This document shows, one piece after another, positions 1 to 34,955 of a stretch of 34,955 bases of DNA. The notes beneath the pieces were generated by a model. That model saw only the letters and a list, made by a program, of their open reading frames with translations. It was not told the origin of the DNA and searched no databases. This stretch comes from Herpetosiphonaceae bacterium (GTDB lineage Bacteria; Chloroflexota; Chloroflexia; Chloroflexales; Kallotenuaceae). A program made the position numbers and the translations under genes. The first letter of the stretch is position 1; each line of letters opens with the position of its first letter. The stretch is taken from NCBI GenBank assembly GCA_013821605.1, contig JACDGP010000052.1:1-34955 (forward strand). Reading direction: 5' to 3'.

Positions 1-145
1 GCGGGATGCTGTCGAACACGAGCCGCAGTGTCGAATAGACCACAAATAGGGGGGCTGCCAGCACACGCAGATAGCCGGTGATCACAAGCGCCAGCGTACC
101 AACCAGCAGCGCGACCAATCCTAGGAGGAACAGGCGCTGTTTCAT
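1..145 (-). CDS. Membrane protein, N-terminal part only (runs off the window)
   Basis: The visible 48 codons begin MKQRLFLLGLVALLVG and are almost wholly hydrophobic, so they give one or two membrane segments and no family signature. The ATG overlaps the TGA of the upstream DUF4129 gene in an ATGA junction, so the two are very probably co-transcribed and translationally coupled. In many bacteria DUF4129 proteins sit beside MoxR ATPases, DUF58 proteins and transglutaminase-like proteins. This gene may belong to such a cluster, but nothing visible proves it. Confidence 0.6.
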   Translation of the reverse strand, partial: MKQRLFLLGLVALLVGTLALVITGYLRVLAAPLFVVYSTLRLVFDSIP

Positions 146-1017
146 GCGGACCTGCCATAGGCAGCAATAATGGCCGTTAGACAGGCCTGCGCCTCGTCTT
201 CGTCGCGTCGGTCGGGCGTTTTGACACTGTATCTGATACGCTCGAAGAGCTGCGTGAGACGGCGAATGTGCTCGTCGCGTATGCCAGCGGCCACCAGCCG
301 CTGCTCGAATTCGCGCGGCGTCATCGCTTGCTCGCGCCGGATGGCCCGGCGCTCACTTAGTACCCGACTCATCTCTAGGTAACAGCGTAGCACGACATCG
401 CGGACGTTTCCTCCGGCCTGCAGTTGCTCCAACGCGCCACGCGCCTCCTTCACGACAAGCTCTGCCTCCACCGGCTGCTCAACTTCTACCAGCGTGTTCC
501 GCTGCCGCACAACCAGCCACATCGCCGCCAGGATCACCATGATCACGATGCCCCCGGTCACGCCAACGAACCAAGCTGGTGGCTCACGGATGACCGGTGC
601 CAAAACAGGGGGCTTTGCTGCCGGAGTAGCAACCACTGTCGGTGCGGGAGCAACGGAGACTTCTTCATCCGTTGCTTTCGGCAGGTGTTGAATGAGGGTG
701 AGCAATGCATAGAACAAGACCAGCAAAACGAAGGCTGTCAGGACGCGCTTAGCCAACTCACGACGGGTTGCGGACGACTTGACCAAAACATAAACGAAGA
801 GCGCTCCCAGTACGAGCAGGAAGATGACAGCTACACTACGTCGGACGAGGCCGAATGCCGGGCTACCGAGGGGTGAACCCACGCCCCCAGCCGGTTGGTA
901 GCTACCAAGCGTGATGGGCCGGAACTGGCTCTGAGAAAGACCAGATGCAAGCACGACCAGCGCGATGACTACAATTGTAAGCATCGCGAGCGCGCGCAGG
1001 TTGCTACGAGATGTCAT
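142..1017 (-). CDS. DUF4129 domain membrane protein
   Basis: Protein of 291 aa from the chosen ATG. Four membrane segments lie at about residues 9-26, 58-79, 91-110 and 149-170. A proline/alanine-rich linker (about 122-147) separates the third and fourth. The cytoplasmic C-terminus (about 205-285), with the pattern VLRCYLEMSRVL, MTPREFE and LTQLFERIRYS, matches the DUF4129 family (PF13559), whose function is unknown and which is often found with transglutaminase-like and MoxR-associated proteins. The frame stays open for 50 more codons upstream. I start at 1017 because GGGAG lies 11 nt upstream, the protein then begins just before the first helix, and a promoter (-10 ACTGTA on the plus strand at 1044-1049) lies inside the longer version. 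It is coupled to the next gene by ATGA. Confidence 0.8.
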   Translation of the reverse strand: MTSRSNLRALAMLTIVVIALVVLASGLSQSQFRPITLGSYQPAGGVGSPLGSPAFGLVRRSVAVIFLLVLGALFVYVLVKSSATRRELAKRVLTAFVLLVLFYALLTLIQHLPKATDEEVSVAPAPTVVATPAAKPPVLAPVIREPPAWFVGVTGGIVIMVILAAMWLVVRQRNTLVEVEQPVEAELVVKEARGALEQLQAGGNVRDVVLRCYLEMSRVLSERRAIRREQAMTPREFEQRLVAAGIRDEHIRRLTQLFERIRYSVKTPDRRDEDEAQACLTAIIAAYGRSA

Positions 1018-1043
1018 TGTGAAGCCCGCTCCCACGTTCGCTA

Positions 1044-1073
1044 ACTGTACAATATGTGCTGCCATCAGGTCAA
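1044..1073 (-). promoter_or_regulatory. Sigma70-type promoter for the DUF4129 gene
   Basis: On the minus strand TTGACC (1068-1073) and TACAGT (1044-1049) are separated by 18 bp. The start site would fall near 1037, leaving about 20 nt before the ATG at 1017. It sits back to back with the promoter of the dihydrouridine synthase gene. Confidence 0.5.
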
Positions 1074-1128
1074 TTTCAGGCTGCACCGGATGAATCACTC
1101 CCCCATCGTGGTGAAATACTGGTGGGAC

Positions 1129-1137
1129 TGGTATACT
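1129..1137 (+). promoter_or_regulatory. Extended -10 promoter for the dihydrouridine synthase gene
   Basis: TGG-TATACT forms an extended -10 element with TATACT at 1132-1137. The hexamer 17 bp upstream, TGGTGA, is only a weak -35. The predicted transcript starts near 1144 and has a leader of about 60 nt. Confidence 0.45.
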
Positions 1138-1202
1138 TGCATCGGAGCAAAGGACGGGCATAGCCATGGCTGTGCGCCTTGCTATTCCTTTTGCGGAAGA
1201 TC

Positions 1203-2267
1203 ATGAACGAGTACCAAAGTTTACCGGACCACTATTATATCGGGCACATTCGTGTCCAACCCAACATCGTGTTGGCCCCGATGGCGGGCGTTACCGACTC
1301 GGTGTTCCGGCGACTGCTCTTGTCGTTAGGAGGCCTCGGGCTGGTCACAACCGAGATGACCAACGCTGCTAGTATTTCACCCAAGGCCCTGGCTCGTCAC
1401 CGCCTGCTCGAATTTCTTCCTGAAGAGCGACCGCTGGCCATGCAAATCTCAGGCAATGAACCGGAGTTGGTTGCTAGCGCTGCTCGCCAAGTCGAGGCGC
1501 TAGGGGCGGACATTCTGGATATTAACTGCGGCTGCCCGTCACCGAAAGTGACGGGGGGTGGTCACGGCTCGGCCTTGCTCAAGGATTTGCCCAAACTCGA
1601 CCGCCTGCTGCGGGCGGTGCGGGCGGCGGTGACGATCCCAGTCACGCTCAAGTTTCGGGCAGGCTGGGATGAAAGTTCTTTAAACTATGAGCAAACTGCA
1701 CAGATTGCCGAAGCGGCCGGCGTGAACGCCATCGTGCTCCATCCCCGCACCAAGGCACAAGGCTATAGTGGTAGCGCCGATTGGGAACGCATTGCGGCAG
1801 CTAAGCGCGCGGTTAGCATCCCCGTGATAGGCTCGGGTGATGTCGTAACCGCTGAAGCTGCCCTTGAACGGCTGCGTATCACTGGTGTGGATGGCATCAT
1901 GGTCGGGCGCGGCGCCATGGCAAACCCATGGATTTTTCGGCAGATCGATGAATTGCGCCATGGTCTCCAGCCGTTTCAGCCCATGCCCGCCGACAAGCAG
2001 TTGCTCTTGTTGCGCTATCTTGAGATGCTGGTTGAATTCATGCCCGAACATCACGCTACCAACAAGACCAAGCAGTTGGCCGGACAATTCTTTGTGGGAC
2101 TGCCCGGCGCTGCCGCCCTGCGCAAGAATCTGCAAATTGCGAAAACCACTGCGGAACAGCGCGACGTGATCTTGCGCTACTTCGCGCCGTTTATCGATGG
2201 CAGCCAGGAGGCAACGTTGGAGGATGAACCGGTGCAAGCCATGGAGGATGCACTGGTCGAGTCCTAG
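1203..2267 (+). CDS. dusB: tRNA-dihydrouridine synthase (DusB-like)
   Basis: Flavoenzyme that reduces specific uridines in tRNA loops to dihydrouridine with NADPH and FMN. The N-terminal TIM-barrel pattern VLAPMAGVTDSVFR (residues 23-36), MQISGNEP (80-87) and DINCGCPSPKV (106-116, catalytic Cys111) are diagnostic. GSGDV and MVGRGAMANPWIF supply the FMN phosphate-binding loops. At 354 aa the length is normal. I chose ATG 1203, which gives MNEYQ; GGAAG lies only about 3 nt upstream, so the in-frame codon at 1179 remains possible. The gene is transcribed alone, divergent from DUF4129 and closed by an intrinsic terminator. Assignment to DusB rather than another bacterial Dus class is by overall similarity only. 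Confidence 0.9.
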   Translation: MNEYQSLPDHYYIGHIRVQPNIVLAPMAGVTDSVFRRLLLSLGGLGLVTTEMTNAASISPKALARHRLLEFLPEERPLAMQISGNEPELVASAARQVEALGADILDINCGCPSPKVTGGGHGSALLKDLPKLDRLLRAVRAAVTIPVTLKFRAGWDESSLNYEQTAQIAEAAGVNAIVLHPRTKAQGYSGSADWERIAAAKRAVSIPVIGSGDVVTAEAALERLRITGVDGIMVGRGAMANPWIFRQIDELRHGLQPFQPMPADKQLLLLRYLEMLVEFMPEHHATNKTKQLAGQFFVGLPGAAALRKNLQIAKTTAEQRDVILRYFAPFIDGSQEATLEDEPVQAMEDALVES

Positions 2268-2288
2268 CCCACTGCCCTTTAAACAGCA

Positions 2289-2318
2289 ACGGACCAGGCT
2301 TTGTGCCTGGCCCGTTTT
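2289..2318 (+). terminator. Rho-independent terminator after the dus gene
   Basis: The arms ACGGACCAGGC and GCCTGGCCCGT form a stem with one mismatch and a short TTTGT loop, followed by TTTT. It lies between convergent genes and may also help stop transcripts of the subtilisin gene on the other strand. Confidence 0.8.
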
Positions 2319-2333
2319 CGTGCCGGTGCCGCG

Positions 2334-4604
2334 CTAGCGCTGCAACACTTTGATATAGATGATCGCCTGGTGCTTGCTTTGCTTCCCCGCGAAAACCCAG
2401 AACCACAAACCCGGCGTGACCTTGGCCGTATCCCATTCGAGGCCATCGGTTTGACCGGTGGCTCCCACGTTAATGGTATCGGTGCCACCATGGACCGCTC
2501 CATCCGGCCCGGTCAGCCAGTATGCGATCTCCTCGTTCGGCTGGAAGCCGTTAATATTCATCTCGACTGGGGTACCCTGCTTGACGCAGTTAGCGGGCAG
2601 AACCCCACCACTGATCGGGGCCACGATGCCATTGCAATCGGCCGAAGCGCTCGGGGGAGGTGGTGGCGGAGGTGTTGTTCCAGGTGCCGGAGAGGGCACC
2701 CCCGGCGACGTCGATCCCTTCTCGAACTCATCGCCCAGGAGGCCAAGCAGCACACCCTGCGTCCCATGATCTTCGAAACGCGCTCGTTCAAACCACTGCG
2801 TCATGACGTGATCGCCAGACGAGTTGGTTTCCATCATCGGCTCGGAGAGCGGTAAGCCAAAGAGCTGCAGCGAACGCCCGTAGGCGTCTAATTTGGGGTC
2901 GTTCAGCCCATGACCCTGCCAATACTGGAGGAAGGTACCGCAGACAGCATGCTGCGTTTCGGCGAAGAACTGGCAGCCAGCCCCGCCGGGCTGCGCTTTG
3001 GGAAAGGTGAACCAGTCGCGACCCTGCTGCTTCAGCACTGTATCACCCAAGCGCCCCAGCAACACATTGTAGGGGGCCTGCTTTTCGGGGTGGTACTCGA
3101 AGCGGTTACGCTCAAGATACTGTACTTGGAAACTGCCATCCGCTGTGACCTCAGGATGCTGCTCAGTGATGGGGAAGCCAAAGACCGGCAAGCCGCCGTT
3201 GCCCTTCCAGTAATCCAGAAAGGTGCCCGCGAGGGTGTGATTTGTTTCGGGAAACGTGATCGCTTGGCCGGTAGCCGGTGGGGCGGGGGCCAGCGTGGCT
3301 TGCACAGCTTGAGCCGCTCGCCCGGCATTAATCCTTCCAAAGCCATAATAGTCATCGGGACCGGCGGTACCCAAGTCATCGGCCGTCTGCGAGATGATGC
3401 GCAGTACGTCCTTGTCGTTAAGCTGCGGATTGATCGATAAGAGCAATGCTGCCAGCCCGGAGACATAGGGTGACGCGAACGACGTGCCGCTATACTGGTT
3501 ATAGCCGTTCAGATTATCTTCCGACCCGCTGCTGACAATATCGACGCCCGGCGCGCTGATATCCAGGTACGGCCCGTAGTTGGAAAAGACTGCGCGCACA
3601 TCGTTGATATCAGTCGCGCCAACCGAGTAAACCTCGTCATAGGCAGCGGGATATTCGACCGGATTATCGGGATAGGCCTCGTTGCCCGATGCGGCGATTA
3701 CGACTACGCCTTTGCTGACCGCATATTGAATTGCGTCGTGATCAAACTGCGAGGGGTGGGGACCACCTAAACTCATGTTGATGACCCGCGCACCATGGTC
3801 GACGGCCCAGCGAATGCCCATAGCGGCTTCGACATTCGTGCCCTCGCCCTTGTTGTTCAATACCTTGACTGGCAAAATTCGGCAGCGCCAGCACATACCG
3901 GCGACACCGACGCCGTTATCACCGGCGGCGGCCATGATTCCGGCGGTGAACGTGCCATGCGATTCATCGTCATTGGTATTGGTGTTGTTGCTGACGAAGT
4001 TATAGCCCGGCAGCACTCTGCCCACCAAATCAGGATGGTGCGCATTCACGCCGGTGTCGAGGCTCGCAATCACGAGCGAGTCGGCACCCACCGAGACGTC
4101 CCAAGCCTGTGGTGCCTGAATCTTGGCGATGGGCCATTGTTGCGAGACCAGCGGATCGTTCGAGTTGCGTTGGATACTCCTGTCGGCCAGCAGATGCCAG
4201 CGATACACCGGTTCGGCGTAGGCTACAGCAGGATTCGCCGCGAATTGCGCGACCATGTCGGCAACGTGGGCATCAGTCCCCACATTGACCAGGTAGGTAT
4301 CATCACTCAGCGCTGCCGCCGGCAACGTCCCGGCTTGTCCAAGTAACGCCCCAAACGCTGGGTGGTCGTTATTGATGCCAAGTGCCTTCAGCGCTAACCC
4401 CGGCTGGACACGAACTACAAGTTCACCGGAGACAATCTCTGTATCCTTGATCGCAGCGCTTTGCGTTCGAGGCGGGCGCACGCGGTTAAAAGGAGCGGCT
4501 TCAGCATAAGCTGAACGCGGCCCCAATAGCGGTGCGGTGCAAAACAGCAGAAGCAGGACGACCCAGATCGGGCTACTTCGCCGCCAATGAAGGGATCGAT
4601 TCAT
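2334..4604 (-). CDS. Secreted subtilisin-like serine protease (S8) with tandem C-terminal domains
   Basis: A 756-aa exported endopeptidase. A basic start and hydrophobic core (residues 13-28) ending near AYAEA form a signal peptide. Residues about 50-135 resemble an I9-type propeptide. The S8 domain (about 150-435) has Asp183 in SLDTGV, His216 in ESHGTFTAG, oxyanion Asn308 in AASGNEA and Ser375 in GTSFASP, so it looks active. Two copies of an approximately 75-residue domain follow (about 452-526 and 546-626). Both carry GTFL-YW, LFG/VFGFP and QY/WFER-RFE, which is typical of Chloroflexi exoproteins. A proline-rich linker (about 631-652) leads to a final beta-rich domain. The start is fixed by GGAGG six nt upstream. 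It is monocistronic, with its own promoter. Confidence 0.93.
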   Translation of the reverse strand: MNRSLHWRRSSPIWVVLLLLFCTAPLLGPRSAYAEAAPFNRVRPPRTQSAAIKDTEIVSGELVVRVQPGLALKALGINNDHPAFGALLGQAGTLPAAALSDDTYLVNVGTDAHVADMVAQFAANPAVAYAEPVYRWHLLADRSIQRNSNDPLVSQQWPIAKIQAPQAWDVSVGADSLVIASLDTGVNAHHPDLVGRVLPGYNFVSNNTNTNDDESHGTFTAGIMAAAGDNGVGVAGMCWRCRILPVKVLNNKGEGTNVEAAMGIRWAVDHGARVINMSLGGPHPSQFDHDAIQYAVSKGVVVIAASGNEAYPDNPVEYPAAYDEVYSVGATDINDVRAVFSNYGPYLDISAPGVDIVSSGSEDNLNGYNQYSGTSFASPYVSGLAALLLSINPQLNDKDVLRIISQTADDLGTAGPDDYYGFGRINAGRAAQAVQATLAPAPPATGQAITFPETNHTLAGTFLDYWKGNGGLPVFGFPITEQHPEVTADGSFQVQYLERNRFEYHPEKQAPYNVLLGRLGDTVLKQQGRDWFTFPKAQPGGAGCQFFAETQHAVCGTFLQYWQGHGLNDPKLDAYGRSLQLFGLPLSEPMMETNSSGDHVMTQWFERARFEDHGTQGVLLGLLGDEFEKGSTSPGVPSPAPGTTPPPPPPPSASADCNGIVAPISGGVLPANCVKQGTPVEMNINGFQPNEEIAYWLTGPDGAVHGGTDTINVGATGQTDGLEWDTAKVTPGLWFWVFAGKQSKHQAIIYIKVLQR

Positions 4605-4637
4605 CTGGCTCCTCCAAGGAGTGTGCGAGGTTCAAGC

Positions 4638-4666
4638 ATAATACCCATCTTCAGCTCAGAATGCAA
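4638..4666 (-). promoter_or_regulatory. Promoter of the subtilisin gene
   Basis: On the minus strand TTGCAT (4661-4666) and TATTAT (4638-4643) are separated by 17 bp. The predicted leader is short and contains the GGAGGAG ribosome-binding site. Confidence 0.65.
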
Positions 4667-4710
4667 CCACCGCACGCACCACTTTTCACCGCTCTTTAAC
4701 CAGTATCGCA

Positions 4711-4739
4711 TTGCCGATTTGGGCCTTCCCTGCTATGCT
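4711..4739 (+). promoter_or_regulatory. Promoter of the dcd-rfaE-murJ operon
   Basis: TTGCCG (4711-4716), a 17-bp spacer and TATGCT (4734-4739). AGGAG lies 8 nt before the dcd ATG, within the predicted leader. Confidence 0.6.
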
Positions 4740-4774
4740 AGCAGCGTCAGAGCACGAAAGCAGGAGTGGTATAG

Positions 4775-5335
4775 ATGGCGATCAAGGCCGACCGCTGGAT
4801 CAAACACATGGCCGAAACTACAGGGATGATCGAGCCCTTCGCGGCGAATCAAGTGCGCGAGGGAGTGATCTCATATGGGGTATCGTCCTTCGGTTACGAC
4901 ATTCGCGTTGCCGACGAATTTAAAATCTTCACCAGTGCCACGGGTGAGCTAACCGTTATTGATCCTAAACGATTTGACTCGAAAAGTTTTGTGGATTTTC
5001 GCGGTCCAGAATGTATTATCCCACCTAATTCGTTTGCTTTAGCTCGTACCGTCGAATACTTTCGTATTCCTAACAATGTATTAACAATATGTGTTGGAAA
5101 ATCGACGTATGCACGTTGTGGTATAATAGTGAATGTAACGCCTTTCGAGCCTGGGTGGCAAGGCTTTGTGACGCTAGAAATATCTAATACAACTCCTTTA
5201 CCCGCACGTATTTATGCTAATGAGGGTATAGCGCAAGTTTTGTTCTTCGAAGGTGACGAAACGCCGACCGTCACGTATGATCAGCGTCAAGGCAAATACC
5301 AAGGACAAAGCGGCGTTACGCTGCCGAAGCTCTAA
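4775..5335 (+). CDS. dcd: dCTP deaminase
   Basis: Converts dCTP to dUTP plus ammonia, feeding dTMP synthesis. The protein is 186 aa, normal for the family. It has the core pattern [21 protein letters not shown] (residues 108-128), with substrate-contacting Arg114 and the presumed catalytic Glu135 in TLEISN, and ends with the usual glycine-rich tail GKYQGQSGV. The start is set by AGGAG 8 nt upstream. The stop overlaps the next ATG (TAATG), so dcd leads an operon with the heptose genes and murJ. Codon choice is odd. The first 150 and last 70 bases look like the neighbours, but the middle (about 4915-5260) is clearly AT-rich with many A/T third positions. Confidence 0.93.
5119..5127 (+). promoter_or_regulatory. 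Possible internal extended -10 element inside dcd
   Basis: TGG-TATAAT is a perfect -10 with an extended TGN, but there is no good -35 at the right distance. It lies in the AT-rich middle of dcd and may be chance; if active it would feed the heptose genes and murJ. Confidence 0.25.
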
Positions 5336-6306
5336 TGGCGCACGATCTCCAACAGCTCACCCAACCGCGTGTTCTGGTCGTGGGCGATGTCGTCCTTGAT
5401 GAGTATTTGTTTGGGACGGCTACCCGTTTATCACGCGAAGCTCCCATTCCAGTGCTCGAGTTCGAGCGGCGGTTGGTGTTGCCTGGCGGTGCGGCGAATC
5501 CGGCACACAACATCGCAGCTCTGGGAGCACCGGTGATGCTGGGATCGGTCGTGGGCGACGATCCCGAGGGGCGCCAACTGCTCGATCTGCTGACCACGGC
5601 GGGGGTTGAGCCGCGTTGTGTCCTGATCGATCCGACCCGTCCCACGACCGTCAAAACCCGCATTGTCACGGAAGGATTGCTCCGCTTTCCTCAGCAGATC
5701 GCGCGGATCGACCGCATCTCGCGCACGCCGATCCATCCGCGCATCGGGGCCTCGCTCGGAGCGTTGTTGTGCAACGAGGCTGTGTGTGTGGAAGCAGTCT
5801 TATGCTCGGATTACCTGAGCGGGCTGCTGACGCCGGAATTAGTGGCACAACTGATCGCTGAGTGCCGGGCACATAAGGTGCTTGTGACGGTCGATGCTCA
5901 GGGCGAACTCGCGAAGTATCGTGGCGCGTCGCTGCTCCGCTGTAATAATCACGAAGCACAGCACCATTTGGGACGCACACTCCTCAGCGAAGACGATTTC
6001 CGCGATGCGTGCGAGGCTATGCTGCATGAGCTTGAGGTCGAGCTGTTGATCGTCACGCGTGGCAGTGCTGGCCTCTCCATACGTGGTCACGACCTACCCT
6101 ATACGCATATTCCGTCCCGTCGCGTCGAAGTTGCGGACACGACCGGCGCGGGCGACACCTTTATTGCCGTCATGACCCTGGCCCTGGCAGCCGGCTGGCA
6201 GCCAGTTGAGGCCGCCGACTTGGCCAACCATGCGGCGGGGCTGGTTGTACGTCGTTTCGGCAACGCAGTCCTGACGCTCGCTGACCTCCTGACCGAGTCA
6301 TCATGA
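5335..6306 (+). CDS. rfaE1: PfkB-family sugar kinase, heptose-7-phosphate kinase type
   Basis: Probably phosphorylates D-glycero-D-manno-heptose 7-phosphate at C1 (HldE N-domain activity). The 323-aa protein has the PfkB N-terminal motif around VLPGGAANPAHNIAALGA (residues 48-65), GSVVGDD, and the C-terminal signature DTTGAGDTF, with catalytic base Asp274. The opening VLVVGDVVLDEYLFGTATRLSREAPIPV is typical of the RfaE/HldE kinase branch rather than ribokinase. It overlaps dcd by one base (TAATG) and the next gene by ATGA. The neighbouring adenylyltransferase makes the heptose assignment strong. Confidence 0.85.
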   Translation: MAHDLQQLTQPRVLVVGDVVLDEYLFGTATRLSREAPIPVLEFERRLVLPGGAANPAHNIAALGAPVMLGSVVGDDPEGRQLLDLLTTAGVEPRCVLIDPTRPTTVKTRIVTEGLLRFPQQIARIDRISRTPIHPRIGASLGALLCNEAVCVEAVLCSDYLSGLLTPELVAQLIAECRAHKVLVTVDAQGELAKYRGASLLRCNNHEAQHHLGRTLLSEDDFRDACEAMLHELEVELLIVTRGSAGLSIRGHDLPYTHIPSRRVEVADTTGAGDTFIAVMTLALAAGWQPVEAADLANHAAGLVVRRFGNAVLTLADLLTESS

Positions 6307-6842
6307 CCCCGTCGCCGCTGATCTATGCCCTCCCTGCGCTACAGAAACTACGCGCTGGGTGGAGGCTCGCAGGCGAGGTTGTGGTTTTCACCAACGGGGT
6401 CTTCGATCTGCTGCATTATGGTCATCTCCAATACCTAACGGCGGCGCGTGTGCTGGGTGATCGCTTGATCGTCGGAGTTAACAGCGATGCCTCAACGCGT
6501 CGCAACAAAGGTCCACTGCGACCACTCGTGGCCGAGGCCGAGCGTGGCGCGTTACTTGCGGCGCTGAGGCCCGTTGATGCAGTGGTGCTGTTTGACACAT
6601 CTACCGCCGAAGAGCTCATAGCTGCGCTACGGCCCGATATTTATGTCAAAGGTGGCGACTACAGCTTGTCAGCAGCACAGCCGTCCGGTGGGGGTAAACC
6701 ATTGCCCGAAGCCGATGTTGTGCATGGGTATGGTGGTCGTGTGGAGATCATCACCTATCTACCCGGTCATTCCACGACTGAATTGATTGAATTGATTAAG
6801 GAGCGCTACGCGACGCCCACTGAGAGGACGGGAGCAGCATAA
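6303..6842 (+). CDS. rfaE2: Heptose-1-phosphate adenylyltransferase type nucleotidyltransferase
   Basis: The protein is 179 aa. The nucleotidyltransferase motif FTNGVFDLLHYGH holds the HxGH catalytic box (residues 38-41, HYGH). GVNSDASTRRNKG is a typical HldE C-domain loop, and YVKGGDYS is the expected downstream signature. Expected reaction: heptose 1-phosphate plus ATP gives ADP-heptose. In E. coli the kinase and this enzyme are one fused protein; here they are separate genes joined by ATGA. ADP-heptose would serve a cell-surface glycan. Nothing in the window identifies the acceptor. Confidence 0.88.
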   Translation: MTPSPLIYALPALQKLRAGWRLAGEVVVFTNGVFDLLHYGHLQYLTAARVLGDRLIVGVNSDASTRRNKGPLRPLVAEAERGALLAALRPVDAVVLFDTSTAEELIAALRPDIYVKGGDYSLSAAQPSGGGKPLPEADVVHGYGGRVEIITYLPGHSTTELIELIKERYATPTERTGAA

Positions 6843-6893
6843 CGACGTGTCTGCATCATGTGTAACCCATAACCAAGCGAACTATGATCATTG

Positions 6894-8519
6894 ATGCTTG
6901 AAACACCTTCGCCGGTAACTGATAGCCCTTCAGCACCAACGGTCCCGACGCCAACGGGGAGCAACGCAGTTGGACGGGGTATCGCCGTCGCCGCAGCTCT
7001 GATCGCGCTTGGCAACATTATGAGCAGCGTGCTGGGGCAAGTGCGAAACTCGATCATCGCGCAACTCTTCGGTGCTTCACCGGACAGCGCAGCGTATGTG
7101 ATTGCCTCGGCAGTGCCGAACACCATGTATGATTTCCTGGTCGGTGGCCTGGTTAGTGCCGCGCTGGTGCCGGTCTTCTCGGAGCTCGCGGAGCGTGATC
7201 CCCACGAGCTTGGCCGGGTTGCTGGGACGATCTTTACCATGATCAGCCTCGTGATCAGCCTCGCGATCAGCGTCATCTGGCTCCTGGCGCCGCAGCTTGG
7301 AATGTTGCTCACGAGCACACAGCCCAATGGCTTAATCATTCGCCCGCTTGCGACCGGCTTGATCCGATGGATGGCACCGGCGCTGTTGTTTATGGCGCTC
7401 ACCGGTTTGCTAACGGGATTATCTCAAGCACGGCATAAGTTTTTGTTACCGGCCTTCGCGATCAGCTTGTTTAACATCGGCATGATTGCCTGTGCATTGC
7501 TCTTACATCGCCAGCTGGGAATTCTGAGTCTGGCTTTGGGCATGATGATCGGGGCACTAGCCCAGGTTGTGTTGTTGCTGCCGACTGCCCGTGGTATACC
7601 ACTCCGGCCGAGTTTGAACTTACGCCAGCCGGAGGTACGGCGAATTTTGCGCTTGTATGCGCCGGTGGTGGTGGGGATTAGCTTCTCGGTGATCGGCACG
7701 GTCGTTGACCGGCGGCTGGCATCCGGCGTGCCGCAGCGTGGCGCGGCTGCGATCATGGGTTATGCCACTACCTTGATTCAGTTTGGCATGGGCGTCATCA
7801 CTAGTGCGATTGCCTTGGCAGCCTTGCCGACCCTGTCGCGGCAGGGGGTCGATCCCAACAATCTAGGTGCCTACCGCAGGACCTTGGCCCTTAGCCTGAA
7901 GGCCGTGCTATTGCTGATCCTACCGGCAGCGGTGGGGCTAGGCGTGCTCGCGCGACCGATCATCATGGTCCTATTTGAGCGCGGGGCCTTCACACATGTC
8001 GACACTGGGGTCACGACCCTGGCGCTGTTGCTGTATGTGCCGAGTATGATCGCCGCAGCAATCGACCAGCCGTTGATCTTCGCCTTCTATGCGCGGAAAA
8101 ACACTCTGCTGCCCAATCTGGTCCAAGGAGCGGCGATCGTAACCTATCTCGTCGTGGCCTTAAGCAGCGTAGGCCGCTTTGGGATGTACGGCTTGATTGC
8201 CGCCAACGTCGCGCAGTGGACGATGCACGCCTTGATCATGCTCGTGCTAACGCACCGCTATTTGGGAGCGTTGGTTGGCCAACGACTAGGAGAAGCGCTC
8301 GCGAAGGGAATGCTGGCCAGCTTGGGGATGGGGTGCGGGATCGCGCTCCTGCGCTGGCTGATGGGTGATCCCCCGACGCATAGCTGGGCACTCGTGGAAC
8401 TGCTTGCGGGTGGCGCAATTGGCGCCGGGGTCTATGCGCTATGCGCGGCACTGGTGCGGCTCGAAACGTTTGAGCTATGGGTAGTCGGCCTTTGCCATCG
8501 GCTTACGCGTCACTCGTAA
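6894..8519 (+). CDS. murJ: Lipid II flippase MurJ (MviN family)
   Basis: Integral membrane protein of 541 aa with about 14 hydrophobic segments, a member of the MOP exporter superfamily. The first helix segment with SSVLGQVRNSIIAQLFG and the following NTMYDFLVGGLVSAALVPVFSE are characteristic of MurJ, and FERGAFT matches the family mid-protein motif. It would flip lipid II across the membrane for peptidoglycan synthesis; some relatives flip other polyprenyl-linked glycans. The start is ATG 6894, but the ribosome-binding site is poor and the gap after rfaE2 is 51 nt. It overlaps the convergent kinase gene by 17 bp at the 3' end. Confidence 0.88.
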   Translation: MLETPSPVTDSPSAPTVPTPTGSNAVGRGIAVAAALIALGNIMSSVLGQVRNSIIAQLFGASPDSAAYVIASAVPNTMYDFLVGGLVSAALVPVFSELAERDPHELGRVAGTIFTMISLVISLAISVIWLLAPQLGMLLTSTQPNGLIIRPLATGLIRWMAPALLFMALTGLLTGLSQARHKFLLPAFAISLFNIGMIACALLLHRQLGILSLALGMMIGALAQVVLLLPTARGIPLRPSLNLRQPEVRRILRLYAPVVVGISFSVIGTVVDRRLASGVPQRGAAAIMGYATTLIQFGMGVITSAIALAALPTLSRQGVDPNNLGAYRRTLALSLKAVLLLILPAAVGLGVLARPIIMVLFERGAFTHVDTGVTTLALLLYVPSMIAAAIDQPLIFAFYARKNTLLPNLVQGAAIVTYLVVALSSVGRFGMYGLIAANVAQWTMHALIMLVLTHRYLGALVGQRLGEALAKGMLASLGMGCGIALLRWLMGDPPTHSWALVELLAGGAIGAGVYALCAALVRLETFELWVVGLCHRLTRHS

Positions 8520-11436
8520 GCGTGGCTCGCTCCTGCCGGAGTGCGGTGGCGGCTCGCGCGTATTCCATCTCAACAGCCTCGAAGCCGCGTGGGGCATCAC
8601 CGAGTGCTCCCCCGCGACCCAGATCCTCAAGCTTTTTGCACTCACCCGCCAACACCAGCGCGCCCAGGTTGCTGCTGCAGCCTTTAAGTGTATGAGCGGC
8701 AACACGCAGCGCGCCCGCATCACCCATTGTGATCGCAGCTCGTATAGCCGTGATCAAGCGTGGTGCTTCATCCATAAACAGATCCACCAATTCGCTCAAA
8801 AGGTCGGGCATGCCTTCTTCTTGTAGCCCGCGCAACTCATTGAGCATCGCATGGTCGAGTGTCGCTGCCTTTGGCATTAGGTACTGTGGAGCAGGCGCCG
8901 GATCTCGCCGGGGGGCGGAGGCTGCTACCCAGCGCTCAATCGTGGCACGCAACTCATCAAGTCCGACCGGCTTCGCAAGGTAGTCATCCATACCGGCTCG
9001 TAGGCATCTCGCAACGTCGCCTAGTAGAGCGTTGGCGGTGAGTGCGACGATGGGCAAATGCAAGCCCGTGCTGTGCTCAGTAGCCCGGATCGCTGCCGTC
9101 GCCTCGAAGCCATCCATTTCCGGCATTTGGCAGTCCATCAGCACGAGGCCCCAGGGTGTAGTACCCTGTGCTTCCGCCAGCACGCGTAGCGCCTCGCGCC
9201 CGTTGCTTGCCACATCGACACCATAACCAAGCTTTTCGAGTTGCATCCGTGTGATGCGTTGGTTGACAGGGTTGTCTTCCACAACCAGGATCATTACCCC
9301 CGGATCGACTTGCACCTGCGGGAGCGTCACAATGCCTGTAAGGTCGCCTGTTGGCACCGAAGGGATCAGTCCTTTAGCATATGCGAACGGCACGCGGCAG
9401 GTGAAGGTGCTGCCCTCGCCCTCGACGCTTGCCACCTCGATCACGCCGCCCATCAACTCGATCAAGCGCTGAGAAATCGCCAAGCCCAGGCCTGTTCCGC
9501 CGTGCTTCCGCGCCATCGAACTATCGGCCTGCGTAAAAGGCTGGAAGAGCTGGACACGCGCTACAGGGCCGAGGCCGACGCCTGTATCGCGCACCGCAAA
9601 GTGGATCCACACCTGCTGACCGTCCGTCCGGTCAACGCTGGCCTCAATGTCGACCGTGCCTTGCTCAGTAAACTTGACCGCGTTGCTAACGAGATTCAAC
9701 AACACCTGGCGCAGTCGGTAGCCATCACCACATAGCTGTGCCGGCACCGACGAGTCTACACTCGTCCGCAATTTGAGGCCCTGGTTGAGCGCACGCGAGC
9801 GAGTCATGCTCGTCACCTCATCGAGCAGGCCACGTGGATCAAAGGTGTCAACATCAAGGTCAAGCTTGCCAGCCTCGATGCGAGAGAAATCGAGGATATC
9901 ATTGATCAAACGAAGGAGGCCATCGCCGGAAAGGCGTATGATATCGGCATATTCACGCTGCTTGGCCGTGAGCTGTGTCGCGAGGAGCATTTCGATCATC
10001 GCAATGACACCGTTCATGGGTGTGCGGATCTCGTGGCTCATGGTCGCCAGGAACTCGCTCTTAGCAAGATTGGCAGCCTCGGCGGCATCCTTGGCTACGT
10101 TGAGCGCCTCTGCTATTTGGCGCGGCCCGGTGATGTCCTCAGCGATGCCAACCACGCGGTAGACCTGCCCGGCCGCATCCTGGACGGGAAAGGCGCGGTC
10201 CTTGATCCAGAGCAGCGTGCCATCAGAATGGAGGATACGGTACTCCTCATCGTACGTGCCAGTGGTCTGCTTCGTCTGCATGGCCTGCTCAACGCGCGCA
10301 CGATCATCGGAGTGGATCGCTGCGAGCCAGGCTTCGAGCGCAACCGATGGTGCAGAGCACTTGCGCCCCCAGAGCTCCTCATAAGCTGGGCTGACATAGA
10401 TCAGGAGGCCGCTTGAGACCTCCCGCATCCAGAAGACCTCACGCACATGCTCGGTGACCTGCCGAAAGCGCTCCTCGCTGTCGCGTAGCGCTTCCTCAAC
10501 CTGCTTACGCCCAGTCATATCCGTTTGTGAACCGGCGATGCGCAACGCCCTGCCATCCGCATCCCGGACAGCCAAACCCCGCGACAAGATCCAGCGGTAG
10601 TGGCCGGAGGCATCGATCATACGAAGTTCGCTCTCAAAATGGTGTGTCAAGCCCTCTCGGTGCGCCGCAATTTCGGTTCTGACGCGTGCACAGTCTGCAG
10701 GATGGATCCGACAGAACCATTCTTCGGGGCTCGTTCCAATGTCGCCTTCTGTGGACCCCAGCATCTCTTTCCAACGTGGCGAATAGTACACCTCGTCACT
10801 TCTGAGATCCCAATCCCAGAGTCCATCATTCGCGCCTTGAGCAGCAAGGCTATACCGTTCCTCGGCCGCTTGCGTACGACCAAGTGTGGCAGTAAGGCGG
10901 CTGCTGAATTGCCATAAGAGCAGGAGTACTAGGGCAATGGTCGCCGTCAGCGAACTAGTGTGAAAGGTAGCGACAAACCATGCTGGCAAGTGCGATGCCG
11001 ATGGCATAAGCTCACCGCAACAGACCACGACGACCGTCGTTGCCAAAGCGCTGGCGATCAGCACGCGCAGTGCACGTCCGCTCAGGTAGGGCAGGGCAAG
11101 TGCTACCGCCAAAAGCGGAATACATGCCAGAGTTGCTTGCAAGGCAGGCTGCAGGAGCACGATTAGGACACTTGCCCCAAGGAGCGTCGCACAGATCGTC
11201 ACGATGGCATCTTTCAAACGGCCACGCCGGACGAGCACTCGTGCCCGCATCAGCACGACACTACCTCCTAGGAGAACCGCCGTACTGATGCCCGTAGCGA
11301 GATCATGAAAGACGGCAAAAGCAACAGCCTCGATGATGCCAAAAGCCAAGTTGCAGGGCACGATCCACGATAGAAATTGGTGTAACCGGGCGAGCTGCGA
11401 GCTTTCGTCAACGTACATTATCGTCCGCTTGGTCAC
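8503..11436 (-). CDS. Hybrid sensor histidine kinase (PAS-PAS-HisKA-HATPase-REC-HPt)
   Basis: A 977-aa inner-membrane phosphorelay protein. About six hydrophobic segments (roughly 21-177) form the N-terminal membrane domain. Two PAS/PAC units follow (about 193-315 and 321-442), then a coiled linker and HisKA with SHEIRTPMNGV (phospho-acceptor His468). The ATPase domain has the N-box Asn585 and G-boxes DTGVGL and GGTGLGL. A receiver domain (about 714-835) has Asp768 in VLMDCQMPEMDG, and a C-terminal HPt domain has His915 in AAHTLKGCSSNLGA. The full relay chain is therefore within one protein. The start is GTG 11436 or ATG 11418; neither has a strong ribosome-binding site. No output regulator adjoins it; the nearest is the ANTAR regulator upstream on the same strand. 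Confidence 0.92.
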   Translation of the reverse strand: MTKRTIMYVDESSQLARLHQFLSWIVPCNLAFGIIEAVAFAVFHDLATGISTAVLLGGSVVLMRARVLVRRGRLKDAIVTICATLLGASVLIVLLQPALQATLACIPLLAVALALPYLSGRALRVLIASALATTVVVVCCGELMPSASHLPAWFVATFHTSSLTATIALVLLLLWQFSSRLTATLGRTQAAEERYSLAAQGANDGLWDWDLRSDEVYYSPRWKEMLGSTEGDIGTSPEEWFCRIHPADCARVRTEIAAHREGLTHHFESELRMIDASGHYRWILSRGLAVRDADGRALRIAGSQTDMTGRKQVEEALRDSEERFRQVTEHVREVFWMREVSSGLLIYVSPAYEELWGRKCSAPSVALEAWLAAIHSDDRARVEQAMQTKQTTGTYDEEYRILHSDGTLLWIKDRAFPVQDAAGQVYRVVGIAEDITGPRQIAEALNVAKDAAEAANLAKSEFLATMSHEIRTPMNGVIAMIEMLLATQLTAKQREYADIIRLSGDGLLRLINDILDFSRIEAGKLDLDVDTFDPRGLLDEVTSMTRSRALNQGLKLRTSVDSSVPAQLCGDGYRLRQVLLNLVSNAVKFTEQGTVDIEASVDRTDGQQVWIHFAVRDTGVGLGPVARVQLFQPFTQADSSMARKHGGTGLGLAISQRLIELMGGVIEVASVEGEGSTFTCRVPFAYAKGLIPSVPTGDLTGIVTLPQVQVDPGVMILVVEDNPVNQRITRMQLEKLGYGVDVASNGREALRVLAEAQGTTPWGLVLMDCQMPEMDGFEATAAIRATEHSTGLHLPIVALTANALLGDVARCLRAGMDDYLAKPVGLDELRATIERWVAASAPRRDPAPAPQYLMPKAATLDHAMLNELRGLQEEGMPDLLSELVDLFMDEAPRLITAIRAAITMGDAGALRVAAHTLKGCSSNLGALVLAGECKKLEDLGRGGALGDAPRGFEAVEMEYARAATALRQERATLTSDA

Positions 11437-11618
11437 GGGGAAACGACACTCATCATGTCAATTGTGCCACACATATATCTGCTCCCCATACCGGATATGG
11501 ATCACTGCCAACGTATCTTACCCGTTATCGACAACCATGGTTATGGGCGACAAGTACCAGCGTGACGTAGTATGTTCGGCTATAGGGAGCATTGAAAGCC
11601 AGTTATGAGGAGCTGAGG
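11437..11618. other. Intergenic stretch upstream of the hybrid kinase
   Basis: No gene seen. It contains a 10-bp palindrome AACCATGGTT (11533-11542) and a short inverted repeat CCATA/TATGG (about 11487-11501), either of which could be an operator. I found no convincing -35/-10 pair for the kinase and no terminator after the upstream gene, so the kinase may be read through from the ANTAR operon. Confidence 0.3.
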
Positions 11619-12158
11619 TCAGGGTACCAGTGCTAGCAGTTGATCTTGCATCGTCCGGATCCGGTCATCCAATCCCTCGGGAGCGATATACAAATCGGCG
11701 CGGACGCGGCTGACTTCGTGCCGCTCATTGTCGATCACCTGCTTTAACTCTTCTGCTGCACGTTCAAAGGCGTGGTCTAGCGCAGCGTGAGCCGCCACGA
11801 GCTCCTGATTGGCCCGAACGAGGTCATTCGCTCCTAACGCTTCATGCGCCAAGGCAAGGTGCTGCTGCGCCAGCATTACCAAGAGCAGGCTTTCTTGCTG
11901 AGCGACCTGTTGCGTGAGTTGAGCGACCTGTTGGCCTTGAGCATCAGCAGGTAACGGTGTGGGAGCCGGTGTTGGCAGGACGGTGGCAGGTTCGACAATC
12001 ATCGGCAGTGGGGTCGGGAGCGGAGTTGGCACGGGCGAGACCGTGGGCGTGGGAGCAGGTGCGAGGGCCAGTGAGGCGTGTTCAGCACCGAGGGCGAGGA
12101 TGCCTCCTAGCAACGCTGCCAGGAGGAGAAGCCCAAAGAGGGCGAGCTGCGGCTTCAC
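11619..12158 (-). CDS. Membrane-anchored or secreted protein with proline-rich linker and coiled coil
   Basis: A 179-aa protein, not recognised as a named family. Residues 5-23 form a signal peptide or anchor with no lipobox cysteine. A low-complexity Pro/Thr/Ala linker follows (about 33-70). Residues about 74-179 are strongly helical with Gln/Leu/Ala heptad character (QQVAQLTQQVAQQE), predicting a coiled coil outside the membrane. The GTG start directly abuts the TAA of the ANTAR regulator (TAAGTG), so it is coupled to that gene. A role in envelope sensing or structure is possible but is only inference. Confidence 0.7.
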   Translation of the reverse strand: MKPQLALFGLLLLAALLGGILALGAEHASLALAPAPTPTVSPVPTPLPTPLPMIVEPATVLPTPAPTPLPADAQGQQVAQLTQQVAQQESLLLVMLAQQHLALAHEALGANDLVRANQELVAAHAALDHAFERAAEELKQVIDNERHEVSRVRADLYIAPEGLDDRIRTMQDQLLALVP

Positions 12159-12740
12159 TTATTTCTCGATTTGGCTGGCCAGCAACAACGCTTGCGCGAT
12201 CTCCTTCATCGGCTTACGAGTATTCATCGACAGTTGCTGGATACGGCGGAACGCTTCAGTCTCGCTCAGGCCCTGGGTCTCCATTAACAAGCCCTTGGCA
12301 CGCTCCACGACCTTGCGCGTTTCCATCGCCTCGCGCAAATCACCAAGCTGCTTGTCGAGCGAGCGGAGCTCGGCAAAGCGCGCCATCGCTACTTCGATAT
12401 GCGGCACCAGATCGACATCGCGGAATGGCTTGACGAGGTAGGCCACGACGCCTGCGTTCAAAGCGCGATCAACCAACTCGCGATCACTATAGGCCGTCAA
12501 CAACAGGACGGGCGCGATCCGTTCCTGCGTCAGGACTTCAGCGGCCTGAATACCATCCAGCTTCGGCATCTTGATGTCCATCACCACTAGGTCAGGTCGT
12601 AGCTCGCGTGCCAAGTTGACTGCGCTCACGCCATCGCCGGCTTCACCGACCACCAGATATCCTAACCCAACCAACGTTTCCTTGAGGTTCATCCGAATCA
12701 AGGACTCATCATCTGCAATCACCAGGCGTGTCTGCGCCAT
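12159..12740 (-). CDS. ANTAR-domain response regulator (antiterminator)
   Basis: A 193-aa two-domain regulator. The N-terminal receiver domain has ADDE (acidic pocket, residues 9-12), phospho-acceptor Asp in VVMDIKMPKLDG (about 55), TAYS and VKPF. The C-terminal ANTAR domain (about 128-190) has the family run RKVVERAKGLLMETQGLSETEAF. ANTAR proteins bind paired hexaloop RNA hairpins and prevent termination, so this protein probably acts on transcripts rather than DNA. GGAGGG precedes the ATG by 6 nt. It is first in a two-gene operon with its own near-consensus promoter. No partner kinase of the usual type is adjacent; the hybrid kinase is the nearest candidate. Confidence 0.92.
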   Translation of the reverse strand: MAQTRLVIADDESLIRMNLKETLVGLGYLVVGEAGDGVSAVNLARELRPDLVVMDIKMPKLDGIQAAEVLTQERIAPVLLLTAYSDRELVDRALNAGVVAYLVKPFRDVDLVPHIEVAMARFAELRSLDKQLGDLREAMETRKVVERAKGLLMETQGLSETEAFRRIQQLSMNTRKPMKEIAQALLLASQIEK

Positions 12741-12781
12741 ATGACCCTCCCAGGCTGCACCCAGCCGAAAACAGTTAAGAG

Positions 12782-12810
12782 AGTATACGGTGCGAAGCAG
12801 GGGATGTCAA
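12782..12810 (-). promoter_or_regulatory. Near-consensus promoter of the ANTAR regulator
   Basis: On the minus strand a perfect TTGACA (12805-12810), a 17-bp spacer and TATACT (12782-12787). The -35 overlaps the last codons of the upstream queD-like gene. This is among the strongest promoters in the window. Confidence 0.8.
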
Positions 12811-13289
12811 CGGCTGAGCAAGAGCTGGGCGCAGGCACGTTGCCCCGGACCCTCTGCTACCCAGACGGCCAAGCGCTGAACATCAACCATGTCCTGCGCC
12901 GGTAATTGTGTGGCGAGCTTATGGGCTAGATGCTCGGCTAACAGTTCGGCAGTCGTGTTATGGAGCGGTAGCAGGACGACATCGGCAGCAGGAAAGCAAT
13001 AATGCTGCTCGCCATAGCGCACGTTGATGCTATTGCCCACTGCAGTGATCACGAGCAGAGGATTTTCGGTTTGCAAGAGGACGCGGTGGTCAAGCAGTTG
13101 GCACTCGCGATGAATGAACTGCTTCAACTCAACGAAATCGCATACATAGCCATCGTCGGTAAGATCGCCTTCGAGCTCAACCCATACCTGATAGTTATGG
13201 CCATGTAAGCGCTCGCATTTACCCTTGATCGTAATGAAATGCGCAGCGGCGAACCCTAAATAGTCTTTGGTAACTTCAATACGAAACAT
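12807..13289 (-). CDS. queD: 6-carboxy-tetrahydropterin / 6-pyruvoyl-tetrahydropterin synthase family (QueD-like)
   Basis: A 160-aa enzyme of the T-fold pterin family. The zinc ligands are His17, His29 and His31, the last two in CERLHGHNY, which also supplies catalytic Cys25 of the CxxxHGH motif. LLDHR (residues 65-69) gives the catalytic Asp/His pair, and the C-terminal VAEGP gives the pterin-anchoring Glu146. It probably turns dihydroneopterin triphosphate into 6-carboxy-tetrahydropterin, a precursor of queuosine-type 7-deazaguanines, but the PTPS role cannot be excluded. No queC, queE or queF is nearby. Its first 14 bases overlap the end of the upstream zinc-ribbon gene, so it is the last gene of the long rpsB operon. 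Confidence 0.85.
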   Translation of the reverse strand: MFRIEVTKDYLGFAAAHFITIKGKCERLHGHNYQVWVELEGDLTDDGYVCDFVELKQFIHRECQLLDHRVLLQTENPLLVITAVGNSINVRYGEQHYCFPAADVVLLPLHNTTAELLAEHLAHKLATQLPAQDMVDVQRLAVWVAEGPGQRACAQLLLSR

Positions 13290-13620
13290 GATCTGTTAAT
13301 GCATCAGACACATACACGTTTTGCACACTGCGGCAGGTCGCGCAGGCGCGATAAGGAATCCCTGCACCCGCTTCGGTAAAGACATCGCGGCTGCCGCAGT
13401 AACGGCATACGCTCAGATTCTCGATCTCGTCAGCACCCCAAAGCTGTGGTGCAACGAACAGGCGTAGTCCGTGTAGGGTTTGCTGCAGTTGCAACAAGCG
13501 CACGCACACCGCCGCCGGAAATACTTCTTCAACCCGAGCATAGAGCTGGCGGCCATGACATAGTACATCATCACCGACCAGCACGTCTTTCATACGTGGA
13601 TGCTGCTGGATTTTCATCAT
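13276..13620 (-). CDS. Small protein with C-terminal zinc ribbon, unrecognised
   Basis: A 114-aa protein. Residues 72-96 hold CRYC and CATC, a classic CxxC-x17-CxxC zinc ribbon. The N-terminal half (about 10-58) is a compact alpha/beta region with no motif I know. Two adjacent ATG codons (13620 and 13617) are possible starts, 3-6 nt after the upstream stop. It overlaps the queD-like gene by 14 nt. The position suggests a conserved operon accessory in this lineage, but no function can be stated. Confidence 0.65.
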   Translation of the reverse strand: MMKIQQHPRMKDVLVGDDVLCHGRQLYARVEEVFPAAVCVRLLQLQQTLHGLRLFVAPQLWGADEIENLSVCRYCGSRDVFTEAGAGIPYRACATCRSVQNVYVSDALTDHVSY

Positions 13621-13623
13621 TGG

Positions 13624-13947
13624 CTACTCATCATCAACATCAACGTCAGGTTCATCTTCAAGCTCATCATCGATGTCACTATCCTCGCGATACATTGCCG
13701 TTTCAAGCTGCTGCACCATATGCTCAACCTCCGTGCGTGCGATCTGGAAGTGAGGATCGTCTCCAAACATCAGATCATCCAGGGTCTGCGCCAGGATAGA
13801 ACGGTAGCCTGCTTCATAGCTCACCTTGCCTTCAGCTTCGGCATAGAACTGATCGAACGCCCAACGGGCGAGGCTGACCACCGATTGTTGGCCGACCAAA
13901 AAAGCCCGTAATTGGTCCAGCATTGCCACCCGATCAAGCACATTCAC
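13624..13947 (-). CDS. Small acidic-tailed protein, unrecognised
   Basis: About 107 aa from a GTG that overlaps the upstream TGA (GTGA). ATG 13923 (99 aa) is an alternative. The body is helical, with SVVSLARWAFDQFYAEAE and the conserved-looking LDDLMFGDDPHF, which suggests an immunity-like or four-helix fold. The C-terminus is an extremely acidic tail of Asp/Glu/Val (last about 20 residues). No family recognised. It sits between the Cas4-like pair and the zinc-ribbon gene in one operon. Confidence 0.6.
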   Translation of the reverse strand: MNVLDRVAMLDQLRAFLVGQQSVVSLARWAFDQFYAEAEGKVSYEAGYRSILAQTLDDLMFGDDPHFQIARTEVEHMVQQLETAMYREDSDIDDELEDEPDVDVDDE

Positions 13948-14444
13948 ACTAGTGAATCCGTGCAACTAGAAGCAAAGCCGCATCCGCGACAGCGCGCAGC
14001 GTTTCCATGCGAACGCGCCACATCAGGTGCCTGACGATCATGTTTAATTGCCTGGAGCAGAATGATGAGTTCTTGGCGCACGGCACGCGTGTAGGGTAGT
14101 TTAAAGGTTTGTGTCGCGTAGCGCAAGAGGCCGTACTTCGGCGACCGGCCGGTTGTGGCTTCCACTAGCAAGCAATACGCGGCAAGTTGCATCAAATCGG
14201 ATTGGTATGGTGCGGGCGCTTGGCGCTCCGGTTTGACCTCAACCGGAATCAAGCTGCCACGTACCTGCAGCAGATAATCGGGTTTGCCTACCAGATCATA
14301 CTGACGTGCAATCAACGGCCGGTCGTTACGTTGCCAGTCGGTATCCTGATACACGACCCGCTGCCAGGGCAAACCGCTACGACGTCGCGACCATAAGGCT
14401 AGGAGCAGGCTGAGCAGGGCCAGAACCAGCAAAAGCCAGCCCAT
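13944..14444 (-). CDS. Cas4-like PD-(D/E)XK nuclease, catalytic half, membrane-anchored
   Basis: A 166-aa protein carrying the core of a Cas4/RecB-type nuclease. One transmembrane helix (residues 2-18) opens the protein. GKPDYLL (Asp56) and IPVEVKPER (Glu69, Lys71) are the metal-binding and catalytic PD-(D/E)XK residues. QLAAYCLLVE (86-95) is motif III (QxxxY). The C-terminus has Cys152, Cys155 and Cys161 (CRGC...SSC), three of the four ligands of a Cas4 4Fe-4S cluster. The fourth cysteine and the N-terminal motif are in the preceding gene, and TAATG couples the two. The open frame extends 60 codons further upstream, but the coupled ATG and helix support 14444. No CRISPR array or other cas gene is present, so a repair role is more likely than spacer acquisition. 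Confidence 0.8.
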   Translation of the reverse strand: MGWLLLVLALLSLLLALWSRRRSGLPWQRVVYQDTDWQRNDRPLIARQYDLVGKPDYLLQVRGSLIPVEVKPERQAPAPYQSDLMQLAAYCLLVEATTGRSPKYGLLRYATQTFKLPYTRAVRQELIILLQAIKHDRQAPDVARSHGNAARCRGCGFASSCTDSLV

Positions 14445-14665
14445 TAGTGCAGCAGCAGTGTCAAGAGCCCGGCGACCAGCAACAGCAAGCCAAGCCCTAG
14501 CAGGAGCCGTGAGCGCCATACCACGGCATGATGGCGCGCATGTGCTCTGGTGCCACGCGCTCGTCGGGACCGTCCGGCCGGGATCTCGCCGACGACCTCG
14601 CGTAGCCACCAAGCGCGATGGCAATATACATACTCGCCAATTTCACTGGCCTTGATCAGCGGCAT
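14444..14665 (-). CDS. Cas4-like nuclease, N-terminal half, membrane-anchored
   Basis: A 73-aa protein. The start MPLIKASEIGEYVYCHRAWW is the standard N-terminus of Cas4-type nucleases, with Cys15 expected to complete the iron-sulfur cluster, and RGTRAHARHH (residues 37-46) matches the motif-I histidine region. A single transmembrane helix (about 53-72) ends the protein at the point where a normal Cas4 would continue into its catalytic core. That core is the next gene, which begins with its own helix. The start at 14665 follows the rseP stop by one base, with GGGGG 6 nt upstream. The pair may work as a heterodimer held by a two-helix hairpin, or may be a broken fusion. Confidence 0.7.
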   Translation of the reverse strand: MPLIKASEIGEYVYCHRAWWLREVVGEIPAGRSRRARGTRAHARHHAVVWRSRLLLGLGLLLLVAGLLTLLLH

Positions 14666-14666
14666 A

Positions 14667-15776
14667 CTAGCCCCCGAAGGCATCATGGCCACGTAGCCAG
14701 TTGCTGACATCGGTGAAGGTGATCAGGAGCATTAAGCCCAGCAACAACATCATACCGGCGGCATGCACCATGGCTTCGCGCTGCGGTGGCACTTTCTTGC
14801 CGCGAATCCATTCGATCAAGGCAAACACAATCCGGCTCCCATCCAAGGCCGGGATCGGCAACAGATTGATCAAGGCAAGGTTAACGCTCAACACCGCCGT
14901 CCAGCGCAACAAACCGCGCAGGCCGCCGGTGCGAGCGACTTCGCCGGTAAGCCGTGCGATACCGACGGGTCCGGCAACACCGCCCTCCGGTTTCGCGCTT
15001 AAGCCAAAGAGCGAACCAACCAGGATCCCGAGGCCAGTCAACATACTGCCAAAGAGCCGGAAGGTTTCGGTCACACCGAACCATAACGCACTTAGGGGAT
15101 TGCGGATTTGGTCAATATTGCGCGTCCCGGTCACATCCTCGGTCAGCATCTTAATCCCAATGCCGACCGCACCATCCCGCACCGCCGCTTCCGAGGGCAA
15201 TCGTGGTGTCAGATTGACTTCTTGTTCGCGGTTGTCCCGGATAATCGTAAAGGTCGTTTTTTGACCTTGATGGGCCTTGATCGCCGCGAGCAGCGTACGT
15301 TGCGAATCGACCGGCTGGTGTGCAACTTCTTTTAATTTATCACCCTTTTGCAACGCACCGTCGGCCGGAGAGCCTGGGTTGACTGAAGCAACCGAGACGG
15401 TACCAACATTTTCCGGGGTGCCAAAGGGTGCTAGGAGTGCCAAAATGAAAATGGCCGCCAAAATATTCATAATGGCACCGGCAGCCATAATCGGGATACG
15501 GCGAGGCGGTGAAGCAGCCGCTAAACTATGGGGGTCGTCGAAATTTGATTCTTCGCCCGCGAACCGAACAAACCCACCGAGTGGCAACCAGTTGAGCGTA
15601 ACAGGAACACCGCGATAGTGGAACAGAGTTAGCATACGCGGCGGATAGCCAAAACCGAACTCTTCGATCGTGACACCCATTCGTAAACCAACCAGGAAAT
15701 GCCCGAGTTCATGGACGAAGACCAGCAAGCCGAGGGCCGGAATAACTGATAGATACCAGAGCCAACCAAACGACAT
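14667..15776 (-). CDS. rseP: Site-2 membrane metalloprotease RseP
   Basis: A 369-aa intramembrane zinc protease, M50 family, acting on membrane-anchored anti-sigma factors and signal-peptide remnants. The first helix carries HELGH (His22, Glu23, His26). A PDZ domain lies at about 125-190 with the ligand loop PGSPADGALQKGD. The third zinc ligand Asp312 is in NLLPIPALDG. I start at MSFGWLW because a GAGGAG site precedes it and the extra 30 upstream codons are not conserved-looking. It lies in the operon after cdsA. No dxr gene sits between cdsA and rseP, unlike many bacteria. Confidence 0.92.
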   Translation of the reverse strand: MSFGWLWYLSVIPALGLLVFVHELGHFLVGLRMGVTIEEFGFGYPPRMLTLFHYRGVPVTLNWLPLGGFVRFAGEESNFDDPHSLAAASPPRRIPIMAAGAIMNILAAIFILALLAPFGTPENVGTVSVASVNPGSPADGALQKGDKLKEVAHQPVDSQRTLLAAIKAHQGQKTTFTIIRDNREQEVNLTPRLPSEAAVRDGAVGIGIKMLTEDVTGTRNIDQIRNPLSALWFGVTETFRLFGSMLTGLGILVGSLFGLSAKPEGGVAGPVGIARLTGEVARTGGLRGLLRWTAVLSVNLALINLLPIPALDGSRIVFALIEWIRGKKVPPQREAMVHAAGMMLLLGLMLLITFTDVSNWLRGHDAFGG

Positions 15777-15850
15777 AGAGGTCTCCTCGTGCCATGTGCA
15801 TGCCACCTGTAGGATCAGGTAGACAGCATAGGAAGTGTACCGGAATGGAT

Positions 15851-16708
15851 CTAGTGCGTCAACCAAACGACTAGATAGTAGAGGACCGGGACCGTAAACA
15901 GCAGGCTGTCAACACGGTCAAGCAGCCCACCATGACCAGGAATCAACTTACCTGAGTCCTTAACCCCGACCTGCCGTTTGATCAGTGACTCCACTAGGTC
16001 GCCGGCCTGCCCTGCCAGACTGCCGAGCACACCGAGCATGCCGGCTATGGGCAGGCTGATCGGCAAATGTAATAGCTCTACCGCTAACATACTACCGAGC
16101 ATGCCAAAGACCAAGCCACCAACTGCGCCTTCCCAGCTTTTATTCGGACTAATAACGGGGGCCATGCGGCGACGACCCAAGCGGCGCCCGACGAAATAGG
16201 CCCCGGTATCACTGGCAAACGTGATCGCCAGTGCCACTGCGATCCAGGCGGCACCTTGCGGTAAGCTGCGGAGCAAAATAAAGTGGACCAGCAACCACGG
16301 CACGTACAAGCTGCCAGCGAAGGTAGATAACCAGTTAGGCAGTGCTCCCGTCAGATCAGGAGCGGCAAGCTCGACAATTAGTGTGAGGATGATCGCCAAC
16401 GTTACAACGGGAGCAAGCAAGTCCGGCCCACCATAGCTTCGAACAACCGCGACCACCACCAGGGCGACTGCGACAAGGTAACCAACCGGATGGGGCCGGT
16501 AGCCGCCGGATTTAAAGAGCCCATAGAGTTCATAGAGCGAAAGAAGCACGACGAGCAGCACGGTTCCAACAATCCACCAGTTACCAAGCCACAACACAGC
16601 CGCCAGCACCGGTAGTAGCACCACCGAACTGAGGATGCGTTGGGTGAGGTTACTTAATGTTCGGCGAGGCTTCGGGGAGGGCTCCGAAGCGGCGTTCGCG
16701 GTGTCCAT
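15851..16708 (-). CDS. cdsA: Phosphatidate cytidylyltransferase
   Basis: Makes CDP-diacylglycerol from CTP and phosphatidic acid for phospholipid synthesis. A 285-aa protein with about eight membrane helices. The C-terminal family signature SLIKRQVGVKDSGKLIPGHG plus GLLDRVDS is intact, and FASDTGAYFVGR and SPNKSWEG are the other conserved loops. The ATG at 16708 (or GTG 16726) lies inside the end of uppS in another frame, a 59-nt overlap, so the two genes are tightly linked. Confidence 0.92.
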   Translation of the reverse strand: MDTANAASEPSPKPRRTLSNLTQRILSSVVLLPVLAAVLWLGNWWIVGTVLLVVLLSLYELYGLFKSGGYRPHPVGYLVAVALVVVAVVRSYGGPDLLAPVVTLAIILTLIVELAAPDLTGALPNWLSTFAGSLYVPWLLVHFILLRSLPQGAAWIAVALAITFASDTGAYFVGRRLGRRRMAPVISPNKSWEGAVGGLVFGMLGSMLAVELLHLPISLPIAGMLGVLGSLAGQAGDLVESLIKRQVGVKDSGKLIPGHGGLLDRVDSLLFTVPVLYYLVVWLTH

Positions 16709-17369
16709 ATTGGTGGATCGCTTCACGAAATTCGGCCACTCCGAAATCAGGCCAAAAAATTGGGGTCATGTAGTATTCACTGTAAGCCGCCTGCCAGATC
16801 AAAAAGTTCGATAGGCGGAAATCGCCGCCCGTCCGAATAATCAAATCCGGGTCGGGCATATCATGGGTATACAAATGCTGCGAAATAGTATCTTCGGTGA
16901 TGTCCTCAGCAGTTGCACCCGCGCCGATCAACTCACGCACCGCATTCACGATATCGGCGCGACCGCCATAATTAAAAGCGACCGCCAGTGTGAGCAGCGT
17001 ATTGTGCTGCGTTAACTCAACCGCATCATGGATTTTTCGCTCCAAGCGCGGCGCGACGTTTTCAAAGCTCCCAAGATGCTTGATTTGTACGCCCTCGGCA
17101 TGGAGATTTGCGGTTTCGCGATCAATAAACTCGCCTAGAAGCATCATTAAGCCCCGTACTTCAGGGCCGGGACGCTTCCAGTTCTCAGTCGAGAAGGCGT
17201 AGATCGTGAGATAACGGACCCCCTGATCTTTGGCCTCGCGCACGATCCGCCGAACATTTTCGGTACCCTGACGGTGGCCTGCCAGCCGAGGCAGACCACG
17301 GCCTCTGGCCCACCGCCCATTGCCGTCCATGATGATTGCGATGTGCTGCGGCCCGGCCATCTCCTTCAA
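16650..17369 (-). CDS. uppS: Undecaprenyl diphosphate synthase (cis-prenyltransferase)
   Basis: Builds the C55 lipid carrier for cell-wall and surface glycans from farnesyl diphosphate and isopentenyl diphosphate. A 239-aa protein with HIAIIMDGNGRWA (catalytic Asp15), TIYAFSTENWKRP, LAVAFNYGGR and DLIIRTGGDFRLSNFLIWQ, all hallmark motifs. The start is TTG 17369, directly after the frr stop, with GGAAG 5 nt upstream; ATG 17360 is the alternative, but its AAGGAG would touch the start codon. It is part of the conserved rpsB-to-rseP cluster. Confidence 0.93.
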   Translation of the reverse strand: MKEMAGPQHIAIIMDGNGRWARGRGLPRLAGHRQGTENVRRIVREAKDQGVRYLTIYAFSTENWKRPGPEVRGLMMLLGEFIDRETANLHAEGVQIKHLGSFENVAPRLERKIHDAVELTQHNTLLTLAVAFNYGGRADIVNAVRELIGAGATAEDITEDTISQHLYTHDMPDPDLIIRTGGDFRLSNFLIWQAAYSEYYMTPIFWPDFGVAEFREAIHQYGHRERRFGALPEASPNIK

Positions 17370-17927
17370 TTAAACTTCCATGATATCGGCTTCCTTCGCG
17401 GAGCCAATATGATCCATCTCACGGGTGTAGCGGTCAGTCAACTCTTGGAGCTTTTCTTGACCCCGCTTCAGATCGTCGGCCGTAATCTGCTTGTCGGTTT
17501 CCAGCTTTTTGAGCTCGTTTTGGCTATCACGCCGCACGTTACGCAGCGCCACCTTTGACTCTTCGACAGCTTTTTTGACCTGCTTGGTCAAATCCTTGCG
17601 GCGTTGTTCGGTCAACTGTGGGATGACCAAGCGAATGACGCGTCCATCGTTCGTGGGATTAATCCCCAGGTCCGAGTTCTGGATCGCTTTTTCAATCGCC
17701 TTGAGTGCGCCCTGGTCCCAGGGTTGAATCACAAGCGAGCGTGCATCTGGAGCTGACACACTCCCAAGCTGGTTGATCGGCATCGAGGAGCCATAATACT
17801 CTGCATGAATCTGCTCAACCAGAGCGGGAGCGGCACGACCTGTACGAATACTACTCAGATGATGTCGTAGCGCATCAATCGACTTCTTCATCTTTGATTC
17901 AGCATCGTTCAGTGTTTCTTTGACCAC
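17370..17927 (-). CDS. frr: Ribosome recycling factor
   Basis: Dissociates post-termination ribosomes together with EF-G. 185 aa, exactly the usual length, from GTG 17927 with AAGGAG 7 nt upstream. Typical motifs: LSSIRTGRAAPALVE (residues about 25-39), LVIQPWD, IQNSDLGINPTNDG and the C-terminal coiled region DRYTREMDHIGSAKEADIMEV. It lies between pyrH and uppS, the common bacterial order. Confidence 0.95.
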   Translation of the reverse strand: MVKETLNDAESKMKKSIDALRHHLSSIRTGRAAPALVEQIHAEYYGSSMPINQLGSVSAPDARSLVIQPWDQGALKAIEKAIQNSDLGINPTNDGRVIRLVIPQLTEQRRKDLTKQVKKAVEESKVALRNVRRDSQNELKKLETDKQITADDLKRGQEKLQELTDRYTREMDHIGSAKEADIMEV

Positions 17928-17977
17928 GAGCAAACTCCTTTCACCTGCATACGCCGTCGTAAAGCATGCCCGCTACG

Positions 17978-18700
17978 TTACGCGCGCCGGAGCAGCGTAC
18001 CAATCTGCTCCCCATCGACAATACGAGCAGCGTTGCCGGGCACGAACATGTTAAAAACGACCATTGGAATGTCGTTATCATTGCAAAAGGTGAGCGCAGT
18101 ACTGTCCATAACTTTCAAGCTGCGACTGATGGCCTCGCTATAGCTTAAGACATCGAACTTTTGGGCAGAAGCATCACGACGTGGATCAGCATTATATACG
18201 CCGTCGACACCGTGTTTCGCCATCAAGATCACCTCAGCGCCAAGCTCGGCAGCCCGCAAGGCAGCCCCGGTATCCGTGGTGAAGTACGGATTGCCGGTAC
18301 CTCCGGCTAATAAGACGACCCGCCCCTTTTCCATATGGCGCAGCGCCCGCCGTCGTATAAAAGGCTCGGCGACCTCGGGCATTTGAATGGCAGTCATGGC
18401 CCGCGTAAAGATGCCGTGCTGCTCAAGCGCATCTTGTAGCGCCAGGGCGTTAATAATGGTCGCAAGCATACCGGCATAATGGGCCTGCGGGGCATCCATG
18501 CCACCGGCAATCGCCGGCGCACCACGCCAAATATTGCCACCGCCCAGCACAACGGCAAGCTGTACGCCGCGCTCCAAGACCAGTTGCATCTCCTTCGCCA
18601 GGTAGCCTACAACCACCGGATCGACGCCATAGCCTCGTTCACCAGCTAGCGCCTCGCCACTAAGCTTCAGGAGCACGCGTTTATATTTTGCTTCGCCCAT
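17978..18700 (-). CDS. pyrH: UMP kinase
   Basis: Phosphorylates UMP to UDP. A 240-aa amino-acid-kinase-fold protein with [12 protein letters not shown] (nucleotide loop), [32 protein letters not shown] and [10 protein letters not shown], all characteristic of bacterial hexameric PyrH. I start at ATG 18700 because the protein then begins [18 protein letters not shown] like its relatives. ATG 18715 is in frame but lies at the foot of a strong hairpin. Neither start has a clear Shine-Dalgarno sequence. Confidence 0.93.
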
Positions 18701-18712
18701 AATAGCGGTAAG

Positions 18713-18745
18713 CATAGCGGGCCGAACAATGTTCGACCCGCTATA
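18713..18745 (-). promoter_or_regulatory. Strong RNA hairpin between tsf and pyrH
   Basis: Arms AGCGGGTCGAAC and GTTCGGCCCGCT with an ATT loop, extended by AT pairs to about 14 bp. The one imperfect position is a G-U pair in the minus-strand RNA but a C-A mismatch in the plus-strand sequence, so the structure fits the operon transcript. No T-run follows. It may be a processing site or a control element for pyrH. Confidence 0.55.
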
Positions 18746-18751
18746 TCAACC

Positions 18752-19276
18752 TTATTCCCCCACTTCGTAACGAACGAAGCGCCGCACCACAATGTTTTCA
18801 CGTGTTTTAGCAATTGTATCACGGACCATCTCGCCAATCGTTGAGCTTGGCTGCTTGATAAATGGCTGCTCAAGCAGCACATTCTCTTCATAAAACTTGG
18901 GTGACTTGGCCGCTTCTGCTTGCCCCGCAGTGTCCACGTCTTCCTTGGACAGATATGTAGGGTTGACCGCCGCAACGTGGAGTGCAATATCCTTGGCCAG
19001 CTGGACGAAGGCCTCGTTGCGACCAACGAAATCGGTCTCACAATTCAATTCAACCAGTGCGACAACCCGATTGCCGGGGTGTACATACGTCTCGATCCGG
19101 CCTTCACGCGCCTCACGTGTCCGCTTTTTATCGCCGATCTCACGCCCTTTTTCACGCAGGATATTAAGAGCCTGTTCCATATCGCCGTTGGCCTGCTCCA
19201 ACACTTTTTTGCATTCCATGGGCCCCGCGCCGGTTCGCTCGCGAAGCTCCTTAACCTGATCCATCGAAATCGCCAC
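18752..19276 (-). CDS. tsf: Translation elongation factor Ts (short form)
   Basis: GDP exchange factor for EF-Tu. A 174-aa protein. The N-terminal UBA-like domain has VKELRERTGAGPMECKKVL, and the core motif VALVELNCETDFVGRNEAF includes the TDFV element that contacts EF-Tu. The length is far below the E. coli protein (about 280 aa) and close to the compact Thermus-type form with a single core subdomain. GTG start with AGGAG 9 nt upstream. Its order after rpsB is conserved in bacteria. Confidence 0.94.
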   Translation of the reverse strand: MAISMDQVKELRERTGAGPMECKKVLEQANGDMEQALNILREKGREIGDKKRTREAREGRIETYVHPGNRVVALVELNCETDFVGRNEAFVQLAKDIALHVAAVNPTYLSKEDVDTAGQAEAAKSPKFYEENVLLEQPFIKQPSSTIGEMVRDTIAKTRENIVVRRFVRYEVGE

Positions 19277-19320
19277 TTGTTTGCTCTCCTGACAGCGCTG
19301 TGCGCCTGCTTAGATACATG

Positions 19321-19357
19321 AAAATGGGGCTGATCGGCAGCCTGCGCGATCGCCCCA
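19321..19357 (-). terminator. Hairpin with T-run between rpsB and tsf (possible partial terminator)
   Basis: On the minus strand TGGGGC-g-ATCG and CGAT-ca-GCCCCA pair around a 10-nt loop, followed by TTTTC. Bulges weaken the stem. It may lower tsf and downstream expression relative to rpsB, or serve in autoregulation. Confidence 0.45.
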
Positions 19358-19374
19358 CCGAAAAATACGACGTG

Positions 19375-20136
19375 TTACTCGGCGATGGCTTCCATCTGGT
19401 CGTCCTGGCCCTCGTAACGACCCTGGCGACGTTGGGCACCTTCGACTGCAGCATCACCCATCTTTTTGGCAATGAGCCGAATACCGCGAATTGCATCATC
19501 GTTGGAAGGGATCACATAATCAATCACGTCCGGGTTGCAATTGCTGTCGACCATCGCCACAATTGGGATACGGAGCTTTTGTGCTTCGGTCACCGCCAGT
19601 TCTTCACGATGGGGATCAACGATGAACAATGCGGCGGGTAAGCGGTCCATATTTTTCAAGCCGCCAAAGACGCGTAACAACTTTGTGATCTCGTCTTCCA
19701 GCCGCAACCCCTCAGCCTTGGTCAGCTTGGCAAAATCACCCCGGTCACGGCGTGCTTCCAGCTGCGCTAGATATTGCAGACGGGTCTTGATGGTCGTAAA
19801 GTTGGTCAGGGTCCCGCCCAGCCAGCGATTGGTCACATACAACTGGTTGGCGCGGGTCGCTTCTTCTTCGATAATGTCACTGGCCTGCTTTTTCGTGCCG
19901 ACGAACAAGACCTTCTGTCCACGGCTCACCAAATCAGCAATGAACTCATAGGCCTCTTGCACGGCCGGAATAGTTTGTACCAGATCGAGGATATGAATGC
20001 CATTACGCTCGGTAAAAATATAGGGGCGCATCTTTGGGTTCCACTTCTTGGTCTGGTGACCAAACTGGGCGCCCGCCTCTAATAACTCGCGCATCGATAT
20101 AACGCGTTGTTCGGTTTCTGCTTGTGCCTGTGCCAC
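19375..20136 (-). CDS. rpsB: 30S ribosomal protein S2
   Basis: A 253-aa protein of the small subunit. Clear S2 motifs: [57 protein letters not shown] and the C-terminal [13 protein letters not shown] and YVIPSNDDA. The start is GTG 20136, with GGGAG 9 nt upstream; the 15 open codons before it lie in the leader. It heads the long minus-strand operon that ends with queD. Confidence 0.95.
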
Positions 20137-20243
20137 TGTGTTTCGCTCCCTTATAAGGTATCTATCCGCCAACCAGTTCATTCAGCCGGTGTGTACCGAT
20201 ACGACGGCAGGGATCCACCGCTGTCCCCGGTTGTGTGTATTAC

Positions 20244-20256
20244 GGTGCATTGCACC
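20244..20256 (-). promoter_or_regulatory. Short perfect palindrome at the rpsB start site
   Basis: GGTGCA-a-TGCACC (minus strand) lies 7-20 nt downstream of the -10 element, overlapping the predicted +1. It could be an operator or the first hairpin of an S2-binding leader. Confidence 0.35.
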
Positions 20257-20263
20257 ATGTGGA

Positions 20264-20292
20264 AGTATAGCATAGGGACAAGCCGAAGGCAA
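20264..20292 (-). promoter_or_regulatory. Promoter of the rpsB operon
   Basis: On the minus strand TTGCCT (20287-20292), 17 bp, TATACT (20264-20269). The predicted leader is about 120 nt, long enough for the S2 autoregulatory structure known in other bacteria, though I cannot fold it here. Confidence 0.7.
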
Positions 20293-20306
20293 AGCACCCG
20301 AGTGCT
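20293..20306 (-). terminator. Weak hairpin after the prolyl oligopeptidase gene
   Basis: AGCAC-tcgg-GTGCT followed by TTT lies 7 nt past the stop codon and touches the rpsB -35 element. The stem is only 5 bp, so termination may be partial. Confidence 0.3.
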
Positions 20307-20312
20307 CATGAA

Positions 20313-22391
20313 TTACAGTGCAATCCCCAGTTGATCAACCAAAAACACGAACACATCTGCGTCCTCGGCAATCCGCTCATTGAGCGCCGTACCCATACCA
20401 TGGCCGGCACTCGCGCTTGTCCGCAGCAGCACCGGTCGGCCAGAGGTCGTCGCCGCTTGTAGGCGGGCCGTCATGCGGCGCGAGTTGGCCGGATTAACGC
20501 GCCCATCATTCTCGCCGGCGACAAACATCACAGCGGGATAGGCGGTGCCATCAACAACCCGATGAAATGGTGAGTACCCGTACAACGTTTCAAACTGCTC
20601 GCGGTTCTGAACCGTCCCAAACTCGGTGACGTTGAATGCACCATTTGGATCAAGTTCGACTCGTAGCATATCGTAGATGCCAACGAACGCGATGACGGCC
20701 CTGAATAAATCGGGACGTTGCGTGAGCGCCGCGCCCATTAACAAGCCACCGTTGCTACCGCCCTCGATCGCCAATTTCGCGGGTTGGGTATAGCCAATGT
20801 CGATCAAGTGCTCGGCGCTAGCGATAAAATCATCAAACACCGTCTGTTTTCTGGTCAGCTTGCCTGCGAGATGCCAATCCTCGCCATACTCACCGCCACC
20901 ACGCAAATTAGCGATCACATACACGCCGCCATAATCCAGCCAGAGCCGCCGTCGTACACTAAACGTGGGAGTAAGGCTGATGCCATAGCCGCCGTAGCCA
21001 TACAAAATCGTCGGATTGGTGCCATCCAGCGCAAGGCCTTTGCGGTGCATGATATTGAGCGGGACCTGTGTGCCATCCTGGGAGGTTGCAAACGCGCGTG
21101 TGACCTCCACATCACTGAAATCGGCGGGCGATGTGACAATGAGTGCAGTTTTGACCGGCTCTTCATCAGCGGGATCGAAGCGATACCAGGCAGGTGGCGT
21201 GATAAAGCTGGTGCTGCGAAACACAATGGTATCGTTATCAAGGTGGAGCACCTGCCCAATCGATGAGACCGGCTCCAGTGGGAGCACAGCTTGATCGTTG
21301 CCATCGTACCCGTACACATGAATGTGCGACGGACCACCGGTCAGTTCCGTTACGTAAAGTCGCGATGCCGTTGGCGTAAAGCTTTGGATCGTATCCTCGC
21401 CCTGCACGATCACCGTTTCGGCGTGTGCAAGATCGGGTGTAGCGAGTGGCAGACGCAGCACCATACCGCGTGGGGCGTTCTTCCGCGATAGGAGGTACAA
21501 CGCATCATCCGCGCCAAACTCAACGTGCGTCATCTGATCCTCGAAGCGTGTCATTTGGCTCCAACGTCCCGCATGATCACGCAGAAAATGGGCATATTCG
21601 CCACCATCACCATGCGCTACCGTCGCAAGCAGATAGCGATAATCCTCCGAAGGACGCAGCTCCACTTCGGCAATGCGTGGAAATTCCCGTCCAATTTCGT
21701 ACGTATCTTGCTCCGTGGGCGTGCCAAGCCGGTGAAAATACACCTGTTGGAAGAAGTTGCGATCCTCCGGAGGTCGCTCGTCACCGCGCGGGTACCGGGT
21801 ATAGAAAAAGCCGGTGCCGTCCGCGTTCCACGCCATATCACCGCCGGCCGTGGGATAGGTCACACGCGCAATCAGATCACCAACTTCGCGGCCAGTGGCG
21901 GTCTCATACAGGTGCAGCGTGCCTTCCTCGCTGCCATTCTCCGACAGCGATACGGCAACGATACTGCCGTCGCGCGATGGCACATAAAAGTCGATCGTGG
22001 TATTACCGCTGGGATCAAGTGCGGCTGGATCAAGGATCACGCGCTCAGAAGCGAGATCGTCCATTGATTGGAGCGTAACGAGCAGCGGTTGTTCCTTGGG
22101 TGGCTGAAACTTGATCGCAAAGAGCGTCGTGCCACGCTTGGTCAGCACATAGTAATCCGCCGAACTGGCGGTATATAACTCGTGCAAGTGCTGATGGACA
22201 GATGCACGGGCCGGGATAGCATCTAAAACCGTGCGCGTATAGCGATTCTGAGCAGCGGTCCATTCCCGCACTGCAGGATCATCGGCATCCTCTAGCCAAC
22301 GATACTCATCGACCACCGTGCTGCCATGGTAGGTATCGGTCACGGGCCGTTTCGACGTTGGCGGGAATGTCTGCTTGTTCGATGTAGTCAT
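20313..22391 (-). CDS. Prolyl oligopeptidase family serine peptidase (S9A)
   Basis: A 692-aa cytosolic-type peptidase without a signal peptide that cleaves short peptides after proline. The N-terminal entry PVTDTYHGSTVVDEYRWLED is the usual S9A start, followed by a beta-propeller (about 75-410). The alpha/beta-hydrolase domain holds the triad Ser546 in EGGSNGGLLMG, Asp629 in AGENDGRV and His664 in SAGHGMG. FGYGGYG-type and NLRGGGEYGE oxyanion motifs are intact. GGAGG lies 6 nt before the ATG. It is transcribed alone. Confidence 0.93.
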   Translation of the reverse strand: MTTSNKQTFPPTSKRPVTDTYHGSTVVDEYRWLEDADDPAVREWTAAQNRYTRTVLDAIPARASVHQHLHELYTASSADYYVLTKRGTTLFAIKFQPPKEQPLLVTLQSMDDLASERVILDPAALDPSGNTTIDFYVPSRDGSIVAVSLSENGSEEGTLHLYETATGREVGDLIARVTYPTAGGDMAWNADGTGFFYTRYPRGDERPPEDRNFFQQVYFHRLGTPTEQDTYEIGREFPRIAEVELRPSEDYRYLLATVAHGDGGEYAHFLRDHAGRWSQMTRFEDQMTHVEFGADDALYLLSRKNAPRGMVLRLPLATPDLAHAETVIVQGEDTIQSFTPTASRLYVTELTGGPSHIHVYGYDGNDQAVLPLEPVSSIGQVLHLDNDTIVFRSTSFITPPAWYRFDPADEEPVKTALIVTSPADFSDVEVTRAFATSQDGTQVPLNIMHRKGLALDGTNPTILYGYGGYGISLTPTFSVRRRLWLDYGGVYVIANLRGGGEYGEDWHLAGKLTRKQTVFDDFIASAEHLIDIGYTQPAKLAIEGGSNGGLLMGAALTQRPDLFRAVIAFVGIYDMLRVELDPNGAFNVTEFGTVQNREQFETLYGYSPFHRVVDGTAYPAVMFVAGENDGRVNPANSRRMTARLQAATTSGRPVLLRTSASAGHGMGTALNERIAEDADVFVFLVDQLGIAL

Positions 22392-22431
22392 ATGTAACCT
22401 CCGCTAGAATGGGGCTCTATGGACATAAATC

Positions 22432-22457
22432 GCCCCTGGTCAACTTCGGCCAGGGGC
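22432..22457 (-). terminator. Stem-loop after the small broken membrane gene
   Basis: GCCCCTGG and CCAGGGGC pair around a 10-nt loop, followed on the minus strand by GATTTATG. The T-run is poor, but the place, 25 nt after the stop of the small ORF, suits a terminator. Confidence 0.5.
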
Positions 22458-22481
22458 ATTGTTGCTTACCGGTATGTCGGA

Positions 22482-22688
22482 TTAGTGCTGCCGCGGTCGG
22501 CGCCTGTAGAGACTGCCCGTGATGCAACTAAACACAACCCCTACCATTGCCGTTACCGTCGCCCGTTCGGGCATCTGGATTCCGATCTGCCGTGAACAGA
22601 TGACGAAGATCTCGAATATGAGTGCCGACTCAAAGACCAGCAATAATCCCGGGAGGATAATCTAGCGCAGCCAACCGTGGGTACGCAT
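22482..22688 (-). pseudogene. Small two-helix membrane protein interrupted by TAG at codon 9
   Basis: A 69-codon reading frame begins MRTHGWLR, meets TAG at 22662-22664, then continues in the same frame for 59 sense codons to a TAA. The part after TAG has two hydrophobic segments (IILPGLLLVFESALIFEIF and VTAMVGVVFSCITGSLY) and a basic tail RRRPRQH, a plausible small membrane protein. The ATG has AGGAG 6 nt upstream, a TATAAT lies about 36 nt before it, and a stem-loop follows. Expression signals are therefore intact while the frame is cut. It could be a recent nonsense mutation, a sequencing error, or translation from a later non-ATG start. Family unknown. Confidence 0.6.
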
Positions 22689-22723
22689 GTAGTACTCCTG
22701 CTCGTGCCTCATTGCATGACGAC

Positions 22724-22729
22724 ATTATA
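22724..22729 (-). promoter_or_regulatory. -10 element TATAAT before the small membrane gene
   Basis: A perfect TATAAT hexamer on the minus strand. I found no good -35 at 16-18 bp, so activity is uncertain. Confidence 0.4.
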
Positions 22730-22882
22730 CTCTCTCCATAGGAGCGCCGCGAGTGACACAGCAATCATGAGTTTGGCATGCCATTCAGCGGGGCTACGGC
22801 AGCTAATTCTTCGGCAAGTTCATCAGGCGAGTAATTAACATAGGCCGCACCGCGAGTGCGTGGTGAGTGTACGTTCTGCCAT

Positions 22883-24137
22883 CTATCTCCTGTAAAGTAC
22901 CCGATGGATATGATCAATGGCTTGAGCCGTACCATGCTCCATCTGGATCTGCGCACCCAGTTGCGTCGCACGCTCGTGCATCAGTGGATTATGTACCGTT
23001 CGTTCAATGGCATCGGCCAACCCGACCGCTGTAAGCTTTGGGCGTGGCAGTGGTCGCGGCCCAACGCCCAGTGCTGCCACACGATGCCCCCAGAAAGCCT
23101 GATCGAAGCCGAACGGCACGATGATCGATGGGACGCCGCTCCACAATGCCGCCCCGGTTGTGCCTGCACCACCATGGTGAACAATTGCTGCCATTTGGGG
23201 AAAAAGCCACTGATGGAGAACGCTGTCTGCAAAGAACACACGCTCGGAAGATTGGCTTGTGCCATCAAGTGCACCCCATCCCCCTGCCAGAATACCGCGT
23301 TGCCCACTTTGGGTGAGGGCTTCGATCACGAGTGCTGTCGTCTTCTGTGGGTCTCGCGACATCATACTCCCAAAACCAATGTAAACGGGGCGTGGGCCTG
23401 CCGCGAGAAACGCGGAAAGTTCTTCTGTCGGCTGCCATCCCGCCGGTGGAGGGAGAAACCAATATCCCGTCACTTGATGATTAGCAGGCCAATCGTCGGG
23501 TCGAGGCACCACGTGAGGGCTTTAGGCGTACAGTCGCAACAACTCATGCTCTCGGATGTGCCGAAGCGGACCGATCAACGAATAGGGCGGTAAGTCGAGC
23601 ACTTGCGTGCGTATCCGGTTGGTAGTGGTCCGAAACAATTGCCAAAATACCTGCTCAAACACAACATGCGTCAGCCGGTTGACTGCGCCGCCAAGTCGAA
23701 GCCGCGGTGGTGCTACCGGGGACGGGGAGGCACATGTAGGTGTGACCGTCTGCATGGCAGCCTCGATAAAAGGTACACCTAGTTTCTCCGCCACACTATA
23801 ACCCGCCGGACCAACGCCGATCACCATGCCGTTCCTTGCATGCCTGCCAAGTATCACGAGCGACGTCATCTATGATTGGGAGCATCTCATTACGGAGGCT
23901 CCGTAAATTTCGCACGACGTTCCCAGATTGAGCCAGTGTCTTAATGCGTTCGTTGAGGTACGCTTGCAAATCTACACCAACCGGACAGAACTCGACCTCA
24001 TAGTCATGCACCAGGGGTGCAAAATTAGGAGGAGCAACCAACCGCACATGATGACCAACAAAGCGTAGGGCGCGCGCAAGGGCCAGGTATGGCTGTACAT
24101 CACCGCGCGATCCATAACTGAGAAGCGTTATATCCAT
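22883..24137 (-). pseudogene. Glycosyltransferase (MGT / family 1-28 type) broken by a frameshift and a stop codon
   Basis: The three open pieces together would make a normal protein of about 418 aa. Piece one (from ATG 24137) starts MDITLLSYGSRGDVQPYLAL, the usual N-terminus of macrolide- or sterol-type glycosyltransferases. Near 23828-23845 the match passes to another frame, which continues VIGVGPAGYSVAEKLGVPF. That frame reaches TAA at 23522-23524 and then continues in the same frame with SPHVVPRPDDW. The donor-binding end GFGSM and HHGGAGTTGAALWSGVPSIIVP is intact, including the acceptor-histidine signature. Its ribosome-binding site is weak. The sugar and acceptor are unknown. As read, it cannot make a full enzyme. 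Confidence 0.82.
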
Positions 24138-24454
24138 TCCAGTAACCCTTTTGTTTCACCTACGCAGGGCATACAGATTGCTAAGGGTAGAGGTCACCGG
24201 CACTTTGTTCAATTTATCACAATCGCTCGAATATATCAAGTGACAAACTTCACAAGCCTCGGAAGAGCCGTTGTGTATTCCCGCAGGCTACCTGAGCGCC
24301 GCGCCCCCCGAAACAGCGCATCCCATGCACGATTCATGCACGCTATACAGCACCGCGGTGAGGAGCACCAGTACCATCAGTTCCTCAAGCCGGGGTTTAC
24401 GCCCTACCTACAAAACTAGTCTCAGTCTAGGGGCCTTTCATCGTCAGAAACCGC
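24138..24454. other. Intergenic stretch upstream of the broken glycosyltransferase
   Basis: Apart from the promoter listed separately I see no gene here. The open plus-strand frame from 24271 has low-complexity Ser/Thr content with no family pattern until the PIN-like part begins. Confidence 0.4.
24211..24239 (-). promoter_or_regulatory. Candidate promoter of the broken glycosyltransferase
   Basis: On the minus strand TTGATA (24234-24239), 17 bp, TAAATT (24211-24216), in an AT-rich stretch about 70 nt before the ATG. Confidence 0.4.
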
Positions 24455-24732
24455 ATGCTCATCCAGCCTGTGACTGTACAGATTGCCGACACGGTTGTGT
24501 TTGGAATCGTCTATACCCCCAAAGGGGCTACAAGCAGCCTAAGGCCGCTATTCGTGATGCCCTATTGCCCCTGCTTGAACTTCCTAACATCATTCTGCCT
24601 CGTAAACGCCCCTTTCGTCAGCTCTTTAGCTATTATGTCGACCTCAATATCTCGTTTGCGGATGCCCACCATGCCGTCCTGATGGGAGAACTACAGCTAA
24701 CGACGATCTACAGCTTCGACCGAGATGTTGAC
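24455..24732 (+). pseudogene. PIN-domain (VapC-like) toxin remnant, frameshifted
   Basis: One frame gives QIADTVVFGIVYTPKG and then, after a shift near 24523 at a C5A3G4 run, another gives GYKQPKAAIRDALLPLLELP followed by FADAHHAVLM and YSFDRDVD. Together they match the second half of PIN-domain RNases, including the conserved Asp in the FADA motif and the terminal FDRD. The N-terminal part with the first catalytic Asp is missing and no antitoxin gene is visible. Probably a dead toxin-antitoxin fragment. Confidence 0.55.
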
Positions 24733-24854
24733 CCAGGATGCTCGTCGCGACCTCATGGCGATCAAGCCACGGATCTATCGTTTGTACGGCTCATTGCCGC
24801 CCTAATAAGTATGCTGCTAGCGATCCTGTATCTAACTGATAGCGTCGCATGAAG

Positions 24855-25146
24855 CTAGAGCGATTCTAAGGGCGGCGTGGGTATGCTCTCACGACGCATC
24901 TGCTCAAGGCTAGCTAGCATTGCATCCCCATCAAGCTCACCCCATACTCCCCGGTAGACCAGCCACACATAGGCCAAGCATGATGCGATCAGTAAGCGCG
25001 AGGTGGGCACGCTGGGAGCCAGCCAAGCCGCAAATGGGGGCGCTCAAGGTGTTGAAATGGCGTTCGCAATGCCCAGTCGGCTGGGGGTGAAAGAATTGCA
25101 TCAAGCCCTGCTTTATGGCACGATAGCGATGGTACGTGTCACTCAT
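24855..25146 (-). pseudogene. Transposase remnant with internal deletion
   Basis: ATG 25146, with GGAGGAG upstream, opens a frame beginning MSDTYHRYRAIKQGLMQFFH, which resembles the N-terminus of IS4-superfamily (IS701-like) transposases common in Chloroflexi. After about residue 49 the likeness moves to another frame, LLIASCLAYVWLVYRGV, which resembles the C-terminal segment of such transposases. The catalytic middle part is therefore gone, joined out of frame near 24995-25000. The family call is from memory of the pattern. Confidence 0.5.
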
Positions 25147-25191
25147 GGTGCTCCTCCAGACTGAAAGGTCGTAATCACGGAAGAGCATACC
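24880..25191. mobile_element. MITE-like insertion element with 10-bp terminal inverted repeats
   Basis: GGTATGCTCT at 24880-24889 is repeated in inverted orientation at 25182-25191, enclosing 312 bp that contain the transposase remnant. I see no clear target-site duplication at the ends. The simplest reading is an internally deleted IS that can move only with a transposase supplied from elsewhere. Confidence 0.45.
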
Positions 25192-25241
25192 AGAAGTGCC
25201 ATGTATCCTTGAGCTTAGCTCAGATTTTCTGTACGGTAGTT

Positions 25242-25859
25242 ATGGGATTTGCAATGTATTTTGATTTATTGGTTATACTTCTTTTTGGTTTGATATGGAT
25301 CGGTATTGTTACGTTTCTTCGGTTGAAGAAAAGCCTCGTATATTTGATATTCTTTACTATATTCTACACATACATTTTTAAAGTTCTGGATTACACACTA
25401 TTTCAATTTCAATCTCTCCTTCTTCTAAAGCATTTTATGCCAGGCCTTATCTTGAATGGGCAAACGGCCGGGAAAAACATAAATTTTGTTCCGCTGGTCA
25501 CGCTCACTCCTCAGGATTTGAAAACCTCGCTTCTAAATATTCTGCTTCTGGTTCCTTTCGGCTTCGGTCTGCCGTTCATTACGAATTTTCGTATGAAGAA
25601 GATAGTTGTTATTGGAGCGCTCTTTAGTATCGTTATCGAGTTTCTGCAGCTGGTGACGGGATTAATGGCAAAAATGACTTTCCGGATTGCCGACATCAAT
25701 GATGTAATATTCAATACTGTTGGTGTCGCAATCGGCTATATCCTATTTGTTGGATTCGTGTGTATCTATCGTCATATATCTCACAATTGGGAAATATCAG
25801 CGAATCCGATCTTGCGATATATTGCTGAGCGGCCGCAAATAAATAAACAACCCAGGTAG
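25242..25859 (+). CDS. VanZ-family membrane protein
   Basis: A 205-aa protein with about five or six membrane helices. Family pattern: NILLLVPFGFGLPF, then ALFSIVIEFLQLVTG and the acidic FRIADINDVIFNTVGVAIGY. VanZ of enterococci gives low-level teicoplanin resistance; most relatives have no known role. The start is uncertain: ATG 25242 or 25254, or TTG 25209. The base composition is much more AT-rich than the window average, and it begins about 50 bp after the insertion-element end, so recent acquisition is likely. Confidence 0.78.
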   Translation: MGFAMYFDLLVILLFGLIWIGIVTFLRLKKSLVYLIFFTIFYTYIFKVLDYTLFQFQSLLLLKHFMPGLILNGQTAGKNINFVPLVTLTPQDLKTSLLNILLLVPFGFGLPFITNFRMKKIVVIGALFSIVIEFLQLVTGLMAKMTFRIADINDVIFNTVGVAIGYILFVGFVCIYRHISHNWEISANPILRYIAERPQINKQPR

Positions 25860-25874
25860 ACAAGCCTACCGGGG
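25851..25874 (-). terminator. Hairpin terminator between convergent VanZ-like and DUF1697 genes
   Basis: CCCaGGTAG and CTACCgGGG pair around ACAAGC. On the minus strand the stem is followed by a T-rich tract TTGTTTATTTATTT, so it best serves the DUF1697 gene. It overlaps the VanZ-like stop codon. Confidence 0.5.
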
Positions 25875-26009
25875 AATAAATATTGATCCGAGCATTGACA
25901 ACTAAAGTTCAGTGCACTGCCCGTGCTCGGAGCAAATTCCGTCCGTACTTGGAGAGTTTAGATTCTTGTGCAGCAGTCAAGAGGTACGCGATTCAGCACG
26001 GGTTTTGCC

Positions 26010-26582
26010 CTAAGTATTCCTTTCAGCTTCCAAAATTTTAACCGTTGTATGGAAATATCGAGTTGTCGCGTCTTGTCCTAGTATCTTTTCCTGAAAGCCT
26101 TTTGCGGTGGGTGCGTGGCCTCCTATAAGATACCAAATTATAAAAGCCTCATATTTCGTTGTTTTTATAATTTCTATATCTTTTTTCGGGGAACGCAAAG
26201 GCAAACCAAGATCATCTGGTATTGACTGCGTCGTAAATACCACACACAACCGCATGTCAGGCGTAGCTACAATATTCTTAAATGGAGCAATCGCAATAAC
26301 CTGTTCAAGTTCGGGTACGGTGCGCAAGCATACTGCAACTTCATACCCTAATTCCTTGTACAGATGTTGGCCTATTTTTTCAGATAATGCCGCACGATTC
26401 ATAGCCGCTGAGGTTTCAAAGAATATGTTACCACTTTGGATATAACTGCGGACGTTGGTAAACCCAAGTTCGACAAATAATCCACGTAAATACTCCATTT
26501 TTACCGAACGACCAGGTACATTCCTTCCTCGCAAGAAGGCAATATATCTGATTGAAGAATTTTCAGATGTAATGTTTTTCAT
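26010..26582 (-). CDS. DUF1697 family protein
   Basis: A 190-aa cytosolic protein. The N-terminus IRYIAFLRGRNVPG followed by VKMEYLRGLFVELGFTNVRSYIQSGNIFF is the hallmark of DUF1697 (PF08002), an alpha/beta family of unknown function. The usual RGiNVGG is RGRNVPG here. Like the VanZ-like gene it is AT-rich and stands out from the neighbours. It has an extended -10 promoter and no good ribosome-binding site near the ATG. Confidence 0.85.
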   Translation of the reverse strand: MKNITSENSSIRYIAFLRGRNVPGRSVKMEYLRGLFVELGFTNVRSYIQSGNIFFETSAAMNRAALSEKIGQHLYKELGYEVAVCLRTVPELEQVIAIAPFKNIVATPDMRLCVVFTTQSIPDDLGLPLRSPKKDIEIIKTTKYEAFIIWYLIGGHAPTAKGFQEKILGQDATTRYFHTTVKILEAERNT

Positions 26583-26612
26583 AATTCTTTCAATAATTGC
26601 TCCATCGCAATG

Positions 26613-26621
26613 AGTATATCA
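26613..26621 (-). promoter_or_regulatory. Extended -10 promoter of the DUF1697 gene
   Basis: TGA-TATACT on the minus strand (TATACT at 26613-26618) lies about 30 nt before the ATG. There is no good -35. Confidence 0.45.
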
Positions 26622-26667
26622 CTGGCCGCAAGGCGACGGTTGTTAAATTCGAGGGAAGGTCTGTGAT

Positions 26668-26844
26668 GTGATGAAGCTCGTCGAGCCCGAGAAGCAAGCA
26701 CTTCTCGGCCGTCGTCCTGACTATGGAGACGGTGTGATGATGTGTATGTATTGCGAAGTGGTACGAGAACTTGAGCCAGAGATTATGTTCCTCTCTATGA
26801 TTGCTGCACAGGATCTAAATGTTCCAACGCGAGACCAACTTTGA
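26668..26844 (+). CDS. Doubtful small ORF
   Basis: A 58-codon frame starting GTG-ATG with GGGAAGG 8 nt upstream, reading VMKLVEPEKQALLGRRPDYG. No family recognised. Its end overlaps the more likely minus-strand small ORF, so at most one of the two is probably real. Confidence 0.25.
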   Translation: MMKLVEPEKQALLGRRPDYGDGVMMCMYCEVVRELEPEIMFLSMIAAQDLNVPTRDQL

Positions 26845-26989
26845 TCGGAGCACTCTCACTCCCCAGAACTTTAGTTATCAATGCTTGGATCAGTAATGGT
26901 AGATCATGTTTGGGATGTGCTTGGACAACGGCAAAAGCCGTGTCCAGACGCTGCTGAACCTCGTGGGTTAAGGTCATCATCGCCCTCAC
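26795..26989 (-). CDS. Small helical protein coupled to the phosphotransferase gene
   Basis: A 64-aa frame whose GTG overlaps the TGA of the phosphotransferase gene (GTGA). ATG 26977 is an alternative start. It reads MTLTHEVQQRLDTAFAVVQ and is predicted almost all helical. No family recognised. Coupling makes it the third gene of the ribosomal-protection operon. Confidence 0.45.
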   Translation of the reverse strand: MRAMMTLTHEVQQRLDTAFAVVQAHPKHDLPLLIQALITKVLGSESAPIKVGLALEHLDPVQQS

Positions 26990-27897
26990 GCATCATCCGC
27001 ATTGTCAGCAAGGACTTCGTCAATGACACGGCGCGCCTCGGCTGCCTTCACAGGATTAATGGTGCGTTCTTGATCAAGGATCAGCAGCGCCTTCCACAAC
27101 GCCCAGCCACGCCCCCGCATCCACGTCGGTCCATCGACCGGAAGCGCCGCGCGGAACGCCGTCCGACTCTCCCCTTCAAACAAAGTCCATGCAATTACCA
27201 TGTCACAGGCCGGATCTCCCACGCCCGCGCATCCGAAGTCGATGACGGCGCTCAACGTACTATCCTTGACGAGCAGGTTCCCCACGGCAACATCGCCATG
27301 GAACCAGACAGCAGGACCATGCCACGGTGCGGCAAGCGCGCGCTCCCACAGGGCGGTCGCGGCTTGTGCGTCGATGGCATCTTCCAGCGCAATGATGGTA
27401 TGCCGGGTTTCGACGTCATAGGTGCTGAGCGGGCCGCCCCGAAACGCACTATGCAAGCCAGGCGGTGGACCACCCCGGGCGTCGATGCGCTGCAAGGTGG
27501 CGAGGAACTCCGCCAGCGCGGCCGCGAACGCAGTCAGATCATCGATCTGCTCGACGCTTGCCGCCTCCCCATCGAGCCAGCGGTAGATCGACCAATTCCA
27601 CGGGAAGCCTTCGGCCGGTGTCCCCAACGCCAGCGGCACCGGGATCGGCAGTGGCAGATGCGGCGCCAGGAACGGCAGCCAGCGCTGTTCTTTCGCGATC
27701 TGCGGCGTGTATCCCGCAGCGCTTGGCAAGCGCACGCTCATCTCCATGCCCAGCCGAAAGGTTCGGTTGTCCCACCCCTGTGGCTCGGCCGCTCTGATCG
27801 GCCGATCGGCCCACTGCGGGAACTGCGCGGCCAGCAGCCGGCGCACGAGCGCGACGTTGATGTCACTCTGATTGAACTGGGTGTCGCTAACGGTCAT
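26986..27897 (-). CDS. Aminoglycoside phosphotransferase-like kinase (APH family)
   Basis: A 303-aa protein with the protein-kinase-like fold. QGWDNRTFRL (residues 40-49) matches the nucleotide loop of this branch. WFHGDVAVGNLLV holds the catalytic HxDxxxxN box (His200, Asp202, Asn207), and AVIDFGCAGVGDPACD supplies the metal-binding Asp220. The family phosphorylates aminoglycosides, macrolides, choline, homoserine or metabolites, so the substrate cannot be read from sequence. It lies 20 nt after the ribosomal protection gene and probably shares its transcript, which makes an antibiotic substrate more plausible. No terminator seen downstream. Confidence 0.82.
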   Translation of the reverse strand: MTVSDTQFNQSDINVALVRRLLAAQFPQWADRPIRAAEPQGWDNRTFRLGMEMSVRLPSAAGYTPQIAKEQRWLPFLAPHLPLPIPVPLALGTPAEGFPWNWSIYRWLDGEAASVEQIDDLTAFAAALAEFLATLQRIDARGGPPPGLHSAFRGGPLSTYDVETRHTIIALEDAIDAQAATALWERALAAPWHGPAVWFHGDVAVGNLLVKDSTLSAVIDFGCAGVGDPACDMVIAWTLFEGESRTAFRAALPVDGPTWMRGRGWALWKALLILDQERTINPVKAAEARRVIDEVLADNADDA

Positions 27898-27917
27898 GCA
27901 TAATGGTATCCCTATGA

Positions 27918-29888
27918 CTAGACCCGCCGCAGAACATGCAGCAGATATTCTTTCCGATTGAGTGGGTTACGGTCTGTCCGTGGTCGCATCGGGACCGTCC
28001 CGTGGATCGGTTCGTAGTGATCAAAGGCAGCTTCCAATACGCCCTCACCGCTCGTCAACCCGGGCACGCGCTGCTGCAACTCGTGCACCCGTGCGGCTTG
28101 AATATCACCCTCCAGCAGATACGACGAGCCCCGCATCTCCTGTGTTTGTGGCATTGCCTGTAGTCGAGCCAGCACCGCCACCGTCGCTCCCAGCGCATTG
28201 GTCGGAATCTCGAGATGATAATGGTGCATCGGCTCGCATACGCTGGCGCCCGCCTGCTGCAGTGCTTCCATCAAAACCAGCGGCGTCAGAAGCCGGAAGT
28301 CCCGCGCACTGCTCGATGGCGACACATAGCCGGATTGCGTCAAGGTAACCCGGCAGTCGGTGACTTGCCAACCGTATAGACCTTGCCGCAGCGTGTCCTG
28401 CACCGTCTCCTCCATCGTCTTCCGGAACTCCTCAACCGACTTGTACACAAACAGTGGCATCGAGTCGACTTTGGCGTCCAGCCGGAAATCTATGCCACTA
28501 TTGAGCGGAGCCGGATCGATCCGTAGTCCGACCGTAGCCAGGAATGGGTTAGCTGCCTTCCCGAGCATCTCGACATCTGAGCCGCTACCGATCACCCGTT
28601 CGATACAGATCATTGTCGTTTCGCGGAACTGGACATCAATATGGAAGTCGGTCAGGAGCGTTTCCTGGATCACTTCCTTCTGTACCTCACCATACAGCGA
28701 CAGGAACAGCTCTTGCCGGATGTCGTCCTGCCGTAGATTGATCAACGGATCCTGCTCGGCGAGCTGCACGAGCGCGACGTGCAGCCTGCCCCGGTCGGCT
28801 GGATTAGTTGGCACGATGACCGTTTCCAGCGTCGGCGGAGCAAAAAACCGTCGTTCCCCCGTCGTTCGCACCGTGCCGATCTCGTCGCCGATCTGGATTT
28901 CCGTGAGGCCCCACAGCTTGGCAATCTGTCCGGCGCCAGCCGACCCACGTCGTACCGCAGCACCGCGCTCGAAAACGCTGATCGCGGTCACCCTGCCTTC
29001 ATGATCCCGGCCCCAGTGCAGTCGATCCCGCACGCCCACCGTTCCCGCAAACAAACGCACATACGCGATCTTCTCCCTACTTGCACCGCGCTCGATCTTG
29101 AAAACCGTGCCCGAAACCTCGGCATCCGCATCGCCCTTTGCCGGGGGCAGCAGCTCTTTAATCCCGGCGATCAGCGCATCGACGCCGGCACCCGTCATCG
29201 CCGAGCCTAAGAACACCGGATGCACCCGCGCCTGCTTGGTCTGCACCACCAGTTCGTCGCGGAGTTGGCAATACGAAACGCTCGCCTCGTCGCTGACATA
29301 GGCCGCCAGCAACGCCTCGTCCTGCCCGGCAAGCAACTCGACCAGTCTGGCCATAAATGCGGCATCGCCGACCCCATATGGGCTGTAACCGGCGCTGCGG
29401 CTGCCCTGCTCATGTGCCGAGCCCATCAACATAATGGCAGGCTGGAGCTTTTCGGCGATACTCTGGAAGACGCGCTCATAATTGGCACCCCCACGGTCGA
29501 TCTTGTTGATGAATAGGAGCGTCGGAATATGCAGCCGCTGCAGTGCCCGCATCAACACTCGCGTTTGCGGTTGCACCCCCTCTACGGCCGAAATCACCAG
29601 GACCGCCCCATCCAGCACGTTCAATACCCGCTCCACCTCAGCGATGAAGTCCGGGTGACCGGGCGTATCGATCAGGTTGACCGTGACGTCATCGATCACA
29701 AAGGATGCGACGGCGGACTTGATCGTAATGCCGCGTTGCCGTTCCAGAGCCAGCGAGTCGGTCAGGGTATTACCGGCATCGACACTGCCCAGCTTGTCGA
29801 TAACGCCGGTCATAAAAAGCAGCCGCTCGGTCAAGCTTGTTTTTCCGGCATCTACATGCGCCAGGATGCCGAGGTTTAAAGAGGTCAT
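27918..29888 (-). CDS. TetM/OtrA-like ribosomal protection GTPase
   Basis: A 656-aa EF-G-like translational GTPase of the tetracycline ribosomal protection type. G1 is AHVDAGKT (residues 10-17), switch I LERQRGITIKSA, G3 DTPGH with catalytic His78, and G4 NKID (128-131). The opening and GSVDAGNTLTDSLALERQRG are closer to TetM than to EF-G. Domain IV holds YVSPSSSARDFRLLTP, the counterpart of the TetM loop that enters the decoding site; the conserved Ser-Pro remains, but the following Val is Ser. Length is slightly above TetM (639 aa). GGAGGG lies 12 nt upstream. It sits behind a leader peptide and attenuator. Whether it protects against tetracycline or another ribosome drug is untested. Confidence 0.88.
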   Translation of the reverse strand: MTSLNLGILAHVDAGKTSLTERLLFMTGVIDKLGSVDAGNTLTDSLALERQRGITIKSAVASFVIDDVTVNLIDTPGHPDFIAEVERVLNVLDGAVLVISAVEGVQPQTRVLMRALQRLHIPTLLFINKIDRGGANYERVFQSIAEKLQPAIMLMGSAHEQGSRSAGYSPYGVGDAAFMARLVELLAGQDEALLAAYVSDEASVSYCQLRDELVVQTKQARVHPVFLGSAMTGAGVDALIAGIKELLPPAKGDADAEVSGTVFKIERGASREKIAYVRLFAGTVGVRDRLHWGRDHEGRVTAISVFERGAAVRRGSAGAGQIAKLWGLTEIQIGDEIGTVRTTGERRFFAPPTLETVIVPTNPADRGRLHVALVQLAEQDPLINLRQDDIRQELFLSLYGEVQKEVIQETLLTDFHIDVQFRETTMICIERVIGSGSDVEMLGKAANPFLATVGLRIDPAPLNSGIDFRLDAKVDSMPLFVYKSVEEFRKTMEETVQDTLRQGLYGWQVTDCRVTLTQSGYVSPSSSARDFRLLTPLVLMEALQQAGASVCEPMHHYHLEIPTNALGATVAVLARLQAMPQTQEMRGSSYLLEGDIQAARVHELQQRVPGLTSGEGVLEAAFDHYEPIHGTVPMRPRTDRNPLNRKEYLLHVLRRV

Positions 29889-29948
29889 ATAATGCTGTCA
29901 CCCTCCCACAATTGCCACATCTCCACCATCTTCTCGCGCCGGGCACGC

Positions 29949-29983
29949 AAAACGGCCACGGGACCGATCTGCCCATGGCCGTT
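29949..29983 (-). promoter_or_regulatory. Second leader hairpin (3:4) before the ribosomal protection gene
   Basis: AACGGCCATGGG and CCCGTGGCCGTT pair over 12 bp with one G-U and a 9-nt loop; TT follows, then GC, so its own T-run is poor. Its 5' arm can instead pair fully, with two G-U pairs, with the 3' arm of the terminator upstream, which would form an anti-terminator. Confidence 0.7.
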
Positions 29984-30021
29984 AAAAAACACGACCACGG
30001 GCTGAAATGCACCCGTGGTCG
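29984..30021 (-). terminator. Intrinsic terminator (attenuator) in the leader of the ribosomal protection gene
   Basis: A perfect 10-bp stem, CGACCACGGG with CCCGTGGTCG, a 10-nt loop, then TGTTTTTT. It lies after the leader peptide and before the gene, so in the default state most transcripts should stop here. This is the strongest intrinsic terminator in the window. Confidence 0.85.
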
Positions 30022-30106
30022 CGTCGATTGTCTATATATGCTACGAGAGGAACATCAACCGTGTTCGTCGCCGCACGTGATAGGTTTGCCGGTCACCAAG
30101 CGCACT

Positions 30107-30163
30107 TCAGTAGGCGCCCACCCTAAGAGTGAGTCGCCCAACATTGTAAGCTGGTGCTGCCAT
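30107..30163 (-). CDS. Leader peptide of 18 aa (MAAPAYNVGRLTLRVGAY)
   Basis: The ORF is preceded by AAGGAG 10 nt from the ATG and a second AGGAG 3 nt from it. The predicted transcription start is about 30 nt upstream. It ends about 85 nt before the terminator stem. The peptide has no run of one amino acid, which argues against amino-acid control. It fits a ribosome-stalling or translation-sensing leader like those before tet(M), erm and similar resistance genes. The product itself is probably not functional. Confidence 0.65.
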   Translation of the reverse strand: MAAPAYNVGRLTLRVGAY

Positions 30164-30200
30164 GCGCTCCTATCTCCTTAAAGATATACGTTATGCCGCG

Positions 30201-30229
30201 AGTATACCATGCGCAGATCCCGCGATCAA
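30201..30229 (-). promoter_or_regulatory. Promoter of the ribosomal protection operon
   Basis: On the minus strand TTGATC (30224-30229), 17 bp, TATACT (30201-30206). It lies 32 bp after the birA stop. The leader is about 300 nt. Confidence 0.75.
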
Positions 30230-30260
30230 GTACGGATTCTTGCATTTCAATGGGCATCTA

Positions 30261-31085
30261 TTAATGGAGATGTGCTGACCCTGGTGCGGGCCGTACCGTA
30301 ATTTCGCCAGCATGCAGCGTATGGCATAGGCCATCTGCGGTGCGGAGAAGCAAGCTGCCGCGTTGATCAACGCCCTCTGCCCGGCCCGATAGGAGGCCCT
30401 CCGGCGTCTCGGCATGAATCTCGCGGCCCAAGGTTGTGAGCCGCGCCTGCCAAGCGGCAAACAACGCGCTTCGGGCGCCGTCGCGTAGCCGCTCATACCA
30501 GCCATCGATCGCTTGTACCAAGGCGGTACACAACGCCACGCGATCTACTGGGCTGCCTTGTGCAGCGGCAAGGCTGGTTGCAGGGTTGATCAGCAGCGGG
30601 TTACTGCTTGGATCCCAGTTAACGTTGAGGCCGAGACCGATTACGGCCCAGACATACGCGCCATCGCGCAGTTCGGTCTCGACAAGGATACCACCGAGCT
30701 TGTGATCGGCGTACTGGAGATCATTGGGCCACTTCAGGCCGACGGTTATGCTCGTCAGCGCCTCGATAGCTTCGGCAGCGGCGACGGCTGCGAGCATCGT
30801 AAGGAGAAAGCCATCGGTGATGGCAAGCCAGGTGGGGCGGAGCAAGATCGACTGGAGCAAGCTGCTCGTGGGCGGAGCTTGCCAACTCCGCCCACGACGG
30901 CCACGTCCTGCAGTCTGCTCATCGGTGACCAGTACCAGCCCCTCGGCTGCACCGCCGCGCGCCCGCAGCTTCATATCATCATTGGTCGAGCCGGTGCTGG
31001 CCACCCATTCAACCTCCCGGCCGATCAGCTTAACTCCCGGCACCGACCGCAGATCCGCGAGACCGTCTGTGGGCGGACGACTCAT
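30261..31085 (-). CDS. birA: Biotin--[acetyl-CoA carboxylase] ligase
   Basis: Activates biotin with ATP and attaches it to the biotin carrier protein. A 274-aa protein with the biotinyl-AMP loop GRGRRGR (residues 60-66), KWPNDL (118-123, catalytic Lys), GGILVE and IGLGLNVN. There is no N-terminal winged-helix domain, so it is the monofunctional type that does not act as a repressor. Its ATG overlaps the panB TGA (ATGA). No terminator is obvious before the promoter of the next operon. Confidence 0.93.
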
Positions 31086-31918
31086 GGCCGATCTGCGAGA
31101 GCTGCGGCCAACTCGTCGGGGGCAATCTTGCCAGCGTGGGCGGTAGTTGGAAAGGTACCTTCGCGTACGGCAGCGATATAGTCGCTCACCGCTGTTTTGG
31201 TGGCCTCTGCCAGGTTGCCAAAGCGCTGAGCGTGGCGGGGTATGAAATCTTCGAGCAGCCCCAACATATCATGGAGCACCTGCACCTGACCATCGCAACC
31301 GGGACCGGCACCGATGCCAATTGTCGGCACGTGCAATCGCGTGCTGATGGCGTGGGCCAAGTCGGTCGGGACCAACTCGAGCACAACGGCAAAGGCTCCG
31401 GCGGCTTCGAGTGCTAGGGCATCATCAAGCAAGCGGCGAGCAGTGCCGGCTGCTTTGCCCTGCGCCCGAGCATTTCCGAGCACATTGACGGATTGTGGGG
31501 TATAGCCCAGATGGCCCATCACGGGTGCGCCGAAGTCGGTCAGGCGGCGCACCGTTTCGGCCACTGCGCGACCTCCTTCGAGCTTGACCGCCTGGCAGCC
31601 ACCCTCTTGCATGAGTCGCGCGGCACTCGTCAACGCCTGCTCCGGCGTGCCATAGCTCATAAACGGTAAATCACCGACGACCAATGCCTCGCTTGTTCCA
31701 CGCACTACCGAGCGCGTTAGCAAGACCATCTCATCGAGCGTGACCTGGACTGTGGTGGGATGGCCCAACATCCACTGTCCGCCTGAATCGCCGACCAATA
31801 TCAAACGTACGCCGGCAGCTTCGACCAACCGCGCCGTGGTGTAATCATAGGCTGTCAGCATCGGAATACGTTCGCCACGGCGCTTCATCGCCGCAAGATC
31901 CTGAATTGTTGTGCGCAT
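31082..31918 (-). CDS. panB: 3-methyl-2-oxobutanoate hydroxymethyltransferase
   Basis: First committed enzyme of pantothenate synthesis: adds the hydroxymethyl group of methylene-tetrahydrofolate to 2-oxoisovalerate, giving ketopantoate. A 278-aa protein with [17 protein letters not shown], metal ligands Asp44 (VGDS) and Asp83 (VGDLPFMSY), and VKLEGG with Lys112 and Glu114, matching the spacing of the E. coli enzyme. The start is ATG 31918, overlapping the upstream TGA (TGATG). It lies between a DUF2520 dehydrogenase and birA. Confidence 0.94.
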
Positions 31919-32811
31919 CACGCAGCCTCATCCGGCACAGGGTAGCTGGCTAAAGCGGAAGCAAGCTCACTCAGCATCGGGGCAGTATGTCTGGCGGTAA
32001 GCAGCGCCAAGGCGGCTTCACCTGTGGCACGGTAGACGTTGGCGATCAGCGGGTATTGATCATCAAGCGCCGCAAGATGGCGTGTGACAGTCCCGCTATC
32101 GCCCCGCACCAGTGGGCCGGTCAGGGCTGCCGGTAAGCCGGCATCATGCAAATTAGCCAGGGTCGTATCAAGCAAGGGTAACAGTGCCGCCAACGCCCGT
32201 TCCTCGGATGCGCCCGTCGTCGTCATGAGTTGCACCGCCAGCGCGGCCAGCACGACCGTGTAGTTCGAAGCCAGCACGGCTGCAGCGTGATACAAAGGCT
32301 TGGCCGCAGCGTCAAGGTCAAGCGGGTACCCGCCCAACTCCTGAGCAATCTGATGCAAGTACCCACGCAACGGCTCAGCAGCTTCGATCCCAAAGGTGAG
32401 ACCGGGTGGTAGGAGGGTGTTGCGCTGCGCAAAGGCCGCCAGCGGGTGAAACGAGCCGATCAAGGCACCACAGGCGGCAGCCGGAGCCAAGGCCTGTGCC
32501 GGCAACGCGCCGCTGGCATGGACGACCAACTGCCTGGGCTGCCAAGCACCAGCATCGGCCACCACCTGAGCCAAGGGGTGAATCGCGTCGTCCGGGACGA
32601 CGAGCAACACCAAATCGGCATGTTGAACAGCGGCAAGGAGTGGTAGTTGGGGTGCCGAGACGAGCTTGGCCAGCTCGGCGGCATGCTCGATAGTTCGGCT
32701 AGCAACAGCGGTGATCGGGTAGCCCGCGTGGTGCAAGGCTAAGCCTAACGCCGTACCGACACGTCCCGCGCCGATTAATGCGATGCGCGGATGTACTGAG
32801 GGTATCTGCAT
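31918..32811 (-). CDS. Rossmann-fold DUF2520 dehydrogenase-like protein
   Basis: A 297-aa protein. The N-terminal NAD(P) motif [22 protein letters not shown] (residues about 10-31), with GxGxxG, is followed by [11 protein letters not shown] and HASGALP. The C-terminal helical domain (about 165-290) is DUF2520, related to the 6-phosphogluconate-dehydrogenase-like dimerisation domain; [14 protein letters not shown] is its usual signature. It leads the panB-birA operon, with AGGAGG 6 nt before the ATG. No panE-type gene is seen, so it could supply ketopantoate reductase activity; this is inference from context. Confidence 0.85.
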
Positions 32812-32888
32812 CCCGGCCTCCTATGGTCCAGGTGCTCCAACAATGGAGAACGCCAAACTCTACGCCACAAACGGTCGCAGGTAGCGGT

Positions 32889-32916
32889 ATTGTAGCATGG
32901 GAATGGTGATATAAAG
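32889..32916 (-). promoter_or_regulatory. Candidate promoter of the DUF2520-panB-birA operon
   Basis: On the minus strand TACAAT (32889-32894), with CTTTAT 16 bp upstream as a weak -35. It sits in the about 300-bp divergent region 32812-33112, which holds no other gene. Confidence 0.4.
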
Positions 32917-32995
32917 GCGGTACCCATTGCAAGTCAGAGACCGTCCCCATTTGCCCCATTAGCGGCCGTGACCTACGAGACGTAGCACATAGGAC

Positions 32996-33023
32996 TTGGT
33001 AGCACATGGGCTCTTGTTATACT
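32996..33023 (+). promoter_or_regulatory. Promoter of the GT87-type membrane protein gene
   Basis: TTGGTA (32996-33001), 16 bp, TATACT (33018-33023). Confidence 0.55.
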
Positions 33024-33077
33024 CGTCATGAGCGATCCTTCGCTGAGACGGTTAATTGGAGGAATCGAACTAACGCT

Positions 33078-33116
33078 ATGACACAGTCAGTAACGTATAA
33101 GATGCGGCTCGCTTGA
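33078..33116 (+). CDS. Possible 12-codon upstream ORF
   Basis: ATG 33078 gives MTQSVTYKMRLA and ends at a TGA that overlaps the TTG start of the following gene (TTGA). GGAGGA lies about 15 nt upstream, which is far. It could couple translation of the weak TTG start, or it could be chance. Confidence 0.25.
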   Translation: MTQSVTYKMRLA

Positions 33117-34354
33117 GCGGAATACGTCAAACTATTGGTAGCACAGTGTCCATCAACCACCGGCGTTACCGCTCGTTGATCAATATCACGTGCGGGGTGT
33201 TAAGTATTGCCGCCTTGTGCTGGATCGCACGCTTGCTTACCACCAATGTCTCCGATATCGGCTTTCAATGGCAAGCGGCTCGTAATCTAGCAAGATACGG
33301 CGAACCTTACCACATTCAGGCATGGCTACATCCCATAGCCGGTGCGCCACCTCCTGTTTATGTCTATCCACCGTTGTTTGCTTGGTTGTTTCAACCACTA
33401 GCTATGTTTTCATTGGTCCGGGCGCAATATATCTGGTTCGCCATCAATGTGTTGTTGCTGTGGATCTATATGCGCCTCTGTTGGAAACATAACGCATCTC
33501 AGCTCTTAGGTATTTGGTGGGGCCCGGCGATCCTGGTATGTACGCTTGCATCACCCACCAGCGTGACACTTCAGTTAGGCCAGGTGAGTCTCCTCCTTGC
33601 CTGCCTGGTGACGCTGGGCGCAATGCCTGGAGTGGGTTTACGGGGAGGGATGTGGGCGGTAGGCGCAGCTATGAAGCTTTTTCCCGGCTGGCTCTTCGGT
33701 TGGTCGCTCCTACGCCGACAATGGCATGTTCTGGGAGTTGGAGTAGGGGTAGGGCTCTGTTCCAGCTTGCTGCCCCTGTTGGGGTATGGCACGCTGCCGT
33801 ACCGCGCATTCTTGCAGGTCTTGAAGCTGGCCCATTATCCCTATGCAGCGCAATTTAATGTATCAATATGGGGTTTCTGGCAACGGCTGCTTACACACCA
33901 TGATTATGGTATTGCGCCACTCATTCAGCCGCAAATTGCCCAAATACTGGGTGGCTTAAGCATCCTGGCCGTGGTAGGGCTGACAGTTTGGTCAACTCCA
34001 CGAGGCCGCCAAGAGGAGGAAGGAGCCGGGTTGTCGGTATGGATCAGCGGGATGTTGCTGCTTGTTCCATCCAACGGATTTTATAACCTCGTCATGTTGA
34101 TCTGGCCATTGTGTTGGTGTATTCGCCGTCTGGAAATGAAGCCCCAGCAGGGTTTAATACGCTATTTGCTACTTAGTACACTGCTGTGCTGGATTCCTCC
34201 AGGCTGGGAAGCCCTGCACCCTGCACTTAATAATTTTACACATCGCGGTTGGGGACTACTCGTGCTTGTACCTTCCTTCTATGGACTGCTTGGCATCTTT
34301 GTCGTTTGTGTAGTCCTATCCCGGCAATCCATGCAAAGTGCAAGTCGAGGCTAA
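33113..34354 (+). CDS. DUF2029 / GT87-family polytopic membrane glycosyltransferase
   Basis: A 413-aa membrane protein with about ten hydrophobic helices. The first periplasmic loop has SDIGFQWQAARNLARYGEPYH, and VYVYPPLFAWLFQPLA follows, the typical pattern of DUF2029 (GT87), relatives of mycobacterial polyprenyl-phosphate-mannose mannosyltransferases. KLFPGWLFGWSLLRRQW is the other conserved part. It probably transfers a sugar from a polyprenyl-phosphate donor to an outside acceptor. Only TTG 33113 or GTG 33146 is available as a start, with no clear ribosome-binding site. Confidence 0.78.
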   Translation: MSGIRQTIGSTVSINHRRYRSLINITCGVLSIAALCWIARLLTTNVSDIGFQWQAARNLARYGEPYHIQAWLHPIAGAPPPVYVYPPLFAWLFQPLAMFSLVRAQYIWFAINVLLLWIYMRLCWKHNASQLLGIWWGPAILVCTLASPTSVTLQLGQVSLLLACLVTLGAMPGVGLRGGMWAVGAAMKLFPGWLFGWSLLRRQWHVLGVGVGVGLCSSLLPLLGYGTLPYRAFLQVLKLAHYPYAAQFNVSIWGFWQRLLTHHDYGIAPLIQPQIAQILGGLSILAVVGLTVWSTPRGRQEEEGAGLSVWISGMLLLVPSNGFYNLVMLIWPLCWCIRRLEMKPQQGLIRYLLLSTLLCWIPPGWEALHPALNNFTHRGWGLLVLVPSFYGLLGIFVVCVVLSRQSMQSASRG

Positions 34355-34360
34355 CCGCAG

Positions 34361-34389
34361 TTGCCCCATTACGCAGCGAATGCTACAGT
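34361..34389 (+). promoter_or_regulatory. Promoter of the rlmI-like gene (predicts a leaderless mRNA)
   Basis: TTGCCC (34361-34366), 17 bp, TACAGT (34384-34389). The expected +1 is at or next to the A of the ATG at 34396, and there is no Shine-Dalgarno sequence. Confidence 0.55.
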
Positions 34390-34395
34390 GGCACC

Positions 34396-34955
34396 ATGAC
34401 TCAGTTTCAGATTACTCTTAAGCCCGGACGCGACAAAGCCGTCAGACAATACCATCCCTGGATTTTCAGCGGCGCTATTGCGCGTGTCGATGGATCACCG
34501 ATCGATGGTGACGCCGTGAGCGTGCGTGATGCCACCGGCAGGTGGTTGGCGTGGGGCACCTGGAGTGGCACTTCTCAGATACGCATACGACTGTGGAGCT
34601 GGTTACAAGACGAGCCGATCACGGACGAACTGCTGCAGAGCCGCATCGAGCGGGCAGTACAAGGCCGTGCCGCGTTGGCGGCCGACGAGCAAACAGCCAC
34701 CTACCGCCTCATTTTTTCTGAGTCAGACCGACTACCGGGGCTCATCGTTGACCGGTATGGCGACTACCTCGTGATACAACTGCTAACCGCAGGGGCAGCG
34801 GTACGCAGTGATGCCATCATACGCATCCTGGCGGCAACAATCAGGCCGCAGGGCATTTATGAGCGAAGTGATGCCGATGTACGGGCTAAAGAAGGGCTGG
34901 AGCGTAGCGAGGGTTTGCGCTGGGGCACATTACCGACCGAAGGCCTAGACGTAGT
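34396..34955 (+). CDS. rlmI: 23S rRNA (cytosine-C5)-methyltransferase RlmI-like, N-terminal part
   Basis: The 186 visible codons begin MTQFQITLKPGRDKAVRQYHP, then WIFSGAI, the N-terminal PUA domain start of the RlmI/RlmK family. RLIFSESDRLPGLIVDRYGDYLVIQ is the conserved linker before the SAM-binding domain, and YERSDADVRAKEGLE follows. The catalytic domain lies beyond the window. Relatives methylate C1962 of 23S rRNA; the exact target here is not proven. Confidence 0.85.
   Translation, partial: MTQFQITLKPGRDKAVRQYHPWIFSGAIARVDGSPIDGDAVSVRDATGRWLAWGTWSGTSQIRIRLWSWLQDEPITDELLQSRIERAVQGRAALAADEQTATYRLIFSESDRLPGLIVDRYGDYLVIQLLTAGAAVRSDAIIRILAATIRPQGIYERSDADVRAKEGLERSEGLRWGTLPTEGLDV

Follow-up and report, generated by a model that had tools for sequence, protein, structure and literature searches.

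A two-gene locus beside rseP

The DNA analysed here (the window, a stretch of 34,955 nucleotides from a Herpetosiphonaceae bacterium) carries two short genes that jointly resemble one Cas4 nuclease (Table 1). The first, ORF1, contains the Cas4 N-terminal motif with the first cluster cysteine, KASEIGEYVYC(15)HRAWWL, followed by GTRAH(42) and a C-terminal hydrophobic helix with a mean Kyte-Doolittle value of 2.82 in a 19-residue window. The second, ORF2, begins with a helix (mean value 2.31) and then presents, in this order, GKPD(56)Y, E69-V-K71, Q86..Y90 and C152/C155/C161, which correspond to the PD-(D/E)XK core and three C-terminal cysteines. The junction sits between the two helices. The first-pass annotation had described the N-terminal motif with its cysteine, the two helices, the PD-(D/E)XK core, the three C-terminal cysteines and the TAATG junction, and read the locus as a Cas4-like nuclease split into two membrane-anchored, translationally coupled halves; all of these elements were recovered in our analysis.

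ORF1 starts 1 nucleotide past the stop codon of rseP, in an operon of the uppS-cdsA-rseP type, and neither cas1 nor cas2 lies beside the pair. The earlier description of a core operon with rseP and no CRISPR is correct for the adjoining rseP, while the absence of CRISPR holds at the locus alone: several cas1 matches lie on other contigs (G000:C63:52082-52927, G000:C69:9-629 and G000:C194:27593-28252), so the source genome is not CRISPR-free. Downstream of ORF2 are two small minus-strand ORFs (window 13624-13965 and 13276-13620), one acidic and one with a CxxC...CxxC pattern, neither matching a Pfam family above cut-off; a QueD-like PTPS gene comes next.

Table 1 Positions of the features discussed (window coordinates unless a locus is named).
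Feature	Position	Strand	Basis or remark
ORF1, 73-aa Cas4 N-terminal half	14444..14665	minus	motifs, TM helix, Cas4 profile match
ORF1 Cys15	14621-14623	minus	
ORF1 motif-I His42	14540-14542	minus	
ORF1 C-terminal TM helix, residues 54-72	14450-14506	minus	
ORF2, 166-aa Cas4 catalytic half	13944..14444	minus	motifs, TM helix, profile matches
ORF2 N-terminal TM helix, residues 1-19	14388-14444	minus	
ORF2 Asp56	14277-14279	minus	
ORF2 Glu69	14238-14240	minus	
ORF2 Lys71	14232-14234	minus	
ORF2 Gln86/Tyr90		minus	
ORF2 Cys152/155/161	13962-13991	minus	
TAATG junction	14442..14446	minus	ORF1 stop + ORF2 start, 1-nt overlap
rseP (Peptidase_M50 + PDZ)	14667..15866	minus	upstream neighbour, genomic context only
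Insert gene between halves, locus L121	3278-3910		HEAT-like
Insert genes between halves, locus L114	2625-3922		HEAT-like, two in tandem

The two genes divide one Cas4 profile between them

The NCBIfam cas4 profile TIGR00372 (180 positions) is matched consecutively and without overlap, residues 5-50 of ORF1 covering profile positions 2-47 and residues 43-162 of ORF2 covering positions 60-179; the PADLOC Cas4 model is divided in the same way. ORF2 exceeds the cut-offs of PF01930 (Cas_Cas4, 28.3 bits against 22.7) and of PF12705 (PDDEXK_1), and falls below that of TIGR00372 (52.5 against 65), which Anaerolineae ORF2s exceed at 78.0 and 75.1. ORF1 matches no Pfam family but aligns with the N-terminal end of the Cas4 profiles. 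When the source genome was searched in six frames with PF01930, nothing was returned at E <= 0.001, although the ORF2 protein passes the Pfam cut-off.

By profile cut-off, cysteine pattern, active-site residues and predicted fold, the pair has the sequence and fold features of the Cas4 family. It is neither a single polypeptide nor located beside cas1/cas2, and so lacks the single-chain and cas-locus features of CRISPR-associated Cas4.

The halves are separate genes across Chloroflexota

An ordinary single-chain Cas4 gene split by a local frameshift, a sequencing error or decay would also produce two ORFs that abut at a 1-nucleotide overlap and jointly resemble one Cas4, and in that case relatives should carry a single fused ORF. 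We surveyed 400 Chloroflexota genomes with a completeness of at least 85%. ORF2-family genes occur in 125 of them (134 when distant Cas4-like matches are included) and ORF1 in 104, always with ORF2; ORF1 without ORF2 was found in none of the 400. In the 104 genomes with both halves, these are adjacent in 82, separated by 0.4-1.3 kb in 10 and unlinked in 12. ORF2 orthologs were also found in a search of 41 related genomes, and named loci from Chloroflexales to Anaerolineae, Caldilineae and Thermoflexus are split too, although in a minority no ORF1 was found at the locus, in many cases close to the end of a contig. The 21 genomes scored as carrying ORF2 only belong mainly to the large-genome lineage f28, and in most of them a longer and more divergent ORF1 lies immediately upstream or is fused; one of them, G340, is interrupted by its contig end. 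Two order-level genomes of 98-100% completeness (G007 and G011) have neither half by both profiles, a joint loss; the Chloroflexales genomes G033 and G039 likewise are without the system.

The distances between unlinked halves can be large. They lie about 0.89 Mb apart on opposite strands of one 2.96 Mb contig in G085, 2.8 Mb apart in the coordinates of a single 3.3 Mb contig in G331, and on opposite strands of one contig in G435. G420 is also among these genomes, and in family f33 the halves are unlinked in all eight genomes in which both were detected. Other genes may also intervene: in the Anaerolineae locus L110 an L,D-transpeptidase (YkuD) gene (3180-3920) separates the halves, a layout repeated in L103, L108 and L115, and in L114, L121 and L129, also from Anaerolineae, one or two HEAT-like genes do so. 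In the examined loci ORF1 is an ORF of its own upstream of ORF2, and the junctions range from TGATG, TAATG or ATGA overlaps through direct abutment to gaps of up to about 70 bases. Adjacent halves show all three frame relations, which vary even among close relatives.

Because gapped, unlinked and all-frame arrangements occur, the halves are made as separate chains. Splitting is found in nearly every relative, and some halves lie far apart, so the relatives are not all fused. These layouts refute a split caused by a local frameshift, by sequencing error or by decay of the gene, since all order-level relatives examined are split in three frame relations and the halves are elsewhere parted by other genes or unlinked; purifying selection on both halves (below) speaks against it as well, and we regard its chance as negligible. 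Almost as improbable is that this genome still produces a single polypeptide, through programmed frameshifting or read-through of the stop, so that the genes only look split. Adjacency in most genomes and in-frame fusions in three would fit such a mechanism, but ORF2 has its own start codon, the frame relation differs among close relatives, gaps and insert genes occur, and the unlinked halves of G085 and G435 lie on opposite strands. As for the close coupling proposed earlier, the TAATG overlap is present in the window, but coupling is not essential to the system, the halves being unlinked in other genomes.

The chromosomal contexts vary by lineage (rseP, hisS, NAD kinase, dnaX, UbiA, recA), and no conserved functional neighbour was found. 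Of two genomes with unlinked halves (loci L165 of G435 and L160 of G085), one has ORF1 close to recA and the other has ORF2 close to dnaX, which is possibly a weak hint at DNA repair.

Conserved residues, membrane helices and selection

The cysteine motif is present in 96/96 full-length ORF1 sequences (two further ORF1s are cut short), GxxxH or its Tyr variant in 96/98 ORF1s and CxxCx5C in 97/97 ORF2s, while the Asp, ExK and QxxxY motifs are retained in nearly all ORF2s. The active-site residues are divided, with His on ORF1 and Asp, Glu-x-Lys and Gln-x-x-x-Tyr on ORF2. On sequence comparison, the one N-terminal and three C-terminal cysteines, a 4Fe-4S ligand pattern, are in register with those of Cas4 proteins in the PDB.

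Hydrophobic stretches of transmembrane grade were found in 97/98 ORF1s and 89/97 ORF2s. The mean charge before and after the helix is +2.8/+0.3 for ORF1 and 0/+2.5 for ORF2, from which, by the positive-inside rule, we infer that both globular parts face the cytoplasm. Values of dN/dS in six close pairs (0.07-0.16 for ORF1, 0.06-0.12 for ORF2) indicate that both halves are under purifying selection.

Members from one Chloroflexota lineage (L172, L197, L201, L204, L206, L207 and L208) carry S, T or A in place of the catalytic Asp of GKPDY (KP[STA]Y) while keeping the cysteines; they may be pseudo-nuclease forms, in which cutting has perhaps been lost. This loss, together with the housekeeping genes found as neighbours, could mean that the pair is genuinely bipartite but does another job, as a structural or redox-sensing pseudo-nuclease or as an RNA-processing enzyme like the membrane-bound RNase Y. 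We consider this improbable, though less so than the frameshift and read-through explanations: H, D, ExK and QxxxY hardly vary across most of the family, the window included, and the relatives Cas4, Exo5 and AdnAB are DNases.

Rare natural fusions

The first-pass annotation had suggested a search for fused versions with an inner helical hairpin, and such versions do exist, though we found them only at L197, L204 and L206. These three genomes, of lineage f28, encode a fused ORF of 330-379 aa with two hydrophobic peaks about 10-15 residues apart, that is, a transmembrane hairpin between the Cas4 parts. In the same genus as L204, the genes of L201 line up one after the other with the single L204 ORF, at 76% and 82% identity, which independently supports the view that the two halves form one enzyme. 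The fused copies are among those without the Asp of GKPDY, and they may perhaps be inactive. Two other candidate fusions, L088 and L091, were rejected: the match ran across a TAG directly before an ATG, and both loci are split.

The joined halves are predicted to adopt one Cas4 fold

In some Roseiflexus-type loci only an in-frame TGA parts the halves, and a single-chain surrogate was obtained by reading this codon as Gly. AlphaFold2 modelled it with a pLDDT of 94.5 and a pTM of 0.89 from a 65-row alignment (A7) that has eight misplaced residues per ORF2 row. The best Foldseek match of the model was the type I-C Cas4 8d3l (E 2.3e-6), and the best VIA-align match was the Cas4 of 7mi4 (Z 19.1, 2.8 A over 180 residues), spanning model residues 3-255 and hence both halves. 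The joined halves are thus predicted to form one Cas4 fold, in a model of a single chain with a residue at the stop codon, which is not proof that the free chains dock.

In profile comparisons, the match to the solved Cas4 8d3l improved from 7.7e-7 with ORF2 alone to 9.5e-11 with a joint ORF1+ORF2 profile, which places the N-terminal Cys and the GxxxH His of ORF1 in register with solved Cas4s. Alignment to iron-sulfur Cas4 structures suggests that the four cysteines would converge.

Two-gene pairs on plasmids

A tblastn search of ORF2 against plasmids detected the two-gene pair outside Chloroflexota, on plasmids of Bacillus, Gammaproteobacteria and Planctomycetota. The Bacillus subtilis plasmid NZ_OX419568.1 (L180 956-1920) encodes a complete pair, in which ORF1 (81 aa) and the ORF2 that follows it (162 aa) each have a TM helix; ORF1 is annotated there as a hypothetical protein, and a helicase gene lies upstream. 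The plasmids of Marinobacter, Microbulbifer, Vibrio and Aeromonas retain the TM helix in ORF2, and their ORF1 either carries a CFI-box-CTERM domain or lacks a strong helix. In six gammaproteobacterial plasmid loci (L181, L183, L184, L186, L189 and L192) the Cas4 N-terminal half is fused to CFI-box-CTERM (NF041770) and has no TM helix, with the helix-bearing ORF2 adjoining; a fused MFS/spermidine synthase gene lies upstream of this type of pair in four plasmids. Thioalkalivibrio has a DUF4326 gene between the halves, then two DNA methylase genes, and in Paludisphaera a 91-aa and 169-aa pair is followed by a DNA methyltransferase gene. The gammaproteobacterial pairs are mostly on conjugative or mobilizable plasmids; no relative was detected in the viral contigs and phage records searched.

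A tree built from 31 split and 8 single-chain sequences places the split forms on one side of a branch with support of 98/91. With few outgroups and some long branches, this is compatible with a single origin of the split forms.

A proposed two-subunit, membrane-tethered nuclease

Taken together, the Chloroflexota-wide split, the unlinked halves and the joint fold model support the earlier proposal of a two-chain membrane Cas4-like nuclease over a local frameshift. The two genes are inherited together, both are constrained, and between them they encode all conserved Cas4 residues. We propose, with a probability of roughly 0.85, that the pair is an obligate two-subunit, membrane-tethered Cas4-family [4Fe-4S] PD-(D/E)XK nuclease, with both chains contributing to the active site and to the cluster ligands; the heterodimer, the shared cluster and the nuclease activity are putative. 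The break in the Cas4 chain would follow the motif-I histidine, giving two subunits that are translated separately. ORF1, oriented N-in/C-out, would supply a cytoplasmic helix bearing the first of the cluster cysteines together with the catalytic His, and ORF2, oriented N-out/C-in, would bear Asp, Glu-x-Lys, Gln-x-x-x-Tyr and the remaining three cysteines. The two TM helices, packed side by side as in the rare fusions, would join the cytoplasmic parts, so that cluster and active site would form in the heterodimer only.

The role can be suggested only tentatively: at somewhat less than even odds, the pair processes or degrades DNA on the cytoplasmic side of the membrane, where it would block or process DNA that enters the cell, or acts in membrane-proximal DNA repair. 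In Synechococcus elongatus, a Cas4-like nuclease reduces the transfer or maintenance of an RSF1010 plasmid, and loss of its gene helps (PMC10653904); because of this effect and of the pairs on conjugative or mobilizable plasmids, we favour the idea that the pair acts on DNA at the membrane. Vertical inheritance among housekeeping genes in Chloroflexota would fit a role in DNA repair as well. A broader view is a little more speculative still, namely that the pairs constitute a widespread class in four bacterial phyla, with cluster and active site each shared by two membrane-anchored chains, which is switched by cluster or membrane assembly and polices DNA at the membrane.

A nuclease with its cluster and active site spread across two membrane proteins would have an unusual built-in control on a dangerous activity. 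Automatic annotation can call ORF2 a Cas4 or PD-(D/E)XK nuclease and leave ORF1 hypothetical or uncalled, so that half an enzyme is studied and counted; if our reading is true, a Chloroflexota "solo-Cas4" expressed from ORF2 alone would be an inactive protein. The unlinked, adjacent and fused natural forms offer a ready test set.

Comparison with known systems

Monophyletic solo-Cas4 genes have been described in many Chloroflexi, those of Chloroflexi and Thermoanaerobacterales being vertically inherited (Hudaiberdiev et al. 2017, PMC5704561). The pair agrees with them in phylum, in having no CRISPR link and in vertical inheritance, and ORF2 is very probably what was counted there as solo-Cas4. 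The text of that study makes no mention of transmembrane or split forms, and by our data the chromosomal solo-Cas4 gene of Chloroflexi is half of an enzyme. Our search of the open-licence literature turned up no description of a Cas4 that is split or anchored in the membrane; the two-gene, membrane-anchored design is a real and previously overlooked form of Cas4-family enzyme, not a broken gene.

As judged from the model and alignments, CRISPR Cas4 (8d3l, type I-C; 7mi4, the Cas4 domain of a Cas4/Cas1 fusion) shares with the pair the fold, the motif order, H-D-ExK-QxxxY and the 1+3 cysteines. It is, however, one soluble chain encoded beside cas1/cas2, whereas the pair consists of two chains with a TM helix each, outside a cas locus. 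The Argonaute-associated Cas4 ACE1 (9iac, 9iab) is a stand-alone family member that matches the surrogate model with a Z of 11; it is a single chain with, by its PDB title, an Argonaute partner, in contrast to the two chains here. Exo5 (7lwa) and the nuclease domains of AdnA, AddB and Dna2, several of which contain an Fe-S cluster, have the RecB-like nuclease fold and match the surrogate model with Z of 9-14. Unlike the pair, they are single-chain or helicase-fused and have no membrane anchor.

Follow-up and report, generated by a model that had tools for sequence, protein, structure and literature searches.

A probable ribosome-sensing transcription attenuator ahead of a tetracycline ribosomal-protection-like gene and other genes in Chloroflexales

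Results

The tet gene and its leader

The window, meaning the whole 34,955-nt stretch of DNA that was analysed, carries on its minus strand a gene (27918..29888) for a tetracycline ribosomal-protection-like GTPase of 656 amino acids, assigned by profile match and structural relatives. The nearest models to its product are Otr(A) and tet_protect. The product falls below the curated cut-offs of both, with 712 bits against a cut-off of 775 (NF012153) and 719 against 900 (Otr(A)), and the NCBIfam cut-off is not reached. Among solved structures (PDB), TetO and TetM are by far its nearest relatives. We named the protein "RPP-like" because it misses the curated cut-offs, yet has TetO and TetM as its best PDB relatives. 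A gene for an APH-family phosphotransferase (26986-27897, minus strand) lies 20 nt 3' of the tet gene and probably shares its operon. A 14-codon ORF, MVEMWQLWEGDSII (29885-29929, minus strand), ends in a TGA that overlaps the tet ATG (ATGA), a pattern as in translational coupling.

All elements of the leader lie on the minus strand. A sequence scan located a sigma-70 type promoter, TTGATC-17-TATACT with a TG extension before the -10 (30201..30229), as the only promoter-like site within 4.5 kb, a length in which chance would give 1.2. The birA-like upstream neighbour ends about 30 nt 5' of it. By-eye reading of upstream sequences placed a TG-extended -10 about 45-50 nt 5' of the leader ATG in most other leaders. 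The ribosome-binding region (30167..30179) contains AAGGAG (30179-30174) and a closer AGGAG (30171-30167), and SD-like sequence is also found in other leaders. It precedes a leader ORF of 18 codons, MAAPAYNVGRLTLRVGAY* (30107..30163), recognised from the sequence and from comparison of leaders. A hairpin, P1/P2 (30094..30156), identified by changes on both sides of its pairs and by folding, lies within and just beyond this ORF. Inside its 3' strand is a segment that we call S (GAAGTGCGCTTGGTGACC, 30091..30108), which was found by leader comparison and is the proposed antiterminator strand, pairing with arm 1 and the loop of the first terminator, T1. The preliminary description of this DNA had overlooked the conserved segment S (30108-30091). 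The other parts that it had named, namely the promoter, the 18-codon ORF with AAGGAG, a six-T terminator and another hairpin, were all found at the place given.

T1 with its six T spans 30025-29984. Sequence, pairing conservation and folding define arm 1 (GCGACCACGGG, 30012..30022); pairing conservation and folding define arm 2 (CCCGTGGTCGT, 29991..30001); and the six-T run (29984..29989) is seen in sequence and folding. T2 with its four T spans 29982-29949. Its arm 3 (ACGGCCATGGG, 29972..29982), identified by pairing conservation and folding, can pair with arm 4 or with arm 2, and arm 4 with its T-run (CCCGTGGCCGTTTT, 29949..29962) was assigned from sequence and folding. T1 alone folds at -29.0 kcal/mol (z -6.5) and T2 at -22.6 kcal/mol (z -4.9), each stronger than all 200 shuffles. 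The strong terminator had been described as a perfect 10-bp stem; RNAfold gives a longer one, of 15 pairs. The alternative pairing of arm 2 with arm 3 (2:3), which had been claimed to place the T-run in the loop, does so in our fold and reaches -19.6 kcal/mol (z -5.5), again better than all 200 shuffles. Arm 1 also pairs with arm 4 at 9 of 10 positions, as claimed.

The leader family and its genes

A pattern-based survey, surely incomplete, gave 14 leaders in 11 of the 82 genomes of the order Chloroflexales: that of the window, two more in its own genome and 11 in ten others. The family therefore has at least 14 members. They precede five tet RPP genes, six genes of one ABC-exporter family, one heterodimeric ABC exporter, one nucleotidyltransferase and one methyltransferase operon. 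These targets are of resistance type. All five tet genes inside the order (G000, G034, G035, G026 and G059) have a homologous leader with the peptide M(A/T)xxxYN(F/L/V)xxLT. The tet gene is absent from all five other genomes of the window genome's own family, and a search of genome contigs gave no close relatives of the protein. Orthologues at 62-72% identity are present in the class and phylum.

A leader pattern matched the same leader in G056 (Chloroflexi bacterium AL-N1), where it precedes an ABC exporter rather than a tet gene. A covariance model run over the order recovered seven real leaders, those above and the one that the window's own genome has before its heterodimeric ABC exporter, and separated real leaders from chance matches by a wide gap (3e-19 vs 2e-3). 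The weaker matches that were inspected fall in other sequence, chiefly a single conserved coding region.

The T1 hairpin, GGCCACRGG..CCYGTGG, is rare, and several of its few additional copies in six genomes are further leaders; its rarity and these copies rule it out as a genome-wide repeat. Among the hairpins that occur singly in other genomes, several are plain terminators or coding sequence. Six other leaders came from the T1 hairpin pattern and two leaders, with HN in the peptide in place of YN, from a pattern containing S. In the six genomes the hairpin search gave, beyond the known and heterodimer leaders, two leaders with unrelated peptides. One, with the peptide MLRFATNVHQRVRLVNH (G000_nt; L095, G000:C82), comes from the same genome as the window and precedes the gene of a 583-aa protein that carries two nucleotidyltransferase domains. 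A search of the order's 81 remaining genomes gave no orthologue of this protein, and we regard it as a candidate resistance enzyme. The other, with the peptide MAKVFSTTGVAASAAPSSSVRLVRS (G035_mt), precedes a methyltransferase and RIO-kinase operon in G035. Over the whole order the same search gave three HN-type leaders, whose S region led to two more. These five HN leaders all precede ABC exporters orthologous (58-76%) to that of G056; one of seven close orthologues of this exporter (G059) has no leader.

Conservation of the leader ORF and the terminators

Codons 6-7 encode (Y/H)N in 12 of the 14 leaders. Changes by codon position in the YN leaders (59/29/73) are only weakly coding-like. The HN leaders are 26 and 28 codons long, and the frame is therefore kept, since these lengths differ by whole codons. 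In the hairpin within the ORF, four pairs have changed on both sides (7 leaders). No run of codons for a single amino acid occurs in any of the 14 leaders. Compared with the other YN leaders, that of the window has two single-base deletions (30107-30130, minus strand), by which its C-terminal peptide differs while the stop position is kept. The loss of the C-terminal peptide of its relatives makes peptide-specific arrest doubtful. The residues VRLV, in or after the leader, were considered as an arrest peptide. This idea was dropped because the HN leaders retain the same bases in another frame; a search with a VRLV-leader pattern had a leader already known as its sole recognised match.

The preliminary description had proposed that the leader and its arms be compared with homologous leaders, and in this comparison both proved to be conserved. 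Over the 14 leaders, 99.2% of T1 cells are paired, with three pairs changed on both sides, and only 2 of 500 shuffles are as high. The pairing of arm 2 with arm 3 holds in 121 of 126 cells. It is better within than between loci, with p ~0.02 by label permutation, a rough value that ignores relatedness of the sequences.

Segment S and its proposed pairing with arm 1

In the window the leader stop codon is 85 nt upstream of arm 1, so arm 1 is beyond the direct reach of the leader ribosome. The full 1:2/2:3/3:4 attenuator of the preliminary description is thus insufficient alone, although its switchable 2:3 pairing stands. S is a candidate for the link between the leader ribosome and arm 1, as judged from the sequences.

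In the 14 aligned leaders S is the one common segment near the leader stop (AGTGCGCCT.. with small changes). In 13 of them its position is between -4 and +18 nt relative to the stop, the exception being G000_abc, where it is 39 nt before the stop. S is mostly 3' of the stop in YN leaders, the HN leaders read GAG TGC GCC TTT TAA, and the two odd leaders (G000_nt and G035_mt) read it as GTG CGC CTS GTG. Its retention across differing frames points to a role as RNA.

S forms the 3' strand of the leader-ORF hairpin, and it is complementary as well to arm 1 together with the T1 loop. Of the S:arm 1 cells, 89.7% are paired when the register is the aligned one, against 20-69% in slid registers. Three pairs have changed on both sides, which 6 of 500 shuffles reach, and five of the nine pairs are in the T1 loop, where T1 itself imposes no constraint. 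Because the paired-cell percentage is not above that of shuffles among loci (187 of 500), we consider the support for S:arm 1 moderate. Permuting the arms between loci lowers the number of pairs (p ~0.01) and the duplex energy (p ~0.008), both values rough because relatedness is ignored. S is the best leader partner of arm 1 in only three of the nine loci that were ranked.

We modelled a ribosome footprint of ~30 nt at every leader codon, with the RNA ending before arm 2, by equilibrium partition functions. With the footprint at the stop, S:arm 1 is lost in 14 of 14 leaders, in 13 by construction as a consequence of the position of S. With the footprint at some earlier codon, at least eight S:arm 1 pairs form in 12 of 14. 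The calculation does not support the switch in G000_abc and supports it weakly in G063. In G000_nt the ground state is S:arm 1 even when all of T1 has been made, except where a ribosome has advanced to cover S. An unoccupied leader sequesters S in some YN leaders; in the window S is not sequestered.

Discussion

The sequence comparison shows that the leader ORF, the hairpin within it, S by the leader stop, T1, T2 and the S:1 and 2:3 complementarities are kept. Features expected of an attenuator are present, that is, a short ORF with a ribosome-binding site, an intrinsic terminator before the gene and a conserved exclusive antiterminator pairing (2:3, and S:arm 1 with moderate support). We therefore propose, with a probability of roughly 0.7, that the leader attenuates transcription by sensing the ribosome, as would at least 13 others in the order, and that it would do so through S:1 and 2:3. 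In the OFF state, a ribosome reading the leader to its stop would mask S, 1:2 and 3:4 would form, and transcription would end. In the ON state, a translation inhibitor would hold the ribosome early in the leader, on the 5' strand of P1, so that S, left free, could capture arm 1 with the T1 loop ahead of the synthesis of arm 2. Arm 2 would then join arm 3, neither terminator would form, and polymerase would read through into the resistance gene. At loci with three or four hairpins a similar shift along the chain may be possible. Equilibrium strongly favours OFF (T1 -29.0 and T2 -22.6 vs -19.6 for 2:3 and about -18 to -20 for S:arm 1, in kcal/mol), so the ON state must be kinetic and rest on the order of strand synthesis. 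A response to translation-inhibiting drugs is predicted, as is the range of inducers.

In a simpler leader-peptide attenuator, the ribosome would act through the in-ORF hairpin and by trailing RNA polymerase; S would owe its conservation solely to being the 3' strand of P1 and to its place around the stop, and 2:3 would have arisen as a side effect when hairpins were duplicated. In favour of this, pairing of S with the leader ORF is seen, the hairpins of one locus are alike, as duplicates would be, and the paired percentage of S:arm 1 is no better than in shuffles. However, the pairing of S reaches into the T1 loop in a single register with changes on both sides. S is also kept in G000_nt and G035_mt, where no P1-like stem was seen and where S:arm 1 is the strongest of all. 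We consider the simpler scheme unlikely.

That the hairpins are tandem intrinsic terminators only, which shield the gene from transcription coming from upstream or hold its basal expression down beside an incidental short ORF, would fit their strength and T-runs and the end of the birA-like gene just before the promoter. This is improbable, since a promoter and a conserved ORF stand between that gene and the terminators, and 12 leaders have in common both (Y/H)N at codons 6-7 and the in-ORF hairpin, with the frame kept in the HN leaders. Least probable is a riboswitch that binds a drug or metabolite in place of sensing the ribosome. A structured leader ahead of resistance genes might suggest one, but its structured portion coincides in part with a conserved ORF that has a Shine-Dalgarno sequence, and leaders that differ in sequence have only S and the hairpins in common. 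An Rfam search of the leader matched no family at the gathering score; two low-scoring matches, both microRNA models far under their gathering scores, were judged to be chance.

Beyond the ribosome-sensing attenuator as such, it is conceivable, at somewhat less than even odds, that these leaders form a lineage-wide, movable switch for translation stress. Masking of S at the stop would sense arrest nearly independently of the peptide, the signal would pass along a chain of hairpins that shift register, and placement before unrelated resistance genes would create a regulon lacking a protein regulator.

In logic, BmrB of bmrCD in Bacillus subtilis comes closest among described systems: there a small ORF and alternative stem-loops precede a multidrug ABC exporter, and transcription attenuation is governed both by translation of the ORF and by ribosome-targeting drugs (PMC4191407). 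Both systems combine an ORF with alternative hairpins before an ABC exporter. BmrB has 53 amino acids and its terminator is within the coding sequence, whereas the Chloroflexales leaders have terminators outside the ORF with S as the proposed link. Unlike BmrB, the Chloroflexales leader is common to several unrelated genes. The attenuators of mef/mel, vmlR and lmo0919 also provide drug-responsive transcription attenuation of resistance genes; they are from Firmicutes and were described one gene at a time. We know of no S-like segment or interchangeable hairpin chain in them. In the amino-acid leaders of trp and his the position of the ribosome chooses between terminator and antiterminator, as proposed here, but stretches of a single repeated amino-acid codon are absent from the Chloroflexales leaders. 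That attenuators move between genes has been remarked on in general terms (PMC2965389). Our literature search found no paper linking Chloroflexi with a leader peptide and transcription attenuation. We infer that the family is mechanistically a variant of ribosome-mediated transcription attenuation. If so, Chloroflexota would have a family of ribosome-sensing attenuators in which one RNA switch coordinates several kinds of resistance gene. S and the rare hairpins would then offer a search handle for inducible resistance genes that await characterisation, for example the double nucleotidyltransferase of the window's own genome.

The preliminary description had drawn a parallel with tet(M) of Tn916, where a transcription attenuator lies ahead of a ribosomal-protection gene according to Su et al. 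1992 as cited in PMC5418344. The parallel may hold by analogy, as an attenuator before a gene of this kind. It does not extend to the target, which is Otr(A)-like in the window, and the Chloroflexales leader is not target-specific, being found before other genes as well. Furthermore, tet orthologues outside the order lack a homologous leader and have another leader or none. In nine of them (L009, L011-L015, L034, L036 and L038) a short ORF, MRRAFMSxQ-like and mostly with AAGGAGA in front, is located ~55-67 nt 5' of the tet start, overlaps this start and ends ~38-47 nt inside tet in a different frame. This overlapping ORF is possibly a separate, translational type of control. A contig titled Candidatus Gracilibacteria (L079, JAAUTF010000624.1) bears a Chloroflexales leader and tet gene, and the record title is probably wrong. 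In G034 (L010), the last 70 nt 5' of the tet start contain, in addition to the attenuator leader, an overlapping out-of-frame ORF with AAAAGGAGG.
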